Below, piece after piece: positions 1 to 64,000 of a stretch of DNA of 64,000 nt. Both the position numbers and the translations under genes were made by a program. Source of the stretch: Oligoflexia bacterium (GTDB taxonomy: Bacteria > Bdellovibrionota > UBA1018); the NCBI GenBank assembly GCA_014376785.1, contig JACMQW010000016.1:1-64000 (forward strand). Direction: 5' to 3'. Below the pieces are notes generated by a model. It made no database searches. It saw nothing but the letters and a program-made list of their open reading frames with translations, and was not told the DNA's origin. How positions within the stretch are numbered: the first letter of the stretch is position 1; every line of letters starts with the position of its first letter.

Positions 1-94
1 GCGGAGTTTGCGGAGTTTGCGGAGTTTGCGGAGTTTGCGGAGTTTGCGGAGTTTGCGGAGTTTGCGGAGTTTGCGGAGTTTGCGGAGTTTGCGG
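1..94. repeat. 9-bp tandem repeat (GCGGAGTTT), about 10.4 copies
   Basis: The unit GCGGAGTTT is repeated without a visible mismatch from the first base to about position 94 and then stops abruptly. The array probably extends beyond the window. The period is a multiple of three, so on the plus strand it can be read as Ala-Glu-Phe repeats, and that frame stays open to a TGA at 226-228. The downstream part of that frame is AT-rich with no protein-like character, so I treat the array as an intergenic minisatellite, with the tail of a repeat protein as the alternative. Confidence 0.9.
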
Positions 95-366
95 CAGGAA
101 TTACTTTAAATTTTTTCCACACCCGTAAAATTTTTCTTGCCACTCTTTTTAGGAGAATTTCATCCTTAGCCACTGAGATGCTGCAACACCTGCTGTACAA
201 ACCAAGAAAACCTGTATCCGTTGTCTGAGTGGTTTTCGAAAATTCACTTAAAATCTCGTTCGATCCTGCCTCAGACGATCCTCGCGCACAAAACGCGCCA
301 GTAAAAATCAGGTGTATACCTCTCTGACCGGTTTCATTCCGAAACTTTAAATCCTGAGAAACCACC
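95..366. other. Intergenic, no gene seen
   Basis: No convincing coding frame, RNA gene or strong hairpin is visible between the tandem repeat and the HNH reading frame. The stretch has T-rich runs near 110-150 and probably holds the promoter of the HNH gene, but I cannot pick a confident -35/-10 pair. Confidence 0.5.
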
Positions 367-1347
367 ATGATTCCCCACGAAAAACTCCACGAACAAACTC
401 TCGATGCCGCTAAACGCGAGAAGTCGGCCACTCTAGAGCTTCTCAAATTCTTGATGGAAATCGAGGACCGGCGGACTTAAGCCGTCATGGCTTTTCCTTC
501 GATGTTTAAATACGTCGAAAAAGGGTTGGGCTACTCCCCTGCTCAAGCTTCCGAAAGAATTTCCGCGATGAGACTGCTGCGTAAAGTTCCCGAAATTTCC
601 GAGAGCTTGAAATTAGGCTCCCAGACCTTAACCTCCGTCGCCAAGATCGCTTCCCACGTTCGACGAGAAAATCTCACTTCGGAAGCCGCCTGCTCCCTCG
701 TCCGAGAAACATCCCATCAAACGATTTCGGCATTAGAGAAATACTTGCTCGGAGTTTCGTTCGTCGAACCTCAGAAGATTGAGCGCACAAAAATCATTTC
801 CGCCGAACTCACTCGGCTCACGCTTGATGTGAATGAAGAATTCATGGAACTCGTAAACCGCGTGCGCGAGCTTCATGGAAATCCTGCACTCGCACTTTCA
901 GAAATTTTCCAGCAAGCGATGAAGGAAGTGATCAAAAAGAAAGACGTAAAATCCCGAGTGAACGGGTCCGCTACTTCCGGAGCCGAACTACAAAGTGAGT
1001 CGCAAACTCCGTCGCCAGCTGCACATTTTTCGAACTCTCGTCTGCGCGGTCCGACGAGAACTCAAGCCGTAAAGAGTTCCAAACATACAACACGTTATAT
1101 CCGAGTGAACGACCGTCGAATCACGTTCCAAAGAGCCGCTTTTCAATGCGAATTCATTCATGAAAAATCAGGCACACGTTGCAATTCTCGATTCGGCCTG
1201 CAGATGTAACACGCCATACCATATGCAAAAGGCGGATCGAATGCGGCCGAAAACTTGAAAGCCTACTGCCCGGCGCACAATCGGCTCAGCGCGATTCAAG
1301 CGTATGGCGAAAAAAAGATGCGGCCGTACTTGAGCCGGCACTCCTGA
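367..1347 (+). pseudogene. HNH endonuclease gene with two in-frame TAA stops
   Basis: The frame starting at ATG 367 is continuous in register to a TGA at 1345-1347, about 326 codons, and reads as a DUF222-like HNH endonuclease of the type often multi-copy in Bdellovibrio relatives. It begins MIPHEKLHEQ, runs into the helical N-terminal domain (KYVEKGLGYS, RISAMRLLRKVP), and ends with the zinc/HNH region (CEFIHEKSGTRC, then HAIPYAKGGSNA and CPAHNRLSAI). Two codons are TAA: 478-480 (codon 38, where a Tyr-like residue would fit in DRRT-x-AVM) and 1207-1209 (codon 281, directly before the HNH histidine, where relatives have Asp). No frameshift is needed anywhere. The second stop removes the catalytic HNH half, so a protein started at ATG 487 would be inactive as a nuclease. 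Most likely a young pseudogene; recoding or readthrough is the alternative. Confidence 0.75.
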
Positions 1348-1367
1348 TTAGAGCATCGAAGGATTTT

Positions 1368-2282
1368 CTACAGCCACTCGCCCGTAAAAACTTTTTCTGC
1401 CGGTCCGGCAAGGTGGACACGGCCCTGTCCTGATTCCCAACCCGCCTCGAGTTTCACAAACACCGATCCGCCGGGCAGCACCACTTCCACTTCGGCCCCT
1501 GGAGCCGTATGGCCGAGAGCTTCTGCAGCTGCAACCACTGCGCAAGCCCCGCTCCCGCAAGCCAGGGTCGCGCCGGCTCCACGCTCCCAAACCCGCACAT
1601 GAAGCTTCACCCGCGATTCGATTTCGACGAACTCCACATTCGTCCGATTCGGGAACGCCGGATGATGCTCGACTAATTTCCCCCAACCCGCGAGGTCTAA
1701 TTCCGAAAATTTGCCAAACGCCGCATTCGGAAGAAAGAATACTGCATGAGGATTCCCCATATCGACTCGCGCAAAAAGGAAGTCGCTCCGTACGTGCGAG
1801 GAACTGGAGTCAGGCGCTGAAGGTCGGGAGTTCGATCCCGAACCGACCGAATCCGGTCGAGAGAGCGAAATTTTTTCCCGAGAATTCAAAACTTTCGGCG
1901 TTCCTAATCGGACCGACGGATACTTTCCGGCTAGAGTCATTTCGACAAGACCACTCCGGGACTCAACCTGGAATGACTGATCTCGGCCGTCCCGCCCGGA
2001 CCTTCGTTCTCCGAGAAAAACCGCAAGCGCACGCATTCCGTTTCCGCACATTTCGGCTTCGCTTCCGTCCGCATTTAAAATAACCACCCGAGCACGAGCA
2101 ACCCCCGGATCCAAAGCCGCTTTCAACCACAGGATTTGGTCACAACCCACTCCGAACTGCCGATGGGATAACTTCGCCGCGAGTTCCGGCGTCAGGTGAA
2201 ACCCAGCTGGAGCACCCGCGCGGTGATCAATCACGATAAAATCATTCCCGCAGCCTTGCATCTTCGTAAATGGAAAACGCAT
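1368..2282 (-). CDS. dapF: Diaminopimelate epimerase
   Basis: Converts LL- to meso-diaminopimelate for lysine and peptidoglycan synthesis in the cytoplasm. The start region MRFPFTKMQGCGNDFIVIDH is typical. The two catalytic cysteines are visible: about Cys79 in EMCGNGMRAL and about Cys242 in ACGSGACAV, each in its family motif. At roughly 304 residues the protein is longer than the usual 270-280. The extra length is a Ser/Pro-rich insert at about residues 143-163, between the two half-domains. The ATG at 2282 overlaps the TGA of the upstream secreted-protein gene, so translation is probably coupled; a GTG one codon upstream (2285) is also possible. Confidence 0.93.
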   Translation of the reverse strand: MRFPFTKMQGCGNDFIVIDHRAGAPAGFHLTPELAAKLSHRQFGVGCDQILWLKAALDPGVARARVVILNADGSEAEMCGNGMRALAVFLGERRSGRDGRDQSFQVESRSGLVEMTLAGKYPSVRLGTPKVLNSREKISLSRPDSVGSGSNSRPSAPDSSSSHVRSDFLFARVDMGNPHAVFFLPNAAFGKFSELDLAGWGKLVEHHPAFPNRTNVEFVEIESRVKLHVRVWERGAGATLACGSGACAVVAAAEALGHTAPGAEVEVVLPGGSVFVKLEAGWESGQGRVHLAGPAEKVFTGEWL

Positions 2283-4732
2283 CACTGGGTACCGAGAGAG
2301 CCCTGTCCGCCCAGGCCCCCGGATTTTTTACCCGTGCCGCTTTTTTTACCCGCGCCCATCGTTGGGTCATCCTTCGAAATATTTTCCGAAACCTGCTTAC
2401 CGCAGGTCCGATAGTCCTCCTCCAAGCGTCCACAGATGTTAGGGCTGCCTGTCGATTTTCCAACAGATTTCTGTTCCCCAACCTTTGAGCTATTAGAACC
2501 CAATGATTTCGTTAATTTTGCCAAACGAGCAGCCAGCGCTTTTTCTTCCGGCGTACCCTTCGCTAAGGCGTCTCCGGTCGAGTCGGCTGCCTCAGCTTCA
2601 GGGCCGCGAACATCGCATGAAGCGTGGTAAATATCTTTCTTGGTGTCACAGTCAGCAGCCGACGCTTTCGAAACGCAAGCCGCTTTCGCTGATTCCAAAT
2701 CCGCGATATATTTGTCGAGCTTATCCTGTTTATCTTCGATTTCTTTATCACGTTCTTGAATCGCAGTCGTCGTATCTCCGATGCCCTTAGATCCCGCGTC
2801 GGGCAGGCCCGGATTGATTCCCTGAAGCACGAGATTGCGCAAATCATTCGGCTTATAAAGCCCGGTCTTCTCGTCTATCTCCGGCGACTTAATTTCCTTC
2901 GGATCCAGTGAAAACGAATCTTTCACCTTCAGTTTTCCTAATGCCGCCATGATCTTCGCTTTGGCCGCTTCGATTCCAGAGGTGACTTTATTCAGCGTCT
3001 GCGCCATCCCGAGGTCCTTACCCGTGTTCGGATCTTTTCCACTCGCGAGATTCGTCGCCGCCGCCTGAATCTTTTGGTTTAAATTTGTTTTGAAAAGCTC
3101 TTTCGATTGTTTTCCCGAATCGATCACTTGGGTGAGCGTCGTTTGAAGCGAGGAATACTGCGCAAGACAATCGGTGATTCCGCTACAAGCCACGGTGATC
3201 GTGCGGTTCGGATTTTGGGTTGCAGCAACCTGGCCCAAGAAATCCTTGATCGGTGCCGTCCCCGAAGTCATCCCCAGCGAGGACGCGCTGCCCGCTCCCC
3301 CCGCACACGACTGACCGGTGTAAAGGCAGTCGACCATCGAGTCGAGTTGCTTGAAACATTTCGCTTGGGTCGATAGATCGGCCGTTTCACAATTCGCCAT
3401 TCCGAGCATGGTCGTTTTGTTGGATTTACCCGTGGCCGCGTAGAGTGCATCCGAGTAGGAATTTCGAAGCGCTCGGTAAGCGCTCGCGTTTTCGTTTCGA
3501 AGCGCGTCTTCGACCGAGGTTTTATCCTGGCCGATTTTGGTGGCCACTTTCGCCCGGCAATCCGCGACTTTCGAATTAAACTGAGTCACGTAAGCGCCAC
3601 CCAGTGACGCGACTTTACCGCCAATCTGAGCAACCACTTCGTCTACCGTGTTGTATGTGTAGTTCGGAGCGGCGGCGTAACTCTTCGTTTCTCCCGACAA
3701 TTCAGCATTCAGCCGAATGTCCGTGCCCGCCTTCAGTTCGAAATCTGCTTTGCGAGTTTTATAAAGGTTCGTTTCGCGCGTGCGGTTCGTTACCGCGGCA
3801 CCGTTCACCACTTTGTTCGTCGACTGCGCGGCTTTACAGGCGATGAGTTCCATCACCGACACGGAGCCCGCCGGGTAAAGCGTGCTCGCACTGCCTTCTT
3901 TCACGCAACGAAAAGACGTCACCGGCGTGTTTAAGCATGTCACCATTTGGGAAGCCGCAGCTTGGGCTTCCACTTTTAAGACGTTTAGAGACAAGTTATT
4001 CGCAGCGGCGACTTTTCCCGGAAGAGATTCCGAGAGCGCTCTCAGAGATGCGGCAGCTGCCTTCAGTCCGGGTGGATTTCCTCCCTCGCCGCCGTTGATG
4101 CGCGAACCGACTAATTTCAATTGCGCATCTCGGTCCTGCAGTTCCTGATCGATCTTCGTCATTTGATCATTACCGGACTTCAGCATGTCATTCAGTCCAC
4201 CCGGTCCCTGCACCAACGAGTCGATAAACTTATCGGCTGCGGTGAGTTGCTTTCGAAAACAGACCAGCTCCTTATTCAAAGCATCGAGCACGCCGCGCTG
4301 ACAAGCGTAGGCCTCACCCGATTTCGTGATCTCTTTTCTTTTATTCTCTAGGAAATTCACGTCGTTTTTAAAAACACCGCAAGCCATGTCCTTAGCATTT
4401 TCCGGCGGAGATTTTCCTGGGTCCGGACAAACCGTATCGATCGTCGCCTTCCCATCGATGTCGTCTTCTTCTTTCCCTTGCCCGAAACTCCCCTTCACCG
4501 TTTTCGCAGTCGACGTCACCGCATCGATGATTCCGTTCCCACTCGATGCCGTTTCAGCGGCCGGGTCTTCTCGGTCGCAGGAAGCAATCGAAGGAAGCTG
4601 GGTGTTTGTAAAGCTCGGGAGGGAGCCCTCATTCACTTTCGGTACCGTCGGATCTGCTCCGAATGCAGAGAGCGTTACAAAAAATAGGGGGAATAAGAAA
4701 TTTCGAGAGCGGAATAGTTCACCACGACGCAT
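2282..4732 (-). CDS. Large Cys-rich secreted protein, unknown function
   Basis: About 816 residues, not recognised. It starts with a Sec-type signal peptide (basic n-region, hydrophobic core, cleavage near SAFGAD). I count 20 cysteines spread through the mature part, an even number consistent with disulfides outside the cytoplasm. Several stretches look like long helices or coiled coils (for example around KRKEITKSGEAYACQRG and IQERDKEIEDKQDKLDKY). The C-terminus is low-complexity Gly/Lys/Ser (KKSGTGKKSGGLGGQGS). It is the first gene of an apparent two-gene unit, with its stop overlapping the dapF start. Function cannot be assigned; a periplasmic or outer-surface structural role is a guess. 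Confidence 0.8.
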   Translation of the reverse strand: MRRGELFRSRNFLFPLFFVTLSAFGADPTVPKVNEGSLPSFTNTQLPSIASCDREDPAAETASSGNGIIDAVTSTAKTVKGSFGQGKEEDDIDGKATIDTVCPDPGKSPPENAKDMACGVFKNDVNFLENKRKEITKSGEAYACQRGVLDALNKELVCFRKQLTAADKFIDSLVQGPGGLNDMLKSGNDQMTKIDQELQDRDAQLKLVGSRINGGEGGNPPGLKAAAASLRALSESLPGKVAAANNLSLNVLKVEAQAAASQMVTCLNTPVTSFRCVKEGSASTLYPAGSVSVMELIACKAAQSTNKVVNGAAVTNRTRETNLYKTRKADFELKAGTDIRLNAELSGETKSYAAAPNYTYNTVDEVVAQIGGKVASLGGAYVTQFNSKVADCRAKVATKIGQDKTSVEDALRNENASAYRALRNSYSDALYAATGKSNKTTMLGMANCETADLSTQAKCFKQLDSMVDCLYTGQSCAGGAGSASSLGMTSGTAPIKDFLGQVAATQNPNRTITVACSGITDCLAQYSSLQTTLTQVIDSGKQSKELFKTNLNQKIQAAATNLASGKDPNTGKDLGMAQTLNKVTSGIEAAKAKIMAALGKLKVKDSFSLDPKEIKSPEIDEKTGLYKPNDLRNLVLQGINPGLPDAGSKGIGDTTTAIQERDKEIEDKQDKLDKYIADLESAKAACVSKASAADCDTKKDIYHASCDVRGPEAEAADSTGDALAKGTPEEKALAARLAKLTKSLGSNSSKVGEQKSVGKSTGSPNICGRLEEDYRTCGKQVSENISKDDPTMGAGKKSGTGKKSGGLGGQGSLGTQ

Positions 4733-4921
4733 GAATAGAAGCCCCTTCTCACGATCAAATAGCAGTAGAAACCTTTCTTCATTTTAGACACGGCCCGGCT
4801 GAAGCGCCATGGAAAGCTGCCGTCAAATCGCTGCCGCCGATCTCGCGCTGCCGATTGACGGGAGTTCCCCGCTTCCGCAAACTGAGTTTCCACTTTGGAA
4901 GCCCTAAGAAGAGGTTGGTTC

Positions 4922-5845
4922 TTGCGCCGTCATTCCATTCTCTCCATTAAACCTTGCTCCTTCATCTGCGTTACCGCCGCGATTTTTCTCGTATCCATCG
5001 CAGGTGCGGCCGAAAAAACACCAACCTTCCCCGCCCCAGACGGCCCTCTCTCCATCCTTCACTCGCACAACGATTTTGCCCAAGAACACCCGCTCGACAC
5101 CGCCCTAGAGAATGGAATCACCAGCGTGGAGGCCGACGTCACCGATCGTCGCGGCGAGGTTCGCGTGGTGCATCTAGGCCTTTGGACCTACGGCAGTTTA
5201 AAAGACCTATACCTCGATCGACTCCAGAAATTAGTCGACGAAAAAGGCTCGGTCTATGGTGACGGAAAAAAATTCACCCTTTGGATTGAAATGCGCCCGT
5301 TCATCACGAGTCGAAAAGTAGTGCCACTGCTCCGAAGTCTGCTCTCTAAATATCCGATGCTCGCGCAATACGGAAAAGATGGAAAAGAAGTAAAACCGGG
5401 GCCGGTAACCGCGGTGCTCATGAATGTGCATTCGCGAGATTATTTCGATGGTTTAGAAACCGCGCCCGCTTGCCTCACGGTTAGCCGGGCCGCAGAAAAA
5501 GATCAGCCAAATGCCTCTTTCCAGTGTTACGTGCATTTCCGGTGGGCAAGCCAATTCACTTGGATGGGAAATGGAGAAATGCCGCGGCCTGAAATCGAGA
5601 AACTCCGAATGCTCCAGCGGGATGCACACTCCCGCGGACTAAGAACCCGCTACTGGGGCATTCCCGATCACGCGGAATTTTGGAAACGCGCGCTCACTCT
5701 CCCCTTCGATCTCGTCGGGACGGACCAACTCCACCAGACTCGTCTCTACCTGGCTCCCGCACTTCCTCATGCGACCTTGCCGACCAAGAAGCTGCCTAGT
5801 GCGGAAGTCCCGCGCGGCTTGCCGGTTGGAAAAGGCTCACCCTAA
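4922..5845 (+). CDS. AIM6-like PLC-type phosphodiesterase domain protein, secreted
   Basis: The region after the signal peptide, HSHNDFAQEHPLDTALENG followed by TSVEADV, matches the start of the AIM6-like branch of the phosphatidylinositol-phospholipase-C/glycerophosphodiesterase fold, where His, Asn/Asp and Glu-x-Asp build the active and metal site. A downstream EMRPF strand and RYWGIPDH near the C-terminus fit the TIM-barrel core. I chose the TTG at 4922 because AAGAAGAGG lies 7-8 bases upstream and it gives a compact signal peptide (MRRHSILSIK plus hydrophobic core, cleavage near AGAAEK). A TTG at 4895 would add nine residues. The substrate is unknown. The gene is monocistronic and convergent with the E1 operon. 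Confidence 0.7.
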   Translation: MRRHSILSIKPCSFICVTAAIFLVSIAGAAEKTPTFPAPDGPLSILHSHNDFAQEHPLDTALENGITSVEADVTDRRGEVRVVHLGLWTYGSLKDLYLDRLQKLVDEKGSVYGDGKKFTLWIEMRPFITSRKVVPLLRSLLSKYPMLAQYGKDGKEVKPGPVTAVLMNVHSRDYFDGLETAPACLTVSRAAEKDQPNASFQCYVHFRWASQFTWMGNGEMPRPEIEKLRMLQRDAHSRGLRTRYWGIPDHAEFWKRALTLPFDLVGTDQLHQTRLYLAPALPHATLPTKKLPSAEVPRGLPVGKGSP

Positions 5846-5989
5846 ATTCAGGTACCCGTACCAAGCAAACGTCATGAAAACGTTACTGAGTACAAGCAAC
5901 CCGATGGTTTTAAAGGTGATGAGCAAATTTGAATTCAAAATTTACTCCCCTGTCATTCGGTCACGATCTCACCGTGACTTAAGTCGGGC

Positions 5990-7066
5990 TTAAGCCTTTT
6001 CGGCTACCGTCTCGCGAATCGCATTTTCGATGTCGTAAGCCTGAGGAACCGAAGCCGCTTCGAGCGCGTCCGCAAGTCCAATTCCGGGTACGTAAGCACC
6101 CGCAAGCAAACGTGGCTTCGACTCTAACGAGTAAAAGAACTCATCCACCGCGCGGCGGTAGAGGTGTTCGCCGAAGTTCGTGACTTCGGTGTCTTCGTTC
6201 ACGAAAATCACTCGTTTCGTTTTACCGATCGATGCCGACACGGTCGCCCAGTCGTAAGGCATGAGCGTGCGCAGATCGATCACTTCAACCGAGATGCCTT
6301 CTTCTTTCAGACGGTCCGCGACTTCGTTTGCGATCAGGACGTGCCGTCCGTACGTGACCACGGTCACATGCTCGCCTTCGCGAGAAATTTTCGCCTTACC
6401 GATTTCGACCGTGTAATCCGTCAGTTTCGGCCACTTTGGCTTCCACGTCTTCTGAGCTTCAGAACCTAAGATCGGCATGTCAATCATCGCCTTCAGTTCT
6501 TTTTCGCCTTCAGGGGTGAGCTCAGGCTCTCCCGGAATTTGCTCGGTGCCGCGAACGCGGAGAAGCGCTTTCGGCATGAGGAACATCGTCGGATTTTCAT
6601 CCTTCATGCAGGCCAGGAGTAACCCGTACGCGTCGAGCGGAGTCGACGGCATGACGATTTTCCAACCCGGGATGTGCGTCATCATCGCATCGAAAGAGTG
6701 CGAGTGATAAATCGAACCGCGAATTCCCGCGCCGACTGGAGTCATGATCGTGACCGGAAGGTTCCAGTCCCCGTTCGACGTCCAAGACTGCATTCCGCCG
6801 AGTTTTAATAGATCGATCGTATTGTAGATGTAATCGCAGAACTGAATTTCTGCGACGCTTCGGCATCCCGCAAGGCCAAGCCCAATCGCAGCGCCGACGA
6901 TACCGCGCTCATCGAGGGGGCTGTTCCACGATGTCTTGATTCCTTGAGTGACCGTGAAGGCTCCGCCGAGTGGAGGACCCACGTCTTCACCGAAAACGTT
7001 TTTCAATTCGAGGTTCTCTTCACCGTAGTGAAGGGCCATGCGGATAGCCTGTGCCATGTGTGCCAT
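5990..7066 (-). CDS. 2-oxoacid dehydrogenase E1 component, beta subunit
   Basis: Beta chain of a thiamine-diphosphate E1 enzyme (pyruvate or branched-chain 2-oxoacid dehydrogenase type). Family landmarks are the N-terminal QAIRMALHYGEE and FGEDVG segment, GLAGCRSVAEIQF, the transketolase pyrimidine-binding region, and a C-terminal domain with VTYGRHV and VIDLRTLMPYD. About 358 residues, slightly longer than most beta chains. Its ATG overlaps the TAA of the alpha-subunit gene (TAATG), so the two chains are made together. No E2 or E3 gene lies within the window, so the complex must be completed from elsewhere. Branched-chain oxoacids are a plausible substrate but the sequence alone does not settle it. 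Confidence 0.87.
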   Translation of the reverse strand: MAHMAQAIRMALHYGEENLELKNVFGEDVGPPLGGAFTVTQGIKTSWNSPLDERGIVGAAIGLGLAGCRSVAEIQFCDYIYNTIDLLKLGGMQSWTSNGDWNLPVTIMTPVGAGIRGSIYHSHSFDAMMTHIPGWKIVMPSTPLDAYGLLLACMKDENPTMFLMPKALLRVRGTEQIPGEPELTPEGEKELKAMIDMPILGSEAQKTWKPKWPKLTDYTVEIGKAKISREGEHVTVVTYGRHVLIANEVADRLKEEGISVEVIDLRTLMPYDWATVSASIGKTKRVIFVNEDTEVTNFGEHLYRRAVDEFFYSLESKPRLLAGAYVPGIGLADALEAASVPQAYDIENAIRETVAEKA

Positions 7067-8169
7067 TAGAGGTACTTACCTTTCTGACCTTTGAAGGTGT
7101 GATCGTAAATCGTCGAGGGATCCGGCATCGGCTCTTCTTTCACGCGTTTTGCCATTTCCAGCATGTCTTCGGTGTATTTCGTTCGGACCGCATCCATCTT
7201 CTCGCGAGTCATCACGCCTTCTTTTTCTAAGCGAGTTTCGAAGAGGGTGAGCGAATCGTCTTCGCCTTTTACGAGGTTTGCGCCGGTTGCTGACGAGTGG
7301 CCATAGAGTCGGGAAACGCGGGCTTCGAGGAGAAAAGGTTTTCTCTCTTTCCGGATGTAGGCGGTGGCTTCTTGAATCGCGAGGAACGCTTCTTCCGGAT
7401 CGTTTCCGTTAATCACGCGATTTTTAATTCCGAAAGCAGTCCCACGGTCGGCCATGTGCTTTTCGCCATGCTGCGTATTCGAAGGAGTAGAAATCCCAAA
7501 TTCGTTATTGGTCACGATTATGAGGATCGGAAGTTCCTCTTTCGGACGTGATGACCAGACCAGACAAGAAGCGAATTCACCTTCCGCAGTTCCCGCATCG
7601 CCGCCATTTACGATCGTGATGGAATCTCCGCCGTGCTGTCGTTGAGCAATTCCCGTCCCGATCGCCGTCGCGTACTGGGTTTCGATCGTGGAAGTGATCG
7701 GCACCACGTTCCATTTGCGAATCGAGGTGTGATTTCCGAAGTTTCGCCCACCTGAATAGGGATCGCTCGCGGTATTTTTCATCTGGCGAATCATGTCCAG
7801 AGGCTCAGCGCCCATGGCGAGAAGAATCCCCGAAGAACGGTAGTGGAGATGAAGAAAATCGTAATCCAGGCCCTGACCTTTTTTCACGTGAAGTCCGAGC
7901 GGAATATTGAAAGCTTCTTCGCCGGGACCCCCGATCCAGAAGTACCCATCGCTCTGTTTGTACATGCGGATCAAGCGCTCTTCTAGGCAGCGAGTCCGAA
8001 CCATCAAGTCGTGAATTTGGATGAGCTGTTTTGCTGGGAGAGTGAACTTTTTCTGGGAAGAATCTTTCGACACCACCGAAGGTTTAGACGTCGTTTGGGA
8101 TGGATTCACAGACTTTCCTTTCAGAGGAGCCAGATTCAACTTGTTCTTCGTCATGCTTTTGGATGCCAC
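7066..8169 (-). CDS. 2-oxoacid dehydrogenase E1 component, alpha subunit
   Basis: Alpha chain of the same E1 heterotetramer. The ThDP motif is recognisable as NGGDAGTAEGEFAS followed about 20 residues later by IVTNNEFGIS. Upstream GPGEEAFNIPLG and HLHYRSSG are typical of the branched-chain/pyruvate E1 alpha family, as is LYGHSSATGAN near the phosphorylation-loop position. The first 45 residues are a Lys/Ser-rich extension ahead of the domain start near LIQIHDLMVRTR. The GTG start at 8169 has GGAGA about 8 bases upstream; an ATG five codons in (MTKNK) is an alternative. First gene of the two-gene E1 operon. Confidence 0.87.
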   Translation of the reverse strand: MASKSMTKNKLNLAPLKGKSVNPSQTTSKPSVVSKDSSQKKFTLPAKQLIQIHDLMVRTRCLEERLIRMYKQSDGYFWIGGPGEEAFNIPLGLHVKKGQGLDYDFLHLHYRSSGILLAMGAEPLDMIRQMKNTASDPYSGGRNFGNHTSIRKWNVVPITSTIETQYATAIGTGIAQRQHGGDSITIVNGGDAGTAEGEFASCLVWSSRPKEELPILIIVTNNEFGISTPSNTQHGEKHMADRGTAFGIKNRVINGNDPEEAFLAIQEATAYIRKERKPFLLEARVSRLYGHSSATGANLVKGEDDSLTLFETRLEKEGVMTREKMDAVRTKYTEDMLEMAKRVKEEPMPDPSTIYDHTFKGQKGKYL

Positions 8170-8206
8170 GTCGCTGTTCTCCGAAATTAGACCTGAAAAA
8201 TTGATT

Positions 8207-8226
8207 CAGACATTGTCAGACATTGT
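8207..8226. promoter_or_regulatory. Tandem 10-mer (CAGACATTGT x2) upstream of the E1 operon
   Basis: The decamer CAGACATTGT occurs twice back to back, ending about 40 bases upstream of the E1 alpha start codon. Related but looser TTGAG-containing words continue to about 8275. A tandem 10-mer has one-helical-turn spacing and could be a pair of regulator sites, but this is inference from position only. Confidence 0.3.
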
Positions 8227-8346
8227 TTGAGCGTTGCTTCAGTACTGCTTGAGTCATTCTTAAATATTGGTTGAGCAGACTGGTTTACCCGATGCGCTTA
8301 GGATTCACAAGACGTCGGCAGCCATTATTCGGCGCATTATCAACGC

Positions 8347-8808
8347 TTATTTTTTAGAGCGGCCGCCATCGCCAGTGCTCGTGGCAATCGCGAATTTTTC
8401 GGCACCCGCTTTCCTTGCAGAATCCATGACTTCGATGGCCGAACCGAGGAATGCTTCCTTATCCCCTTCTAGGATCACCAGCCGGGATTTCGTCATCCCG
8501 AAAGCTTTTTTAAGGCTCGTCTCGAGCGTCCCATAGTCTCCCGCCGCGACGGCCAGCCCGTTCACTTGCATCCGACCGGCCGGAAGCAGGCTCACCACGA
8601 TTCCTTCGGGCTGTGACTGGGAAGTTTCCGGTGAAGCACTCGGCAGACTCACGTCGACGCCGGAATTCGTCATCACGGATGAGGTCACCATAAATATAAT
8701 CAAAAGCACGAGGAAGATGTCGGTTAACGGCGTGATGTTAATCTCCGCCACAATTTCTGCGTCGTGATCTTCCCCGCCTCCAGATTTTCCGCCCAGTCGA
8801 ATCGCCAT
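8347..8808 (-). CDS. ExbD/TolR family protein
   Basis: About 153 residues with one N-terminal membrane segment (residues about 29-47, after DAEIVAEINITPLTDIFLVL). The Asp in ITPLTDIFLVLLIIFMV is the conserved proton-path residue of ExbD/TolR. The rest is a small periplasmic domain. It lies 3 bases after the ExbB/TolQ-like gene and forms with it a proton-motive-force motor. No TonB or TolA gene is adjacent here, unlike the second ExbBD pair at 38.6-39.7 kb, so this pair may serve Tol-Pal, a gliding/TonB-like system, or another partner. Confidence 0.85.
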   Translation of the reverse strand: MAIRLGGKSGGGEDHDAEIVAEINITPLTDIFLVLLIIFMVTSSVMTNSGVDVSLPSASPETSQSQPEGIVVSLLPAGRMQVNGLAVAAGDYGTLETSLKKAFGMTKSRLVILEGDKEAFLGSAIEVMDSARKAGAEKFAIATSTGDGGRSKK

Positions 8809-8811
8809 GAA

Positions 8812-9462
8812 TTAAGCCTTCGGAGCGGACGACGATAGAATTTCGGCAAATTCTTCTGCTTGGATCTTAATCAGCAGCACGAATCCACTCCACTTCGTTT
8901 GGAAGGCATTAAAAGCGACGACCGCGATCACGGCCACGATAATACCCGCCGCCGTCGCAACCAGTGCCGAAGAAATTCCCTCGGCCACCACCGCAAACCC
9001 GCCCGCGCCTTTACGAGCCATCTCATTAAATGCACCCAAAATACCCACGACCGTACCGGCAAGCCCAATAAAGGGCGCCGCACTCCCGATCGTTCCCAGC
9101 ATCCAAAGATTTTTCCGGAGTTCTTGATTTAAAATTTGGCGACGGCGCTCGACAGCTTCCAACCAGTTTGCTCGAAGTCGCTCGTCTTTCGCATTCAACC
9201 GATCGATCGCGGTTCGAAGCAGCTCTGCCGTCGGCAAACCTTCGTTTTTCAGACAGAGTTTTTTCACATCGTCCCACTCGTGACGAAGAAGCGCATTCAT
9301 CGCTTCCAGGTGAAAGGAACGCAGGTCTCGAGAGAGGGAGTAGAAACGCCAGGACCTCTCAAAAATCACTGCCCAGCCGATCAGCGAACAAACGATGAGC
9401 GGGACCATCGTCATACCGCCGTGTTTTACCATTTCCCAAATCGAAGAGTTTTCAGCAAACAT
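8812..9462 (-). CDS. MotA/TolQ/ExbB proton channel family protein
   Basis: About 216 residues. It has an N-terminal membrane segment (MVPLIVCSLIGWAVIFERSW) followed by a cytoplasmic helical domain. Two C-terminal membrane segments carry the family signature (LGTIGSAAPFIGLAGTVVGI and GISSALVATAAGIIVAVIAV, with the conserved polar residues in GTVVGI). It is the channel partner of the ExbD-like protein encoded directly downstream. The start codon lies 49 bases from the divergent DUF4340-like lipoprotein gene, so both promoters are packed into that gap. Confidence 0.87.
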   Translation of the reverse strand: MFAENSSIWEMVKHGGMTMVPLIVCSLIGWAVIFERSWRFYSLSRDLRSFHLEAMNALLRHEWDDVKKLCLKNEGLPTAELLRTAIDRLNAKDERLRANWLEAVERRRQILNQELRKNLWMLGTIGSAAPFIGLAGTVVGILGAFNEMARKGAGGFAVVAEGISSALVATAAGIIVAVIAVVAFNAFQTKWSGFVLLIKIQAEEFAEILSSSAPKA

Positions 9463-9511
9463 GTGGTTGCCACGATAGGACCGAACCTCTTAGGATGTCA
9501 AACAGACACCC

Positions 9512-10531
9512 ATGCTGAAACACCCTAAAATTCCCTTTGTTCTCTCTTCGTCCGTGATCGTTTATTTTTGTCTTTGGGGCCTTCTCTCCAGCTGCACGGA
9601 AAAACTAGACCCCCTCCCTATAGGACAGCCGACGCTTCTCGGAATGAGAGGGCCGTCGAGCGCAGCGATTGAGCGACTCGAGGTCTCCCTTCGCGCACCG
9701 GCAACTCCCGCCTGGCATGTCCGAGTCGAAAAATCAGTGACCGGAACTTGGAAACTCACTTCCCGCTCGGATGGTGAGGAAAAGGGTGACGTGGCCGACC
9801 GGAAACTCGTCGAGCACTTTCTGGAAACCTTGAACACGCTTTCCACCGAGGGGCCGGCGGGTTCGGGAACGAATGCGACATTCGGTTTTGAGCCCTACCG
9901 AGTCGAAGTAAGGGCAGCGACCTCGCAAAAAGAAACGATCCTTCAATTTGGCGATCCGACGGGCGACAGCATCTACTTCCGCCGCTCTGCTGATGGCAAG
10001 CCCGGCCAGGTGGCTAAACCAGAAAATAAAACCTGGATTGTCCGAGGAGCGCTCATCCCGTTTTTTGGCCACCTGAAATCGCCGGCTGCCTTTCAATTAA
10101 AGTCCCCTTGGATAAGCGAAATCGAATCCATCGCCCGGGTTATCCTGACGAATGCCTCCTCTTTACCGGAAAAAACCTGGACCTTTGAGCGCCGAGGAAA
10201 TGACTGGAAACACGGAAATTCGTTGTTGAGCGGAATCGATTCCACGAGCCTAGATCAAATCCTTCACCAGAGGCTGGTCAGATTGGTTTCGGCCGATTCC
10301 GCGAAAAAAGAAAATCTATCCGTGCTCACGGAGAAACCGGATTGGACCATCCGCGTGGTCGATACCCAAGGAAAAGAAGAAACACTCTTCGTTTCACTCA
10401 TTCTGAATCAAACCTACGGACGAAACCCAGTCCGGACTGACCGATTTATAGAACTCTATCCAGAATTTGCGACTGCCATCAGGGCTTTTACCCAAGCGCG
10501 ATTCACCCCTGATAAATCCGGTATAAAGTAG
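9512..10531 (+). CDS. DUF4340-like lipoprotein
   Basis: About 339 residues. The N-terminus has a hydrophobic segment ending in a lipobox (LLSSC), so it is predicted to be lipidated. The repeated pattern of short strand pairs (WHVRVEKSVTGTWKLTS, VEHFLETLNTLS, ETILQFGDPTGDSIYFRR, then a second half with WTFERRGNDWKHG and LDQILHQRLVRLVSADS) resembles DUF4340 proteins, which are often found with ABC/gliding-type export genes. No such genes are adjacent here. Its 3' end overlaps the convergent HAD phosphatase gene by 76 bases. Family assignment is moderate; function unknown. Confidence 0.6.
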   Translation: MLKHPKIPFVLSSSVIVYFCLWGLLSSCTEKLDPLPIGQPTLLGMRGPSSAAIERLEVSLRAPATPAWHVRVEKSVTGTWKLTSRSDGEEKGDVADRKLVEHFLETLNTLSTEGPAGSGTNATFGFEPYRVEVRAATSQKETILQFGDPTGDSIYFRRSADGKPGQVAKPENKTWIVRGALIPFFGHLKSPAAFQLKSPWISEIESIARVILTNASSLPEKTWTFERRGNDWKHGNSLLSGIDSTSLDQILHQRLVRLVSADSAKKENLSVLTEKPDWTIRVVDTQGKEETLFVSLILNQTYGRNPVRTDRFIELYPEFATAIRAFTQARFTPDKSGIK

Positions 10532-11121
10532 TGCGCCCCTCGCGTATCGGCGTCGTGATGATTCGTCGAGGTGATCACGCAAACTTGCATCCCCGCCGAA
10601 AGTGCCGATGCCACGCCGGCTGTACTATCCTCAAAAACGAGCGTGGTAGCGGCTTCCGCGCCCAAAATCTCCATCGCTTTCAAGTAACCATCCGGAGCCG
10701 GTTTGCTTGCCGGGTAATCTTCCGCGCCTAAAACCACCTGAAAACAATCTCGAATTCCCAGGCGATCCAAGATTGAAAGAATTTCTCTTCGGTAAGACCC
10801 AGACACTAAAGCGAGCGGATATTCTTTTGCGAGGTCCCGGATGCATTCGCGAACGCCCGCCACTTCGATCAAATCGGTTTCGATTTTGGCTCGGTAAGTT
10901 TCCAGCACTTCTTCGGTTGCGGACTCTCTTTCACCGGGTGGCGGATACTTCTCAAAGAGGTAATCAAACGCTTTCCCCCATGTGCGGCCCGAGACAAATC
11001 CCACATCCTGTGCAGAAATTTGATAATTCCAACGCAGAAAACACTCCTCGACTGCTTTCGCCGCAGCGAGTTCAGTATCGACGAGTGTCCCATCCATATC
11101 GAAAAATAAGGTTTTGATCAC
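10456..11121 (-). CDS. HAD-superfamily phosphatase, beta-phosphoglucomutase-like
   Basis: About 221 residues. The N-terminal motif FFDMDGTLVDTE carries the nucleophile and acid/base Asp pair, LVSGSYRR is motif II, KPAPDGYLKAM carries the motif III Lys, and FEDSTAGVASALSAG is motif IV. The cap domain is the helical C1 type as in PgmB/Gph-like enzymes. The substrate cannot be read from the sequence; sugar phosphates or phosphoglycolate are typical. Translation starts at GTG 11121. The last 76 bases overlap the convergent DUF4340-like gene, so the C-terminus of each is encoded on opposite strands of the same DNA. Confidence 0.85.
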   Translation of the reverse strand: MIKTLFFDMDGTLVDTELAAAKAVEECFLRWNYQISAQDVGFVSGRTWGKAFDYLFEKYPPPGERESATEEVLETYRAKIETDLIEVAGVRECIRDLAKEYPLALVSGSYRREILSILDRLGIRDCFQVVLGAEDYPASKPAPDGYLKAMEILGAEAATTLVFEDSTAGVASALSAGMQVCVITSTNHHDADTRGAHYFIPDLSGVNRAWVKALMAVANSG

Positions 11122-11349
11122 GCATGCTCAGAATGCGGTCAGCTTTCCATTTATGCAAGTTTTACCGGCAAAAACGCGCTTTTTTCGGAAAAATAGAAAA
11201 GTCTAAAATTTGATCCATGGTTTATTTTCTAAAAAAAGCGAAAAAGACCGAGCTATCCATCGTTTTTTTTCCGAACGATTTCTGAAAAATTCCATTGCGC
11301 GCGCAAATGAGGCCTCTTACAACTAAGAAACACAGGAGATCTAAATCTA

Positions 11350-11703
11350 ATGGCAAAGAAAAAAGCGAAATTCTCGTTCATCAATGAAGTGCATGAAAAC
11401 CTCATGAAATCCGCAACCGTCACCCGCAAAGGCGAAGTCCGCCTGAAGCGTTCCGACGTTCGCGCAATCCTTGAGACTGCCTTCACCGCAGGCGCTAAAG
11501 CAGCTGCCGGCGGAGAACGCGTTCGTTTCCCAGTTGTGGGAACGCTCGTTCGCAAGGAAGTAAAAGCTCGAAAATCCGGAAAAGGCATCAATCCTTTCAC
11601 CGGCGAACCAATGGAAATCAAAGCACGCCCAGCGACTAAAAAGCCTCGCTGGTCTTTCCCTAAAGGACTGAAAGAAACCTTTTCAAACAAGCGTTTCTGG
11701 TAG
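11350..11703 (+). CDS. HU-family DNA-binding protein
   Basis: About 117 residues, strongly basic. The order is an N-terminal Lys-rich tail (MAKKKAKFSF), a helical part, then the HU/IHF beta-arm region (GERVRFPVVGTLVRKEVKAR, GINPFTGEPMEI) where the core family has the GRNPQTGE-type motif. It is longer than the usual 90 residues through extensions at both ends, with a basic C-terminal tail (SFPKGLKETFSNKRFW). A nucleoid-protein role follows from the family. A ribosome site CAGGAG lies about 10 bases upstream, and a strong terminator follows at 11781-11815. It has its own 230-base upstream region and so is monocistronic. Confidence 0.85.
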   Translation: MAKKKAKFSFINEVHENLMKSATVTRKGEVRLKRSDVRAILETAFTAGAKAAAGGERVRFPVVGTLVRKEVKARKSGKGINPFTGEPMEIKARPATKKPRWSFPKGLKETFSNKRFW

Positions 11704-11780
11704 TCTTTTCCGGAACTCTGCGCGTTATTAGATCGATCGATGAGACTGATCGAATAACTAAGCAGCGTGTCTAAAAGATA

Positions 11781-11815
11781 AGAAAGCCGCGCCGGCGAGA
11801 GCCGCGCGGCTTTCT
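11781..11815 (+). terminator. Intrinsic terminator after the HU-like gene
   Basis: Eleven-base-pair perfect stem (AGAAAGCCGCG with CGCGGCTTTCT) and a 13-base loop, followed by a short T-rich tail (TCATTTT). Confidence 0.8.
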
Positions 11816-11891
11816 TCATTTTAAGACGGCCTCGCATTCTTCTCGGAAAATAGCGTTTGACCGAAGCCGAACTAATCGAGAAAACAGGGCC

Positions 11892-12905
11892 ATGCGATTT
11901 GTCACTTACGTTTCCCCTACCCATCCTACTCTCGAATTGATCGGCATCCACGAAGGAGAGCTTGGATCGGGAAAGGTCGTCGACATCGCCGCTGCGGCCC
12001 GGCATTTAAAGATTACCGCGCCCGCAGACATGCTGAGCCTGATTCGCCAGGATGAAACTTTTCTCCCACAGATGCATCTCATCGCAAAAAACTTCAAGTT
12101 GGGCGAACTCCCTCCCGAATGCATCCATGACGAGACGAAAGTGAAATTGCTTTCTCCCATCCCCCGGCCGACTTCGATGCGGGATGGCTATGCTTTTCGG
12201 CAGCATGTTGCTTCTGCTCGGAAAAATCGCGGTCTAGAAATGATTCCGGAGTTCGACAAATTTCCGATTTTTTATTTCACTAATCACCTTGCCGTTTCGG
12301 GACCCGGAGAAATTCCCGTCCAGAAACTCACCGAAGATAAACTCGATTTCGAGCTCGAATCCGCGATCGTTTTGCGCAAGGGCGGCCGAAATATTCCAGC
12401 CAGCCGTGCGGATGACCATATTTTTGGCTACATGATCATGAACGACTGGTCCGCCCGCCACCTTCAGATGGAGGAAATGAAACTCAACCTCGGGCCGGCA
12501 AAAGGGAAAGACTTCTCCACTTCTCTGGGACCTTACCTCGTGACTCGGGACGAACTCTCCCCAAAAGCAATCCAGTCGAAAGAGGGAGAACGGCACGACC
12601 TGGCGATGAAGTGTTTCGTAAATGGAATCCAGGTTTCTTCCGGAAACACTCGGGACATGACTTGGACGTTCGCCCAAATTGTCGAACGCGCGAGCTATGG
12701 TACGGAACTTCACCCCGGTGAAGTGATCGGATCTGGGACCGTCGGAACCGGGTGCTTTCTAGAACTGAATGGGTCGAAGATCACAAATAATCAGTGGTTG
12801 AAACCCGGAGATGAAGTGGTCCTGGAGATTGATCAACTCGGCCGACTCGTGAACCAAATCGTTGCAGCTCCTCCGACCGAACTCGACGAAACACTCCCTC
12901 GGTAA
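11892..12905 (+). CDS. Fumarylacetoacetate hydrolase family protein
   Basis: About 337 residues. The FAH fold is visible from DYNP-less sequence landmarks: YFTNHLAVSGPGEI, the metal-binding ELESAIVLRKGGRNI (conserved Glu residues), NDWSARHLQMEEM, and a C-terminal GSGTVGTGC turn. Together with the next gene (maleylacetoacetate isomerase, 18 bases downstream) this gives the last two steps of tyrosine/homogentisate breakdown: maleylacetoacetate to fumarylacetoacetate, then to fumarate and acetoacetate. The homogentisate dioxygenase is not in the window. The neighbour makes true fumarylacetoacetase activity likelier than another FAH-family hydrolase. Confidence 0.86.
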   Translation: MRFVTYVSPTHPTLELIGIHEGELGSGKVVDIAAAARHLKITAPADMLSLIRQDETFLPQMHLIAKNFKLGELPPECIHDETKVKLLSPIPRPTSMRDGYAFRQHVASARKNRGLEMIPEFDKFPIFYFTNHLAVSGPGEIPVQKLTEDKLDFELESAIVLRKGGRNIPASRADDHIFGYMIMNDWSARHLQMEEMKLNLGPAKGKDFSTSLGPYLVTRDELSPKAIQSKEGERHDLAMKCFVNGIQVSSGNTRDMTWTFAQIVERASYGTELHPGEVIGSGTVGTGCFLELNGSKITNNQWLKPGDEVVLEIDQLGRLVNQIVAAPPTELDETLPR

Positions 12906-12923
12906 AAGGCTCGACCAGGCACC

Positions 12924-13592
12924 ATGAAAAAATTCCGACTCTACCACTATTGGCGCTCATCGAGTTCTTGGCGCGTGCGCTGGGCCCTTGCATTGAAAGG
13001 CTTTTCCGAAGCAGATGTCGAGTTTACCGCCGTTAGCCTTTTAGATGGAGAGAGTGAGAGCGAAACGCACAGAGACCGCCATCCCTTCGGTTACGTTCCG
13101 GTGCTCGAACTCCTCGACGAATCGAATCCACCGCCTCGTCTGGTCGATTCCGTTGCGATTTTAGAATACTTAGAAGAACGCTATCCATTGCCCCGCCTTC
13201 TCCCCGTCCACGCGCTCGACCGGGCGAGAGTGCGAGCGTTAGTTGAAGCAGTGAATGCGAACACCCAACCTCTGCAGAATCTGAGCACTCAGCTCATCGT
13301 TTCTCCCGATGAAGATCCGAATCATGTCGAGAAGAGAAAAACTTGGGCGAGGTATTGGCTGAGGAATGGGATGGCTGCCTTTGAAAAAAGCATCCGCACC
13401 ACGGCTGGCGAGTACTCCTTCGGTGACTCGTTAACGCTGGCTGATCTCTGCCTGATTCCCCAATGTTACAGCGCGATTCGCTACGGAATCGAAGTATCCG
13501 ATTATCCCCTCATTTCGAAGATTTACCACCGGGCGCTCAAGACGGAGGGTTACCTCATGAGTCAGCCGGAGCGTTATAAGCCTGACGTCTGA
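12924..13592 (+). CDS. maiA: Maleylacetoacetate isomerase (zeta-class glutathione transferase)
   Basis: About 222 residues. The N-terminal thioredoxin-like domain starts with LYHYWRSSSSWRVRWALA, which has the zeta-class SSxxxRxR catalytic pattern. PFGYVPVLEL and VDSVAILEYLEERYP supply the glutathione-binding cis-Pro and Ser regions. The all-helical C-terminal domain follows, with SLTLADLCLIPQCYSA. It sits in an operon with the fumarylacetoacetase gene, which supports the isomerase role. A small stem-loop at 13621 probably ends the transcript. Confidence 0.87.
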   Translation: MKKFRLYHYWRSSSSWRVRWALALKGFSEADVEFTAVSLLDGESESETHRDRHPFGYVPVLELLDESNPPPRLVDSVAILEYLEERYPLPRLLPVHALDRARVRALVEAVNANTQPLQNLSTQLIVSPDEDPNHVEKRKTWARYWLRNGMAAFEKSIRTTAGEYSFGDSLTLADLCLIPQCYSAIRYGIEVSDYPLISKIYHRALKTEGYLMSQPERYKPDV

Positions 13593-13620
13593 TCCGCGCT
13601 TGGTGTTCATTTCATCGCTA

Positions 13621-13640
13621 TGAGGCTCCAGCCTCAGTTT
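13621..13640 (+). terminator. Probable terminator after maiA
   Basis: Six-base-pair stem TGAGGC/GCCTCA closed by a TCCA loop and followed by GTTTTC. A second hairpin (AGAAGC/GCTTCT) follows at about 13642-13663. Confidence 0.55.
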
Positions 13641-13725
13641 TCAGAAGCCTGCTTTTAAGCTTCTAAAAGACTTTTTAAGTGAGTTTAACTCCACTCTTAG
13701 CCACATCATTTACTCTGTGTTTGTA

Positions 13726-13990
13726 GGTGAGACTGAACTCTGAGGAGTTCATCACTCACTCGGATCACCAACCTTGAACGGGAGGGACTGAATGCTACGA
13801 CTCAACGAATGCCACCATTATTATTTAAATGAAAATGCTGAGAACCGGAGTCGCGGGGATCCCCGCTGACTAAGAGGCAGGAGGGAAGCTTTTGTCCTCT
13901 TCCTCTCTTTTTGCCCTCACATTGACAGGCGTGCCCCATAAAAGACGAAGACCGTATCGAAGTTATCCTCACTCGCTTCATACGGTCTTC
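13726..13990 (+). ncRNA. Candidate structured noncoding RNA or leader, unidentified
   Basis: A 450-base gap between maiA and the next gene is packed with secondary-structure signals. At 13726-13769 GGTGA...TCACC and GTGAG...CTCAC enclose a perfect 7-bp hairpin TGAACTC-TGAG-GAGTTCA. At about 13853-13866 there is a 14-base perfect palindrome GCGGGGATCCCCGC, and the unit ends in a strong terminator at 13947-13990. Between them is a 25-codon frame (ATG 13792, TGA 13867-13869) starting MLRLNECHHYYLNENAENR with GGGAGG six bases upstream. It could be a small protein or leader peptide. It does not match tmRNA, 6S, RNase P or SRP RNA landmarks that I know. Strand is chosen from the terminator's T-tract. 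Confidence 0.4.
13947..13990 (+). terminator. Intrinsic terminator in the 13.7-14.0 kb gap
   Basis: Eleven-bp perfect stem GAAGACCGTAT/ATACGGTCTTC, with a further CGAAG/CTTC pairing inside, followed by GCTTTTTC. It lies 54 bases upstream of the next start codon, so it ends an upstream transcript and not a known gene, or acts as an attenuator. Confidence 0.75.
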
Positions 13991-14043
13991 GCTTTTTCTA
14001 TTTCCAGTGTTCTAACCCGTGATTTCGGGCGACACTCTCTTAA

Positions 14044-14478
14044 ATGGCGCCTACTGACCTGAGTCCTGAAGGAATCAAAGATCCACTCACCCTCTTTAGC
14101 TACCTCGTTGAGACCGGCGGGAGTGTCCTGACCACATCGGAAACCGGCAACGGTTCCTTGGTGCGACTCGGATACAAAGTAGACGTCGTGAAAAAAGACC
14201 TCCGCATGCTCGGATTACCCACCGAAACATTGGATTCCTTTTGGTGGTCGAATGCCGATGCGAGCTACTCGATCGAAGACGCCTTTCGCATTCTTCAGAT
14301 CCTCTTCAAAGGGCTTCGTCCGAAGAAAGGCATCTTGGTGCTTTCTTTCCAAAAACTGGGAAAAGAAAATCCCTGGAGCTCACGCACGGTGATGACCGTA
14401 CTTCGGCAAGCGGGATTCCAGCTCTTCCACACGTTTGAAAATGCGGAAGAGCATCTGTTTTTTTGTCAGAGGCTCTGA
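14044..14478 (+). CDS. Hypothetical protein with methyltransferase-like C-terminal half
   Basis: About 144 residues, not recognised. The second half (IEDAFRILQILFKGLRPKKGILVLSF, then TVMTVLRQAGFQLFHTF and EEHLFFCQR) resembles the last strands of a class I SAM-dependent methyltransferase (the helix, LRPGG-like turn and final beta hairpin). The N-terminal half has no glycine-rich SAM motif, so this may be a degenerate or truncated relative. No signal peptide. The 3' end overlaps the convergent secreted-protein gene by 13 bases. Confidence 0.5.
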   Translation: MAPTDLSPEGIKDPLTLFSYLVETGGSVLTTSETGNGSLVRLGYKVDVVKKDLRMLGLPTETLDSFWWSNADASYSIEDAFRILQILFKGLRPKKGILVLSFQKLGKENPWSSRTVMTVLRQAGFQLFHTFENAEEHLFFCQRL

Positions 14479-15050
14479 AGTCCGGTGCAGTGGGTGGTGA
14501 TTTTCGACACCTGAATGTTCATTCCATTCTCGGTAGAGACAGACACCGGAGACCATGCGGGGGAAGTTTCGAACCGAATTTCTTTAACCAATGGATCGTC
14601 ATGGGATGTGACCCACTCGTTACGATAAGGGATCGAAATATCGAGCCCTGAAGAAGCGGCGGAGTTTAAGTAGTTCGCTCCACGCAAATCCATCATTCCC
14701 ACTCGCAAGATTGGATCATCGATGTTCATCGACATCGAATCGACCGAGAATCCGGTGACCAGATTCAAACTTCCATACGGCACTTCGCAGACGACCGGCC
14801 GGGCCTGGAAGCCCCCATCGTTCACGACGACTCGTGCTTCATCATGCAGCGGACAAGCGGGAACAAGATCTGTCTTCACTTTTTTACCGGTTTCAAAATT
14901 CCAAGTCTCGACCGTTAGCCGCGCATCACAATGGACGAAAGTTTCGGCTAGTAGTTCAGGCAAAGATCCAGGAGCAGATTCAGATTGAAGTCCTGAAGCA
15001 GATGCAGAGACGGCAAAAAGCGCGACGAATACCAAATGAAATTGTTTCAT
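14466..15050 (-). CDS. Secreted protein, unknown function
   Basis: About 194 residues from ATG 15050, with a short signal peptide (MKQFHLVFVALFAVSASASG). The mature part has four cysteines (VHCDAR, PACPLHD, VVCEVP, THCTGL), and alternating polar and hydrophobic strands suggest a small beta-rich periplasmic domain. No family recognised. The three codons upstream of this ATG would start with TTG and add MFT-like residues. The gene is convergent with the 14044 gene and alone on its strand. Confidence 0.65.
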   Translation of the reverse strand: MKQFHLVFVALFAVSASASGLQSESAPGSLPELLAETFVHCDARLTVETWNFETGKKVKTDLVPACPLHDEARVVVNDGGFQARPVVCEVPYGSLNLVTGFSVDSMSMNIDDPILRVGMMDLRGANYLNSAASSGLDISIPYRNEWVTSHDDPLVKEIRFETSPAWSPVSVSTENGMNIQVSKITTHCTGLQSL

Positions 15051-15418
15051 AGTGAACAAGAGTAGGGCCCGACGGAACAGCTGTCAAATCGCGCCGAGTG
15101 TCGATTCGCACCGAGGGAAGGACCGCTCTGACACCGGGGTTTCTTTTTTTTCCCGTTGCACTCTTTTTTTCTGTCGAAAAGCCCGCCCAAAACAGCCAAA
15201 ACGATCGCTTCCACTTGCATGCTCTGGCACAGCCGTTGCTTTAGGTAAAATCATGATCCACTTTCCATTCGCCGCATAGGGGACCATCGGCGCGTGGGGA
15301 ATGGCATGAGGAGAAGACGGCCTGTTTGGGGTCGTCTTCTCTCGAAAATAACTCCATCTTAAAAATCTTCTTCGCTTTTTAGGTTTTCCCAGGAAACACT
15401 CGGCTTCAGGAGTCACCG
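15051..15418. other. Divergent intergenic region with a 9-bp hairpin
   Basis: This 368-base gap separates two divergently transcribed secreted-protein genes and must hold their promoters. It contains long T runs on the plus strand (around 15148 and 15164) and a hairpin GAGAAGACG/CGTCTTCTC at 15311-15341 that lacks a T-tract on either side. No convincing gene: a minus-strand frame here is open but has no family features. Confidence 0.5.
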
Positions 15419-16060
15419 ATGTTCAAAAGAAACCTGATTCAGAAGCGCCCGACTAAAAATCTCCCGATGAAAGTTCCGTTTGGACTTTTCCTTCTTCTGT
15501 CGATGGTTTCGATGGTCGCGCCCTCCCCTCGGGCCCAGGCAACTGAGCTCCAAGAATCCCCAAGCTACTACGACTCTTTTCTCTTTTCGGCTCATGGAGA
15601 TTGCCGAGAGATGGATAAGCTCTGGTTTTACCAAACTTACTCATGGGAAACGGCGCTCCTCGGAGTCGACGACCGCGGACGTCCGATTTCCGCCGAACTT
15701 TCCCTGCAGCTCTTCCGTGACGGATCTTACTTCGCTCATTATGCCGAACTGGTTTTAACCGACATTCGCTCCACGACTCGAAGCTACGACACCTTGAGCT
15801 ACAAGACGCTCATCGGAAAATGGTCCGTGAATCAAAGCGAAATCACGCTTGCCGGAATCGGTACTGGACTGCCAGACCGCGTTTTTTTGCCGGATGGAAG
15901 TTTGAAAAATTCTATCCGTTTTCGCTTTACGGAAGTGATTCATGACGACCGCATCTTACAAACGACCATGAACCTAGCCAGGGTCGGAACCAGTGAAGGT
16001 CCGCGGGGGATCTCGCTCCAGAAGTACTGTGCGAAACCCCCTCGACTCGGCCTCAGGTAA
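15419..16060 (+). CDS. Secreted protein, unknown function
   Basis: About 213 residues. A long basic n-region precedes the hydrophobic signal core (KVPFGLFLLLSMVSMV) with cleavage near RAQATE. The mature domain has paired strands such as WETALLGVDDRGRPISAELS and KWSVNQSEITLAGIG, a lipocalin-like flavour, and two cysteines (GDCREM, KYCAKP) near the two ends that may form a disulfide. CAGGAG six bases upstream supports ATG 15419, although an internal ATG (15467) would give a shorter signal peptide. No family recognised. Confidence 0.65.
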   Translation: MFKRNLIQKRPTKNLPMKVPFGLFLLLSMVSMVAPSPRAQATELQESPSYYDSFLFSAHGDCREMDKLWFYQTYSWETALLGVDDRGRPISAELSLQLFRDGSYFAHYAELVLTDIRSTTRSYDTLSYKTLIGKWSVNQSEITLAGIGTGLPDRVFLPDGSLKNSIRFRFTEVIHDDRILQTTMNLARVGTSEGPRGISLQKYCAKPPRLGLR

Positions 16061-16080
16061 AAAGCGAAATTCGCCTCTAT

Positions 16081-17073
16081 TTACTGATTTAGAATATAAG
16101 CAAACATCAGAGGTGCCACGATCGTTGCGTCGCTTTCTACGATGTAACTCGGGGTAGTCACAGAAAGTTTTCCCCAGGTGATTTTTTCGTTCGGCACGGC
16201 TCCTGAGTAGGATCCATACGAAGTCGTGGAGTCGGAAATCTGGCAGAAATAGCCCCAAAGCCTGACGTCATCTTTTTCGAGATCTTGGCGAATCATCGGA
16301 ACGACGCAGATCGGGAAATCCCCCGCGATGCCGCCCCCGATTTGGAAAAATCCGATTGAATGATTTGCGGACACGCCGAGGTACCATTCCGCGAGCATGG
16401 TCATGTATTCGATTCCTGATCGCACGGTGTGAACGTTCTTCACTAACCCCTTGAGGCAGTAAGACGCGTACATGTTTCCGAGAGTCGAGTCTTCCCATCC
16501 CGGAACCACCATCGGCAGATTTTTTTCCGCAGCGGCAAGCAACCAGCTGTCTTTCGGGTCGATCTGATAATGTTCTTTAAATTTTCCCGACAGGAGTGCG
16601 CGGTAGAAAAATTCGTGCGGGAAGCAACGCTCGCCCTTCGCTTCTGCAGAATTCCACTCGTTTTCCATGATCCGCCAAATCTTGCGCATCGCCGCTTCTT
16701 CAGGAATGCACGTATCGGTCACTCGGTTTAAGTGTTTATCGTAGAGGCGTTGCTCGTCTTCTTTCGTCAAATCCCGGTAGTTCGGCACCCGCTCGTAGTG
16801 GTCGTGAGCAACCAGGTTATAAACATCTTCTTCTAAGTTCGCGCCGGTGCAAGAAATCGCGTGAACTTTTCCCTGGCGAATCATTTCCGCGAGGGAAAGA
16901 CCAAGCTCTGCCGTCGACATCGCGCCCGCAAGCGTGACCATCATCTTACCGCCGGAATCGATGTGCTTATTATAGCCCTCGACGGCGTCGATCATCGCCG
17001 CTGCGTTGAAATGCCGGTAATGATGCTTCATAAATTTCGAAATCGGGCCGAGGATTTTCGTCGATGCAGTCAT
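16081..17073 (-). CDS. Deoxyhypusine synthase-like protein
   Basis: About 330 residues of the deoxyhypusine synthase family: VTLAGAMSTAELGLSLAEMI, ISCTGANLEEDVYNL and GGGIAGDFPICVVPM are NAD/spermidine-site regions. NEKITWGKLS carries the lysine that in true enzymes forms the imine intermediate. Archaea and eukaryotes use this enzyme on eIF5A; bacteria lack eIF5A, and the bacterial homologues studied make homospermidine or similar polyamines, so a polyamine aminobutyltransferase role is likely. Start chosen at ATG 17073 because GCAGGAG lies 5 bases upstream. A reading frame 15 codons longer has no ribosome site. Confidence 0.83.
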   Translation of the reverse strand: MTASTKILGPISKFMKHHYRHFNAAAMIDAVEGYNKHIDSGGKMMVTLAGAMSTAELGLSLAEMIRQGKVHAISCTGANLEEDVYNLVAHDHYERVPNYRDLTKEDEQRLYDKHLNRVTDTCIPEEAAMRKIWRIMENEWNSAEAKGERCFPHEFFYRALLSGKFKEHYQIDPKDSWLLAAAEKNLPMVVPGWEDSTLGNMYASYCLKGLVKNVHTVRSGIEYMTMLAEWYLGVSANHSIGFFQIGGGIAGDFPICVVPMIRQDLEKDDVRLWGYFCQISDSTTSYGSYSGAVPNEKITWGKLSVTTPSYIVESDATIVAPLMFAYILNQ

Positions 17074-17206
17074 GGAGACTCCTGCTTCTCGTTTGAGAAG
17101 ACTGGTTTTGCCGTTCAAAGCCCACGCTCAAATCGCTGAATTCCGGCAAGGTAAAGTCGAAGCGGTGGGTCTGTTATAGAGAAAATCTGGGCTAGGTCAA
17201 TGGGAG

Positions 17207-17415
17207 TTGTCCGAATGAGGAGGGAGCAAAAAGTCCGTGAGGATGCTCCCGGCCATCCCTGGCCTGCCCGACCCGGCTCGTCGCATCCTTCAGTCACATC
17301 GTGTGACTGATAGCCCTTTAGGGCTAATGGCCTTTTCGAATATCCTATTCTCAAAGTGCGACTCCCAAGGGTAGTCACGCCTCACGGACTTTTTGCTCCC
17401 TCCTCATTCGGACAA
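17207..17415. repeat. Inverted-repeat element 1: 36-bp perfect arms around a structured core
   Basis: The arms at 17207-17242 and 17380-17415 are exact reverse complements over 36 bp. Inside are a 34-base block (17251-17284, GGCCATCC...CTCGTCGC) found again in element 2 at 32/34 identity, two small perfect hairpins (AGTCACA-TCG-TGTGACT at about 17292-17308 and TAGCCCT/AGGGCTA at about 17311-17326), and a second shared block starting TGCGACTC near 17357. The element lies between the divergent deoxyhypusine-synthase-like and GNAT genes. No transposase or reading frame is inside. Confidence 0.85.
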
Positions 17416-17533
17416 GTCGTATTTTCTAGGAAATACATGAGATCTCCATCACACCACCGCTTGCGTGGAGACCAAGCGCAGATGCCTCCGTGCGACGCTT
17501 GTTCAAAGCGCCGGATCCGTTTATGGGTCAGCG

Positions 17534-18112
17534 ATGGCGCTTGAATCATGGATGTACCGCGATCAATACGAGTTTCGAGTTCTAGACGATTTTAAGTCGG
17601 AGCTCCAATTCCAAGCGTTGGTGGACCTCTTACTGACGAATCCGCCGAGCGTTGATCCACTTTATAGCGCGGAAGAGAAGCAGCATCGGGATCGCCTCCA
17701 GGCCACTTCGCACTCGCTTGTGAACTTTCGATTAGCAGTCTATTCCGGATCGCAGCTCGTGGCGTTCACGCGCGCAATGCAAACGGACGGCGCTAATCTT
17801 CACATGGCGTTATCGGCAGTGCATCCCGATCATCAGCGAAAAGGAATTTACACCGAACTGGTTCGCGCAGTGCTCGCATTCGCGAAAGAGCAGGGGTTCC
17901 AAACCATCGACTCCAGCCACCGCGCCACCAACAATCCCGTGATCATTGCAAAACTCAGGGCCGGCTTCGTGATCAATGGCCTCACCCTCTCCGACGTCAT
18001 GGGTTGTCTCGTCAAGCTGACCTATTTCCACAACCCTACGAGACGAAAACTCATCGACGCGCGTGCCGGACTGTCCAGACCTGAAGGCGAACTCCGAGAC
18101 CTCTTTTTCTAA
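17534..18112 (+). CDS. GNAT-family N-acetyltransferase
   Basis: About 192 residues from ATG 17534. The central part has the acetyl-CoA-binding pattern of the GNAT fold: ALSAVHPDHQRKGIYTELVRAVLAFAKEQG, in which HQRKGIYTEL fits the Q/RxxGxG/A loop. Then come SSHRATNNPVIIAKLRAGF and a C-terminal strand. The acceptor is unknown. There is no strong ribosome site at 17534; ATG 17552 and a GTG at 17465 are alternatives. The gene is bracketed on both sides by the two related inverted-repeat elements, so it may travel with them or merely be insulated by them. Confidence 0.75.
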   Translation: MALESWMYRDQYEFRVLDDFKSELQFQALVDLLLTNPPSVDPLYSAEEKQHRDRLQATSHSLVNFRLAVYSGSQLVAFTRAMQTDGANLHMALSAVHPDHQRKGIYTELVRAVLAFAKEQGFQTIDSSHRATNNPVIIAKLRAGFVINGLTLSDVMGCLVKLTYFHNPTRRKLIDARAGLSRPEGELRDLFF

Positions 18113-18218
18113 AGAGGAAAGCAGGCTCACCGGAGCCGATAGCCACCCCGTCGCACTCGTTCCAGAAATCCCCAACGCCTCAAGACGCGAGATAAACGCT
18201 AAATGGTGGCTGCGCTCG

Positions 18219-18345
18219 AGATGGGCCTTTAGAAAAATATCCTTTCAATGCGAGTGCCCGTGCGAGTCGCAGGAAGCGACGAGCCGGGTCGGGAAGGCCA
18301 TGGATGGCCATCGCATTGAAAGGATATTTTTCTAAAGGCCCATCT
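18219..18345. repeat. Inverted-repeat element 2: 35-bp perfect arms around the shared core
   Basis: Arms at 18219-18253 and 18311-18345 are exact reverse complements over 35 bp and differ in sequence from the arms of element 1. The core, read on the minus strand, has the same 34-base block (18276-18309, two mismatches) followed by the TGCGACTC block, without the hairpin-containing insertion of element 1. It fills the convergent gap between the GNAT gene and yebC and reaches into the yebC stop codon, where it may act as a bidirectional terminator. Confidence 0.85.
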
Positions 18346-19060
18346 ACAGCGCAGTATAAATGCGGTGGACATCATCGTGGTCATCGATGTCCGAAAGAAA
18401 CTCAACCGCTTCTTTCTTCTGTTCATCCCCGAGCTCGACTTTGTTCTTCGCGAGAAAACTCATTTCAGACAATGTGATGATCCAACCCTGCGCGGTGAGC
18501 GTTTTATTCACGGCGTCCAGATCAGTCGGGTCACAGAAAAATCGTGCTCCCGTGGAACCCGCGGGAACATCTTCCGCCTCGAGGGCTTCGACATTTTGAG
18601 CACCCGATTCGATGGCGACTCCCTCGATATCGACGCCCGTTCCCGGAAGAGTGGCCTCGATCACTCCGAGGCGATCAAACATCCAACCGACAGCTCCCTG
18701 GCTTCCGAGCTGGCCTTTGCGGAATAAAACACGCAAATCAGACGCGGTGCGGTTTTTATTGTCGGTAAGGCACTCGACGATCACCGGAACTTGATGGGGA
18801 GTGAATCCTTCATAGACGATCGTTTCGTAATTCACCCCTTCTAGCGTCCCCGCGCCTTTTTTAATGGCGCGCTCGATCGTATCCCTCGGCACAGACTGCC
18901 TTCGCGCGGATTCAAGCGCTGCCCGGAGGCGGGAATTATTGTCGGGGTGGGGGTCACCGATCCTGGCGGAGACGATGATTTCTTTCACGAGCTTTCCGAA
19001 GATCGCTCCCCGTTTTGACGCGTTTGCTTGGCGTCCTGCATGTTTCCATTGTGCACCCAT
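18344..19060 (-). CDS. yebC: YebC/PmpR/TACO1 family protein
   Basis: About 238 residues. The start MGAQWKHAGRQANASKRGAIFGKL is the family N-terminus (usually MAGHSKWxN-type), followed by DPHPDNNSRLRAALESAR, KKGAGTLEGVNYETIVYEG and DNKNRTASDLRVLF, and a C-terminal ferredoxin-like part. Members act as transcriptional regulators and, more recently, as translation factors that help ribosomes through proline-rich stretches. The ATG at 19060 is preferred over 19066. Its start codon is only 24 bases from the divergent aldehyde dehydrogenase ATG. Its stop codon lies in the arm of inverted-repeat element 2. Confidence 0.92.
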   Translation of the reverse strand: MGAQWKHAGRQANASKRGAIFGKLVKEIIVSARIGDPHPDNNSRLRAALESARRQSVPRDTIERAIKKGAGTLEGVNYETIVYEGFTPHQVPVIVECLTDNKNRTASDLRVLFRKGQLGSQGAVGWMFDRLGVIEATLPGTGVDIEGVAIESGAQNVEALEAEDVPAGSTGARFFCDPTDLDAVNKTLTAQGWIITLSEMSFLAKNKVELGDEQKKEAVEFLSDIDDHDDVHRIYTAL

Positions 19061-19084
19061 AGGCATTTTTCTATCCTAGGCACC

Positions 19085-20521
19085 ATGAAAACCGCAATGA
19101 TTGTCCGCTCGATCAACCCCGAAAATGAAAGTCTTTTGAAAGAGTTTGCCGAGCACACCGATGCCGAAATCGAGGTGAGGCTAGCGAAGGCAGATCATGC
19201 ATTTAGGGATGACGTCCTCTCTCCATTAGAAGCAAGGCTTCCCGGTCGCGTGAAAACGCTCATCGGAATGGCCGAACGGCTTGAAAGAGGAGTCGATGAA
19301 TTTGCGCGCATGCTGACGCTTGAAATGGGAAAGACCCTTGCCCAAGCAAAAGCGGAAGTTCTCAAGTGCGCGGCTTGTTGCCGGCATTACGCCGAAAATG
19401 GACCCGCTCTCCTGGCCCCTGAAAAAGTGAAATTCGAACAAAAAGACATTCCCGGAACGAAAGCTGAAATTCGATTTGAACCCATGGGAACGTTGCTTGC
19501 GGTCATGCCTTGGAACTTTCCCTTCTGGCAAGTGTTCCGTTGCGCAGCTCCGGTCCTGCTCTCGGGTAATTCCCTGATTTTAAAACACGCATCGAATGTG
19601 CCGCAGTCGGCGCTGTTAATCGAAAAAATCATCGGCGATTCCCTGCGTGAAGCCGGCGAAGATGCCGGGGCATTCGCAACCCTCCTCATCTCCTCAAGCC
19701 GCGTTGAAAAAATCATCGGCGACCCTCGCATTCACGGAGTCACGCTCACCGGAAGCGAAGGGGCCGGGAGGAAAGTCGCTGCTCAAGCCGGCGCTCAGCT
19801 GAAAAAAACCGTGCTGGAGCTTGGAGGAAGCGATCCGTTTATCCTATTCTCTTCCGCGAATTTGGAACAAGCGCTGGATGCTGCAGTCCAGGCTCGTTTA
19901 CTCTCAAACGGCCAATCCTGCATCGCTGCGAAACGGTTCATCATCCACTCTTCCCTCTACGAAAATTTTCGAGACGGGATGCTTGCCCGGTTCTCAAAAC
20001 TGAAATTGGGAAACCCTCTCGAATCCAGCACCGACCTCGGCCCTCTTGCCACTGCACAAATTCGTAAAGACTTACACGCACTGCTGACCGACGCAGAGAA
20101 ACACGGAGCAAAAGTGTTAATGGGCGGCAAATTGCCCGATGGAAAAGGTTATTTCTACCCACCGACCGTGGTGAGCGACATTCCGAAGCACGCGAAACTT
20201 TATACTGAAGAAACATTCGGGCCGCTTGCATCGCTGTACTCATTTGAAAATCTCGAAGAAGCACTCGAGATTGCGAATGCGACTCCATTCGGACTGGGCG
20301 CGTCCGTTTGGACGAGCGACGCTGCAGAAATGGAACTCTGTACGCGCTGGGTCCAGAGCGGGCAACTCTTCATCAACACGATCACCGCAAGCGATCCGAG
20401 AGTGCCGTTCGGAGGCACGAAGTCTTCTGGGTACGGACGTGAGCTCGGGACTTACGGAATTCGTGAGTGGGTGAACGTAAAAACCGTCGTCACCTACCCG
20501 CCGAAATCAAGACCCGCGTGA
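19085..20521 (+). CDS. Aldehyde dehydrogenase, succinate-semialdehyde dehydrogenase-like
   Basis: About 478 residues. The sequence has the NAD(P)-site PWNFPFWQVFRCAAP and the TGSEGAGRKVAAQAG turn, the catalytic Glu in LELGGSDPFILF, the catalytic Cys in SNGQSCIAAKRFI, and the C-terminal TEETFGPLASLYSF and PFGGTKSSGYGRELG motifs. The overall pattern is closest to the Sad/YneI type of succinate-semialdehyde dehydrogenase. The start at 19085 (MKTAMIVRSINPENE) gives a family-like N-terminus; upstream codons overlap yebC. It ends directly against the convergent methyltransferase gene with no gap. Confidence 0.88.
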   Translation: MKTAMIVRSINPENESLLKEFAEHTDAEIEVRLAKADHAFRDDVLSPLEARLPGRVKTLIGMAERLERGVDEFARMLTLEMGKTLAQAKAEVLKCAACCRHYAENGPALLAPEKVKFEQKDIPGTKAEIRFEPMGTLLAVMPWNFPFWQVFRCAAPVLLSGNSLILKHASNVPQSALLIEKIIGDSLREAGEDAGAFATLLISSSRVEKIIGDPRIHGVTLTGSEGAGRKVAAQAGAQLKKTVLELGGSDPFILFSSANLEQALDAAVQARLLSNGQSCIAAKRFIIHSSLYENFRDGMLARFSKLKLGNPLESSTDLGPLATAQIRKDLHALLTDAEKHGAKVLMGGKLPDGKGYFYPPTVVSDIPKHAKLYTEETFGPLASLYSFENLEEALEIANATPFGLGASVWTSDAAEMELCTRWVQSGQLFINTITASDPRVPFGGTKSSGYGRELGTYGIREWVNVKTVVTYPPKSRPA

Positions 20522-21727
20522 TTACCGAGAGCTCACCGATTTCAGACCCAGCCCCTTACGGGTGAGACCAAAGAGTGCGAGTTCTTGGTGATTCGATGGC
20601 AGCTGACGAACAAAATAAAAAGCCAGTCCGAGGTCTTGCGCCGTGGTACGGGCAAGACGTTCGGTCGAAAGCGCTAAGTCCGTTTGGTTCATCTTCAGCG
20701 TGAAAAACACGCCTTTTAAACCTCGTTTGATATAATCGGTGAGCGGCTTGCATTCCCGTACGGCGATCTTCGCCTCGGCATTTATATCGAGCACCAACCA
20801 CTCTGCGAGAATCGATTCCGGAAACATCCAATCACCAATACTCGAATCGATCCGAGAAAACCTTGGATTTTTCAGCACTACCGGATCCATCGCGCCTCGG
20901 TCCACACCCGTGACTTTCAACCCGCGCTCCAACATCGCAAAACAGGCGCCTCCCGGCGCCGAACCGATCTCAATCACGCGGTCGTCAGCCTTGAAAATCG
21001 GCTTTCCGATTTTGCGTTCCAAAAGCGCGACGGCTTCTGAAAACTTCAAGTAAGCCCGTGAAGGCGCGCCTTCGGGTTTCTCGATTCCACTCTCACCGCC
21101 TGGGTTACCGAACTCTCCGTCGCGAAGGAGGGACCAACCAAACCAAACTTCCGTTTCAGAAACAGCGAAAGCCTGCAGGATGAGATCCCCGGTTAAGGCT
21201 GGCCGATTCCAACTTTCTTCAGCAAACGCGTCGGGCAAGTGCTCCGCGAGTCCGCTGTCTGATAAGCATCCGGGATAACGGAGATCGAAATCATGACGGG
21301 AAATCGTGCGAGTGAGGCCATCATCTCGTCCCACTGGAGTGACATCGATGGCGTGGAAGCGGAGTTGGATCGTGCGGCCCGATCCTCCCGCTTCAATGGG
21401 TGCGGCGGCTGATTTCACCCGTGGCGTGAGGGCTTCCATCAGCGCGTCTTCCGAAATCGTCGCGGCGCGAGTAAAGCCTTTTCCGGCTAACCATTTTCCA
21501 ACGAAAAGTGCTGAGCGTAACGGAAAAATCAGGTTTTCGCTCGAGGACCACTGCCAATTTTTCTGACCTCCCGAAACGGCATCCGCCTGTTTGAAGGACA
21601 AGAAACCGGGTCTGGAAAAGGCGAACTTCGCGCCGAGAAACCGCGTGGCGAGTTCATTTTTTACAAATTCTTCTCGCCCATCGCGAGAAAGGATCAAAAG
21701 AAAGGGACTTTGGAGAGTGGCGCTCAT
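20522..21727 (-). CDS. RlmM/FtsJ-like SAM-dependent rRNA methyltransferase
   Basis: About 401 residues. The C-terminal FtsJ-like domain has the SAM motif VIEIGSAPGGACFAMLERG, acidic VTGVDRGAMDP, then WLVLDINAEAKIAV and FFTLKMNQTD with the KDKE-type catalytic Lys/Asp region, as in RlmM (23S rRNA ribose 2'-O-methylation at C2498). The N-terminal half corresponds to a THUMP-like domain. E. coli RlmM is of similar length. The start overlaps the stop of the upstream HAD gene (21724-21727), so the two are co-translated. Confidence 0.75.
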   Translation of the reverse strand: MSATLQSPFLLILSRDGREEFVKNELATRFLGAKFAFSRPGFLSFKQADAVSGGQKNWQWSSSENLIFPLRSALFVGKWLAGKGFTRAATISEDALMEALTPRVKSAAAPIEAGGSGRTIQLRFHAIDVTPVGRDDGLTRTISRHDFDLRYPGCLSDSGLAEHLPDAFAEESWNRPALTGDLILQAFAVSETEVWFGWSLLRDGEFGNPGGESGIEKPEGAPSRAYLKFSEAVALLERKIGKPIFKADDRVIEIGSAPGGACFAMLERGLKVTGVDRGAMDPVVLKNPRFSRIDSSIGDWMFPESILAEWLVLDINAEAKIAVRECKPLTDYIKRGLKGVFFTLKMNQTDLALSTERLARTTAQDLGLAFYFVRQLPSNHQELALFGLTRKGLGLKSVSSR

Positions 21728-22515
21728 GCCGTAAAGCCCGTGATTCGGTAAAATCCAGGCTTCGGAAGTGCCGGGCGATCGCTGTACACCGAGTCCATGA
21801 AAACATGCATGGACTCGGGAAAGAGATCAGAGAGCGCCACTAAGTTCGGCGGCTCATTTTCAAAAGAAGCAACCAAGCTTCCGATGTCGCGTACGTAGTC
21901 CGCTGCTTTCGATTTATGCTCAAGGTCGTCTAATTCAAAGGACCGTTTCAAAAGCAGGTGGGTCCGCTCACTATCAAACGGAAAGCCATCTGCGATTAAC
22001 CGCTTTCTCGTCCCTTTTCCCATTCCCGGTTCATCCCGGCCAGTGAGGTAGATAATTTCGGCGCCGAGTTCGTAAGCCTTTTTCACGAAATCAGAAGCCC
22101 CCGGATAAGCGTGATCGTAGTCGAGGTAATCATTCGTAAAGAATCGCGCGGCCCAGAAATGGTTAGCGGAGTGGAGGGCAGATTCGACTTCTGGGTCCCC
22201 CACGGATAGACCCATTCCGGTAAAAGTGTCCAAAAGCGAGTATCCGATTTCCGAAGGTTTCAATTTGGAAACGCGGTCTCGGACAGACTTAAAATTTTGG
22301 CTCTCTTTCGAATCGACCCATTCCTTCAAAATATGTCCTGAACGGGGGCCCACTTCATAAAGTGTAGAATCCAAATCGAGCAACAGGACCGGTAGAGCAC
22401 CCCCTGAAGTCACTTTCTTTTCGATCCCCTGATGCACTTGACGAAGCACTTCAAGATTCGTGTGCGGATGGAACTCGCAGGACTGAATCCACTCTTTGCG
22501 TATTTTCTGAGGCAT
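21724..22515 (-). CDS. HAD-superfamily hydrolase-like protein
   Basis: About 263 residues. PVLLLDLDSTLYEVGPRS is HAD motif I with the DxDST variant, AEIIYLTGRDEPGMGKGTRKRL is motif II, and the Lys in LLLKRSFELDDLEHKSKAA suits motif III. MHVFMDSVYSDRP occupies the final acidic position. The cap between motifs I and II is helical. Substrate unknown. It forms a four-base-overlap operon with the RlmM-like gene. Confidence 0.75.
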   Translation of the reverse strand: MPQKIRKEWIQSCEFHPHTNLEVLRQVHQGIEKKVTSGGALPVLLLDLDSTLYEVGPRSGHILKEWVDSKESQNFKSVRDRVSKLKPSEIGYSLLDTFTGMGLSVGDPEVESALHSANHFWAARFFTNDYLDYDHAYPGASDFVKKAYELGAEIIYLTGRDEPGMGKGTRKRLIADGFPFDSERTHLLLKRSFELDDLEHKSKAADYVRDIGSLVASFENEPPNLVALSDLFPESMHVFMDSVYSDRPALPKPGFYRITGFTA

Positions 22516-22564
22516 GGTTAGGTTTTAGCGGGGCGCGTGGAGCGAATCAAGCGCCGACTTCACT

Positions 22565-24934
22565 TCAAGACTTAGGCACGTGGGATAACGTCCCAAAAAC
22601 TTTCAAAAGATCGAGTCGATTTGCTCGAAAGTCGGGTTTTCGCCAGTGATAAGACATAAATCTCACCGAGGGCCAGAATTTACGCCACCAGGTCATGGAG
22701 GCATTCACCGGAGGCGATCCTTCCGTAAGTACCCAGAAAAACGCCGTTTCGAGTTTTGGGTCGTTCGGATCCAGCTTGGCAATACCCGAAAGGACATTTC
22801 TAAAAATCAAGAATGCCTGCGATGCTTCCGCACGGTCGATCGCCCCATCTTGGTTTAAATCAAACCGCAGAAAAAGCGATTCGACGTAATGCAAAATCAT
22901 CACAGTCGCTTGCGTTTCATCGGACATGAAGGCCGAGCTCGCGTTGTAGCCTGGCTTCCTTGCGGCCATTTCCAAATACGTCCGAAGTTCATCCTGATCG
23001 TGAGCACTGAGAGTTCCATAGAACCTCGTGAAGAGTGGGAAGGGCCTCCAAAGATCTCGAAGGGCCGATGAACTGGAATTGAAATCGAGAACCTGTCGAC
23101 GGTAGCAGGTGGATTCCACTTTCGGTTGGCCGAAATCGTCGATCACGCCGGCCCCGCAAAGCGACACCGCGCGCGCATGAACCAGCTTTGAAAGCGGCTG
23201 GGTAGAGAGCATGTACAGAACCAACTGGATTCCCTCGTCGACCGAAATCATTTTGTTTCCGTCGGAGGCCTGAGTAAAGAGCGACGCTTCCCGAAACCGT
23301 AACGCAGAATCTTCGGCCACGCTATTTCTTGGTCCGACTAATTTCGCGGCGGTGAGCACGGGCCAGTAATCTTTCACGAAATTTTCGAATTCGGGAAGGG
23401 TGAGTCCATCCGTTTCGACGCTTTTCGCGCGCTGTTCGACGTCGGAACCGCGAAGATAGCCGGTGACGAGCGCCCGAAAAATCGGCCGGAGCCATGTCAG
23501 TTGAGAGAGTTCGCGGTAGACACGTGGCCGGTCATGGTTCGCACCATCGAACACCGCACTTTTTGAATTCCGAGTCACCAGAGCAGCGGTTTGCCGAATC
23601 TCGCCTCGCAGTCCGTCAAGCCAATCCAACTCGCGCGGGGTAAATTTCGCGAGGGACTGCGGATCCCATTTTACGATGTCGCGGGTTTGATAATAGGCAG
23701 TGTTTGAAAAATTTGCGGACCCCGATAAACGTGCGTAGGCCGCTTCGAGGTACCTTGATCCGGCCGCCCATTCGCTGACAAGATTCCGGATGCGTTCGAT
23801 GTGAGCGGGCGTGATGCGCTCGGCAGCTCGTCCCGCCGCATCGTTGTGGGTTCCTCCCAGCATGCCGCGCAGAACGGGTCCGATCATGGACTTAATCGTC
23901 GAGCGCTCTGCTCTAAAAGACGCCAGCTCGATCGTATCATCCACCTGATCCACCATCTCCTGGATCAGCGTTAGCGGAATTCCTGGGGCGTTTTGACAAT
24001 TTTCCACCGATCCCGCTCCAGGAGGACAATGCCTTCCAGCCACCCGAACCACTTGATCGAGGATTCGATCGACCAGCACGACAAACCGTTCCCGGCCTTC
24101 TCCACGGGACGGATCAGTCCCCTTCGCTTGAAAATTCAAAAACTGAAGGTAGGCAGATCCCCACCGAGCTCCTTCTTGAAAGATGAGTCTCCATTCGGCC
24201 GCAGTCACTCGGTCCCGAGGCATGCCGGGGGCGATAAAAAGCTCTTTCAGCAGGCCAGACATGCGAAGAGGCGCTCGGAAAGGAGCCACCACGTCCGCGC
24301 AGTGAAAAACGTGGGCCATTTCGTCTAATAATCTTTCCATCTGCGCAAAAGAATAAGGCGTTTCATTTTCGGTGATTTGATTCCCTAAAAGGTCCGCCAC
24401 TTCCACGATCGCACGGGTAAGGCCATCGATGTAGAGAGCGTCCGCAGACTTTAATCGCTCGGTCGTAACGGGCATCCAAGGTTGCAACTTCACAAACGCC
24501 GTCCGCAAATTTCCGATCATGGTTTCGGCAACTTTCAGATCATTCAAAGTGAATTCACTGGTAGATCCACCCATGAATGCGCCCTTCACACGCATCACTT
24601 CATCTAAAAACGCATCCGTAATGACGACATCTTCTAGAAAGTACTTCTGTAGAAAGTTGCGAATTTCGCCTGGCGAAAAGCGGTCCCTTTGTTCACCTCG
24701 GGTGAGTTCCGCAAACGTGTGAAGCGCGGAGACCGCGCAATCCGCCATTTTGTTCACCGCCGCGGGGTTTGATTTGCCTTCTAAATATCCATCTAATCGA
24801 ACCCGAAAATTTTTCAAACAACCCAGCGTGGCTTGGCTGAATTCTTTTTTCCGAGGCGCGCTCGGACCTTCATAGAGGGAGCACGAGGACATCAACAAGA
24901 GTGCAAGCACAGTCAGCGTTTGTCTAAAATACAT
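22565..24934 (-). CDS. Large lipoprotein with EF-hand motif
   Basis: About 789 residues with a lipobox (LLLMSSC). Near the C-terminus FDLNQDGAIDRAEA is a textbook EF-hand loop (Asp, Asn, Asp, Gly, Ile, Asp, Glu in the canonical places), with flanking helices LHYVESLFLR and SQAFLIFRNVL. A less clear second loop is SDGNKMISVDEGIQLV (Asp, Asn, Ser, Glu), about 170 residues earlier. The remainder is helical with no family I recognise. It overlaps the upstream outer-membrane protein gene by 11 bases. A periplasmic, calcium-responsive partner of the barrel is inference. Confidence 0.72.
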   Translation of the reverse strand: MYFRQTLTVLALLLMSSCSLYEGPSAPRKKEFSQATLGCLKNFRVRLDGYLEGKSNPAAVNKMADCAVSALHTFAELTRGEQRDRFSPGEIRNFLQKYFLEDVVITDAFLDEVMRVKGAFMGGSTSEFTLNDLKVAETMIGNLRTAFVKLQPWMPVTTERLKSADALYIDGLTRAIVEVADLLGNQITENETPYSFAQMERLLDEMAHVFHCADVVAPFRAPLRMSGLLKELFIAPGMPRDRVTAAEWRLIFQEGARWGSAYLQFLNFQAKGTDPSRGEGRERFVVLVDRILDQVVRVAGRHCPPGAGSVENCQNAPGIPLTLIQEMVDQVDDTIELASFRAERSTIKSMIGPVLRGMLGGTHNDAAGRAAERITPAHIERIRNLVSEWAAGSRYLEAAYARLSGSANFSNTAYYQTRDIVKWDPQSLAKFTPRELDWLDGLRGEIRQTAALVTRNSKSAVFDGANHDRPRVYRELSQLTWLRPIFRALVTGYLRGSDVEQRAKSVETDGLTLPEFENFVKDYWPVLTAAKLVGPRNSVAEDSALRFREASLFTQASDGNKMISVDEGIQLVLYMLSTQPLSKLVHARAVSLCGAGVIDDFGQPKVESTCYRRQVLDFNSSSSALRDLWRPFPLFTRFYGTLSAHDQDELRTYLEMAARKPGYNASSAFMSDETQATVMILHYVESLFLRFDLNQDGAIDRAEASQAFLIFRNVLSGIAKLDPNDPKLETAFFWVLTEGSPPVNASMTWWRKFWPSVRFMSYHWRKPDFRANRLDLLKVFGTLSHVPKS

Positions 24935-26267
24935 ATCTTACCCCAGCGGTCACTCGGTCATTTTCTCGGTAACGGTGAATGAAGTCTGTTCCATCCGATT
25001 CCCCGCCCGTAAATGACGACAGAATATCGGTGGCAAGACTGAATTTCCAGGCCCTTGAAGCCGCGTAAACAAATCGCCACGAAACAATGGTTCCTGGATT
25101 CTCTAGATCGAGAAGAAACTTGAGATCCACCGTGAGTTTTCTCCACGACGGAAACAAAACAGAAAAGAGAAACGCGCTTTTGTAGGGATAGCGCGAATCG
25201 AATTCACTTGAAACGCCGTCGGATAGAAGTCCTTGGTCCGGTAAATCTTTTCCAAAAACTTTCAGGTAACTCACGGTCATGTTGCCGCCAGCCGCCCGAT
25301 TCATAAATGGATTTAAACTGAGAGTCGGACTCAGCAGATAGAAATTACCGACCTGTTGGCTGGTTCGAACTAAGGGTTGGGTATTATCCACCGGTAAATC
25401 CGCTAGAAGAGAGAGGGTTCCAGAAAACACCGAATTTCGAAAGCCAGCGTCGATTGCGCCGACGTGATGATAGGCGACTCGCGGATAGAGCGTGGCCCTA
25501 ACTTCTCCTGCGGCGTTTAGATTCAACTGGCCCTCATAACTCATGAGCAGTTGGTTCAGGGGTTGATACGCGTAACTGGTGGAAATAAACGGACCGAAAT
25601 CTTGTCCCAAAGCGAGCTTCGCACCTACCGAATTTTGGCGAATGATTTCCCCAATGGAAGGAATTTTCGCGTCGTAGCGAACGGGAACTTGCTTTCGAAG
25701 GATTTCAATTTCGTAGGGAGGATTCACCACCCACGGCGAAAGAGAACGGACGCGGCCATTAGAGAAGTCGAGGGGTGCCCCGCGATCGGGGACAAACACC
25801 GGAGAATAATATGCCGTGAACTTCACTAAGCCTTGGCCTAGTTCTACAAACATCCCGGCGCCGCCCACGACACTGGGATGAAGGTAGTCCCACCGGAACC
25901 GTGATTGGAATGCGCCCGCTGCCCAAGTGTCATCGAGCACGCTCCACTGGACGAGTTTGCGACCCACTGTGATTCGCAGGTCTCCGGTCCATTTTTTTGA
26001 TGTCGCGAGGTAGACTTCCGGCATTTCAATAAATCGGTACTCCGAATCGTTTAGTCCGATTTGGGACTGCGCGATGACCCGTGCGTCGACTTCATTTCCG
26101 AAATGATCCGCATTCAAACCGAAGTCGACCGTGGAAAATCGGTTCACTCGCGCCTCGGACCCCTGGCCTAAGTACCGAGTCGAACTCAAACCGAGTTCGA
26201 CCTGAGCGAAAGCATTCGACCCGGTGAAGAGTACGAAAAAAAGGAGGGCGACCGAACATCCATTCAT
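24924..26267 (-). CDS. Outer-membrane beta-barrel protein
   Basis: About 447 residues with a signal peptide ending near NAFAQVEL. The rest is a series of amphipathic strands with Tyr/Trp girdle residues, and the last residues RVTAGVRYVF end in Phe, the usual barrel-assembly signal. No precise family; it recalls DUF1302-type or alginate-export-type barrels. It heads an operon with the EF-hand lipoprotein. Its start is unusual: the AAGGAGG ribosome site and ATG pair with codons 6-9 in a hairpin that is followed by seven Ts, and a good -35/-10 pair lies immediately upstream (see separate entries). Confidence 0.75.
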   Translation of the reverse strand: MNGCSVALLFFVLFTGSNAFAQVELGLSSTRYLGQGSEARVNRFSTVDFGLNADHFGNEVDARVIAQSQIGLNDSEYRFIEMPEVYLATSKKWTGDLRITVGRKLVQWSVLDDTWAAGAFQSRFRWDYLHPSVVGGAGMFVELGQGLVKFTAYYSPVFVPDRGAPLDFSNGRVRSLSPWVVNPPYEIEILRKQVPVRYDAKIPSIGEIIRQNSVGAKLALGQDFGPFISTSYAYQPLNQLLMSYEGQLNLNAAGEVRATLYPRVAYHHVGAIDAGFRNSVFSGTLSLLADLPVDNTQPLVRTSQQVGNFYLLSPTLSLNPFMNRAAGGNMTVSYLKVFGKDLPDQGLLSDGVSSEFDSRYPYKSAFLFSVLFPSWRKLTVDLKFLLDLENPGTIVSWRFVYAASRAWKFSLATDILSSFTGGESDGTDFIHRYRENDRVTAGVRYVF

Positions 26268-26277
26268 CGCCCTCCTT
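26236..26277 (-). promoter_or_regulatory. Hairpin covering ribosome site and start codon, terminator-like
   Basis: On the minus strand AAGGAGGGCGA (26277-26267) pairs perfectly with TCGCCCTCCTT (26251-26241) across a 15-base loop, and the stem is followed by TTTTT to 26236. The 5' arm contains the Shine-Dalgarno and the A of the ATG; the 3' arm is codons 6-9. As RNA it would block translation, and with the U-tract it could also terminate transcription. Confidence 0.65.
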
Positions 26278-26304
26278 ATAACGCATAGCGCTATGTTTAT
26301 GCAA
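26276..26304 (-). promoter_or_regulatory. Sigma70-like promoter with 12-bp palindrome in the spacer
   Basis: Reading the minus strand: TTGCAT (26304-26299), a 17-base spacer, then TTATAA (26281-26276). The spacer contains the perfect palindrome CATAGCGCTATG (26284-26295), a typical repressor position. Transcription would start about 26270, leaving almost no leader before ATG 26267. Confidence 0.5.
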
Positions 26305-26342
26305 TACCCTAAGCCAAATAATAACTCTGCAAATTCAAGGAT

Positions 26343-27251
26343 TTAAGAATGGGCGTGGTGATTTCCGCTGGGTCTGGACACCGTTTCGGGCGTCTCGGAG
26401 TCTGGAATCATCAGCGCATCGGTGGCCCTCATTTCAGAGCCGCCGAACCCAAGGAAGGTGACGACTTTCCCCGGTTGAAGGAGAGAGAGCTGGTAGAGTT
26501 TCTCGAAGGCCTTCAACACTTTCGGTTGTCCCCCTAACCGCTGGTAAGCACGACCTACCGCTAGAGGTTGCATGGACTTAGCCCGGCCCTGCAGGTCCGC
26601 GACTTTTCTTTCCGTGTCGGCTTGAAGGAGCTGGACCCGGATCCGGCCTTCTTCTTCTAACCTGGCCTTTCGCAGTTCGATTTGGGCCGCAACGCGGTCG
26701 AAGAACTGCTTACTGATCTCTGGAAGCAACCGGACATCTTGAATCCAAAGTTGTTCGATGCTCACGCCCCATCCTTTCGCTTCTTCGCGGACCTCATCCA
26801 GAATTTCTCGCGAAATGAGCGAGCGTTCACTCAAAATAGATTCCAGACGCTTAGAACCCGCCGTATTCATCAGCGAATGAAGCACGCGGTTTCCGAGAGC
26901 TTCCCGCCAGCTCTCAATTCCAAACACGCTCGTCTCAGCATTTACCACTCGAAATTCCAACCAGAGGTCAACCCGAAGCGTCGTTCCATCCCGGTCATTC
27001 ACATGCAAATCGCTCATGCGCACGTAATCGTATTTTCGCGAAACATCGAGTCGACGAATTCCCGGTATAAAAAGTGAAGGACGGAAATAAATTCCGGGGG
27101 CTTCGATACGCTCTACACATTTTCCGAAACGCAAAATCAGCGTGGTCTGAAAGGGAAGGACGATCACCGAGATTCGGTAGAGGATATAACCAACCAAGAC
27201 AAAGGCGGCGATGGTTCCAAAAAATCCAATGTTAAATTCAAATGCGTTCAT
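26343..27251 (-). CDS. SPFH/Band-7 domain membrane protein
   Basis: About 302 residues with one N-terminal membrane segment (IGFFGTIAAFVLVGYILYRI). Then comes the SPFH region: LRFGKCVERIEAPGIYFRPS, RKYDYVRMSDLHVNDRDGT, WLEFRVVNAETSVFGI, and an Ala/Glu/Arg-rich coiled-coil (RVAAQIELRKARLEEEGRIR) as in prohibitin/stomatin/HflC proteins. It pairs with a second SPFH gene 22 bases upstream. HflK/HflC-type pairs form membrane cages that control proteases or lipid domains. The adjacent SulP-carbonic-anhydrase gene suggests an organising role for that transporter, but that is inference. Confidence 0.8.
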   Translation of the reverse strand: MNAFEFNIGFFGTIAAFVLVGYILYRISVIVLPFQTTLILRFGKCVERIEAPGIYFRPSLFIPGIRRLDVSRKYDYVRMSDLHVNDRDGTTLRVDLWLEFRVVNAETSVFGIESWREALGNRVLHSLMNTAGSKRLESILSERSLISREILDEVREEAKGWGVSIEQLWIQDVRLLPEISKQFFDRVAAQIELRKARLEEEGRIRVQLLQADTERKVADLQGRAKSMQPLAVGRAYQRLGGQPKVLKAFEKLYQLSLLQPGKVVTFLGFGGSEMRATDALMIPDSETPETVSRPSGNHHAHS

Positions 27252-27273
27252 GGCTTGCTCCTTAGCTCAGTCG

Positions 27274-28110
27274 TTAGTTTTTCATGAAAAGAGTGCGTGA
27301 AAGGGATGCCGCTTCGTCTGCACGTCGGCTGACGTAAGCATCGAGGGTCCCCTCTTTTTCCAACTGTGCGATCGCACCACCGAGTACCCCGATCTCGATC
27401 TCTTGGGCTTCGGCATGCATTCCGGCGATTTCCACTCCGTGTTCCGCACCGGAAATCTTCTGCTCGCATTCCGCCTGAATCCGCTTGAGCAACGTGTCGT
27501 ACTCCGCTTCCACTCGCTGCACGGAGTTTAGCGCCTGGGCCAAATCAGCCGGCGGGAGAATTTCCGCAATATCGATGGCCCGAAACCGAATGCCGTAGCG
27601 ATTCCCAACGTCACCCTGGAACTCGCGCCGTAACGCCTCATTCAGCTCTCCTCGGTTCCGACGAATGTCTGCATAGCTTCCTTCTTCCGAATCTTTCTTT
27701 CCGAAAGACGCAATTTCATTTCCGATCAGACTTCGAAACATCTCCCGAAGGTGATGGATGGGTTTTGAGATTCCAAATACGAATAGTTCGGCTTGCTTCG
27801 CCTCAAACTGAAAACGGACTTGCGGATTCATGCGCAGGAGCGTTCCGTCGCGCACGAGCACTTCGAGTTCCCGCGAATCCTCGCGAATCCCTAGGACTCG
27901 TTCCATCACGGAAAACTCGTGCACCCATTCCCAAGGAAACTTGCGATGCATTCCGGCCGAATATACGGCCATCTCACCATTCCGGCGGTGAATTTTTCCG
28001 AAGATGGAGAGGATCGCCGCATGTCCCTCTTCGACACGAAAGTAGGACCTCGAGAGTGCGATCAGTCCGATAATAACGATAGCGCCTAAAACACCGTATA
28101 AATAAGTCAT
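27274..28110 (-). CDS. SPFH/Band-7 domain membrane protein
   Basis: About 278 residues: N-terminal membrane segment (LYGVLGAIVIIGLIAL), then SRSYFRVEEGHAAILSIFGK, the Band-7 opening; VLVRDGTLLRMNPQVRFQFE; IGNEIASFGKKDSEE; RFRAIDIAEILPPADLAQALNS; and an Ala/Glu-rich coiled coil. Companion of the 26343-27251 protein, consistent with a hetero-oligomeric HflKC-like pair. It starts 22 bases after the SulP-carbonic-anhydrase gene, so the three probably form one transcript. Confidence 0.82.
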   Translation of the reverse strand: MTYLYGVLGAIVIIGLIALSRSYFRVEEGHAAILSIFGKIHRRNGEMAVYSAGMHRKFPWEWVHEFSVMERVLGIREDSRELEVLVRDGTLLRMNPQVRFQFEAKQAELFVFGISKPIHHLREMFRSLIGNEIASFGKKDSEEGSYADIRRNRGELNEALRREFQGDVGNRYGIRFRAIDIAEILPPADLAQALNSVQRVEAEYDTLLKRIQAECEQKISGAEHGVEIAGMHAEAQEIEIGVLGGAIAQLEKEGTLDAYVSRRADEAASLSRTLFMKN

Positions 28111-28132
28111 TGATTGCTCCGTGTGGATTTTT

Positions 28133-30226
28133 TTAAAAAGATTTCAGTTTATGAAGCGAGGTTTTCGGTAAAAGCCAGTCGCCCCGGTAAGCCTCGCCAA
28201 GCCCTATGTTCACTTCCACGACGTCTTCGTTGAAGTGGTGGTGAGCGTCGAGGGCAGGACCGAGTGCTTGGGCTTTTTCCGCCGTATCGACCAGCATGCC
28301 GTGAGGAACGTAACGTCCATCGGCGATGTCGACTCCGACGACGATCGCGCCGATTCCGACGTAACAGTTCTTACCGATGACTGAGTCGTGGATGATGGCT
28401 TTAAAGCCGATAAAAGTGTCATCCCCCACGTACGACGGGCCGTGAATGAGCGCTTGATGGGCGAGAGAAACTCGCTCACCGATGTAGATCGCCCAGTTGT
28501 CTCCGCCGACTTTCACCCATTTTCTTTTCAGGGCGTGAAGCACGACCCCGTCTTGAATGTTGGTGTTGCTCCCCACGAAAAAGGGAGTTCCTTCATCTGC
28601 ACGTAAAGCGACTTCCGCCGCTACGTGAACACCCGGACTCAGGATGACCCGTCCGATGAGCGACGCATTCTCATGCACAAACGCCGTCGGATGAATGACG
28701 GGTGCGTGGTTGACATGCGCTTCCCAGTTTTCCTCCGGCAAGCGAAACGCCGCAGGTTTAGCCCTGTAAAATAGGTCTTTCTTTGCCACCGTTCCGATTT
28801 GGGCGCGAATACCCTGGGGGAGCGGAGCTTGCGGCTCCCGTCCGTATTTCCTCTTCTCCGCATTTCTGCGAATGAGGCCTTTCAAATAGAAATCCAGCCC
28901 CGAAATCGACAGCGCGAGAACGAGGCCGATACTCATTTTTCCTGTCACCACGGCCGTCGCCGCGATGACAAACGCAATCGCCTGAAGTTTACTTCCCCGC
29001 AAGACCTGAAAGAAGGTTTTCACTTCGACCAAGCGGTAACCCACCAGGCAAAGCAGTCCGGCGAGCGCGGCAATCGGAATGGCCCCAATCCATTTCGCGG
29101 CAAAAATTGGCGCAAGCAGCAGGAGAGACGCATGGAAGATCGACGAAATCCGAGTACGGCCGCCGGACTGAACGTTCACACTCGAGCGAACGATCGCACC
29201 GGAGACGACCATTCCGCCGAAGAAACCGGAGGCAATATTTCCCAGGGCCTGACCGAACGTTTCTAGGTTTGGATCGTGCTCTTTTTTCGTTTCCGTAATG
29301 CGGTCGATTCCCTTCGCAGAGAGTAGGCTCTCGGTCGTTGCGAGAATCGCAAGCGGAATACAGCTGATAAAGAGATCGAACCACTCTTCCGCAGGATGTT
29401 CTGGAAATCCCGGAATCGGAAAGGAAGAAGGTACCGCACCGACTCGGTGAATTTCCCAACCCAGATAACTTGAAATTCCCGTAGCAATGGCAAGGCCGAT
29501 AATTGCGGAAGGAAATTTCGGGAATTTCGCTAGCCCTAGCATGAATGTGATGACGACCAGTCCCGACATCACGGCAAGCCACTGCACATCGTGCAGCCAC
29601 AAAGGGTTCGCTAGGTTCTGCAGTAGCTCTCTCACCGGCAGGTCCACATCCAGAAGCTGGGGAATTTGCTGATCGAGGAGCTTTATTCCGACGCCCGTGG
29701 TGAAGCCGACTAATACTGCTTCTGGAATTAAACGAGCGTAAGTCGATGCCCGCGAATAGAAGAAAGCGAGCTGGAGAAGTCCGACGAGGATTGCGCCAGC
29801 AAACACCCCTTCGACTCCCCACTTCGTGGCTATTGCGAGAATCATCACGTTCAGAGCAGTCGATGGGCCTGAGACTTGGAGCTTTGAGCCTCCGAAGCAT
29901 GCAGCCACTCCACCTCCGATTGCACCGGCGATCAGACCGACCGAAGCTGGAAGTCCCGCCGCGACGGAAAGAGCAATGTTCAACGGCAGAGCGACGGTCG
30001 CTACTGTAAGTCCCGCGATTAAATCTGCCGACAACCGCTTCTCGCTAAAGACCTGCTGCCAGGAACGGAGCCAGTAGGTGGCATTTCCCCGCAGACGAGC
30101 GACGTAACTCTGGTCATCCAGCGGCCGGTTAGGATCACGCGCATCCCACGTGCTTCGCAAAATTTCGGTTGAGTCGGAGCCGATAGAAACGATGTCGTTT
30201 CTCGACTCCCTCAGGAGTTCAAACAT
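28133..30226 (-). CDS. SulP anion transporter fused to gamma-class carbonic anhydrase
   Basis: About 697 residues from ATG 30226 (AAAGGA six bases upstream). Residues about 65-440 are a SulP/SLC26 transporter: LSADLIAGLTVATVALPLNI, CFGGSKLQVSGPSTALN and TTGVGIKLLDQQIPQLLDV. The C-terminal STAS domain is absent. Instead residues about 498-697 form a left-handed beta-helix of gamma-carbonic-anhydrase type. The three metal ligands are visible: about His564 (NIQDGVVLHA), His590 and His595 (SLAHQALIHGP), with the spacing of the family. The expected reaction is CO2/bicarbonate interconversion at the inner face of a bicarbonate or sulfate carrier. SulP-carbonic anhydrase fusions are known, mostly with beta-class enzymes. 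Confidence 0.88.
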   Translation of the reverse strand: MFELLRESRNDIVSIGSDSTEILRSTWDARDPNRPLDDQSYVARLRGNATYWLRSWQQVFSEKRLSADLIAGLTVATVALPLNIALSVAAGLPASVGLIAGAIGGGVAACFGGSKLQVSGPSTALNVMILAIATKWGVEGVFAGAILVGLLQLAFFYSRASTYARLIPEAVLVGFTTGVGIKLLDQQIPQLLDVDLPVRELLQNLANPLWLHDVQWLAVMSGLVVITFMLGLAKFPKFPSAIIGLAIATGISSYLGWEIHRVGAVPSSFPIPGFPEHPAEEWFDLFISCIPLAILATTESLLSAKGIDRITETKKEHDPNLETFGQALGNIASGFFGGMVVSGAIVRSSVNVQSGGRTRISSIFHASLLLLAPIFAAKWIGAIPIAALAGLLCLVGYRLVEVKTFFQVLRGSKLQAIAFVIAATAVVTGKMSIGLVLALSISGLDFYLKGLIRRNAEKRKYGREPQAPLPQGIRAQIGTVAKKDLFYRAKPAAFRLPEENWEAHVNHAPVIHPTAFVHENASLIGRVILSPGVHVAAEVALRADEGTPFFVGSNTNIQDGVVLHALKRKWVKVGGDNWAIYIGERVSLAHQALIHGPSYVGDDTFIGFKAIIHDSVIGKNCYVGIGAIVVGVDIADGRYVPHGMLVDTAEKAQALGPALDAHHHFNEDVVEVNIGLGEAYRGDWLLPKTSLHKLKSF

Positions 30227-30306
30227 AAAATTCCTTTCGGACACACGAGCGCCCGGGAGTGACAATGAAAATTCGATCAATGAGAGGCTAAAGTCGCGGA
30301 AAAAGA

Positions 30307-30747
30307 CTAAGCGACGTCAGGTGGACGATGAGGCATTGCGGAGCAGACTGAAAACAGTTCAGGTTCCTTTTTCTGAACCCAGTGAGCGGGTTTCGAAAAA
30401 GAGCGGAACTGAACAGAAAAGTGGCAAGGGGCTTTTTCGTCCATCGGCCAACCGACAAAGAAAATACTCCCGAAGTCGAAATCGCAGTCGGAATCTGCGT
30501 CAGGGTGCTTTTCTGTAGACGAGGCAGCGTCTGAAGCGTGGTGATCTTCTCGATGATTGGAGTATTCTAGCGTCGCCGAATGAATCGAATCGCTGTAGCG
30601 ATGATTGATCGCACCATTCACGAGTGGAGGAAGGGCTGCATTCGCGGAAGAAAAAACCGGCGGACAAATGAACGCGAGCGCGAAAATGATGGGCAGGAAG
30701 AGTGCCCAAATTGATAATTTTGCGCTTTGTTCAATGAGCCAATTCAT
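30307..30747 (-). CDS. Small secreted or membrane protein, unknown
   Basis: About 146 residues. The N-terminus (LSIWALFLPIIFALAFICPPVF) is a signal peptide or membrane anchor, followed by a His/Asp/Ser-rich stretch (HREDHHASDAASSTEKHPDA, then DSDCDFDFG) that could bind metals, and a C-terminus with two more cysteines. The layout recalls small periplasmic proteins next to metal-transport genes. The start lacks a good ribosome site and the function is unknown. A same-length plus-strand frame also exists over part of it, so existence of the gene is likely, not certain. Confidence 0.45.
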   Translation of the reverse strand: MNWLIEQSAKLSIWALFLPIIFALAFICPPVFSSANAALPPLVNGAINHRYSDSIHSATLEYSNHREDHHASDAASSTEKHPDADSDCDFDFGSIFFVGWPMDEKAPCHFSVQFRSFSKPAHWVQKKEPELFSVCSAMPHRPPDVA

Positions 30748-30857
30748 AGTTGAGTAAATACTTTATCAAAACTTCGCGCCATCAGCAATCAGCGTCATCT
30801 TAAAAAATTATTAATGAAAAATGCTTAGTGGCAGTGACGAGCTAACCGCGAGGAAGT

Positions 30858-31349
30858 TCAGGCACTTTTCCGTTCTGTTTTTTTCTTCAGACTAATCGTC
30901 AAATAAAGTCGTGCGACAATTTCTTCACCCAGCTTTGATGGACAGGTTGCGAGAATCTCGACCGTGTCGTTTTCTCGTTCGCCCGTTGCTAGAGCAAGGT
31001 CCACCAGTTGCTTCATCTTCGCACCGTCCGTCGAACGAAAATGCACGTCTCCCTCCGGACGCTTCAAAAATTCCGCGCGAAAATCCTTGAAGACGAGACT
31101 GACTTTGTTGCCGCTCTTTTGGATGAGTCGCATCGCGATCAGTCCGCCGGCGATGTCCGCCCCGATGCTCAGGGCACCGAAATACATCGAACCGAGGTGG
31201 TTTTTCGTTCGGTAATTCAGAGGAATCACCATTTCGACGGCGTCGTCCGTCATCTCGATTAACTTTGGCGAGCAAAAGAAAATCAGCGGAATTTTCAGAA
31301 ATCCGAATGCGCGAAGTTTCCAGGTCTCTTTTACTAGATGAAAATCCAT
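30858..31349 (-). CDS. DUF4442 hot-dog-fold protein
   Basis: About 163 residues. The hot-dog core is read in VEMVIPLNYRTKNHLGSMYFGALSIGADIAGG (the NHLGSMYFG turn and following helix are typical of DUF4442/YiiD-C-like thioesterase relatives), with VSLVFKDFRAEFLKRPEGDV after it. A thioesterase or acyl-CoA-binding role is the family expectation. Single gene, no operon partner within 50 bases. Confidence 0.7.
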   Translation of the reverse strand: MDFHLVKETWKLRAFGFLKIPLIFFCSPKLIEMTDDAVEMVIPLNYRTKNHLGSMYFGALSIGADIAGGLIAMRLIQKSGNKVSLVFKDFRAEFLKRPEGDVHFRSTDGAKMKQLVDLALATGERENDTVEILATCPSKLGEEIVARLYLTISLKKKTERKSA

Positions 31350-31403
31350 TCCATCATCTTAGGAGCTGAACGCGTTTTTCCACAAGTGCGGATTCGAATG
31401 AAG

Positions 31404-32261
31404 TCAGGGAGGAAAACCGATCGAAAGCTTCGCAACCGAATACTCCGGATGCACTTCCCCATTCATTGCGCGAATGATGAGGGCAGGCTCTTCCCAACCG
31501 ACATTCCTCGAGTGAACCGAAAAAAGTTTCGGACTTAATTTCTCAGGAAAATCTGTCAACCGCCCCACTTGGTAAAGCGAAAGCAGGGGTACCTCGCCCT
31601 CCCGAAAGACTACCGCGCGAGAACGCAAAATGATCAATCCCGCTCGAAGAACTCCCTCTAGCAATCGCTCTTCTTGGTTTTTCGGAAAAACCAGAAAGAA
31701 CATTCCGCCGGGCGCGAGATTCCGAGCTGCGGCGTCGCAATAGTCTCGAACGTCTCCCCGAGCTTCAAAACGGCACTCTACCTTCTGCGGATGTTCGGAC
31801 AAGACGCCATCCGTGAGCGGAAAGTAAGGAGGACTCCCCGTGATGAGATCGAATTTTTCGGTGGATTCGAGCAGCGTGGCATCCCTCATGTCGCCAGTAA
31901 TCAGGGTGAACCTGGATTCCAGTTCGTTGTGCTTCAGAGATTTCCGGGCGAGCCGCACTGACCTCTCCTGGGCTTCGATCGTGGTAAACTTCGCATTCGG
32001 CAACCGCCAAGCCGTCGTCATCGCGACCGAACCAATTCCGGATCCAAGGTCTAATACTTTTTCAGCCCGTACGCTGTGGGAAGTCGCGTACCAGGCGACC
32101 AAGAGGTCATCCGTAGAAAAGCGGTGACCATCGGCATATTGGTAAATCCGGTAACTGCCGGACAATGCATCCAGCGTTTCGTCCGCTTCCACTTCGGAAA
32201 CGCTTTCGATCAACGGTCCCGGTTTCGTCCAGCCTTTGAATTGGCGATGAGTGTTTTCCAT
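31404..32261 (-). CDS. TrmN6-like tRNA1(Val) adenine-N6 methyltransferase
   Basis: About 285 residues from ATG 32261. The class I SAM domain shows KVLDLGSGIGSVAMTTAWRL (motif I), FTTIEAQERSVRLARKSL, and the catalytic motif as FDLITGSPPYFPLTDG, where N6-adenine enzymes have NPPY; here Asn is Ser. YQYADGHRFSTDDLLVAWYA just before motif I is characteristic of the YfiC/TrmN6 family. A terminator hairpin sits directly ahead of the ATG, which rules out the longer start at 32294. Function is assigned to family, with the target adenosine inferred. Confidence 0.72.
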   Translation of the reverse strand: MENTHRQFKGWTKPGPLIESVSEVEADETLDALSGSYRIYQYADGHRFSTDDLLVAWYATSHSVRAEKVLDLGSGIGSVAMTTAWRLPNAKFTTIEAQERSVRLARKSLKHNELESRFTLITGDMRDATLLESTEKFDLITGSPPYFPLTDGVLSEHPQKVECRFEARGDVRDYCDAAARNLAPGGMFFLVFPKNQEERLLEGVLRAGLIILRSRAVVFREGEVPLLSLYQVGRLTDFPEKLSPKLFSVHSRNVGWEEPALIIRAMNGEVHPEYSVAKLSIGFPP

Positions 32262-32265
32262 AAAA

Positions 32266-32300
32266 TAAAAAAATGCCCGGTGGAGATTCCCCACCGGGCG
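32266..32300 (-). terminator. Intrinsic terminator of the Lys/Arg-rich small protein gene
   Basis: Minus-strand stem GCCCGGTGG/CCACCGGGC (9 bp, loop GGAATCT) followed by A and seven Ts. It ends the transcript of the small gene at 32387-32560 and lies just before the methyltransferase start. Confidence 0.85.
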
Positions 32301-32386
32301 AGAAGTGTCAGGTCAGTGACTGACCCTGAAAGGAAGTGAATTCAGACGTTCAGCACAGGCCCGGCTCAGTTCCGGACCCTTAATGC

Positions 32387-32560
32387 TTACTTGCCTTTTT
32401 TCTTCTTACGGAACGCGGCTTTTTTTTCGGTGGAGCGTTTCGATTTTCCTTCGTGAAACGCCTTCTTGAATTCCGGATCCGTTTTCAGTTTCGTCACGCG
32501 CTTATCGCGTCCCTTTTTCTTGAGAGTCTTGCGCGATGGCTTCGTCTTTTCAGTAGTCAT
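32387..32560 (-). CDS. 57-residue Lys/Arg-rich protein
   Basis: Complete small frame from ATG 32560 to TAA 32387-32389. The product is about 57 residues, almost half Lys or Arg (starts MTTEKTKPSRKTLKKKGRD, ends AAFRKKKKGK), with only a few hydrophobic residues. Such composition suits a nucleic-acid-binding or ribosome-associated protein, comparable to small basic nucleoid or ribosomal accessory proteins, but I do not recognise it. The start has AGGA immediately before and AAAAGGG about 12 bases upstream, so the ribosome site is not ideal. It has its own strong terminator about 90 bases downstream. Confidence 0.7.
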   Translation of the reverse strand: MTTEKTKPSRKTLKKKGRDKRVTKLKTDPEFKKAFHEGKSKRSTEKKAAFRKKKKGK

Positions 32561-32610
32561 GTCCTGTTTAAACCCTTTTCGATTAAATTTCGCCGTTAGC
32601 GGCGCTTCCG

Positions 32611-33366
32611 CTACTTCAGCTTGGAGGCGATACTGCCATCAGAATAGCTTTTGAACAAGCCATCACCTTGGACAGAATACCGAATCGACGACTGGGTGTG
32701 CTTCAGAAGGTTCGAAACCGACCAATCCAGACGCAAATCGATTCGGGCCATCGGATTTTCACGCGTTCCAGCATTCATCACGTTCAAAACCGCGCCGCGA
32801 ACGTCGAGCTTGTATCCCCAGAGGACGTTGATCGTCGCCGGTTCAATCTCTACGCGGGACAGGTATTGACCCACTCCGTTATAGTTCCCGCCGTAAGTGT
32901 AAGCGACGTGATAGACGAACTCGACGACCTTTTGTTTGTACAAATTCGTGAAAACCAGCCGAAAAGTGCGGTTTGCAGGCTCTTTCCAACCTTCAAGTTC
33001 GGTCCAAGAAGTCATCCCCGCTGGCAATGCCGAGGACGGACTGTAATTCTCAGTGACCACCGGTCCGTTGCTCAAGACCATGTCGAACACTTTAGAGCCC
33101 ACTGCGACAATGATACTTGGGTCGATGAGGTTCTTTTTGGCTTCAGACACGGCGGTGTGCGGCGAAACCACTTCTGAGCTGATAAAAGATTCCTGGTTGC
33201 CCTTCAGTTCAGAAATCAAAACTTGATCGACGGTGAAATAATTTTCCATTTCCGTCTGCGCAGGCGTCATTTCTTTCGCATGAGCCGATTGCGGCGAAAC
33301 CAAACCCAGTGATGCGATCGTGAACAGCGTAGCTCCAAGCACAGCAATTCCAGTAGTATTCTTCAT
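32611..33366 (-). CDS. Secreted protein, unknown function
   Basis: About 251 residues with a clear Sec signal peptide (MKNTTGIAVLGATLFTIASL, cleavage near SAHAKE). The mature part has a helical stretch followed by many alternating strands (TFRLVFTNLYKQKVVEFVYHV, YLSRVEIEPATINVLWGYKL, ARIDLRLDWSVSNLL). No cysteines. No family recognised; periplasmic location follows from the signal. The upstream 120 bases include a C-rich run before the divergent aat gene, and it has no operon partner. Confidence 0.7.
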   Translation of the reverse strand: MKNTTGIAVLGATLFTIASLGLVSPQSAHAKEMTPAQTEMENYFTVDQVLISELKGNQESFISSEVVSPHTAVSEAKKNLIDPSIIVAVGSKVFDMVLSNGPVVTENYSPSSALPAGMTSWTELEGWKEPANRTFRLVFTNLYKQKVVEFVYHVAYTYGGNYNGVGQYLSRVEIEPATINVLWGYKLDVRGAVLNVMNAGTRENPMARIDLRLDWSVSNLLKHTQSSIRYSVQGDGLFKSYSDGSIASKLK

Positions 33367-33494
33367 AATCCGTCCCCTCCATGTGAGATTTTTTAAAAGG
33401 GTAAGGTTCTGTCAACCCCTTGTCATCCCGCAGTGCGTCTGAATTGAGTTTTTTCCCCCAGACCCCCCTCCGTCGATTACCGTAGAGTCACGCC

Positions 33495-34223
33495 ATGTCA
33501 CTGTCCTCCTCCTCAAAGTTTCCAGTCGCTCTTCTCAGCCAAGCAAAGACGGGCGATGTCCTCGCAACGAGCGCCGAGGTCTGGCCCGACCTTTTGGTCG
33601 ACGCCTACGAGCACGGAATTTTTCCGTGGCCGAGCGGCGAAGAGGACCTCATCCCGTGGTGTTCACCGAAAAAACGGGCTCTGTTATTTTTCAACGAAAT
33701 GAAACTTCCAAAGTCTCTCTCCAAGGCAAAAAGAAAAGCGGAGGAGGACCCTTCGCTGGTCATCACCCGAGACACTGAATTCGGAGCAGTCATCCGAGCC
33801 TGCGCAAATAAACCCCGTCCTGGCCAGCCCGGTACCTGGATCACAAGCGCCATGATCGAAGCGTACGAAGGGCTCCACCAGATGGGGCGTGCTCATTCGG
33901 TTGAAGTTTGGCGCGTCGTGGACACCGGGAAAAATGATGGACCGAGTGCGGACGGTTTAGAAACCCGCCTGATCGCAGGAATCTACGGGGTGGATTGTGG
34001 TGGAGCGTTTTCTGCCGAAAGCATGTTCTATGAGGAACCCAATGCTTCGAAAATCGCCCTTCTATTTCTCATCGAGCGTCTGAAAGAAAAAGGGTGTGAG
34101 TGGCTGGATATCCAGCAACTCACACCCCATTTAGAAAAACTCGGAGCGAGGGAAATCAAACGCTCGGAGTATCTGCAGCTTCTTTCTCAGGCGCAGGCTT
34201 CGCAGGGCGGGAAGATTTTTTGA
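33495..34223 (+). CDS. aat: Leucyl/phenylalanyl-tRNA-protein transferase
   Basis: About 242 residues. It transfers Leu or Phe from tRNA to N-terminal Lys/Arg of proteins, creating the bacterial N-degron read by ClpS and destroyed by ClpAP. Family landmarks: LVDAYEHGIFPWPSGEED, IPWCSPKKRALLFF, GTWITSAMIEAYEGLHQMG, HSVEVW, GIYGVDCGGAFSAESMF and WLDIQQLTPHLEKLGA. Its 3' end overlaps the convergent clpA gene by 68 bases. Together with clpA and clpS this is a compact N-degron locus. Confidence 0.93.
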   Translation: MSLSSSSKFPVALLSQAKTGDVLATSAEVWPDLLVDAYEHGIFPWPSGEEDLIPWCSPKKRALLFFNEMKLPKSLSKAKRKAEEDPSLVITRDTEFGAVIRACANKPRPGQPGTWITSAMIEAYEGLHQMGRAHSVEVWRVVDTGKNDGPSADGLETRLIAGIYGVDCGGAFSAESMFYEEPNASKIALLFLIERLKEKGCEWLDIQQLTPHLEKLGAREIKRSEYLQLLSQAQASQGGKIF

Positions 34224-36543
34224 CTTCGAAAGCCGGTTTGCCGTCTTTCATCGTCACTTTCACATTCCCTCCCTCTTCCAGATCTCCAAACAGGATTTGT
34301 TCTGAAAGCGGTTTCTTGATTTCATCCTGAATCAGTCTTTGCATCGGACGGGCCCCGAGATGCCGGTCGTAACCTTTTAGGGCTAAGTACTCCCGAACAT
34401 CCGCATCGACTTCGATCTCTACATTCCTTGCTAGGAGCTGCGTTTCGAGTTCGACCAGTTGCTTTCCGACGATGTTGCCGACCGTGACGGGATCGAGTGG
34501 ATTGAAATACACGATCGCATCTAACCGATTTCGAAACTCGGGAGTGAACGTCTGCTCCACTGCCTTCGAGGCCGCCCGGCCATCCACCGGACCCCCTCCC
34601 CCAAAACCGACCGAACGTTTTTCCAGTTCGCGAGATCCGACGTTCGAAGTCATCAAAATGACCGTGTTTCGAAAATCGACTTTTCGGCCGTTGTTGTCCG
34701 TCAGCGTTCCGTGATCCATCACCTGCAGCAGGATGTTCCAAACTTCCGGGTGAGCCTTCTCAATTTCATCGAGCAAAACTACAGAGTGTGGATGCTTCAA
34801 GGCGGCTCCCGTGAGCAACCCCTGTTGATCGAATCCGACGTAGCCCGGAGGCGCTCCGATGAGTCGACTCACCGTGTGCCGCTCGGAATACTCGGACATA
34901 TCGAAGCGCAAAAACTGCACGCCGAGAGCATGGGCCAGTTGCTTCGCAAGTTCCGTTTTACCCGTTCCCGTAGGACCACAGAGCAGAAAAGAGCCGATCG
35001 GCTTATCGCCGCCTCTCAGTCCTGAACGGGCAAGTCGAATCGAAGTCGCCAGTGCTTCGATCGCGTGGTCTTGCCCATAAATCGCCAGTTTCAAATCTCG
35101 ATCGAGGTTTTGAAGTTTCGACTTTTGAGAGGTGGAAACGGACCGTGCGGGAATGCGTGCAATTTGGGCGATGATCTCTTCGATGAAAGCTTGATCGACG
35201 GATTCGACCTCTTTCGGAGCGCTGGCATCGCTTGATTCTGCATCGGCTTTTCGCCGCTTCAGGCGCATTTTCGCCCCGGCTTCATCGATTACATCGATCG
35301 CCTTATCCGGAAGGAAACGGTCGGTGATGTATTTCGCCGAAAGATCCACTGCAGTTGCGAGCGCTTCGTTCGTGTATTTCACTCCGTGAAACTCCTCGAA
35401 TTTCGGCCGCAGTCCCTGCAAGATTTTCGTTGCTTCTTCCAAGGAAGGTTCGACAACATCGATTTTTTGGAAGCGTCGACTCAGCGCCGTATCCTTCTCG
35501 AAGATATTTCGGTATTCGGCGTAGGTAGTGGAACCCACACAACGGAGCTCTCCGGTTGCTAACATCGGCTTCAGAAGATTTGCTGCATCCAGCGCAGAAC
35601 CATTTACGGAACCCGCTCCGATGATGGTGTGGATCTCATCGATAAAGAGAATTGGAACTTCGCCTTTAGCCGTTTTCGCTTTCAGCCGATCGAGCACTTT
35701 TTTCAAACGCTGTTCGAAATCGCCGCGAAATTTCGCTCCCGCAATCAAATGTCCCAGGTCGAGCGAATAAATCACCGCATCCGCAAGCAAGTCCGGAATA
35801 TTTCCTTCGGCAATTCGAAGCGCCAGTCCTTCCGCAAGGGCCGTCTTTCCTACTCCCGCCTCTCCGACGAGAAGTGGATTATTCTTTCGACGTCGGCAGA
35901 GCGTTTGAATCATGCGGTCGATTTCGGCTTCTCGACCCATAATGGGGTCGATTTTTCCGAGCTTCGCCTTCTCATTTAAGTTCTCCGCATATTCCTTTAA
36001 AACATCCGACGCCCCGCCGTTTCCGCGCGCTCCACGGGAGGAGTCAGACTGTCCTTCATTTTCTCCTGAATTTTCGGAATCTGAGGAAGACGCCTCATCA
36101 TCCCGTTTTAACCCGTGAGATACGAAATTAAAGACATCCAGACGTTGAATCCCTTGCTTGTGAATCAGGTACAGGGCCTGGGAGTCCTTCGCCTGAAAAA
36201 GAGCGACAAATAAATCAGAAGGACGAATTTCGTCTTTTCCGGACGACTGGACTTGAAATAAAGCACGCTGGATCATCCGCTGCACCGCCAGCGTCGCAAC
36301 CGGCTGCTCACCCTGTTCGGCCGCACCGGCCTCTTTCATATGGGGTATTTCACGTTTCAGGTAAGTTTCGAGGTCGCTGCGAAGGCCGATGGGATCCCCA
36401 CCGCAAGCGCGGACCGTCTCTGCGATATCGCTCTCTTCGAGCAAGCTCCATAAAACATGCTCAAGCGTAAAATACTCGTGCGCTGAAGCCACCGCGTTAC
36501 CAATGGCTCGGTTCATGACGATTTCTGCTCTTTTTCCGATCAT
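34156..36543 (-). CDS. clpA: ATP-dependent Clp protease ATP-binding subunit ClpA
   Basis: About 795 residues from ATG 36543 (GAGGAAG at the ribosome site). It has the N-domain that binds ClpS ([32 protein letters not shown]), AAA module 1 with Walker [14 protein letters not shown], sensor/arginine-finger regions, and AAA module 2 with [14 protein letters not shown] and the ClpP-facing part. The linker has an acidic/Ser-rich insert ([18 protein letters not shown]). It unfolds N-degron substrates for ClpP, which is not in the window. A four-gene-style order clpS then clpA (84 bases apart) is the usual arrangement. The C-terminus overlaps aat. Confidence 0.95.
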
Positions 36544-36626
36544 AACTTCCTCGCTTTCATGCCGAAGCAATCTGGGTGCAAATCTAGGGGTGATGGGCAA
36601 ATCTGATGATGAAGGATGGGATGGAC

Positions 36627-36941
36627 TTAGAGAGGTTCGAAAGTGAGGCGGAGCGGGTAACCTGAGGCCTGCGCATACTCGGTCACTTGGCTCACTTTCG
36701 TTTCCGCAATTTCTGACGGGTAGATGCCAGCGACTCCACTTCCTTTCTCGTGGACCTCGAGCATGATCTTCACGGACTCTTCTGTCGTTCTTCTGAAGAA
36801 ACGCAGAAGCACTTCAATGACAAATTCCATGGTGGTGAAATCATCGTTGTGAAGGAGGACCGCGAACTTCGGCGGTTCTTTCACTTGAATATCTTCTGCA
36901 ACCGCTGCACCACCGGATTCTTCCGGCTTTTTGGGACTCAT
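36627..36941 (-). CDS. clpS: ATP-dependent Clp protease adaptor ClpS
   Basis: About 104 residues. Core motif KFAVLLHNDDFTTMEFVIEVL includes the NDD pair that forms the N-degron pocket, and HEKGSGVAGIYPSEIAETKV is the second family block. The flexible N-terminus (KPEESGGAAVAEDIQ) is the part that enters ClpA. It lies upstream of clpA in the same direction; aat is nearby, giving the full recognition set. Confidence 0.95.
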   Translation of the reverse strand: MSPKKPEESGGAAVAEDIQVKEPPKFAVLLHNDDFTTMEFVIEVLLRFFRRTTEESVKIMLEVHEKGSGVAGIYPSEIAETKVSQVTEYAQASGYPLRLTFEPL

Positions 36942-37098
36942 AGTACTCCCATCCTAACCTAAGATGGGCTCGAGTGGACCCAAGTCAAATTTTCTCAGGC
37001 GTTTCATCACTGAGTCAAAATAGGGCCGGATGATGTGTCAGACATTTGGCGATTTTAATCCGATTGCTCGGAACGAAGCCACCTGAGATCCTCACCTT

Positions 37099-37659
37099 AT
37101 GTCCACAGAAACAGACGGTAGTTCCCTCTCGCTTTTCAAACAGCTCGAAATAACGCGATTCGACCGAGCGCAGGCTGCCACCGAAACCCTGGCTGGGAAT
37201 CGCTCTCTACTCACCACCATGGAACTCGAGCGGTTAAACGGAATCCTCACTGGCAAATCGATAGAGCAATCCGACCCCTGGCGGACGACCCCCGCAACCA
37301 TTTCGTTACCGAGCGGAAAAACCGAAACGCTCTCGATTTTGCGTGATCCGAAAGTTTCTGCTCGGGATCACCTGCACGAGGCAACCGAACTCGCAGAGAA
37401 TGGACACATTATCGACGCAGCCGTGTCCGTTTACGTGCAACTGGTTTTATCCCACGGATTCAAGGACGCAAATCGACGAACGGCCGTTCTCGCTGCACAC
37501 TATTTTCTGCTTCGCTACGGTGCTCCGATTTCCGGCCTCGCTCTGCACGAAATTGGTTTGGGCGATCTCCGCGAGCCGGGCCAAATCGAAGCCTTGAAAG
37601 ACACCATCTCGCAAATGGCAAAATTCGCTGCAAAAAGAAAGCGCTCCGACACGCCATGA
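37099..37659 (+). CDS. Fic/Doc-family protein
   Basis: About 186 residues. The catalytic loop reads HGFKDANRR (about residues 119-127): His119, Phe121, Asp123, Ala124, Asn125 and Arg126/127 match the HxFx(D/E)(A/G)N(G/K)R pattern, with Ala/Asn/Arg as in Doc and not the HPFxDGNGR of classical Fic. Upstream, LNGILTGKSIEQSDPWRTTP and TAETL-like helix LHEATELAENGHIID fit the Fic core. I do not see a clear inhibitory (S/T)xxxE(G/N) helix at either end. Fic enzymes AMPylate and Doc phosphorylates a target; this one's activity is not decided by sequence. The stop overlaps the start of the GHKL-like gene (ATGA), so they are co-expressed. Confidence 0.72.
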   Translation: MSTETDGSSLSLFKQLEITRFDRAQAATETLAGNRSLLTTMELERLNGILTGKSIEQSDPWRTTPATISLPSGKTETLSILRDPKVSARDHLHEATELAENGHIIDAAVSVYVQLVLSHGFKDANRRTAVLAAHYFLLRYGAPISGLALHEIGLGDLREPGQIEALKDTISQMAKFAAKRKRSDTP

Positions 37660-38636
37660 GCCAAAACACGATCATTCTGATTTCGCGCAACGCAGTCGAC
37701 TATCTTTTCGCTGAACAAGTCTCAAAAAACCTAGGGGTGAAGTTTGCCCAAGCGGAGTCAAAGGATAAGCTGCACGAAATCCTCTGCGCTAACATGGGTT
37801 GCTTTATCCTCTGGGATTACGACTCAGTGTTAGAAAAACGGGCTGAAGACGCGCGGACAAACCGCGAGCTGATGGATTATTTCGAAAAACACCGAGTTTG
37901 GCACCGTGTTTTCGCTATCTCCAGTCATCCGCTTCGGGACTCCATTGTTCCCGGTAATTTCCATCTTTTCTCAAAATACATCTTCCGAAACTTCACCCTC
38001 GAAGCCACTCGGGTTTATTCCTACATTATTCATAATATCCTGCTCCCGAATCCTTTCGAAACCCACTCTGCGGGAATCGACGAACTCCAAATTCAAAAAA
38101 GCCGGATCACCAACTCATCCCGGAAAAAAGCGACACTCGAAGCGCTGTCCATTATTTTAGAGAAAAAAACGATTCCGAAGCGGATCGCCACTTCGATTAT
38201 CCGCGCTACCGACGAGCTGGTGTTGAATGCGGTTTTTGATGCGCCGGTCGATATGAAAGGAAATCGGTATAAACACTTGATCGACCGCGGGCATGAATTC
38301 GATTTGGTGAAGAAAGAAGAAGTAGAAGTAGAACTCATCTCCACCCTGAGTTTCTTACAAGTCTCCGTGACAGACTACTTCGGCTCCCTAGATAAAGAAA
38401 AATTTGTTCCGCTGCTGGCGAAGAACTTCCAAAAACTGGAAGTAAACGCTCCGGGAGAAAATTCAAAATCCGACAGCGGTCTGGGACTCTACCAAATTTT
38501 AAATTCGGGTCTGAGCATGCAGACTTTGATTGAGCCTGGCAAACGAACACGGATGAGCCTCGTCGTTCCCTGGGTCGCTAATGTACGGGAACTCCGCGAC
38601 TCATTCCGGTTCTTTTGCCTCAGAATTAAAAACTAA
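37656..38636 (+). CDS. GHKL-ATPase-like protein with degenerate receiver-like N-terminus
   Basis: About 326 residues. Residues 1-130 alternate strands and helices like a receiver domain (TIILISRN, FILWDYD), but no clear phospho-Asp site. Residues about 165-310 look like an anti-sigma/histidine-kinase ATPase fold: N-box ATDELVLNAVFDAP, a second strand VSVTDYFGSLDKE where the usual DxGxG is not present, and G-box SDSGLGLYQILN. No His-phospho domain precedes it. The start is coupled to the Fic gene by a 4-base overlap. It could be a regulator or antitoxin-like partner, or the target of the Fic enzyme. Function unknown. Confidence 0.65.
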   Translation: MSQNTIILISRNAVDYLFAEQVSKNLGVKFAQAESKDKLHEILCANMGCFILWDYDSVLEKRAEDARTNRELMDYFEKHRVWHRVFAISSHPLRDSIVPGNFHLFSKYIFRNFTLEATRVYSYIIHNILLPNPFETHSAGIDELQIQKSRITNSSRKKATLEALSIILEKKTIPKRIATSIIRATDELVLNAVFDAPVDMKGNRYKHLIDRGHEFDLVKKEEVEVELISTLSFLQVSVTDYFGSLDKEKFVPLLAKNFQKLEVNAPGENSKSDSGLGLYQILNSGLSMQTLIEPGKRTRMSLVVPWVANVRELRDSFRFFCLRIKN

Positions 38637-38648
38637 TTCACCCTGACC

Positions 38649-39065
38649 CTATTTTTTTCGCTGAATACTGAATGCAACTTTCTTAACGCCGCCGATTTTA
38701 ATCGCGTCCACTAGGTCTGTCACCATCTCGAGTGTCACATCCTTATCCGCGACCAGTAATGCAGCCGTTTCCGGATTCTTCGCGGCGAAGCGTTTCGATT
38801 CTTCGGTTAATCCAGCGACACTGATCGGATTATTATTCAGGAAAAGCTCTCCTTTTTTCCCAAGCACCACTTTCAGAGGGATTTTATCTTTTTCATCCTT
38901 GGCGGTCGACGCTTTTGGCAAACTGATATCGATCTTCGGTTGCATCACTAAAGGTGCGGCTACCATGAAGATGATGAGCACCACTAAGATGATGTCGACG
39001 AGTGGAATAACGTTGATCTCGACGATGGCGTTATTATCATTTCCCGAACGTGCTGCTCCTGCCAT
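38649..39065 (-). CDS. exbD: ExbD biopolymer transport protein
   Basis: About 138 residues, one membrane segment preceded by IVEINVIPLVDIILVVLIIF with the conserved Asp of the proton path. Downstream is a small periplasmic domain (VVLGKKGELFLNNNPISVAG). It ends the exbB-exbD-tonB-receptor cluster and is nested 8 bases from exbB. Confidence 0.9.
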   Translation of the reverse strand: MAGAARSGNDNNAIVEINVIPLVDIILVVLIIFMVAAPLVMQPKIDISLPKASTAKDEKDKIPLKVVLGKKGELFLNNNPISVAGLTEESKRFAAKNPETAALLVADKDVTLEMVTDLVDAIKIGGVKKVAFSIQRKK

Positions 39066-39072
39066 AAATCAC

Positions 39073-39696
39073 TCAGGCCTTTCTGCTTTTGGTGTAAGCG
39101 AGACAGAGATCGCGTGCGGCATCGATGTTATTCAGGACTAGGCCGACTCTTTTTTGGAATAAGTTGAAAGCAACCACCGCGGGAATCGCCACCACCAAAC
39201 CGATTGCGGTCGAGACGAGCGCGTGACCGATTCCGGCCATGACCACTTCGTTTCCTTGGCCGGGAGCGACTGCCAGGTCATTGAACGCCTTCATAATCCC
39301 CATGACCGTTCCGAGTAAACCGATGTACGGGGCGTTTGATGCGATGGTTCCGAGAAAATTTAAATTCTTTTCAAGCGAGGGTCGTTCAATCAGTTTGAAA
39401 GAATTAAAAAGTTCATCGAGTCCGTTTTCGCCATGTTCTTTTACGAATGTAAGGCCATAGCCGAGCGCGCGTCCTTCCAGCGATGCCGAACTTTTAGAGA
39501 GACTCTCGATTTTCCCAATGTCTTGGCCTTCGATCACTTTTCTAAATTCAGTTGCCATGCCGGAGCTCGAGGAACCGATTTGCCGAAGGAAGAGAAAGCG
39601 CTCAAGCATGATTGCGACACTCACAACGCTGAGTGCGCCCATCAGGTAGAGAATCCCGTGAGCCGACGCATCTGCAATCTTAAAGAGGGTATCCAT
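39073..39696 (-). CDS. exbB: ExbB/MotA/TolQ proton channel family protein
   Basis: About 207 residues. The N-terminal segment (ILYLMGALSVVSVAIMLERFLF) and the C-terminal pair (LGTIASNAPYIGLLGTVMGI and IGHALVSTAIGLVVAIPAVV) show the channel signature. It energises TonB with ExbD. The order tonB, exbB, exbD downstream of a TonB-dependent receptor is clear, all on the minus strand. Confidence 0.9.
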   Translation of the reverse strand: MDTLFKIADASAHGILYLMGALSVVSVAIMLERFLFLRQIGSSSSGMATEFRKVIEGQDIGKIESLSKSSASLEGRALGYGLTFVKEHGENGLDELFNSFKLIERPSLEKNLNFLGTIASNAPYIGLLGTVMGIMKAFNDLAVAPGQGNEVVMAGIGHALVSTAIGLVVAIPAVVAFNLFQKRVGLVLNNIDAARDLCLAYTKSRKA

Positions 39697-39726
39697 GGAC
39701 GTGTTCCTTTCGGTGAGGGTGGTGGT

Positions 39727-40359
39727 TTAGCCGTTATTTGCGGACAGTCTGAAATCGACTCGAACTTGGTGATCGGCTTTGCGAAGGGGTTTACCATCGC
39801 GATCTAAGAAAGGACGGTACTTCCACTGTTCGACTGCCCTCCGGGCTTCGTCGCCGAAAAGGTTGCGCTTCTCTCCTCCGACGACCCGAACGTTTTCGAC
39901 TTCTCCTTTTTCATTCACGTCGATTTTCATCAGGACCCACCCTTCGGTTCCCGCAATGAGCGCGGGCTTTGGATACTTCGGTTTAATCTTATAAAACGGA
40001 GTGGCGTCGGCGTCTCCGCCATTTTCTGAACCGACAGCGCTGGGTTTCGCGACCGACGCCTGAGTGGTTCCCACCACGTCACTTTTCTCATCTTGAATTT
40101 CTCGAGCGACGCTTTCGGTTTTAGGTTGGACCACGGGTTCTGCTTCCGGTTTTGCGCGAACGACGTGTGCGACTTTCTCTGCAGGAGGTGGAGGCGCGTC
40201 CAGAATCTCGTATCCCACTTCCGCATCCACCATCGGTAAATCGACGGCTTTGAAAAAGGATGTTCCGAGGGCCAGGACCAAAGCCCCATAAAGGGCGCCG
40301 TGTATGAGTGCTGCGCCCAGCAGTGATCCGGGAAGTGAAGTGAATGAAAAACGTCTCAC
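39727..40359 (-). CDS. tonB: TonB family protein
   Basis: About 210 residues from a GTG at 40359, chosen for the AAGGAA seven to eight bases upstream; an earlier frame start at 40404 lacks this. N-terminal membrane anchor (LLGAALIHGALYGALVLALG), a Pro/Glu/Lys-rich middle (PPPPAEKVAHVVRAKPEAEP), and a C-terminal TonB domain (YPKPALIAGTEGWVLMKIDV, VENVRVVGGEKRNLFGDEAR, AVEQWKYRPFLD). It couples ExbBD to the adjacent receptor. Confidence 0.85.
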   Translation of the reverse strand: MRRFSFTSLPGSLLGAALIHGALYGALVLALGTSFFKAVDLPMVDAEVGYEILDAPPPPAEKVAHVVRAKPEAEPVVQPKTESVAREIQDEKSDVVGTTQASVAKPSAVGSENGGDADATPFYKIKPKYPKPALIAGTEGWVLMKIDVNEKGEVENVRVVGGEKRNLFGDEARRAVEQWKYRPFLDRDGKPLRKADHQVRVDFRLSANNG

Positions 40360-40389
40360 GGCCAATGTTTCCTTCCCGTTATGGAGGCA

Positions 40390-40448
40390 GGGCCCCTCTT
40401 GCAAACCGGTTCAAACGAACTCAAAGGGATATTTGCAAAAAGGGGCCC
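40390..40448 (-). terminator. Imperfect inverted repeat between receptor gene and tonB
   Basis: On the minus strand GGGCCCCTTTTTGCAAA and TTTGCAAGAGGGGCCC are complementary over about 16 bases with one small bulge, separated by 26 bases. No T-run follows on the minus strand. It may stabilise the receptor mRNA, reduce readthrough into tonB, or mark a processing site. Confidence 0.35.
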
Positions 40449-40470
40449 ATGCCGATTCGAGTGGAGCGGA

Positions 40471-42984
40471 TCAGAATTTCACTTTGTACGCGGCCATGAA
40501 TTGGCGACCGAGTTGATCGTAGAGTGTGACATCCAGTGGTTTCGTCGGATTCGAATCATCCAGTGGCGGGGTCGTATTCAGGAGGTTACGAATGCCGAGA
40601 GTGAAGGCTCCGGAAGACTTCGTCGCATAGACATACTGCAGATCCAAAGCGGTGTAATGGCTAAGATTCCCTTGTTCTTTCACAGCCTTCTCGTGTCCAC
40701 TGATCGTCAGTGCGGTCAATGCAACGCTGTTTCGAGGGTTCAACACATAGTTCGCAGTGGTCGCATTTCTCCAACTTGGGCGACCATTTTCTCCTAATCG
40801 ATCCTTCATACCGGAACCCGGAAATCCTTCTTCTCGGAAGTAGAGCATCTGCGAATGATCCGTGGAGAGGCGAAGATTGCCGATTTGGTAACCGACCGAA
40901 AAGTCGAGACCGGAGACTTCTTGAGATGCGAGGTTCTGAAGTGGGGCCACAATGCTATCAATGTAGCCTGCCGTGCGGTTCACAATGATACCGTACTGAC
41001 CGACATTCACGCCATCACGCTCCGCTTTTGTCAAATCAGCGTAATCGATCCCCACGACGTTTTTGGTTTTCGTGATGAAAAAGTCCGTACCGAAGCTGAG
41101 GGCCGGATTGATTTGATAAACCGTTCCCAAATTATAGGACAAAGAAGTCTGCTGCTTTAATCCCGAGTTTCCGCTGCTGGTGACGGAATATTGCGCCGGT
41201 AAGCACGAAGGCGTCGCGCCTCCCGCCGCTTGCTCGGATTTACATGCCACCGCGTCGATGAAAGTCGGGTTTCCATCCGAAGTGGCAGCATACAACTCCT
41301 GCATGAGCGGCGCTTTGAAGCCGGTTCCCACCGAGCCGCGAAAGAGGAGATCTTTCGTAGCATGGAGGAGGAAGGCCCCTTTCGGATTAAAAGTGCTTCC
41401 GAAGTCGCTGTAGTGGTCGTAGCGGCCGGCAGCCTGAAGCTCGAGCTTTTCGGTCACCGGGATGGAAAACTCCGTGTAGAAGGCCTGACTATTTCGCTGA
41501 CCTCCCCCACTGCTCCCTGCGTTTCCGAAAACGTTTCCGCTCACACTTTCGGAGTCGAATGAGTCTTTATATTTCTGGTAAACGGCCGACGTTCCGACGG
41601 CGAGACCGATCGGACGTTCACCGATCTTACCGATCTCCCCCGAAGCTTTTACTTCGACGGCAGAGAGCTGGGAGCGAGTGTGTTCTTCCGGAACATAGCG
41701 AGCATTATCCAGGCTTCCTTTCGAGCCCGGTAAGCCGAAAGGGTTAAATCTCCCACCTGCGATGTCGGCGTCGAGAATGCTTTGGAGAGCGTAGCCGTTC
41801 ACGCCTTTGTCACTGGTGTCGACGATATTGTGGGCGGCCGAAAGGTCTAATTCCCAAGTACTGGAGAGTTGGTGCGTGCTCCCCACGAGTGCGTTATATC
41901 CGTAAGTGTTGACTTCAGAATCTCTCGTGCCGAGGTCAGTCAGCCGGTACCGCACATCCAGATCCGCCCCGGGAGTCGTACCCGGAAGCGGCCCGCCGCT
42001 CGGATTTAAATTTCCGGTATTTGCGCCTGGAATGGTGAAGGTACCCGGAGCGGGAGCATACGACCATTTCACCACTCGGTAAGTGCCGCTCAAACGAGCG
42101 TGAAGTTTCGTCGTCGAATTCAGTTCGTAGTTCGCTTCCGAGAGCGCACCGATCTGCTTGAGCTCGGGTAGCTCCGTCGAAAAGTCTGAGGTGTTAAACG
42201 TACAGAACGTTCCGGAAGGCGTCGTCACCAACTTACTCGGTGGGCAGTTTGGATCAGCCTTCCAAGGAGTGGAGCCATTTCGATAACTGCCGGGAGAGCC
42301 GGTATTGCTGATGTTATGGCTCGTCCAATCCCGGTCTTTCGAATAGACTCGGGCGTTGTTCCGCACCTGCAGCACGTTCACGATATTGAATTTCTCGCCG
42401 TTCACTCCATTCACGATGCTCGCCTCGCCCTTGGCTCCGCCTTTCATTTGCGGAACCATTTGGGAAACATTCACTTCATTGCCCGTGAAATCCCGGCGGG
42501 TGATGATGTTCACGACGCCCCCGAGAGCGTCAGAACCATAAATCGCGGACGCTCCATCCTTCAGGATTTCGACCCGCTCTACTGCGGCCATCGGAATCAT
42601 GTTTAAATCGACCGCGCCCGTAACGGCGTCCGAAGGGAGGCGCTGGCCATTCAAGAGCACAAGCGTGTTCGATGATCCTAGACCCCGGAGATTCACTTCC
42701 GCATTACCGGCAGCGTTGCTTCCAGAGGCCTCCCGCATCGAACCAAAGGAGTTCACGTTCGAGTCTCGCAGAACATCACCGATCGAGTTATAACCCGTCT
42801 TCTCTAATTCTTTCCGGGTGATGGTCGTAACCGGCGAAACGCCTTCGGTATCGATTCGCTTAATATGGGATCCCGTCACTTCAATCTTCTCAGTGGGTTC
42901 CTCCATCGTCTCTGCCCAAGTGAGTTTCGAGGTGAGAAGAAGCGGACTGATGAGTAGAAGCGGTAGGCTGATTTTTCGGATCAT
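40471..42984 (-). CDS. TonB-dependent receptor
   Basis: About 837 residues from ATG 42984. Signal peptide (LPLLLISPLLLTSKLTWAE), TonB box region (EKIEVTGSHIKRIDTEG), plug domain (GYNSIGDVLRDS, EVNLRGLGSSNTLVLLNGQR, VERVEILKDGASAIYGSDAL, GGVVNIITRR), then a long beta-barrel ending QFMAAYKVKF with a terminal Phe. The substrate cannot be inferred; plug sequence resembles carbohydrate/vitamin-type receptors of this class. The receptor, tonB, exbB and exbD lie in one direction, so import through this channel has its own motor. Confidence 0.9.
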   Translation of the reverse strand: MIRKISLPLLLISPLLLTSKLTWAETMEEPTEKIEVTGSHIKRIDTEGVSPVTTITRKELEKTGYNSIGDVLRDSNVNSFGSMREASGSNAAGNAEVNLRGLGSSNTLVLLNGQRLPSDAVTGAVDLNMIPMAAVERVEILKDGASAIYGSDALGGVVNIITRRDFTGNEVNVSQMVPQMKGGAKGEASIVNGVNGEKFNIVNVLQVRNNARVYSKDRDWTSHNISNTGSPGSYRNGSTPWKADPNCPPSKLVTTPSGTFCTFNTSDFSTELPELKQIGALSEANYELNSTTKLHARLSGTYRVVKWSYAPAPGTFTIPGANTGNLNPSGGPLPGTTPGADLDVRYRLTDLGTRDSEVNTYGYNALVGSTHQLSSTWELDLSAAHNIVDTSDKGVNGYALQSILDADIAGGRFNPFGLPGSKGSLDNARYVPEEHTRSQLSAVEVKASGEIGKIGERPIGLAVGTSAVYQKYKDSFDSESVSGNVFGNAGSSGGGQRNSQAFYTEFSIPVTEKLELQAAGRYDHYSDFGSTFNPKGAFLLHATKDLLFRGSVGTGFKAPLMQELYAATSDGNPTFIDAVACKSEQAAGGATPSCLPAQYSVTSSGNSGLKQQTSLSYNLGTVYQINPALSFGTDFFITKTKNVVGIDYADLTKAERDGVNVGQYGIIVNRTAGYIDSIVAPLQNLASQEVSGLDFSVGYQIGNLRLSTDHSQMLYFREEGFPGSGMKDRLGENGRPSWRNATTANYVLNPRNSVALTALTISGHEKAVKEQGNLSHYTALDLQYVYATKSSGAFTLGIRNLLNTTPPLDDSNPTKPLDVTLYDQLGRQFMAAYKVKF

Positions 42985-43285
42985 GATTTCCCCCATTCAC
43001 GCTCCGCAAATAATCGGCGCGTGTTAACGGAGGAAAAGCAATGGAAGTGCCAAAATCAAAATTTTTAAAAACTCGCGAATTTCTTCGAAAATTCGGGAGA
43101 ATTCAAAAAAAGAGCGCTTTCGAAAACTAAAAAACTGGGGTCAGAGCGACCAACCTCGCTATCCACGGTGAAGAAATCGGGGCCAAACTGGCCCGGTCGC
43201 CAGAAGATTTGAACGAGGTAACGGCGACCGCGGATGGACGGAAAGCCCGTTCTCGAAGTGGAAACTTTCGCATAAGATCCAGAAT
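42985..43285. other. Divergent intergenic region, no gene seen
   Basis: Holds the upstream regions of the receptor (minus) and DUF421 (plus) genes. The receptor side is AT-rich from about 43045 to 43135. A GGGGCCA/TGGCCC hairpin lies near 43177-43193. A minus-strand frame of about 109 codons over 43127-43456 overlaps the DUF421 gene and has no protein features, so I leave it out. Confidence 0.5.
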
Positions 43286-43804
43286 ATGCTTCATTCTCTT
43301 TTTCACCCTTCGCTTTCGATGCTGGAACTTCTCATCCGGGGCAGTGTCGTCTATGGATCCCTTTTGATCTTCCTCCGCTTGTCGGGCAAGCGGGAACTCG
43401 GACAATTTAGTCCCATCGAGTTTGTTTCCATTATGTTGATCAGTAACGCCGTACAAAATTCGATGAATGGTGGGGACAACTCCCTAGTCGGTGGAATTTT
43501 TCTCGCCTTTATTTTGATCGTGCTCAGTACCACGGTCGGATATTTTACTTATCGGTCTAAAAAGTTTCGGCGATGGGTCGAAGGAACCCCGACTCTGGTC
43601 ATTCGACACGGACATGTCGTGGAGGCAAGCCTGCGAAGTGAGCGCATTTCACATGACGAACTCCTGACTCTCCTCCGAAAGCAGGGAATTCGGCATCTAA
43701 GCGAAGTTGAGTTGGGAATTTTCGAATCGGATGGTCGTTTAACGATCGTGACGGATGAAAAACCGAGCACCCCTCCTACAAACGTCCGATCACCGTCGGA
43801 ATAA
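43286..43804 (+). CDS. DUF421 (YetF-like) membrane protein
   Basis: About 172 residues. Membrane segments at about residues 12-30, 45-52 and 60-83, with the family pattern LLIFLRLSGKRELGQFSPIEFV followed by LVGGIFLAFILIVLSTTVGY and a cytoplasmic domain (RWVEGTPTLVIRHGHVVEAS, HDELLTLLRKQGIRHLSEVE). Function of DUF421 proteins is unknown; some affect spore or envelope properties. An internal ATG at 43319 is an alternative start. Confidence 0.85.
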   Translation: MLHSLFHPSLSMLELLIRGSVVYGSLLIFLRLSGKRELGQFSPIEFVSIMLISNAVQNSMNGGDNSLVGGIFLAFILIVLSTTVGYFTYRSKKFRRWVEGTPTLVIRHGHVVEASLRSERISHDELLTLLRKQGIRHLSEVELGIFESDGRLTIVTDEKPSTPPTNVRSPSE

Positions 43805-43808
43805 GTTC

Positions 43809-45554
43809 TCAGTTCCCGCTAAGCTCTTCTGCGAAAACTTTCTCTGTGATTTTCCAAAACTTATCCTGCTTTCTCGCGATCACAAAAGAAGGAAGACGAA
43901 AGAGACTCTGGTATTGGACGACATCGAAAGGCGATTTAAACTCACTCGCTAGTTCAGGCCTCTTCAGATGAGAACGAAGAAAGTTAATGTTAAATTTTTT
44001 GATCGATGAAGGATTGCCGAAAAAGTGAGCTTCACTAATGTATTGGCCATCAAAATCGTAATAACGAATCTCTAGGTACGTATTCAGATTTCTATCTTTA
44101 CGCTCTTCAAAGGTAATACGGTCTGGAGTCAGCACGTGGGCATTCTTTGACAACTTGGCCTGTTTTAATTTTGCATCCGCGTCTATGAGTACCGCGTCGC
44201 AGGTCGCGCACGCCCGAGCGGTAATGTCGTTTTCGGTTCCGCAACTATGACACAGCTTAAGTCTAAATCGGAACCCACAGGGTGTGATTTCCAGCGTCGC
44301 CGGGTCTTGGACTGCTCCCCGGCACTTGCGGCCGAAATGCTCCAGCACCACTCCGTCGGAATCAGCATATCCCCAGAAATCATTTTCGAAATCACAGACG
44401 GGGCAGGGCACCTTCACGGCGACGGTGGCTTTTGCTGGCCTAGGGTCACTAATTTCTGGAGAATAGATGTCGTGCCCCATCCCCGTGTAATCCAGGATGT
44501 AACAGTCCGTTTTTTCACTCGAGAGGCGAAGTCCTCGTCCGACGATTTGTTGGTAGAGGCTATTCGATTCAGTGGGCCGAAGAATGGCGATCACATCTAC
44601 ATGCGGAGCATCGAATCCGGTCGTCAGCACCGAAACGTTCACAAGGTATTTGAATTTCCGCTGTTTAAACTCCTCGATGATCTGAGCTCGGGTGCCTAAA
44701 TCCGTATCCCCGAGCACCATGCGGGCCTCACCCTGGGGGAGGACCTCCATGATTTCTTCGGCGTGCTTCACGGACGCACTGAAAATCATCACGCCCTGCC
44801 TCTGGTAGCGCTCGGTGATATCGACGATGTTATTCACGATAAATGGAGTTAATCGTTTCTGGTTTTTTAAAATCTCTTCGACTTCGGAGGCCGTGAAGCT
44901 GCGGTTGTTTTCAGTGAGCTCGGAGAAATCATAACTCGTCACTGGGATATCGATCTTCACGGGAGTGGTGAGGAAATGATTTCGGATCATGTAAGAAAGC
45001 GGCAACTCATAAACACATTGTTTGAAAAATCGGGGCTTGTCCGTCTTTAGCTCTCCGGTTTGTGAATATTCATAGATCCACCCGAGCCCGAGTCGATAAG
45101 GTGTCGCGGTCAAGCCTAAAATGTGGAGTTCCGGATTTCGATCTCGGAGTTTTTTAATCACCGTTTGGTACTGAGTCTCCCCTTCGTCTGCCACGCGGTG
45201 ACATTCATCGATAACGAGTAAAGAGAAGTCTTCGAAAAAGTCATCGGGAGCTCTGGCGATGGACTGAACACTTCCAAAAATTGCTTTGTGATGGTGGTCT
45301 TTTTTCCCGAGACTCGCGGAAAAAATTCCCGCGGATTCGCCGTAGCTCACGTACTTTTCGTAATTCTGTTCTACCAGCTCCTTCACGTGCGCTAGAACGA
45401 GCACTCGTCCTTTCGCAATCCGGGCAAGCTCTGCGATAACGAGGCTTTTTCCCGCTCCGGTCGGCAAAACGACCATCGCCGGGACTCGTTTTTTTTGAAA
45501 AAAGCGAACCACATTTTTAACCGCTTTTTTCTGATAGTCGCGCAGCTCGTACAT
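43809..45554 (-). CDS. radD: RadD/YejH-like DEAD-box superfamily 2 helicase
   Basis: About 581 residues. Motif [14 protein letters not shown] box ([10 protein letters not shown]), TATPYR, then helicase C-terminal [21 protein letters not shown]. Zinc-ribbon cysteines are seen in [26 protein letters not shown] and ACATCDA. This domain order matches RadD, which works in double-strand-break recovery and single-strand-binding-protein linked repair. Cytoplasmic. It is the sole gene on its strand here; the frameshift-free length is near the E. coli value of 586. Confidence 0.82.
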
Positions 45555-45658
45555 TACATTCAGTATAGAATTCTCTCACCGTTTTGCACGATCAAATCTC
45601 TGAGAAGAGGTGACTAAAGGCGGAGTTAACAGGTAACCAAATGGTTACCTATAATCGA

Positions 45659-46009
45659 ATGATGGATGAGGTTTTTAAAGCTTTAGCCGATGAAAGCCGA
45701 CGCTCGATCCTGGATCGGCTTTATACGGAATGAGCGCTCACGTTAGGCGAACTTTGCTCACCGTTTGAAAAAACGATGAGTCGGCAAGCCGTGATGAAAC
45801 ACCTCCGAATCCTAGAAGCCGCGAATCTCGTTACCGTGCTCTGGAGCGGGCGAGAGAAACGGCATCACCTGAATCCGGTTCCGATTCATGCCCTACAAAA
45901 TCGTTGGATTCGGAAATTCGAAAAGCCCCGTTTGACCGCGTTGACCGCGTTGAAATCTGCCTTGGAAGGCATTCACCCGAAAAGAAAGAAAAAACATGGC
46001 TCATCCTGA
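45659..46009 (+). pseudogene. ArsR-family regulator with in-frame TGA
   Basis: The frame from ATG 45659 reads MMDEVFKALADESRRSILDRLYTE, then TGA at 45731-45733 (codon 25), then ALTLGELCSPFEK and a good winged-helix segment SRQAVMKHLRILEAANLVTV, ending with the GREKRHHLNPVPI and RWIRKFEKPRL blocks of the SRPBCC-associated ArsR subfamily. The spacing across the stop is what the family has, so only a nonsense codon breaks it. The remaining frame from ATG 45776 lacks the first helices. It overlaps the next gene by 14 bases. Nonfunctional, or read through. Confidence 0.75.
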
Positions 46010-46448
46010 TCCCGATTCTGTTGTTTATGTGACTTACATTAAAACCACACCAGAGAAACTCTGGGACGCACTGATTAACCCTGAGTTCACGCGTCAGTAT
46101 TGGTTTGGCATCGAAGTGAAAAGCGATTGGAAAGTTCGATCCGCTCTTGCTTACATGAGCAACGGCGAAGCAAAAATGGAAGGAAAAGTCCTCGTAGTGG
46201 ATCGGCCGAAAACTCTTTCCTAGACCTTTCGCGAGGCGAAGGGAGCAGTATCGAAAGAGCCCCCGACCAAAGTAACCTTAGAGATCGAACCCGAACTCGG
46301 AACGGAGACCGTACGACTCACGGTTACTCACACGGATTTCATCGCAAATTCGAAACACCGCCCTTCGATTTCCGGCGGATGGCCTGCAGTGCTAAGCGGC
46401 CTAAAATCTTTTCTGGAGACGGGAAAGCCATTGGCGTTTGAGGCCTGA
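45996..46448 (+). pseudogene. SRPBCC/AHSA1-family protein with in-frame TAG
   Basis: The frame from ATG 45996 runs to TGA 46446-46448, about 150 codons, interrupted only by TAG at 46221-46223 (codon 76). Before it: VVYVTYIKTTPEKLWDALI and the QYWFGIEVKSDWKVRS strand. After it: TFREAKGAV, TKVTLEIEPELGTETVRLTV and SGGWPAVLSGLKSFLETGKP, all standard for activator-of-Hsp90-like SRPBCC proteins. The stop falls where an aromatic residue (LxTF, usually Tyr or Trp) would stand. Pairing with an ArsR regulator is common for this family, and both members are broken here. Confidence 0.78.
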
Positions 46449-46467
46449 GCATTGAGACGCTTGGCCT

Positions 46468-46517
46468 GAAAAAAAGAAAGAGGGGCCGGCTTGTCGCTGG
46501 GCCCTCTTTCTTTTTTC
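46468..46517. terminator. Bidirectional terminator between the SRPBCC frame and ettA
   Basis: Long inverted repeat: GAAAAAAAGAAAGAGGGGCC on the left, GGCCCTCTTTCTTTTTTC on the right, about 18 bp with one bulge, flanked by A and T runs suited to both strands. Confidence 0.8.
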
Positions 46518-46530
46518 TACGATAGACGGA

Positions 46531-48213
46531 TTAGTGCGTGAGCCGCTTGTACTTCACTCGCGTCGGTTTCAGCGCTTCGTTACCGAGGCGACGCTTCTTA
46601 TCTTCTTCGTAGTCCATGTAATTGCCTTCGATGAAGACGACTTTCGAGTCTCCTTCGAACGCCATGATGTGAGTGCAGATCCGGTTTAAAAACCAGCGAT
46701 CGTGGGATACGACGATGCCGACTCCGGCATAACTCAGCATCGCTTCTTCCAGCGCGCGGAGCGTGTTCACGTCGAGATCGTTCGTCGGTTCATCGAGAAT
46801 GATGACGTTTCCGCCTTCTTTGAGGACTTTCGCCAGGTGAAGTCGGTTTCGCTCCCCCCCGGACAAAACTCCCACTTGTTTTTGCTGATCGGCTCCCGCG
46901 AAGTTAAATCGCGCGGCGTACGCCCGCGAAGACACTTCTTTGTTTCCGAGCATCAGGGTTTCATTCTTCCCATCCGCAATTTCTTCCCAGACCGAGTTTT
47001 CAGGATTCAGGGAGTCGCGCGACTGATCGACGTATGCGAGTTTCACCGTATCACCGACGATGATCTCACCCGTATCGGGCATTTCTTTTCCGGTGATCAT
47101 TTTCATGAGCGTCGACTTCCCCGCTCCGTTTCCACCGATCACCCCGACGATTGCGCCAGGAGGGATTTTAAACGACAGGTTTTCAAACAACACTTTGTCT
47201 CCGTACGACTTCGAGATGTTATTCGCTTCGATCACTTTTCCACCAAGGCGCGGTCCGGCAGGGATGTAGATCTCCACCTCTTCGACCCGCTCTGGGCGAT
47301 CTTCAGCGAGCATTTTCTCGTAAGAATCCACGCGCGCCTTAGACTTCGCTTGGCGTGCGCGAGGAGATTGGCGAATCCAGTCGAGCTCGCGCTCGAGCGT
47401 CTTTTGGCGTTTGGTCTCAGATTTTTCTTCTTGAGCCAGGCGAGCGTGCTTTTGCTCAAGCCAGGACGAGTAGTTTCCTTTCCAAGGAATGCCGTGTCCG
47501 CGGTCGAGCTCTAAAATCCAACCGGCGATATTATCCAGGAAGTAGCGATCGTGAGTGACCGCGATGACCGTACCCGGATACTTTTGGAGAAACGTCTCAA
47601 GCCAACTCACACTTTCCGCATCGAGATGGTTAGTCGGTTCGTCGAGAAGAAGGATGTCTGGTTTTTGGAGGAGTAACCGACAAAGGGCAACCCGGCGGCG
47701 CTCTCCGCCGGAAAGGTGTTTCACTTCGGAGTCGGGAGGAGGAAGCCGGAGGGCGTCCATTGCGATTTCTAAAACTCGATCGATCTCCCAACCATCCATC
47801 GCCTCGATTTTTTCTTGAACCTTGGCTTGTTCGTCCAGGAGCTTTTCCATCTTATCGGGATCGAGATCTGGATCCGCAAAGAGGTTTGAAATTTCCTCAA
47901 ATCGCTTCAGAAGAACCACGATTTCTCCCATGCCGCCCATGACGTTTGCACGAACGGTGAGGTTGTCATCGAGCTCTGGTTCCTGCTTCAGGTAACCGAC
48001 CGTGATTCCTTCGCTCGCTTTTGCGTCGCCCGAGATGTTTTTCTCTTCACCCGCCATAATTTTCAGCAGCGTGGACTTACCGGAACCGTTCAGCCCCAGA
48101 ATTCCGATCTTCGCGCCGTAATAGTAGGAAAGCGAGATGTCGCGCAGAACTTGCTTGTTCGGCGGGTAGATTTTGGAAACTCGGTGCATCGAAAACGCAA
48201 ATTTTTCAGCCAT
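46531..48213 (-). CDS. ettA: ABC-F translation factor EttA
   Basis: About 560 residues with two ATPase modules and no membrane segments. Walker A motifs GLNGSGKSTLLKIM and GGNGAGKSTLMKMI, signatures LSGGERRRVAL and LSGGERNRLHL, and DEPTNHLDAESV and DEPTNDLDVNTL Walker B/switch. Between them is the arm/linker region. Length and N-terminus (FSMHRVSKIYPPNKQVLRDI) fit EttA, which binds the ribosomal E site and senses ATP level. It ends at a bidirectional terminator. Confidence 0.93.
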   Translation of the reverse strand: MAEKFAFSMHRVSKIYPPNKQVLRDISLSYYYGAKIGILGLNGSGKSTLLKIMAGEEKNISGDAKASEGITVGYLKQEPELDDNLTVRANVMGGMGEIVVLLKRFEEISNLFADPDLDPDKMEKLLDEQAKVQEKIEAMDGWEIDRVLEIAMDALRLPPPDSEVKHLSGGERRRVALCRLLLQKPDILLLDEPTNHLDAESVSWLETFLQKYPGTVIAVTHDRYFLDNIAGWILELDRGHGIPWKGNYSSWLEQKHARLAQEEKSETKRQKTLERELDWIRQSPRARQAKSKARVDSYEKMLAEDRPERVEEVEIYIPAGPRLGGKVIEANNISKSYGDKVLFENLSFKIPPGAIVGVIGGNGAGKSTLMKMITGKEMPDTGEIIVGDTVKLAYVDQSRDSLNPENSVWEEIADGKNETLMLGNKEVSSRAYAARFNFAGADQQKQVGVLSGGERNRLHLAKVLKEGGNVIILDEPTNDLDVNTLRALEEAMLSYAGVGIVVSHDRWFLNRICTHIMAFEGDSKVVFIEGNYMDYEEDKKRRLGNEALKPTRVKYKRLTH

Positions 48214-48320
48214 CTCGCGAAACTACGCGGAGGCAGGAGACGTGTCAAACGTGACTCATCCTGAAAAACGGGAAAAGAGCCGATACTGAGAGAGTTCCTC
48301 TTTCTAGCGGGAGTTTCTCT

Positions 48321-49028
48321 ATGCGTCGCACCATCCCTTCTTCATTAAAGCCGGCATCCTTGGTCACCGCGATCCTCATTCTGCTCAGTTTCTTTGCCTT
48401 CTTTCCCCACGCGTTTGCGGGACCAAAGTCTTCAGGCAGAATTCTGGAGCCGAAGGAGTACGATCGGCTCGACGGGCACGGCGCGACTGCGAAAAAAGTC
48501 GATGTGATCGAATGGGGTGAGAACCTCGAAATTCACGTCTATCCGAAGCGGAGTTTGAAATCTCTCGGCCTGAAACTGGATCGGACCGAAAAAAAGAAAT
48601 CGACCCTGGTGATTGAATACGGATTTCAAGGGATTTCCTACACTCTGATTCGGAGAGCCACACTCGGAATTATTCTGAACGAAGGCTTCAAAGCTTACTC
48701 GGATCCTTCCGCAAAAGATTACGACAAGATCATGATTTCGAATTCTCCTCTGGTGGATGGCGTGAAGCCTTACCGGCTCGCTCCCGAGCCGACGCAGCTT
48801 TATCCGGACTACCATCCTGCCCTCGGCGGGGAGGATGTCGAAGCTGCCGGAAACGACGAAGAACCGGGCCAACCGGCGTTCGCCGCCACGCCCACTTCAG
48901 AATCTGCATTAAAAAACCCGCCACTCCCGGCGAAAATGCCACTCAGTTCAAAACCCACTACTGCTCCCGAGAAACCTTCCGCTCCAGTCATCGACAGCAA
49001 TGGCGGCATTCGATCGTTCGCTTTTTAA
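48321..49028 (+). CDS. Secreted protein with Pro-rich tail, unknown function
   Basis: About 235 residues. Signal peptide (LVTAILILLSFFAFFPHAFA), then a single domain with GRILEPKEYDRLDGHG, strands KKVDVIEWGENLEIHVYPKR and STLVIEYGFQGISY, and a helical part near KAYSDPSAKDYDKIM. After about residue 165 the sequence turns into low-complexity Pro/Ala/Ser/Lys (SALKNPPLPAKMPLSSKPTT) typical of a flexible linker, with an aromatic end IRSFAF. No family recognised. Confidence 0.65.
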   Translation: MRRTIPSSLKPASLVTAILILLSFFAFFPHAFAGPKSSGRILEPKEYDRLDGHGATAKKVDVIEWGENLEIHVYPKRSLKSLGLKLDRTEKKKSTLVIEYGFQGISYTLIRRATLGIILNEGFKAYSDPSAKDYDKIMISNSPLVDGVKPYRLAPEPTQLYPDYHPALGGEDVEAAGNDEEPGQPAFAATPTSESALKNPPLPAKMPLSSKPTTAPEKPSAPVIDSNGGIRSFAF

Positions 49029-49208
49029 TGCTTTGTGTCTTAGTGTCCGACTAGGAAAAAGTCGGCAAAAGGTGTTCATGTCAGCGTAAGTCGACGCCGG
49101 GAGTAATGACTCGCCGCAAGCATAACCGACTCGAAAACTCAGACTTAAGTTCCTCGCCTCTGCTCGGCTTTTCGAGAGAATGACTCTTGAACCAGTCAGG
49201 AGGACCCT

Positions 49209-49334
49209 ATGGCGAAGGAAGTGACCGAACGCTTCGTGAACTGGACGGCAAGCTGGACTTGGGAAGCACTCGACCGGAGTGCCTTGTTCATCGATCGATC
49301 CATGCGCCGCTTTTTCACTAAAAGCAGCGAGTAG
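49209..49334 (+). CDS. 41-residue small protein
   Basis: ATG 49209 to TAG 49332-49334; AGGAGG sits five bases before the start and a perfect terminator starts six bases after the stop. The product (starts MAKEVTERFVNWTASW, ends RRFFTKSSE) has three Trp and an amphipathic middle, and is unlike anything I know. About 180 bases of leader separate it from the previous gene, with a small CCGACT/AGTCGG hairpin near 49048. It lies below usual gene-length cut-offs. Confidence 0.65.
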   Translation: MAKEVTERFVNWTASWTWEALDRSALFIDRSMRRFFTKSSE

Positions 49335-49340
49335 AAAAAA

Positions 49341-49369
49341 GGCCCTCGAAGGAAAATCCTTCGAGGGCC
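49341..49369. terminator. Bidirectional terminator between the small gene and yceI
   Basis: Perfect 13-bp stem GGCCCTCGAAGGA/TCCTTCGAGGGCC with an AAA loop, preceded by six As and followed by five Ts. It serves both the 41-residue gene and the convergent YceI gene. Confidence 0.92.
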
Positions 49370-49402
49370 TTTTTCTGTTTGGGCATTCAAGCGGGTGGCA
49401 GA

Positions 49403-50020
49403 TTATTTCGTCGAGAGCGCCACGTCGATTTTGAAATCGTCGTAGACGACTTTGTCGCCGAGGCCTTTGAAGAATTTTCCGGAACCGTAACGAACGTCCC
49501 AGCGCGTCCGGTCGATTGTGATGTTGGCGGTGGCGGTGGTCTTGCCGTCTTTTGTTTTCACGATGGCGGGAAATTTAATCTCGTTCGTTTTGCCTTTCAA
49601 AGTCAGGTCGGCCGTCACGTCGAAAGTCGGCCCCACGAATCCGGGGACAGATTTCGCATCCTTAATTTTCAAGGTGGCTGTCGGGAATTTCGCGACATCG
49701 AAAAAGTCTTCCGACTTAAGGTGCGTGATGAGTTTTGTGTTGTAAGCAGGATCCTTGAGATCCTCGTCTTTAATCGAGGTCATGTCGAAAATGAACTCGC
49801 CGCCCTTGAGTTCTTTGTTCACCATCATGATTTCAGCTTTCGAGAGTGCGATCGTGCCGTTGTGCTGGCCAGTGACTTTCTTGCCTTCCCACTTCACGCT
49901 GGACGCGGCCGGGTCGAAAAGAATCTTCGCTTCCGCGGCAGCCGTGGCAGGTTTTTCCATTTTGGCAGCGTAACCGTTTAAGGAACAAAGCAGGACAGTG
50001 AATAACATCATCAATCGCAT
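49403..50020 (-). CDS. YceI-family periplasmic protein
   Basis: About 205 residues with a signal peptide (MMLFTVLLCSLNGYAAK). The YceI lipocalin-like barrel is seen in SSVKWEGKKVTGQHNGTIAL, KELKGGEFIFDMTSIKDED, HLKSEDFFDVAKFPTATLKI and NITIDRTRWDVRYGSGKF. These proteins bind isoprenoid quinone or polyisoprenoid lipids in the periplasm; the ligand here is unknown. It ends at the bidirectional terminator near 49.36 kb. Confidence 0.88.
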   Translation of the reverse strand: MRLMMLFTVLLCSLNGYAAKMEKPATAAAEAKILFDPAASSVKWEGKKVTGQHNGTIALSKAEIMMVNKELKGGEFIFDMTSIKDEDLKDPAYNTKLITHLKSEDFFDVAKFPTATLKIKDAKSVPGFVGPTFDVTADLTLKGKTNEIKFPAIVKTKDGKTTATANITIDRTRWDVRYGSGKFFKGLGDKVVYDDFKIDVALSTK

Positions 50021-50241
50021 AAACTTTTCTCCGAGATTTCATTGAGACAGAGAGAGACGGTTAGAGGGGCGGGTAATTATTGGTATAGATAAAAGCGTAC
50101 GGTCTTCGAGCGTCGATCACTAGTCAGTAAAATCACAACAAACTGTTCCACCTATTGGACAATCGGTTCAACTTTCTTTGGAGTCCGCCCCTTCTGAGCC
50201 AAGCTCATTCCTAGCGAGGGCATTAAATACCTCAGTGGTTT

Positions 50242-50261
50242 TTTCAAATAAGTATTTGAAA
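50242..50261. promoter_or_regulatory. Candidate operator palindrome upstream of the TetR gene
   Basis: TTTCAAATA-AG-TATTTGAAA, a 9+9 base inverted repeat with a 2-base centre, located 28 bases before the TetR-family start codon. TetR proteins usually repress their own operon from such a site; position supports this but no binding data exist. Confidence 0.5.
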
Positions 50262-50289
50262 TTTTAAATTAGACGTTTATGCTCGTCAA

Positions 50290-50913
50290 ATGACTCCCGA
50301 ATCCGAAAACCTGCCCACGAAGGAAGCTCTACTCCTCGCTGCAAAGAAGATCTTTGCTTTGAAGGGCTATAATGGGGCGACGGTAAAGGAAATCGCCGAC
50401 GAAGCGGGCGTAAACGTCAGCCTGGTTTCCTACCATTACCATGGCAAAGAAAAGCTCTTTCATGAATGCATGGAGGCTTACGGTCGTCGTCGTCTCCAAG
50501 CCACCGAGCAGTTTCTAAAAAGTCCTCAGTCGAAAGAAGATTTTCGCGTTCGCCTGACATTGTTTGTCGAAGATTACTTTCAAAACGCGATCGACGACCA
50601 AGACACCATGACCATGATGCACCGAGAGTGCACGAGCTCAAATCCACTGACTCTGGATCTCTTCGAAGGCGTCTTCATGACTGGACTTCGCAATATGATG
50701 AAATTTTTTAAGGATGCTTCAGACAACCAGATCATCCGCAGCGACGTCGACTCTCATTACGTCACCCTCATCCTGCTCGGGGCGCTCAGCCAAACTGTTT
50801 TAATGGATCCCATGCACCGTCAGTTTTTCAATACCGGACTCAAGGACCCGGTCCACCGAGAGAAGATGGTCACCACCATCCTCCAACTCGTGATGGGAGG
50901 AACTCAATCATGA
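50290..50913 (+). CDS. TetR-family transcriptional regulator
   Basis: About 207 residues. HTH: AAKKIFALKGYNGATVKEIADEAG then SLVSYHYHGKEKLF, the family pattern. The C-terminal helical ligand domain is generic. Its stop overlaps the start of the TolC-like gene by 4 bases (ATGA), so it is expected to control the downstream efflux genes and itself through the palindrome at 50242. Confidence 0.87.
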   Translation: MTPESENLPTKEALLLAAKKIFALKGYNGATVKEIADEAGVNVSLVSYHYHGKEKLFHECMEAYGRRRLQATEQFLKSPQSKEDFRVRLTLFVEDYFQNAIDDQDTMTMMHRECTSSNPLTLDLFEGVFMTGLRNMMKFFKDASDNQIIRSDVDSHYVTLILLGALSQTVLMDPMHRQFFNTGLKDPVHREKMVTTILQLVMGGTQS

Positions 50914-52358
50914 AAACTACCTCTTCGGCCGCTTACTCCTTTTCGATTCTGATTTTAGCCGCGATTGCCCTCTGGTCCTACACCGTGCATGCCGCGAATG
51001 GGGAGGCCGGAGCCGCTCCGACTTCTCCCGGAGTCAGTCTCGCGCTTGATTCCTTTCTTGCCCAAGTCGAGGGCGATAACCAATCTCTGAAGGCCGCGAA
51101 AGAAGCGTCTGAGGGAGCTGGACTCCGATCATCGGAAGCCGTGCTCGTTTATTCGCCTATCTTTTCCGCGGAATTCCAGCGCGCAAACGATCACAAATTG
51201 AATTCCCTTTTCCCCGGTGCCTACCAAAAAATATATAGTAACGTCGCATCCGTAGGACTCAGTCAACAAACCTCGTTTGGGATGCAAGCAAAAGTCTCCT
51301 ACACCCTTTCGAGCTTTGTCTACGTCGGCAGTCAGCCGAAATTTTGGGAAGGACTTCCGAGACTGGAGCTTTCCCAACAAGTATGGGGAGGCGGATTCGG
51401 CGCTTCGACTCGCGCGAACCAGGAAATCGTCGAAGCCGGCGCTCGAGCAAGCCAGTACACCCAGAGCTTTAACGCCCGATCGCTTCGCGCCGCTGCGGAA
51501 ACCGCTTATGTGAATCTCGCGGCTTCGCGGGCACTCCGTTTAATCAATGAGAACTCTCTGAAGCGCGGCCAAGACATCATGGATTGGAACACTCGCCGCT
51601 ATAAAATGAGTCTCGGTGAAGACTCCGATCTCCTGCAAGCGCAAGCCAACATCGAGGTCATCAAACTCCAACTCCAAAACGCACTGGACTCCGAGCGCAT
51701 TGCCGGCCGGGAATTTAATCGCCTTCGCAATGTTGACGGAGACACCGCGTCCGAACTCCTGAGCCTACCCGAAGTTGAGTCTGCAACGGCTCCCGCACGC
51801 GCCCAGTTCAGGGACGACGTGCGAGCCGCCATGGAGCAAACCCGGGTGGCGCAAGCCCAGGCAGTCGTCGGACGTGAAAGAAATAAACCCACTCTCGAAG
51901 TCTTCGGATCCTTCGCTCTGAATTCTCGTTCGCCAACCGGAGATGATGCGGTCACGAAATCTTTTAAAGACGACTACCCGACTTCCGTTATCGGCGTTCG
52001 CTTCCAAACCCCATTGCTGATCGGCGCTCAGCTGAAAGCCATAAAAGGTTACGGCAAGGAAGCAGTTGCCGCGGAAATTGAGAAGGACCAAAAGGTTTTC
52101 AATCAAGATGTGCAGTGGAAGGACTTAGTCCTTCGATTGAACGAAGCGAAACAACGATACCAAATTGCGACTCGCCTCTCCGATATTCAGACGAAGAAAG
52201 CGACGACGGAAAGAGTACGGCTGAAACGCGGACGAACCACCACTTACCAGTCTCTTCTTTTCGACCAAGACTTAAACCAAGCAGCGGCGGCAAAAGTTCA
52301 GGCCCAAGCCGAAGTACTCCAGCTCCTCGCTCAGATGAAAACGTTCGGCGGAGCCTAA
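50910..52358 (+). CDS. TolC-family outer-membrane efflux protein
   Basis: About 482 residues. N-terminal membrane/signal segment (SFSILILAAIALWSYTVHAA), then long helices with TolC-type repeats: FNARSLRAAAETAYVNLAAS and NRLKRGRTT-like (TERVRLKRGRTTTYQSLLFD), with the coiled-coil tunnel pattern. It provides the outer-membrane exit duct for the RND pump that follows 79 bases later. It is cotranscribed with the TetR regulator. Confidence 0.82.
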   Translation: MKTTSSAAYSFSILILAAIALWSYTVHAANGEAGAAPTSPGVSLALDSFLAQVEGDNQSLKAAKEASEGAGLRSSEAVLVYSPIFSAEFQRANDHKLNSLFPGAYQKIYSNVASVGLSQQTSFGMQAKVSYTLSSFVYVGSQPKFWEGLPRLELSQQVWGGGFGASTRANQEIVEAGARASQYTQSFNARSLRAAAETAYVNLAASRALRLINENSLKRGQDIMDWNTRRYKMSLGEDSDLLQAQANIEVIKLQLQNALDSERIAGREFNRLRNVDGDTASELLSLPEVESATAPARAQFRDDVRAAMEQTRVAQAQAVVGRERNKPTLEVFGSFALNSRSPTGDDAVTKSFKDDYPTSVIGVRFQTPLLIGAQLKAIKGYGKEAVAAEIEKDQKVFNQDVQWKDLVLRLNEAKQRYQIATRLSDIQTKKATTERVRLKRGRTTTYQSLLFDQDLNQAAAAKVQAQAEVLQLLAQMKTFGGA

Positions 52359-52437
52359 CCCGCTTCCGATCGTCTTTTTGATTTTTGAATTCAGGTCGAA
52401 AGACCCCCTTACATTTCCTAAAAAAACGAGCCCATTC

Positions 52438-55400
52438 ATGGATTTAGCAAAACTCTCCATTAGTCGACCGACCTTCATCACTTGCGTGATCATCCTGATG
52501 CTCTCTGTAGGGCTCATCGCGATCAGCAAACTGGGAGTCGATCTCTTTCCCGACGTGACGTTTCCAGTGGTCACGGTCACCACCATCTATCCGGGTGCGG
52601 CGCCGAACGAAGTGGAAACTCTCGTCTCCAAACCGCTCGAGGATGAAATCAGCACGATTTCCGGAATCAAACGGCTTTCTTCGATTAACCAAGAAGGGGT
52701 CTCGCAAGTCGTTGCAGAGTTCACTCTGAAGACCGATGTGAAAATCGCGGAACAACAGGTTCGTGACCGGGTAAGTGCCGCGAAATCGAAATTTCCCGAT
52801 GACATTACTGAAGAGCCGGTCATTCGACGGATTGATCCGGCCGATCTCCCCGTCATCACGCTTTCTCTCTCTGCAGACCTTCCGCCGGCTAAACTCTATG
52901 ATTTAGCGAACGAGTTTATTCGCCCCCGGTTTGAGCAAGTTTCTCAGGTCGGTAAGGTCGAAGTCTGGGGAGGCAGAAAACGCGAGATCCACGTGAAACT
53001 GGACCGCACTAAACTGAACAACCGCGAAATTTCTGCATCTCAGGTCGTGCAGCGACTGAAGGCGTCCGGAGAAAACGTTCCGGTTGGAAAAGATGACCGC
53101 TCTGCGATGGAAACGGTTTACCGATCCGTCGGTCAGTTTAGCTCCGTGAAAGACATCTCTTCAACGATTGTGAATTTCCTCGGAAACGACATTCCGACGA
53201 CCATCGATGATGTGGGTAAAGTAGAAGACACCCTCGTAGATGAGACCATGCGTTCTTTTATCAACGGAAAAAAATCCGTTTTCATCGTGGCGTACAAACA
53301 ATCGGGATCGAACACCATTGCCGTGGTTCGCGACTTGAAAAAACGCGTCGACTTGGTGAATGCGCTGATCGCAAAAATGGATGGCCACGGTAAGGTCGAA
53401 ATGGTCCGTGACTCGAGTATCTGGATCGATGCGAACGTCGAGGACGTGAAAGAGACCATTTTTATCGGAATCGCCCTCGCCGTGATTGTGGTCTTTTTCT
53501 TCCTGGGATCAGGCCGTTCGACCATCATCACGGGACTGGCCCTTCCGAACTCACTGATCGGTGCATTCATTCTGATGGCGGTTGCGGGCTTCACGATTAA
53601 CATCATGACCCTCCTTGCGCTTTCGATTTCCGTAGGTCTTCTCATCGATGACGCGATCGTGGTTCGAGAAAATATTTTCCGGCACATCGAGATGGGAAAA
53701 AGCCCGATGCGAGCGGCGATCGAAGGAACCGCTGAAGTGCGCTTGGCCGTGATTGCGACCACGCTCGCCGTGATCGCAGTATTTGCCCCGGTTGGATTCA
53801 TCCCCGGCGTGATCGGCCAATTCCTGCGCGAGTTCGGGTTAACAGTCTGTTTCGCAATGGCGATCTCCCTATTCGATGCGCTTACGATCGCACCGATGCT
53901 GTCAGCCTACTTCGCTGGGAAAGTGGAACACCTCCACGACCGCAAAGGTCCGATTAATAAAGTCCTCCAAAAATTCGACCTGTTACAAACTTGGCTCGAG
54001 AACAAATACGAAGCGTTCGTACACATCACTCTCAAGCGACCTCTCCTCACCCTAGGAGTGGCTCTGGTGGTTTCGCTCGGAAGCTGCGCAGTTGGAAAGC
54101 TCGTTCCGAGTACCTTCATTCCACCTCAGGACTCCGGGGAGTTCCAAATCGGTCTCGATATGCCTCCGGGCACCGGGCTCGATAAGATGAATGGAGTGGC
54201 GAAAGAAATCGACGAATTCGTGCGATCGAATAAGGAAGTTGAACTCTCAAGCCTCACCATCGGCAGTAACCTCGGCGGCGAAGCGAACACCGCAAGCATG
54301 TACATCCGTATGGTTCCGAGGAAACAACGCGACGTGAACACCATCGTCTTTAAAGAACGCATGCGCGAAGCACTGAAGAAGTACGCGTTTGCAAATCCGA
54401 TTGTGAAAGACTTCGACGCGATCGGCGGAGGCCAACGCCCGTTTAACTTGAACATCATGGGCAATGACATGAAGGTTCTCGAAGAATACACGAAGAAGCT
54501 TTACGCCTACGTCCGGAAGAGCCCGGCATTAAAAGATGTCGATACGAACTACCGCTCCGGGAAACCCGAACTTCAGATCGTGCCGAATAAGCGAAAAATG
54601 GAGGCCTTGGGTATTTCCTCGATCGGTCTCGGGCAAGAACTTCGGTCCCAAATCGAAGGAACGACGGCGGCGAAATTCCGGGAGAACGGAGTCGAGTACG
54701 ATATTCGGGTCCGTCTGGAAGATGACCAGAGGAACCTAGAAAAGGATTTTGGAAAAATCCGAGTTCCAAACATTAACGGGAAACTCATTCCTCTCCAAGC
54801 AGTGGCTCAAGCGGTAAAGACCACTGGTCCGACGAAGATTAACCGGCAGGACCGGAACCGCTACATTCAAATCAATGGTGACAATGCTCCCGGAGGCGAT
54901 TTAAACAAACTCATCTCCGATCTCGAAAATAAGATGGCCAATGATCCGGAGCTAAAACTCCCTACTGGTTATTCTTATGCCTTCATCGGACAGGCGGAGA
55001 ATTTTCAAGAGATGCAATCCGGAATTGCGGTTGCGATGGGGCTCGGGGTTCTCTTTATCTACCTCGTTCTCGCCTCACTCTATGAGTCCTTCGTCACTCC
55101 CTTCACCATCATGCTCGCCATGCCGCTCGCTTTCTGCGGGTCGCTGGTTGCGCTGGCGGTCTCGCATGAGAGCTTGAACCTCTTCTCGATGATCGGGATG
55201 GTGATGCTCATGGGAGTCTCTGCGAAGAACTCGATTCTTTTAGTCGATTACGCAAATCACCAAGTTGCGGCCGGGAAAACAAGGGCGGAGGCAATGATCA
55301 TCGCAGGTCGTACGCGACTTCGGCCGATCTTGATGACGACGATTGCGCTGATCGCGGGGATGATCCCGCTGGCGATCGGATTGAACGAGGCGTCTAAGCA

Positions 55401-55596
55401 GAGGACATCCATGGGATGGGCCATCATCGGCGGATTAATTAGTTCTACGGTGTTAACCCTGATTGTAGTTCCTGCGGCCTACATCTTTATTGACCGCTTC
55501 CGCGCCTGGTCCCTCAGCAAGTTGAAACATCTTTTCGGAGTTCCGGAAGAGATGGACGAGGGCGCGCAAGGTTCAGCGTTGAAACTCGACAAATAA
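52438..55596 (+). CDS. RND-family (HAE1/AcrB-like) efflux transporter
   Basis: About 1052 residues from ATG 52438, before which codons form no sensible leader. It begins MDLAKLSISRPTFITCVIIL and has the first membrane helix, porter domains with IYPGAAPNEVETLVSKPLED, the central membrane bundle (IGIALAVIVVFFFLG, LLALSISVGLLIDDAIVVRE with the proton-path Asp pair) and a C-terminal half with GVLFIYLVLASLYESF and MGVSAKNSILLVDYAN. Drives drug/proton antiport. The operon has a TolC duct and TetR, but no periplasmic adaptor gene on either side, so one must be supplied from elsewhere or the pump is adaptor-independent. The 3' end overlaps the convergent EEP gene by 24 bases. Confidence 0.9.
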   Translation: MDLAKLSISRPTFITCVIILMLSVGLIAISKLGVDLFPDVTFPVVTVTTIYPGAAPNEVETLVSKPLEDEISTISGIKRLSSINQEGVSQVVAEFTLKTDVKIAEQQVRDRVSAAKSKFPDDITEEPVIRRIDPADLPVITLSLSADLPPAKLYDLANEFIRPRFEQVSQVGKVEVWGGRKREIHVKLDRTKLNNREISASQVVQRLKASGENVPVGKDDRSAMETVYRSVGQFSSVKDISSTIVNFLGNDIPTTIDDVGKVEDTLVDETMRSFINGKKSVFIVAYKQSGSNTIAVVRDLKKRVDLVNALIAKMDGHGKVEMVRDSSIWIDANVEDVKETIFIGIALAVIVVFFFLGSGRSTIITGLALPNSLIGAFILMAVAGFTINIMTLLALSISVGLLIDDAIVVRENIFRHIEMGKSPMRAAIEGTAEVRLAVIATTLAVIAVFAPVGFIPGVIGQFLREFGLTVCFAMAISLFDALTIAPMLSAYFAGKVEHLHDRKGPINKVLQKFDLLQTWLENKYEAFVHITLKRPLLTLGVALVVSLGSCAVGKLVPSTFIPPQDSGEFQIGLDMPPGTGLDKMNGVAKEIDEFVRSNKEVELSSLTIGSNLGGEANTASMYIRMVPRKQRDVNTIVFKERMREALKKYAFANPIVKDFDAIGGGQRPFNLNIMGNDMKVLEEYTKKLYAYVRKSPALKDVDTNYRSGKPELQIVPNKRKMEALGISSIGLGQELRSQIEGTTAAKFRENGVEYDIRVRLEDDQRNLEKDFGKIRVPNINGKLIPLQAVAQAVKTTGPTKINRQDRNRYIQINGDNAPGGDLNKLISDLENKMANDPELKLPTGYSYAFIGQAENFQEMQSGIAVAMGLGVLFIYLVLASLYESFVTPFTIMLAMPLAFCGSLVALAVSHESLNLFSMIGMVMLMGVSAKNSILLVDYANHQVAAGKTRAEAMIIAGRTRLRPILMTTIALIAGMIPLAIGLNEASKQRTSMGWAIIGGLISSTVLTLIVVPAAYIFIDRFRAWSLSKLKHLFGVPEEMDEGAQGSALKLDK

Positions 55597-56298
55597 TGGA
55601 AGGTGATCAGAGAGCATCCGAAATCCTTCGGAAAGCACTCGGGCCTCCTTTACTTCTAGACCGCGGAAGTAGACGCGGTCTAGTTCGAGCATCGGATAAA
55701 GACTCGGAAAAGACTTCGCAAGCTTACCCGCTCGCGTGCGAAAAGCTTCGGCCAGACCGAAACGTTCAAAAAGATAGCGGTCCGCGCCCTTACGCCAGTC
55801 ATTAAAGTCACCCGCTAGAATGAATGGGGTCGAGGGTCGAGGCAAGATTGCCTCCAACCGATCGCCTAGCTTTTCCAATTGTTTTTTCCGGTTCCCTTCA
55901 CTCAAATCGAGGTGAGTGCAGAAAAGATAAAGGGGGTCGGCTTTGCCCCAGGGCTCACAGTGGGAGGAGACAAGGCCTCGCCGCTCGAGTTTCGAAACCG
56001 TCAGGTCGAAGTTCTCGGCCCCGAGCATTTCTCCGCGCGCGTAGATGGCATTCCCATGATCATTTCCTTTGCCGACGTAATTTTTGCCGTAATAAACGTG
56101 GTTTAGACCGAGATGCTGGTGGAAGCGTTCACGCAGCGCTTTTTTCTCTTCGACGAACCCGCGAATCTCTTGGAAAAAAACTAAGTCCGGTTCGTAGCCC
56201 TGAATCAGCTCGGCCATCTCATTCAATGCGGACCTTCCAGACCACCAAACCCGCCCTTTGAAAAGATTGTAGGAGATGAGTTTTATGGATTTATTCAT
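55573..56298 (-). CDS. Endonuclease/exonuclease/phosphatase-family protein (YbhP-like)
   Basis: About 241 residues. Motifs: ISYNLFKGR, FFQEI (catalytic Glu), GNAIYARG, FCTHLDL, LAGDFNDWRKGADR (Asp-Asn pair), LDRVYFRG and the catalytic SDHLPLFVEF. It is the adjacent partner of a ClsB-like phospholipase D protein, the same pairing as ybhP and clsB in E. coli, where its function is not settled. The ATG overlaps the upstream gene's TGA by 3 bases. Confidence 0.8.
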   Translation of the reverse strand: MNKSIKLISYNLFKGRVWWSGRSALNEMAELIQGYEPDLVFFQEIRGFVEEKKALRERFHQHLGLNHVYYGKNYVGKGNDHGNAIYARGEMLGAENFDLTVSKLERRGLVSSHCEPWGKADPLYLFCTHLDLSEGNRKKQLEKLGDRLEAILPRPSTPFILAGDFNDWRKGADRYLFERFGLAEAFRTRAGKLAKSFPSLYPMLELDRVYFRGLEVKEARVLSEGFRMLSDHLPLFVEFQR

Positions 56299-57413
56299 AA
56301 CCACCGCTTGAAAGGGGTCAGCAGAAACGAAACGAGCAAGGCGTATGGATAAAATCCCCGGATGCTTTCTTTCGTCAGGAGCTCAGAATGTTCGAGATCC
56401 GTCTTGAAAACGGTTTCGAATTTTTTCACCGCCTCGGGCCGATCGATCAAAACATCTAACTCCAAATCATGCATGAAGCTGCGATAATTCATATTCGTCG
56501 AACCGACGATCGCGGCGCGCGAGAACAAAGTTGTCTTCGAATGGTTCATCACGGATTTGTATTCATACACGCGGGCGCCCTTTTGGATAAGGCCGGAAAA
56601 AGCTGCCCGACTGAGCCAAGGGAACCACGAGATGTCACTATCACGTGGCGAGATAATTCTGAGGTCGACCCCCCTCTTTAGGGCCGAAAAGAGCGCCAGC
56701 ATGAGTCTCGGCCTGGGGTGAAAGTAAGCCGTCGTCATGTAAACTCGGTGTTTTTCTGCGCTAATTTTTTTCACAAAGTCTCGATTAACGGCGAGTCTTT
56801 CTTTTCGAGTGAAATTTGTGCGAACCGCGGGATTCTCCGCCCGTTCGTCTCGGAGCCGCTCCCGGGCGGCTAATCGCCAACTTCGAACAAAAGTCCGTTT
56901 CAAAACACCCACTCCAGGTCCCGTGAGTTCGACCGTGGTTTCGCGCCAATTTTCAAACCGATCGCCGATATTTGCGGAACCCACCAGCGCCGTCCGTTCG
57001 TCGAAGATCGCAAGCTTTCGGTGATTTCTCAGCTGGAACTTCCGAAGGGCTTGGAATGCGGTCCATAATTTACCGGAAAGACAAAGTTTCCATGCCACAC
57101 GGATGATATCTGGAAATCTTCCGAAAATTCGAACTCCAACGCCGGCTCGAGCAAGTTCCGAGACCTGTTCCACCGTCCAAGAGGGAGATCCGATTGCATC
57201 GACTAAAACCCGTACCTTTAAACCACGGGCAGCCGCGGACTTTAGCGCAATCAGCACGCGTCGCCCACTGCGATCTTCTTCGAAAATGTAGGATTCGATT
57301 CGAATGGATTGATGGGATAGGTCACAAAGCCGAATGATGGCTTCAACGTATTCTGACCCCGTTAAATAGATCTGGCTCTCCTTCCAAGCCGAGGATTCAC
57401 TCATTCCTCTCAT
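56295..57413 (-). CDS. Phospholipase D-superfamily protein, cardiolipin-synthase-like (ClsB-like)
   Basis: About 372 residues. Two HKD-type motifs: NHRKLAIFDERTALVGSANIG (complete HxKxxxxD) and NHSKTTLFSRAAIVGSTNMN, where the final Asp is Ser. C-terminal hydrophobic tail (FYPYALLVSFLLTPF) could bind membrane. Cardiolipin synthase B-like in order and neighbour. The loss of the second Asp may alter activity. It lies between a histidine kinase gene and the EEP gene. Confidence 0.78.
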   Translation of the reverse strand: MRGMSESSAWKESQIYLTGSEYVEAIIRLCDLSHQSIRIESYIFEEDRSGRRVLIALKSAAARGLKVRVLVDAIGSPSWTVEQVSELARAGVGVRIFGRFPDIIRVAWKLCLSGKLWTAFQALRKFQLRNHRKLAIFDERTALVGSANIGDRFENWRETTVELTGPGVGVLKRTFVRSWRLAARERLRDERAENPAVRTNFTRKERLAVNRDFVKKISAEKHRVYMTTAYFHPRPRLMLALFSALKRGVDLRIISPRDSDISWFPWLSRAAFSGLIQKGARVYEYKSVMNHSKTTLFSRAAIVGSTNMNYRSFMHDLELDVLIDRPEAVKKFETVFKTDLEHSELLTKESIRGFYPYALLVSFLLTPFKRWL

Positions 57414-57422
57414 TTAACGTTG

Positions 57423-58262
57423 TTAAACCGGAATCGCAAAGCCGAACGTCGAACCGCCGCCATTCTCGCAGTAAGCCCAGACCCGACCGGAATGCCTCCG
57501 GATAATTCTTCTGACCAGGACCAGTCCGACGCCCATTCCGTGAAAATCTTTGTAACTGATTTGCCTTCTCCGCGGATGAAGGAAACGCCGAACATCGCCC
57601 GGCGAAAACCCTGAACCCAGGTCTTTGATTTCACACCGAGCTTCGATCGGATTTCCCTCGTCGTCCGAGCAAAGCTCTAAACTGAGGTGAATTTCACTGG
57701 GGGTTTTGGCAGGAATAAATTTCAGCGAATTTTCGATGAGTTCTCTAAAAACTCGCGCCATGAACTCGCGGTCGCAGCTTACCCTGATCTGTCCCGTAAT
57801 CAGAAATTTCACATCATGCCTGCCGGATTCTGAAATAAGCTTTTTAGCCGCATCGGATGCGAAAGAACCAAGATCCAGCTCTTCGTAAACTAAAGAGCAT
57901 CTCGAGACATCCGATAAAAGAGCGAGTCGATCCACCACCTGAGAGGCGGAAAGAGCCGCTTCTTGGATCAGTTCCAAATATTTCAATCCTTCTACTCCGA
58001 GAACTTTTCCAAATTTTTCGTTCATCAATTTACTAAAGCGATCGATTCCACGAAGAGGAATGACTAAGTCATGACGAATGGCAGAGGTAAACGCTCTTAA
58101 TTCCTCATTCACGCGGATGAGGTCCATGTTTGATATCGAGGGAGTCGCTTTCTTCGTTCGATCTCTATTCGCGATTGGCTCGCGGTCAGCTCTGAAGTTT
58201 GCTCGAAGGTCCGTTTCAGGATTGACTGTTCTGCGAGGGGGAATATCTGCTTCAAGGGACAT
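57423..58262 (-). CDS. Histidine kinase (HisKA-HATPase)
   Basis: About 279 residues from ATG 58262 (AAGGAGA five bases upstream). The first 60 residues are basic and disordered. The dimerisation helix FTSAIRHDLVIPLRGIDRF carries the His phospho-acceptor; N-box ELIENSLKFI; G1 IKDLGSGFSPGD; and G2 GMGVGLVLVRRIIRRHSG. No membrane segment or sensor domain, so it is a soluble kinase. It is 9 bases from the phospholipase-D-like gene, an uncommon operon. Confidence 0.83.
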   Translation of the reverse strand: MSLEADIPPRRTVNPETDLRANFRADREPIANRDRTKKATPSISNMDLIRVNEELRAFTSAIRHDLVIPLRGIDRFSKLMNEKFGKVLGVEGLKYLELIQEAALSASQVVDRLALLSDVSRCSLVYEELDLGSFASDAAKKLISESGRHDVKFLITGQIRVSCDREFMARVFRELIENSLKFIPAKTPSEIHLSLELCSDDEGNPIEARCEIKDLGSGFSPGDVRRFLHPRRRQISYKDFHGMGVGLVLVRRIIRRHSGRVWAYCENGGGSTFGFAIPV

Positions 58263-58421
58263 AAATCTCCTTTTTCTGCCCTTCACTCATCTCATTTGAG
58301 TTGACCCTAGTCCGGTGATCAGTAAACAAGCAGCAATTAAGGAACCACGTGTCTTGGGCACTTTGCCCCTTTGCCACTGGCATCCGAATTGTAGTTTAAA
58401 ACGTCATACGAGGAGAATTTT

Positions 58422-58730
58422 ATGAATTTCAACGCAGACGTACTTAAAGGCCAGTGGACCGAAGTTAAAGGTAATTTCAAACAGAAATGGTCTAAGCTGA
58501 CCGACAATGACATTGGGGATTTCGAAGGAAATTTCGACACTTTAAAAGGGAAACTTCAACAGCTCTACGGCTTTTCGAAAGAGAAAGCTTCTTCAGAGAT
58601 TGATGAATTGCTGGCGAAATTCAAGACCACGGGCGAAGAAGCAAAGCACGACGCCACTGATGCGGCTAACCGCAAAGTGGACTCCGCTAAGGCTAAAGTG
58701 GATCAAGCCAATACCAAGCTCAATAGCTAA
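58422..58730 (+). CDS. CsbD-family stress protein
   Basis: About 102 residues. LKGQWTEVKGNFKQKWSKLT and DFEGNFDTLKGKLQQLYGFS are the CsbD repeats, followed by a Lys/Asp/Ala-rich helical tail (ATDAANRKVDSAKAKVDQAN) longer than in the usual 60-70 residue members. CsbD proteins are induced by general stress; biochemical function is unknown. Good ribosome site AGGAG and a clear terminator at 58854-58890. Confidence 0.85.
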   Translation: MNFNADVLKGQWTEVKGNFKQKWSKLTDNDIGDFEGNFDTLKGKLQQLYGFSKEKASSEIDELLAKFKTTGEEAKHDATDAANRKVDSAKAKVDQANTKLNS

Positions 58731-58853
58731 CCTGAAGAGCTCAGCGATCAGAAAATCGAGAATGCAGGGTAGAATGAATCTTTGAGAAAAGAGAAAATTC
58801 CGCTCTCTTGAGATTTCGTAGCCCAGTTCCGTTAGCTTAAATTTTAAAAAAAT

Positions 58854-58890
58854 AAAAAGCCCGGGTGACTCGGAGTCAACTGGGCTTTTT
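58854..58890. terminator. Terminator after the CsbD-family gene
   Basis: AAAAAGCCC/GGGCTTTTT outer stem with an inner TGACT/AGTCA stem, followed by ATTTTT. The A-rich flank means it may also serve the convergent HPt gene. Confidence 0.85.
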
Positions 58891-58943
58891 ATTTTTCCAG
58901 GGTTTCGAAAAACGATTTCAAATAAAGCGTTAAAATTAAAAGG

Positions 58944-59240
58944 TCAGAATTTGATCTCTGAAAGTTTTGCCCGCACGTGATTTTTAAAATCACTGATGAG
59001 ATTTTCGACCTGAATCCAATCTACCGATGACCTTTCGACTTCCCGAACGATTCTTCCCGAGAGCAAACCGAGATCCGCAAACCCGTACAGCGCTGCGTTG
59101 CCCTTGATTCGGTGGGAAATTTCACGAATTTCACTCCCATCACGATTCACCGCCGCATTTCCGAGCGCCTCTCCATCGACAAAGCGCCGATCGAGGTATT
59201 TCTTGAGCCGCTCCGGCTTTAAATCCGCACTTTGTTCCAT
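58944..59240 (-). CDS. HPt phosphotransfer protein
   Basis: About 98 residues. The helix EIREISHRIKGNAALYGFADLG carries the HPt motif with His in HRIKGNA, and the flanking four-helix pattern fits. Its ATG overlaps the regulator's stop by one base, so it is co-translated with the NtrC-family gene. It likely shuttles phosphate between the hybrid kinase upstream and a receiver. Confidence 0.85.
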   Translation of the reverse strand: MEQSADLKPERLKKYLDRRFVDGEALGNAAVNRDGSEIREISHRIKGNAALYGFADLGLLSGRIVREVERSSVDWIQVENLISDFKNHVRAKLSEIKF

Positions 59241-60781
59241 TAAGTCGTCTCTGCAACGGCATCGGCAGATTGCAGTTTACGATAGAGAGTCTTCCGGTCG
59301 ATTCCTAAAATTTTAGCCGCTCGATCTTTCACTCCATCGCAAGATTCCAATACTTCTCGGATATACCGGAGCTCCAGTTCCGCCAACGTGATGGGATCCC
59401 CATCGGTTGCAAGATGAATTAAACTGCTGGTGGACGCCGAAGAGTTTTCTGCGGTGGGGACTGCGATTGCCGAAGCAGCATCCAGGTACTCCCCTTCAAA
59501 CTCCTGAAGGAGCCTTTCTTCGAGGTGGGTGTCGGGCACTTCTCCATTGGGTAAAGCCTCCGCAATTCCCGTGGAATTGGATTCATCAAAGGCATCGAAC
59601 TTCAGATCATCGAGTCCGATGACACTCGAGAGCGAAACCACGGCTGCTCGCTCGATCGCATTCTCCAGTTCACGCACGTTCCCCTTCCAACTTTGAGCCA
59701 GCATCCATTCGGCGGCTTCTCGAGTGAACCCTTGAATGCGCTTAGAGTATCGTGTGGAAAAACGCTCTAAAAAATATTTCGCCAGCGGAAGAATATCTTC
59801 TTTTCGCTCACGCAGGCTTGGAAGCCGAATGGGGATCACATTCAAGCGGTAAAATAAGTCTTCGCGAAATTTCTTTGTTCGCACTTCTTCACCAAGATTT
59901 TTTAGCGTTGCGGCCAGAATCCTGACATTAATGTCACGGTAAGTATTTTCTCCCACCCGCTTCACTTTTCGCTCCTGCAAAACGCGTAAAAGTTTGGTTT
60001 GGAGGTGATGAGGCATATCGCCGATCTCATCTAGGAACAGCGTTCCGGTATCGGCTTCCTCAAAGAGTCCCGGACGAGCGCTCTCTGCCCCCGTAAACGA
60101 TCCCTTCGCATGACCGAAAAGTTCACTCTCGAGTAAGTTTTCCGGGATCGCAGAGCAGTTGATCGCGACGAAGGGTTTCATGGCACGCGGACTGGCTTTG
60201 TGAATCAGTTTTGCGAAAACTTCTTTTCCAGTTCCGCTTTCCCCCGTGATCAAAACGGTGGCATCGCTCGGGGCCACTCTCTTTGCGAGTTCGATCGAAC
60301 GAAGAAGCAGTGGACTCTTCGCGATAATTCCGCCGGTAACCGATTCCGAATCGGAGATGGTCCTTCGCAAGATCGCATTTTCTTTTTGAAGTTGAGAAAA
60401 ATGAGTCGTTCGCTGGAGAACGACCGTCAAATGAGGGAAGTGCGGCGGCTTGACGATGTAATCGTTCGCACCGGCCTCGATGGCCTGAATCGCGGAGTCT
60501 ACGGAGGAGTTCGCAGTCATGACAATAACCGGAAGGTCCGGGCAAAGCGTCTTCAGCTGTTTAGTAAACTCGATGCCATCCATTTCTGGCATCATCAAAT
60601 CGGTCAAAATCACGTCATAAGGAGAAGGCTCTCCAACCAAACTTCTCAGCTCGGATAGAAGGACCTCCGCCCGCTCGAAGTGGGTAAACTTCATTTTTCG
60701 GGCGGCATAGTAGTCAACGAGACGTTCAGCAAATTCAAAATCATCATCGACCAGGGCAATATGCAGCGTGTGTGTTGACAT
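59240..60781 (-). CDS. NtrC-family sigma-54-dependent response regulator
   Basis: About 513 residues. REC domain (VDDDFEFAERLVDYY, phospho-Asp in DVILTDLMMPEMDGIEF), AAA+ domain with GESGTGKEVFAK, the sigma-54 loop as HAKGSFTGAESARPGL (GSFTGA in place of GAFTGA), LFLDEIGDMP, and a Fis-type HTH (RAAKILGIDRKTLYRKL). Expected to activate sigma-54 promoters after phosphorylation. A low-complexity linker of about 65 residues (SNSTGIAEALPNGEVPDT) separates AAA+ and HTH. It is the middle gene of the hybrid kinase - regulator - HPt set. Confidence 0.9.
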   Translation of the reverse strand: MSTHTLHIALVDDDFEFAERLVDYYAARKMKFTHFERAEVLLSELRSLVGEPSPYDVILTDLMMPEMDGIEFTKQLKTLCPDLPVIVMTANSSVDSAIQAIEAGANDYIVKPPHFPHLTVVLQRTTHFSQLQKENAILRRTISDSESVTGGIIAKSPLLLRSIELAKRVAPSDATVLITGESGTGKEVFAKLIHKASPRAMKPFVAINCSAIPENLLESELFGHAKGSFTGAESARPGLFEEADTGTLFLDEIGDMPHHLQTKLLRVLQERKVKRVGENTYRDINVRILAATLKNLGEEVRTKKFREDLFYRLNVIPIRLPSLRERKEDILPLAKYFLERFSTRYSKRIQGFTREAAEWMLAQSWKGNVRELENAIERAAVVSLSSVIGLDDLKFDAFDESNSTGIAEALPNGEVPDTHLEERLLQEFEGEYLDAASAIAVPTAENSSASTSSLIHLATDGDPITLAELELRYIREVLESCDGVKDRAAKILGIDRKTLYRKLQSADAVAETT

Positions 60782-60831
60782 GGCGGCATTTTAGAATAAG
60801 TCCCGAAAACACTCAACGTTGTTTTAAAAGA

Positions 60832-62430
60832 CTACGAACTCTGCCCCAAGGGGGGACTTGAATGCGCCATTTGGGTCAACTGCCGAATCAGTTCGGGCAT
60901 ATTGGGAGGCTTAGGAATAAAACTCGTAATTCCAGCCACTTGGGCAAGGGCTCCAATATTCATTTCTCCGGATAGAAGCAGAACAGGCACTCCCTTCCAA
61001 GCTGGGAAGCGGGCCAGATGAGCCACCAAATCGGTCCCTTTTCCATCCGGAAGCCGATAATCGACCAGAATCAGGTCTAGAGGCTGAGCTTCGGAGGAAA
61101 TAAATTCTTTGGCGTCGCCTAGGTTTTCGAGTTCTTCCACAAAAAACCCTCTCCTACGAAGTTCCAGGGCGATCACTTCACGAAGATCCTCGTCGTCGTC
61201 GATAAATAGAATGCGAGCAATGGCAGCGTCAGGGTTCGCCCCTCCAACGCTGACCTTGTCGGTCATCGCAGTGGGCTGAGGAAGCGTCAGTCGAAAACAG
61301 GCGCCCACGGGATCGGGGGCGACTCCCGCGAAAAAAGTGATGTCCCCCCCATGATTTTTTACGATTGTTTGAGCGATATAAAGGCCAAGCCCTAAACCGC
61401 TTCGAAACTTCGGATCGCCTTGGAAAAATTTATCAAATATTTTTTCTTGGAGAGCAGGATCAACTCCCTCTCCGGAGTCCATCACCTCGATCTTTAAAAC
61501 TCCTGGCTCAGTTGCCGCGCGAATGAGTATCACTCCCCCGCGGGGGCTAAACTTCACTGCATTCGACAACACATTTGAGAGTGCTTGGAACAGTCGATCG
61601 GAATCAAAAAGTGCCGTAGGAGCCACCGCATCCAGTCGGCTGACGAGAGTAACATCTTTGTCTTTAGCGATCGGCTCGAACATCTCCACCAAGTCCCTAA
61701 GGAAATCTTCTACTCTCGTTTCAGTGGGTGTGATGACGAGCTCACTTCGCGCAGCATCTTCCAGAATCAACACATCCTCGATCAGAGTGCGCATAAAACC
61801 GGCGGCTCGGCGTATTTTAGACAGTGCTAGCACCGTATCTTGGGTCCGTTGCAAGACTTCCGGAGGAAGCGAGGTTGAAAGTGATTTGGTAAGGCGATCG
61901 ACATGAATCTGAGAAAGAAGCAAAATAGTGGAAAGCGGATTCCTCAAATCATGGGACACCACTGCCAAAGTGTCTTCTCTTCCTCGAATAGCAGCTTCCG
62001 CACGCAGAGACGCTTCTTTCTCGCGGATATTTGCATCCCGCTCTTTCAAGGCCCTGCGGATAGACGGCACCAGCCTTCCCGGTTGAGACTTCAGGATGAC
62101 ATCTGCGACACCGCTTTTGATGAGATCTACCGCGCGCTCTTCACCCACTGCTCCCGAAAAAACAAGAAAAGGAATCTCTGGAAAAACATCCCGCACGTCT
62201 CGTAACGCGGACCAAGCGTCCAAGCCAGGGAGATTGAAATCGCAGATGATCACATCGGCATCGATCGATGAAACACGGGATTTAAAGTCTGACCCTTCTC
62301 GCAGGATCTCGACCTCTGCTTCCGCCCACTCGCGGCGGAGCGTTCTTTCTAGTAACGCGGCATCGGATTCTGAATCCTCGACTACAAAAAACCGAAGGGG
62401 TTTCGATTTGCCTTCTAGAGTTAGGTCCAT
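60832..62430 (-). CDS. Hybrid histidine kinase, REC-HisKA-HATPase-REC
   Basis: About 532 residues. N-terminal REC with phospho-Asp in DADVIICDFNLPGLDAWSAL; HisKA HDLRNPLSTILLLSQIHVD; HATPase N-box NVLSNAVKFSPRG and SGLGLGLYIAQTIVKNHGG; C-terminal REC with ILFIDDDEDLREVIALEL and ILVDYRLPDGKGTDL. The N-terminal receiver replaces a sensor, so it listens to another kinase. With the adjacent NtrC regulator and HPt it could form a multistep phosphorelay. Soluble, no membrane segment. Confidence 0.9.
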   Translation of the reverse strand: MDLTLEGKSKPLRFFVVEDSESDAALLERTLRREWAEAEVEILREGSDFKSRVSSIDADVIICDFNLPGLDAWSALRDVRDVFPEIPFLVFSGAVGEERAVDLIKSGVADVILKSQPGRLVPSIRRALKERDANIREKEASLRAEAAIRGREDTLAVVSHDLRNPLSTILLLSQIHVDRLTKSLSTSLPPEVLQRTQDTVLALSKIRRAAGFMRTLIEDVLILEDAARSELVITPTETRVEDFLRDLVEMFEPIAKDKDVTLVSRLDAVAPTALFDSDRLFQALSNVLSNAVKFSPRGGVILIRAATEPGVLKIEVMDSGEGVDPALQEKIFDKFFQGDPKFRSGLGLGLYIAQTIVKNHGGDITFFAGVAPDPVGACFRLTLPQPTAMTDKVSVGGANPDAAIARILFIDDDEDLREVIALELRRRGFFVEELENLGDAKEFISSEAQPLDLILVDYRLPDGKGTDLVAHLARFPAWKGVPVLLLSGEMNIGALAQVAGITSFIPKPPNMPELIRQLTQMAHSSPPLGQSS

Positions 62431-62674
62431 GACTTACTATGAAGCCATAAAATGGCCTGGAGATCGAGCAGGATGATGAATTGATCCAAAATGACCCATT
62501 TTTACTCGATAGCTTAGGCATCAGCTTTGCTTTTTCAGGGGTGTCACCAAAAGTGAAGGAATTTCGATTGAACCCCTACGAGCGTTCATCCCGTTGATTT
62601 CCTTGACCCCATTGAAGGAAAAGATGTGCCCTTCGCTTCCTGAAACCATTCCCTTCTTGAAAGAGAGATGCTCC

Positions 62675-63370
62675 ATGTTGACTCGAAATTTTATCACTCC
62701 TCGCATTCTTGGATCCGCCCTCGCCGCGGTGGCAGTCCTTGTCCCGCTTCCATCCCTCGCGGATACAACGACCACGACGACCACTTCCGGGTCGACTGGA
62801 TCTAGCGCTCCAGGCTCGGTTGCAATCGTGTTTTCTCCATCTCTTACGAGCGTTCGTTCGGACTCGAAACTCCCTCAGGAACAGGGCTTGAGCGCCGACC
62901 GGAAGTTCGGAATGGGAGCCGGAATTCTCTTCGACGCTCCCCTGTCGGACGGCTTAAGCCTCGGAGTAGGGGCACTTTATATCGAAAGAAAATTCCAAAT
63001 CGGCACCGGAACCACCCGCGTTCAGCGGAAAGCGCCTACGATCTTCGTCCCGGTTGAAGCGAAAGTTTGGCTGGGTAACGGCTTTTCGATCGGTGGAGGA
63101 GCATTCGGCGCCGTTAAAGTGGGCGACGCAAAAGATGAAATTGTCACAGGTAGCACCACCCTCCAATCGACCTCTGCCCAGGATCGTAAATCACTCGACT
63201 ACGGCCTAACCGCTTCCGTGAACTTCCTCCTTCCGGTCTCTGGAAGAACAGGATTACTGCTCGGCGCTCGCTACCTCTACGGACTTTCTAATAACACGAG
63301 AAATTCCGCGATCTATAATGAAAAGATCGATGACCTCGCGTTCACGGCAGGACTTTCCTTCAGCATTTAG
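62675..63370 (+). CDS. Outer-membrane beta-barrel protein
   Basis: About 231 residues from ATG 62675. Signal peptide (ILGSALAAVAVLVPLPSLAD), a Thr/Ser/Gly-rich segment, then strands with an OmpA-like/OmpW-like transmembrane pattern (FGMGAGILFDAPLSDGLSLG, GLLLGARYLYGLSNN) and end FTAGLSFSI. An earlier ATG at 62594 would give an unlikely extension. Function unknown. Confidence 0.75.
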   Translation: MLTRNFITPRILGSALAAVAVLVPLPSLADTTTTTTTSGSTGSSAPGSVAIVFSPSLTSVRSDSKLPQEQGLSADRKFGMGAGILFDAPLSDGLSLGVGALYIERKFQIGTGTTRVQRKAPTIFVPVEAKVWLGNGFSIGGGAFGAVKVGDAKDEIVTGSTTLQSTSAQDRKSLDYGLTASVNFLLPVSGRTGLLLGARYLYGLSNNTRNSAIYNEKIDDLAFTAGLSFSI

Positions 63371-63501
63371 GTCCTAGCCTGTGAAGCTTAAGCTTACTTA
63401 GTTCATACTGTTCCTGAATCGTTACTCACAAACCAAACGGGAATTTTTTTCAAACATCAAGTTGAAAGGATTTCCGTTTTTTTTACCACTGAAAGGTCAC
63501 C

Positions 63502-64000
63502 ATGAAATTCCAACTCCCAAAACTCGACTACCAACCCAGCGCTTTCGGCTCATTTCTTTCCGTTGAAAGTTTTACTTACCACTATGGGAAGCACCATCAG
63601 GCCTATATCGATCAAACAAATAAGGTAATCCAATCGACTCCTTTCGAATCCGCTTCATTAGAAACGATCGTGAAAGAATCAAAGGACAAACTCTATAATC
63701 AGTCGGCACAGGCCTGGAATCACACGTTCTATTGGAAATCCATGACTCCACAAAAGGAAACTCCTTCGCGAGAACTTGAGACTGCGATCACGTCGCGATT
63801 CGGCACAATGGATCTCTTCGCAAAAGAATTCGTGGAAAAAGGAGTTTCCCAATTCGGATCCGGATGGGTTTGGTTGGTTCAAAAAGAAATGGGTGATCTC
63901 AGTTCTCCTCTGGAAATCGTTTCGACATCAAATGCCGAAAACCCCATTCGCATGGGAATGAAGCCCATTCTCGCTTGCGACGTTTGGGAACACGCCTATT
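63502..64000 (+). CDS. sodB: Iron/manganese superoxide dismutase, 5' part only
   Basis: Begins at ATG 63502 (GAAAGG about 4 bases upstream) and is cut by the window end after about 166 codons of an expected 190-200. Motifs: SFTYHYGKHHQAYID (first His ligand in YHYGKHH), QAWNHTFYWKSM (second His), FGSGWVWLVQK, and LACDVWEHAY, the Asp and His ligands at the very edge. The AxxxFWN pattern QAWNHTFYW supports iron type. It dismutates superoxide in the cytoplasm. Confidence 0.85.
   Translation, partial: MKFQLPKLDYQPSAFGSFLSVESFTYHYGKHHQAYIDQTNKVIQSTPFESASLETIVKESKDKLYNQSAQAWNHTFYWKSMTPQKETPSRELETAITSRFGTMDLFAKEFVEKGVSQFGSGWVWLVQKEMGDLSSPLEIVSTSNAENPIRMGMKPILACDVWEHAY

Follow-up and report, generated by a model that had tools for sequence, protein, structure and literature searches.

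Two inverted-repeat elements, E1 and E2, in the 64,000-nucleotide stretch of DNA analysed here (the window) belong to a dispersed, REP-like hairpin family, and fold-back template switching probably extends the arms of its members and maintains their perfect match. Members of this family have a structured core and perfect arms, are dispersed in the window genome (G000) and its relatives, carry local inverted copies and decayed outer copies, show concerted change between the arms, and differ in presence or absence at an orthologous site. Template switching would be the process of copying, and transposition the presumed means of spread. The family is apparently undescribed, as a description was not found in a limited search of open-access papers.

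Structure of E1 and E2

E1 (17207–17415, forward strand) is bounded by perfect 36-bp arms (17207–17242 and 17380–17415), and E2 (18219–18345, reverse strand) by perfect 35-bp arms (18219–18253 and 18311–18345), as the first-pass annotation had reported. The E1 core (17243–17379, 137 nt) is multibranched. Its first hairpin, GGCCATCCCTGGCC (17251–17264), has a CATCC-type loop; its second (17280–17362) has a GTCGC/GCGAC stem enclosing a nested module (17290–17356) with hairpins at 17291–17309, 17311–17326 and 17338–17350. The E2 core (18254–18310, 57 nt) is a three-way junction on the reverse strand, with hairpin 1, GGCCATCCATGGCC, at 18296–18309 and hairpin 2 (CCCGGC-UC-GUCGC-UUCCU-GCGAC-UC-GCACGGG) at 18257–18288. 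A block of 39 nt with 92% identity is common to both cores in opposite orientation, bearing out the earlier description of a shared core, and the second common block is TGCGACTC.

A scan of 428 kb of the window genome for perfect arms of at least 16 bp with a spacer of 20–300 returned three cases, including E1 and E2, and mononucleotide shuffles of the same 428 kb returned zero. Fold z-scores against dinucleotide shuffles were −12.8 for E1 and −14.4 for E2. The location of E2 between convergent genes would suit a chance pair of terminators with a short common stretch. This reading can be dismissed, however: further copies in this genome and in relatives refute it, such arms were missing from the shuffles, and the core covaries (see below). 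The terminator tail is also missing, a pattern scan for intrinsic terminators (a GC-rich stem with a T-run) having been negative at both elements. Gathering-level Rfam matches were absent from the window, and an E-value search of ten loci was likewise blank for the elements; only matches far below threshold were returned, such as RF04062 at E3 (25.6 bits against a cut-off of 100). Ordinary short terminator-like hairpins with A/T-rich ends, unlike E1 and E2, are located in the window at 34087–34132, 46470–46516, 49336–49374 and 58848–58896.

Genomic context in the window

E1 and E2 bracket a GNAT acetyltransferase gene (17465–18112, forward strand). E1 lies upstream of the start of a deoxyhypusine-synthase-like gene (16081–17118, reverse strand), and E2 abuts the 3′ end of a yebC/TACO1-type gene (18344–19066, reverse strand), its yebC-side arm (18311–18345) starting with the yebC stop codon. 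Past a 2-nt mismatch, the pairing of the E2 arms resumes for 7 extra pairs (18210–18216 with 18348–18354), the segment CTGCGCT at 18210–18216 being an inverted copy of the yebC end. This outer copy comprises 7 nt only. The outer copy at E1 was weak (p about 0.02–0.04 in a shuffle test), and the outer-flank evidence at E1 was not relied on.

In G001, a genome of the same genus, yebC and the deoxyhypusine-synthase-like gene are separated by approximately 150 bp without E1, the GNAT gene or E2. The corresponding gap in G002, also of the same genus, is approximately 370 bp and contains a different palindrome; this imperfect palindrome at the orthologous site (G002:C348, L258) reads TTGGCAATTGTTCGCTTTTGTATCG... 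E1 and E2 may represent two insertions into the interval from yebC to the synthase gene, the GNAT gene having arrived between them. Neither a transposition event nor an excision product or a target duplication was observed, and the orthologous sites of the congeners were too diverged for the junction to be read.

A dispersed family with a structured core

Five further related cores (E3–E6) were found in the window genome. E3 adjoins tRNA-Met and has perfect arms of 21 bp (3-mismatch search); one helix of its core differs from that of E2, yet pairing is kept. With a covariance model of three cores, copies were recovered from further genera within the taxonomic family of the window genome. A second model, built on E1 and E4 (G000:C83), recovered more relatives, including a convergent pair on C51 of the window genome with perfect arms of 34 and 36 bp, and an E1-type element in G001 that starts where the RNase P RNA gene ends on its 3′ side (locus L335, G001:C15, 1090–1654).

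The first-pass annotation called the arms of E1 and E2 unrelated in sequence. Arms do differ widely between copies, but the segment TTTARAAAAATATCC is common to the arms of E2 and E3, E4 can be aligned to E1 through arms and core, and inner arms are homologous among sister copies. The extra insertion of about 75 bases that it noted in E1 is present but not unique: E4 contains a homologue, and so do elements in several related genomes, where the module recurs with compensatory changes. The idea that E1 is E2 plus a random insertion was rejected because the nested module recurs elsewhere. The nested three-hairpin module was also observed within short-armed (CCTCGGCGGC) elements at L337 and L341 (G003:C17 and C10), and may be common to different element types.

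Covariation of its pairs in 15 model matches shows the core to be a structured nucleic acid. Both sides had changed at 26 of 36 pairs, and 91.7% of cells paired, compared with 34–48% after sliding the partners, in an alignment that was fitted to the structure and whose rows include both model-building sequences.

The family was most fully surveyed in G003, which is from the same taxonomic family, with a core model built on 13 cores that were mostly chosen through their arms. This model gave 33 core matches below 1e-13, the next match being at 0.14. Arms were examined at 30 loci, 17 of them found by the core alone; the matches at C11, C9:42346 and C28:7946 are outside the arm count. Six close convergent pairs were present in G003, and others in G000 (C51 and E1/E2) and G001. 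Nearly all matches to a strict 18-mer core search of 58 relatives, allowing 2 mismatches, were without flanking arms. In a search with R1 of 291 genomes of the phylum under strict filters, matches below 1e-4 were confined to the family of the window genome. An exact pattern match was absent from viral contigs, and the matches in a loose pattern scan of contigs, which appeared to be chance GC-rich sequence, were discarded. The proposal that the core is a mobile or replicated module is partly supported: the core recurs with inverted arms in the window genome and its relatives, and is presumably mobile. Neither a core absent from the rest of the genome nor further copies bare of arms was the outcome, the core being present elsewhere and all 30 G003 copies examined having perfect inverted arms.

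Arm perfection and concerted change

Perfect arms in the 30 G003 elements examined were 31–76 bp long. All of the 900 innermost pairs (30 per element) were Watson–Crick pairs and none was G–U, whereas, by a table count, G–U pairs accounted for about 5% of paired cells among the related cores in the 15 model matches. This difference argues for DNA-level copying in the arms. No differences were found in 1228 bp of inner arms, while the outer copies had diverged by 15–20% where alignable.

The inner arm is the element's own, homologous among sister copies and diverging in concert. The sister copies L283 and L284 had four arm differences, all mirrored, and one core difference. L287 and L290 had cores with 96% identity and inner arms with 71% identity, and all of the arm differences were mirrored because each arm pair is perfect. 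In one pair of tRNA-Pro loci, the core was oppositely oriented, a possible core inversion or else an independent insertion. Arms were imperfect in one G001 pair and in E4; therefore, the upkeep is not universal and can lapse.

An ordinary MITE or REP/BIME family would have terminal inverted repeats recognised by a transposase, its copies being recent and hence perfect. The dispersal of the copies agrees with this, as do inverted pairs resembling REP dimers, the absence of the elements from the orthologous site in a congener, Y1 transposases in related genera, and two copies with identical arms in G004. However, we consider this explanation improbable. Terminal inverted repeats conserved among copies, as expected of a MITE, were not found: the identity of the inner 30 bp between G003 arms (median 51%) was near that of shuffled arms (46%), whereas cores shared 71%. 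The copies are also not all recent, because the outer copies are 15–20% decayed while the inner arms are perfect. The candidate explanation that all copies are young was rejected for the same decay, which points to upkeep of the arms and not to youth alone. Moreover, a family with truly fixed arms in the same genome (ACTCGCGCCGGAGTG...) bears little resemblance to these elements. A cognate Y1/HUH transposase flanked by copies, as in REP/BIME systems, was not found in the window genome or its two congeners.

A fixed-arm contrast element in G003 (ACTCGCGCCGGAGTGTGTTTGGAAAGTCC, 89-bp spacer) had four copies that were near-identical in arms and core (L182 7292–7440, L182 8223–8369, L236 4955–5103 and L238 17625–17771). 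The two G004 copies (L036, G004:C10, 152–266 and 1603–1717) have identical 26-bp arms and a 63-bp core, and are about 1.45 kb apart.

Inverted copies of adjoining genes within the arms

In nine G003 elements, an arm overlapped the 3′ end of the adjoining tRNA by about 7–26 nt. The tRNAs concerned were Pro (twice), Tyr, Val, Ser, Arg, Lys, Phe and Met. The far arm thus contains an inverted copy of the end of that particular tRNA. At E3 and at the tRNA-Leu element of G001, a tRNA segment of 24–27 nt was inverted on the far side of the element (shuffle p ≤ 0.0005). Inverted copies of coding ends extended beyond the perfect arms for up to 68 nt, with an identity of about 80–85%. Flank-to-flank inverted homology exceeded the 95% level of cross-element controls in 16 of the 30 G003 elements and was at, above or close to the 99% level in 12, against controls that include homologous pairs and whose maximum is thereby inflated. 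The C10 locus of G003 has two abutting units, in the order gene 1, element A, inverted end of gene 1 (68 nt, approximately 80% identity), copy of the gene 2 end (approximately 85%), element B and gene 2.

The arms thus combine sequence that belongs to the element with inverted copies of the gene alongside. The suggestion that palindromic ends are captured by the core, or built by it, out of local sequence was largely right, and right in substance, as both tRNA 3′ ends and coding ends are copied; arms are not purely local, however, because the inner arm belongs to the element.

Position at gene ends

By a reading of the listed loci with crudely called ORFs, a same-sense gene or tRNA ended near the 5′ arm in 23 of the 30 G003 elements, generally within 30 nt. 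Among the exceptions, the gene end was on the other side at L269 and L280, L274 and L268 were at gene 5′ ends, and three of the 30 were uncalled. In 1.2 Mb of G003, 8 of 19 tRNAs had an element. Template switching alone does not explain the sense bias at gene ends, which could reflect an RNA function.

The bias is the best argument for a functional RNA at gene 3′ ends, acting in termination, processing or stability, in which selection at the RNA level would keep the arms paired and dispersal would be secondary. The element at the 3′ end of the RNase P RNA in G001, the frequency at tRNAs and the strong covariation of the core helices point the same way, and the first-pass annotation had itself offered an RNA whose arms must pair. 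We nevertheless regard this as rather unlikely. The zero G–U count in 900 inner arm pairs, set against the share in the cores, argues for copying of DNA rather than selection for pairing in RNA. In addition, the far arm often contains the complement of a tRNA 3′ end and would compete with tRNA folding, the terminator scan was negative at E1 and E2, and E1, L274 and L268 are at gene 5′ ends.

Fold-back copying as the probable mechanism

In the favoured explanation, fold-back template switching, an element consists of a multi-hairpin core with CATCC/TTCCT-capped stems and its own inner arms, residing mostly at gene 3′ ends and usually in the sense orientation. The inverted repeat would grow by copying of the adjacent coding end or tRNA 3′ end onto the far side: the nascent strand would fold at the core hairpin, copy its own arm and return to the template. 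Repeated events of this kind would hold the proximal 30–75 bp or so of the arms perfectly complementary. Published work describes template switching as a process that removes differences between arms and flips the spacer (PMC8604942), and that gives rise to hairpins and preserves them (PMC8794818). Spread would be by transposition, possibly through a Y1/HUH-type enzyme acting on single-stranded hairpins.

A bolder and more tentative possibility is a new class of mobile hairpin that makes terminal inverted repeats for itself out of host sequence. Its core would join a 3′ end at a gene boundary, fold back and prime synthesis over as much as about 100 bp of the flanking gene, and later rounds of replication would make the arms perfect again. 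Abutting units (gene1-A-gene1′/gene2-B-gene2′) could then be two capped ends that were joined, which, if true, would also account for the GNAT gene caught between E1 and E2.

Perfect compensatory changes in the stem of a hairpin tend to be taken as a sign of selection on RNA structure. In the present family, a single genome supplies about 30 parallel examples of arms that change on both sides together, and decayed outer copies indicate that the events are not recent. Template switching at the DNA level, as a source of hairpins and of compensatory changes, becomes directly testable in bacteria. The element would also be one whose ends derive in part from the neighbouring host gene and which favours positions at the 3′ ends of tRNAs and genes.

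Comparison with known systems

Integron attC sites are located at gene 3′ ends in the sense orientation and keep their structure while the sequence varies; they have conserved R/L boxes at their outer ends and an associated integron integrase. The present elements are like attC sites in their gene 3′ end location, sense orientation and conservation of structure over sequence. Unlike attC, their apex is conserved and their outer arms are variable, and they lie beside single core genes and tRNAs instead of cassettes.

Quasipalindrome template switching has in common with this family homogenised arms and perfect hairpins newly derived from nearby sequence; it also inverts spacers, as may have happened here at the tRNA-Pro loci (PMC8604942, PMC8794818 for the known process). 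Changes of several bases that are mirrored between the arms, a trait of quasipalindromes, were found at L283/L284 and L287/L290. Published descriptions treat the process as sporadic mutation at short repeats of any kind, whereas here one dispersed, structured core is associated with arms tens of bp in length. In mitochondrial genes of Nematomorpha, long inverted repeats have been reported that are perfect and whose arms evolve in concert (PMC6649704). Those palindromes lie inside coding sequence, unlike the present elements, and are not known to share a dispersed core.

REP/BIME/REPIN sequences with RAYT (TnpA-REP) transposases resemble the family in being short palindromes scattered between genes, frequently as inverted pairs, with short conserved hairpin-tip loops; the 33 core matches of G003 likewise included six close convergent pairs, and Y1/HUH transposases occur in several genomes related to that of the window. 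Unlike the known REP/BIME classes (PMC3733652), the 30 G003 copies as listed had no apparent constant tetranucleotide tag (GTAG/CGTC), and their conserved core is multibranched. Their long arms also differ between copies and copy host genes. The Y1 transposase domain PF01797 was not detected in the window genome or its two congeners (G001 and G002). G003 had seven PF01797 matches, only two or three of them with a nearby short-armed double hairpin. The RAYT-like HUH genes of G003 at L176 (7077–7619), L242 (13625–14215) and L305 (1396–1941) have a short-armed double hairpin with core-like architecture upstream.

TIRYT (TIR-associated tyrosine transposase) repeats are long, sometimes double palindromic inverted repeats that occur beside Y1 genes and are also dispersed (PMC3733652). 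Known TIR families have a family-specific sequence, whereas the arms here vary and include local sequence, and linkage to a Y1 gene was observed in few cases only. Membership of either the REP/RAYT or the TIRYT group is not claimed, because the constant tag was not seen and PF01797 was not detected in the genus of the window genome; in layout, REP/RAYT and TIRYT repeats are the nearest known systems.
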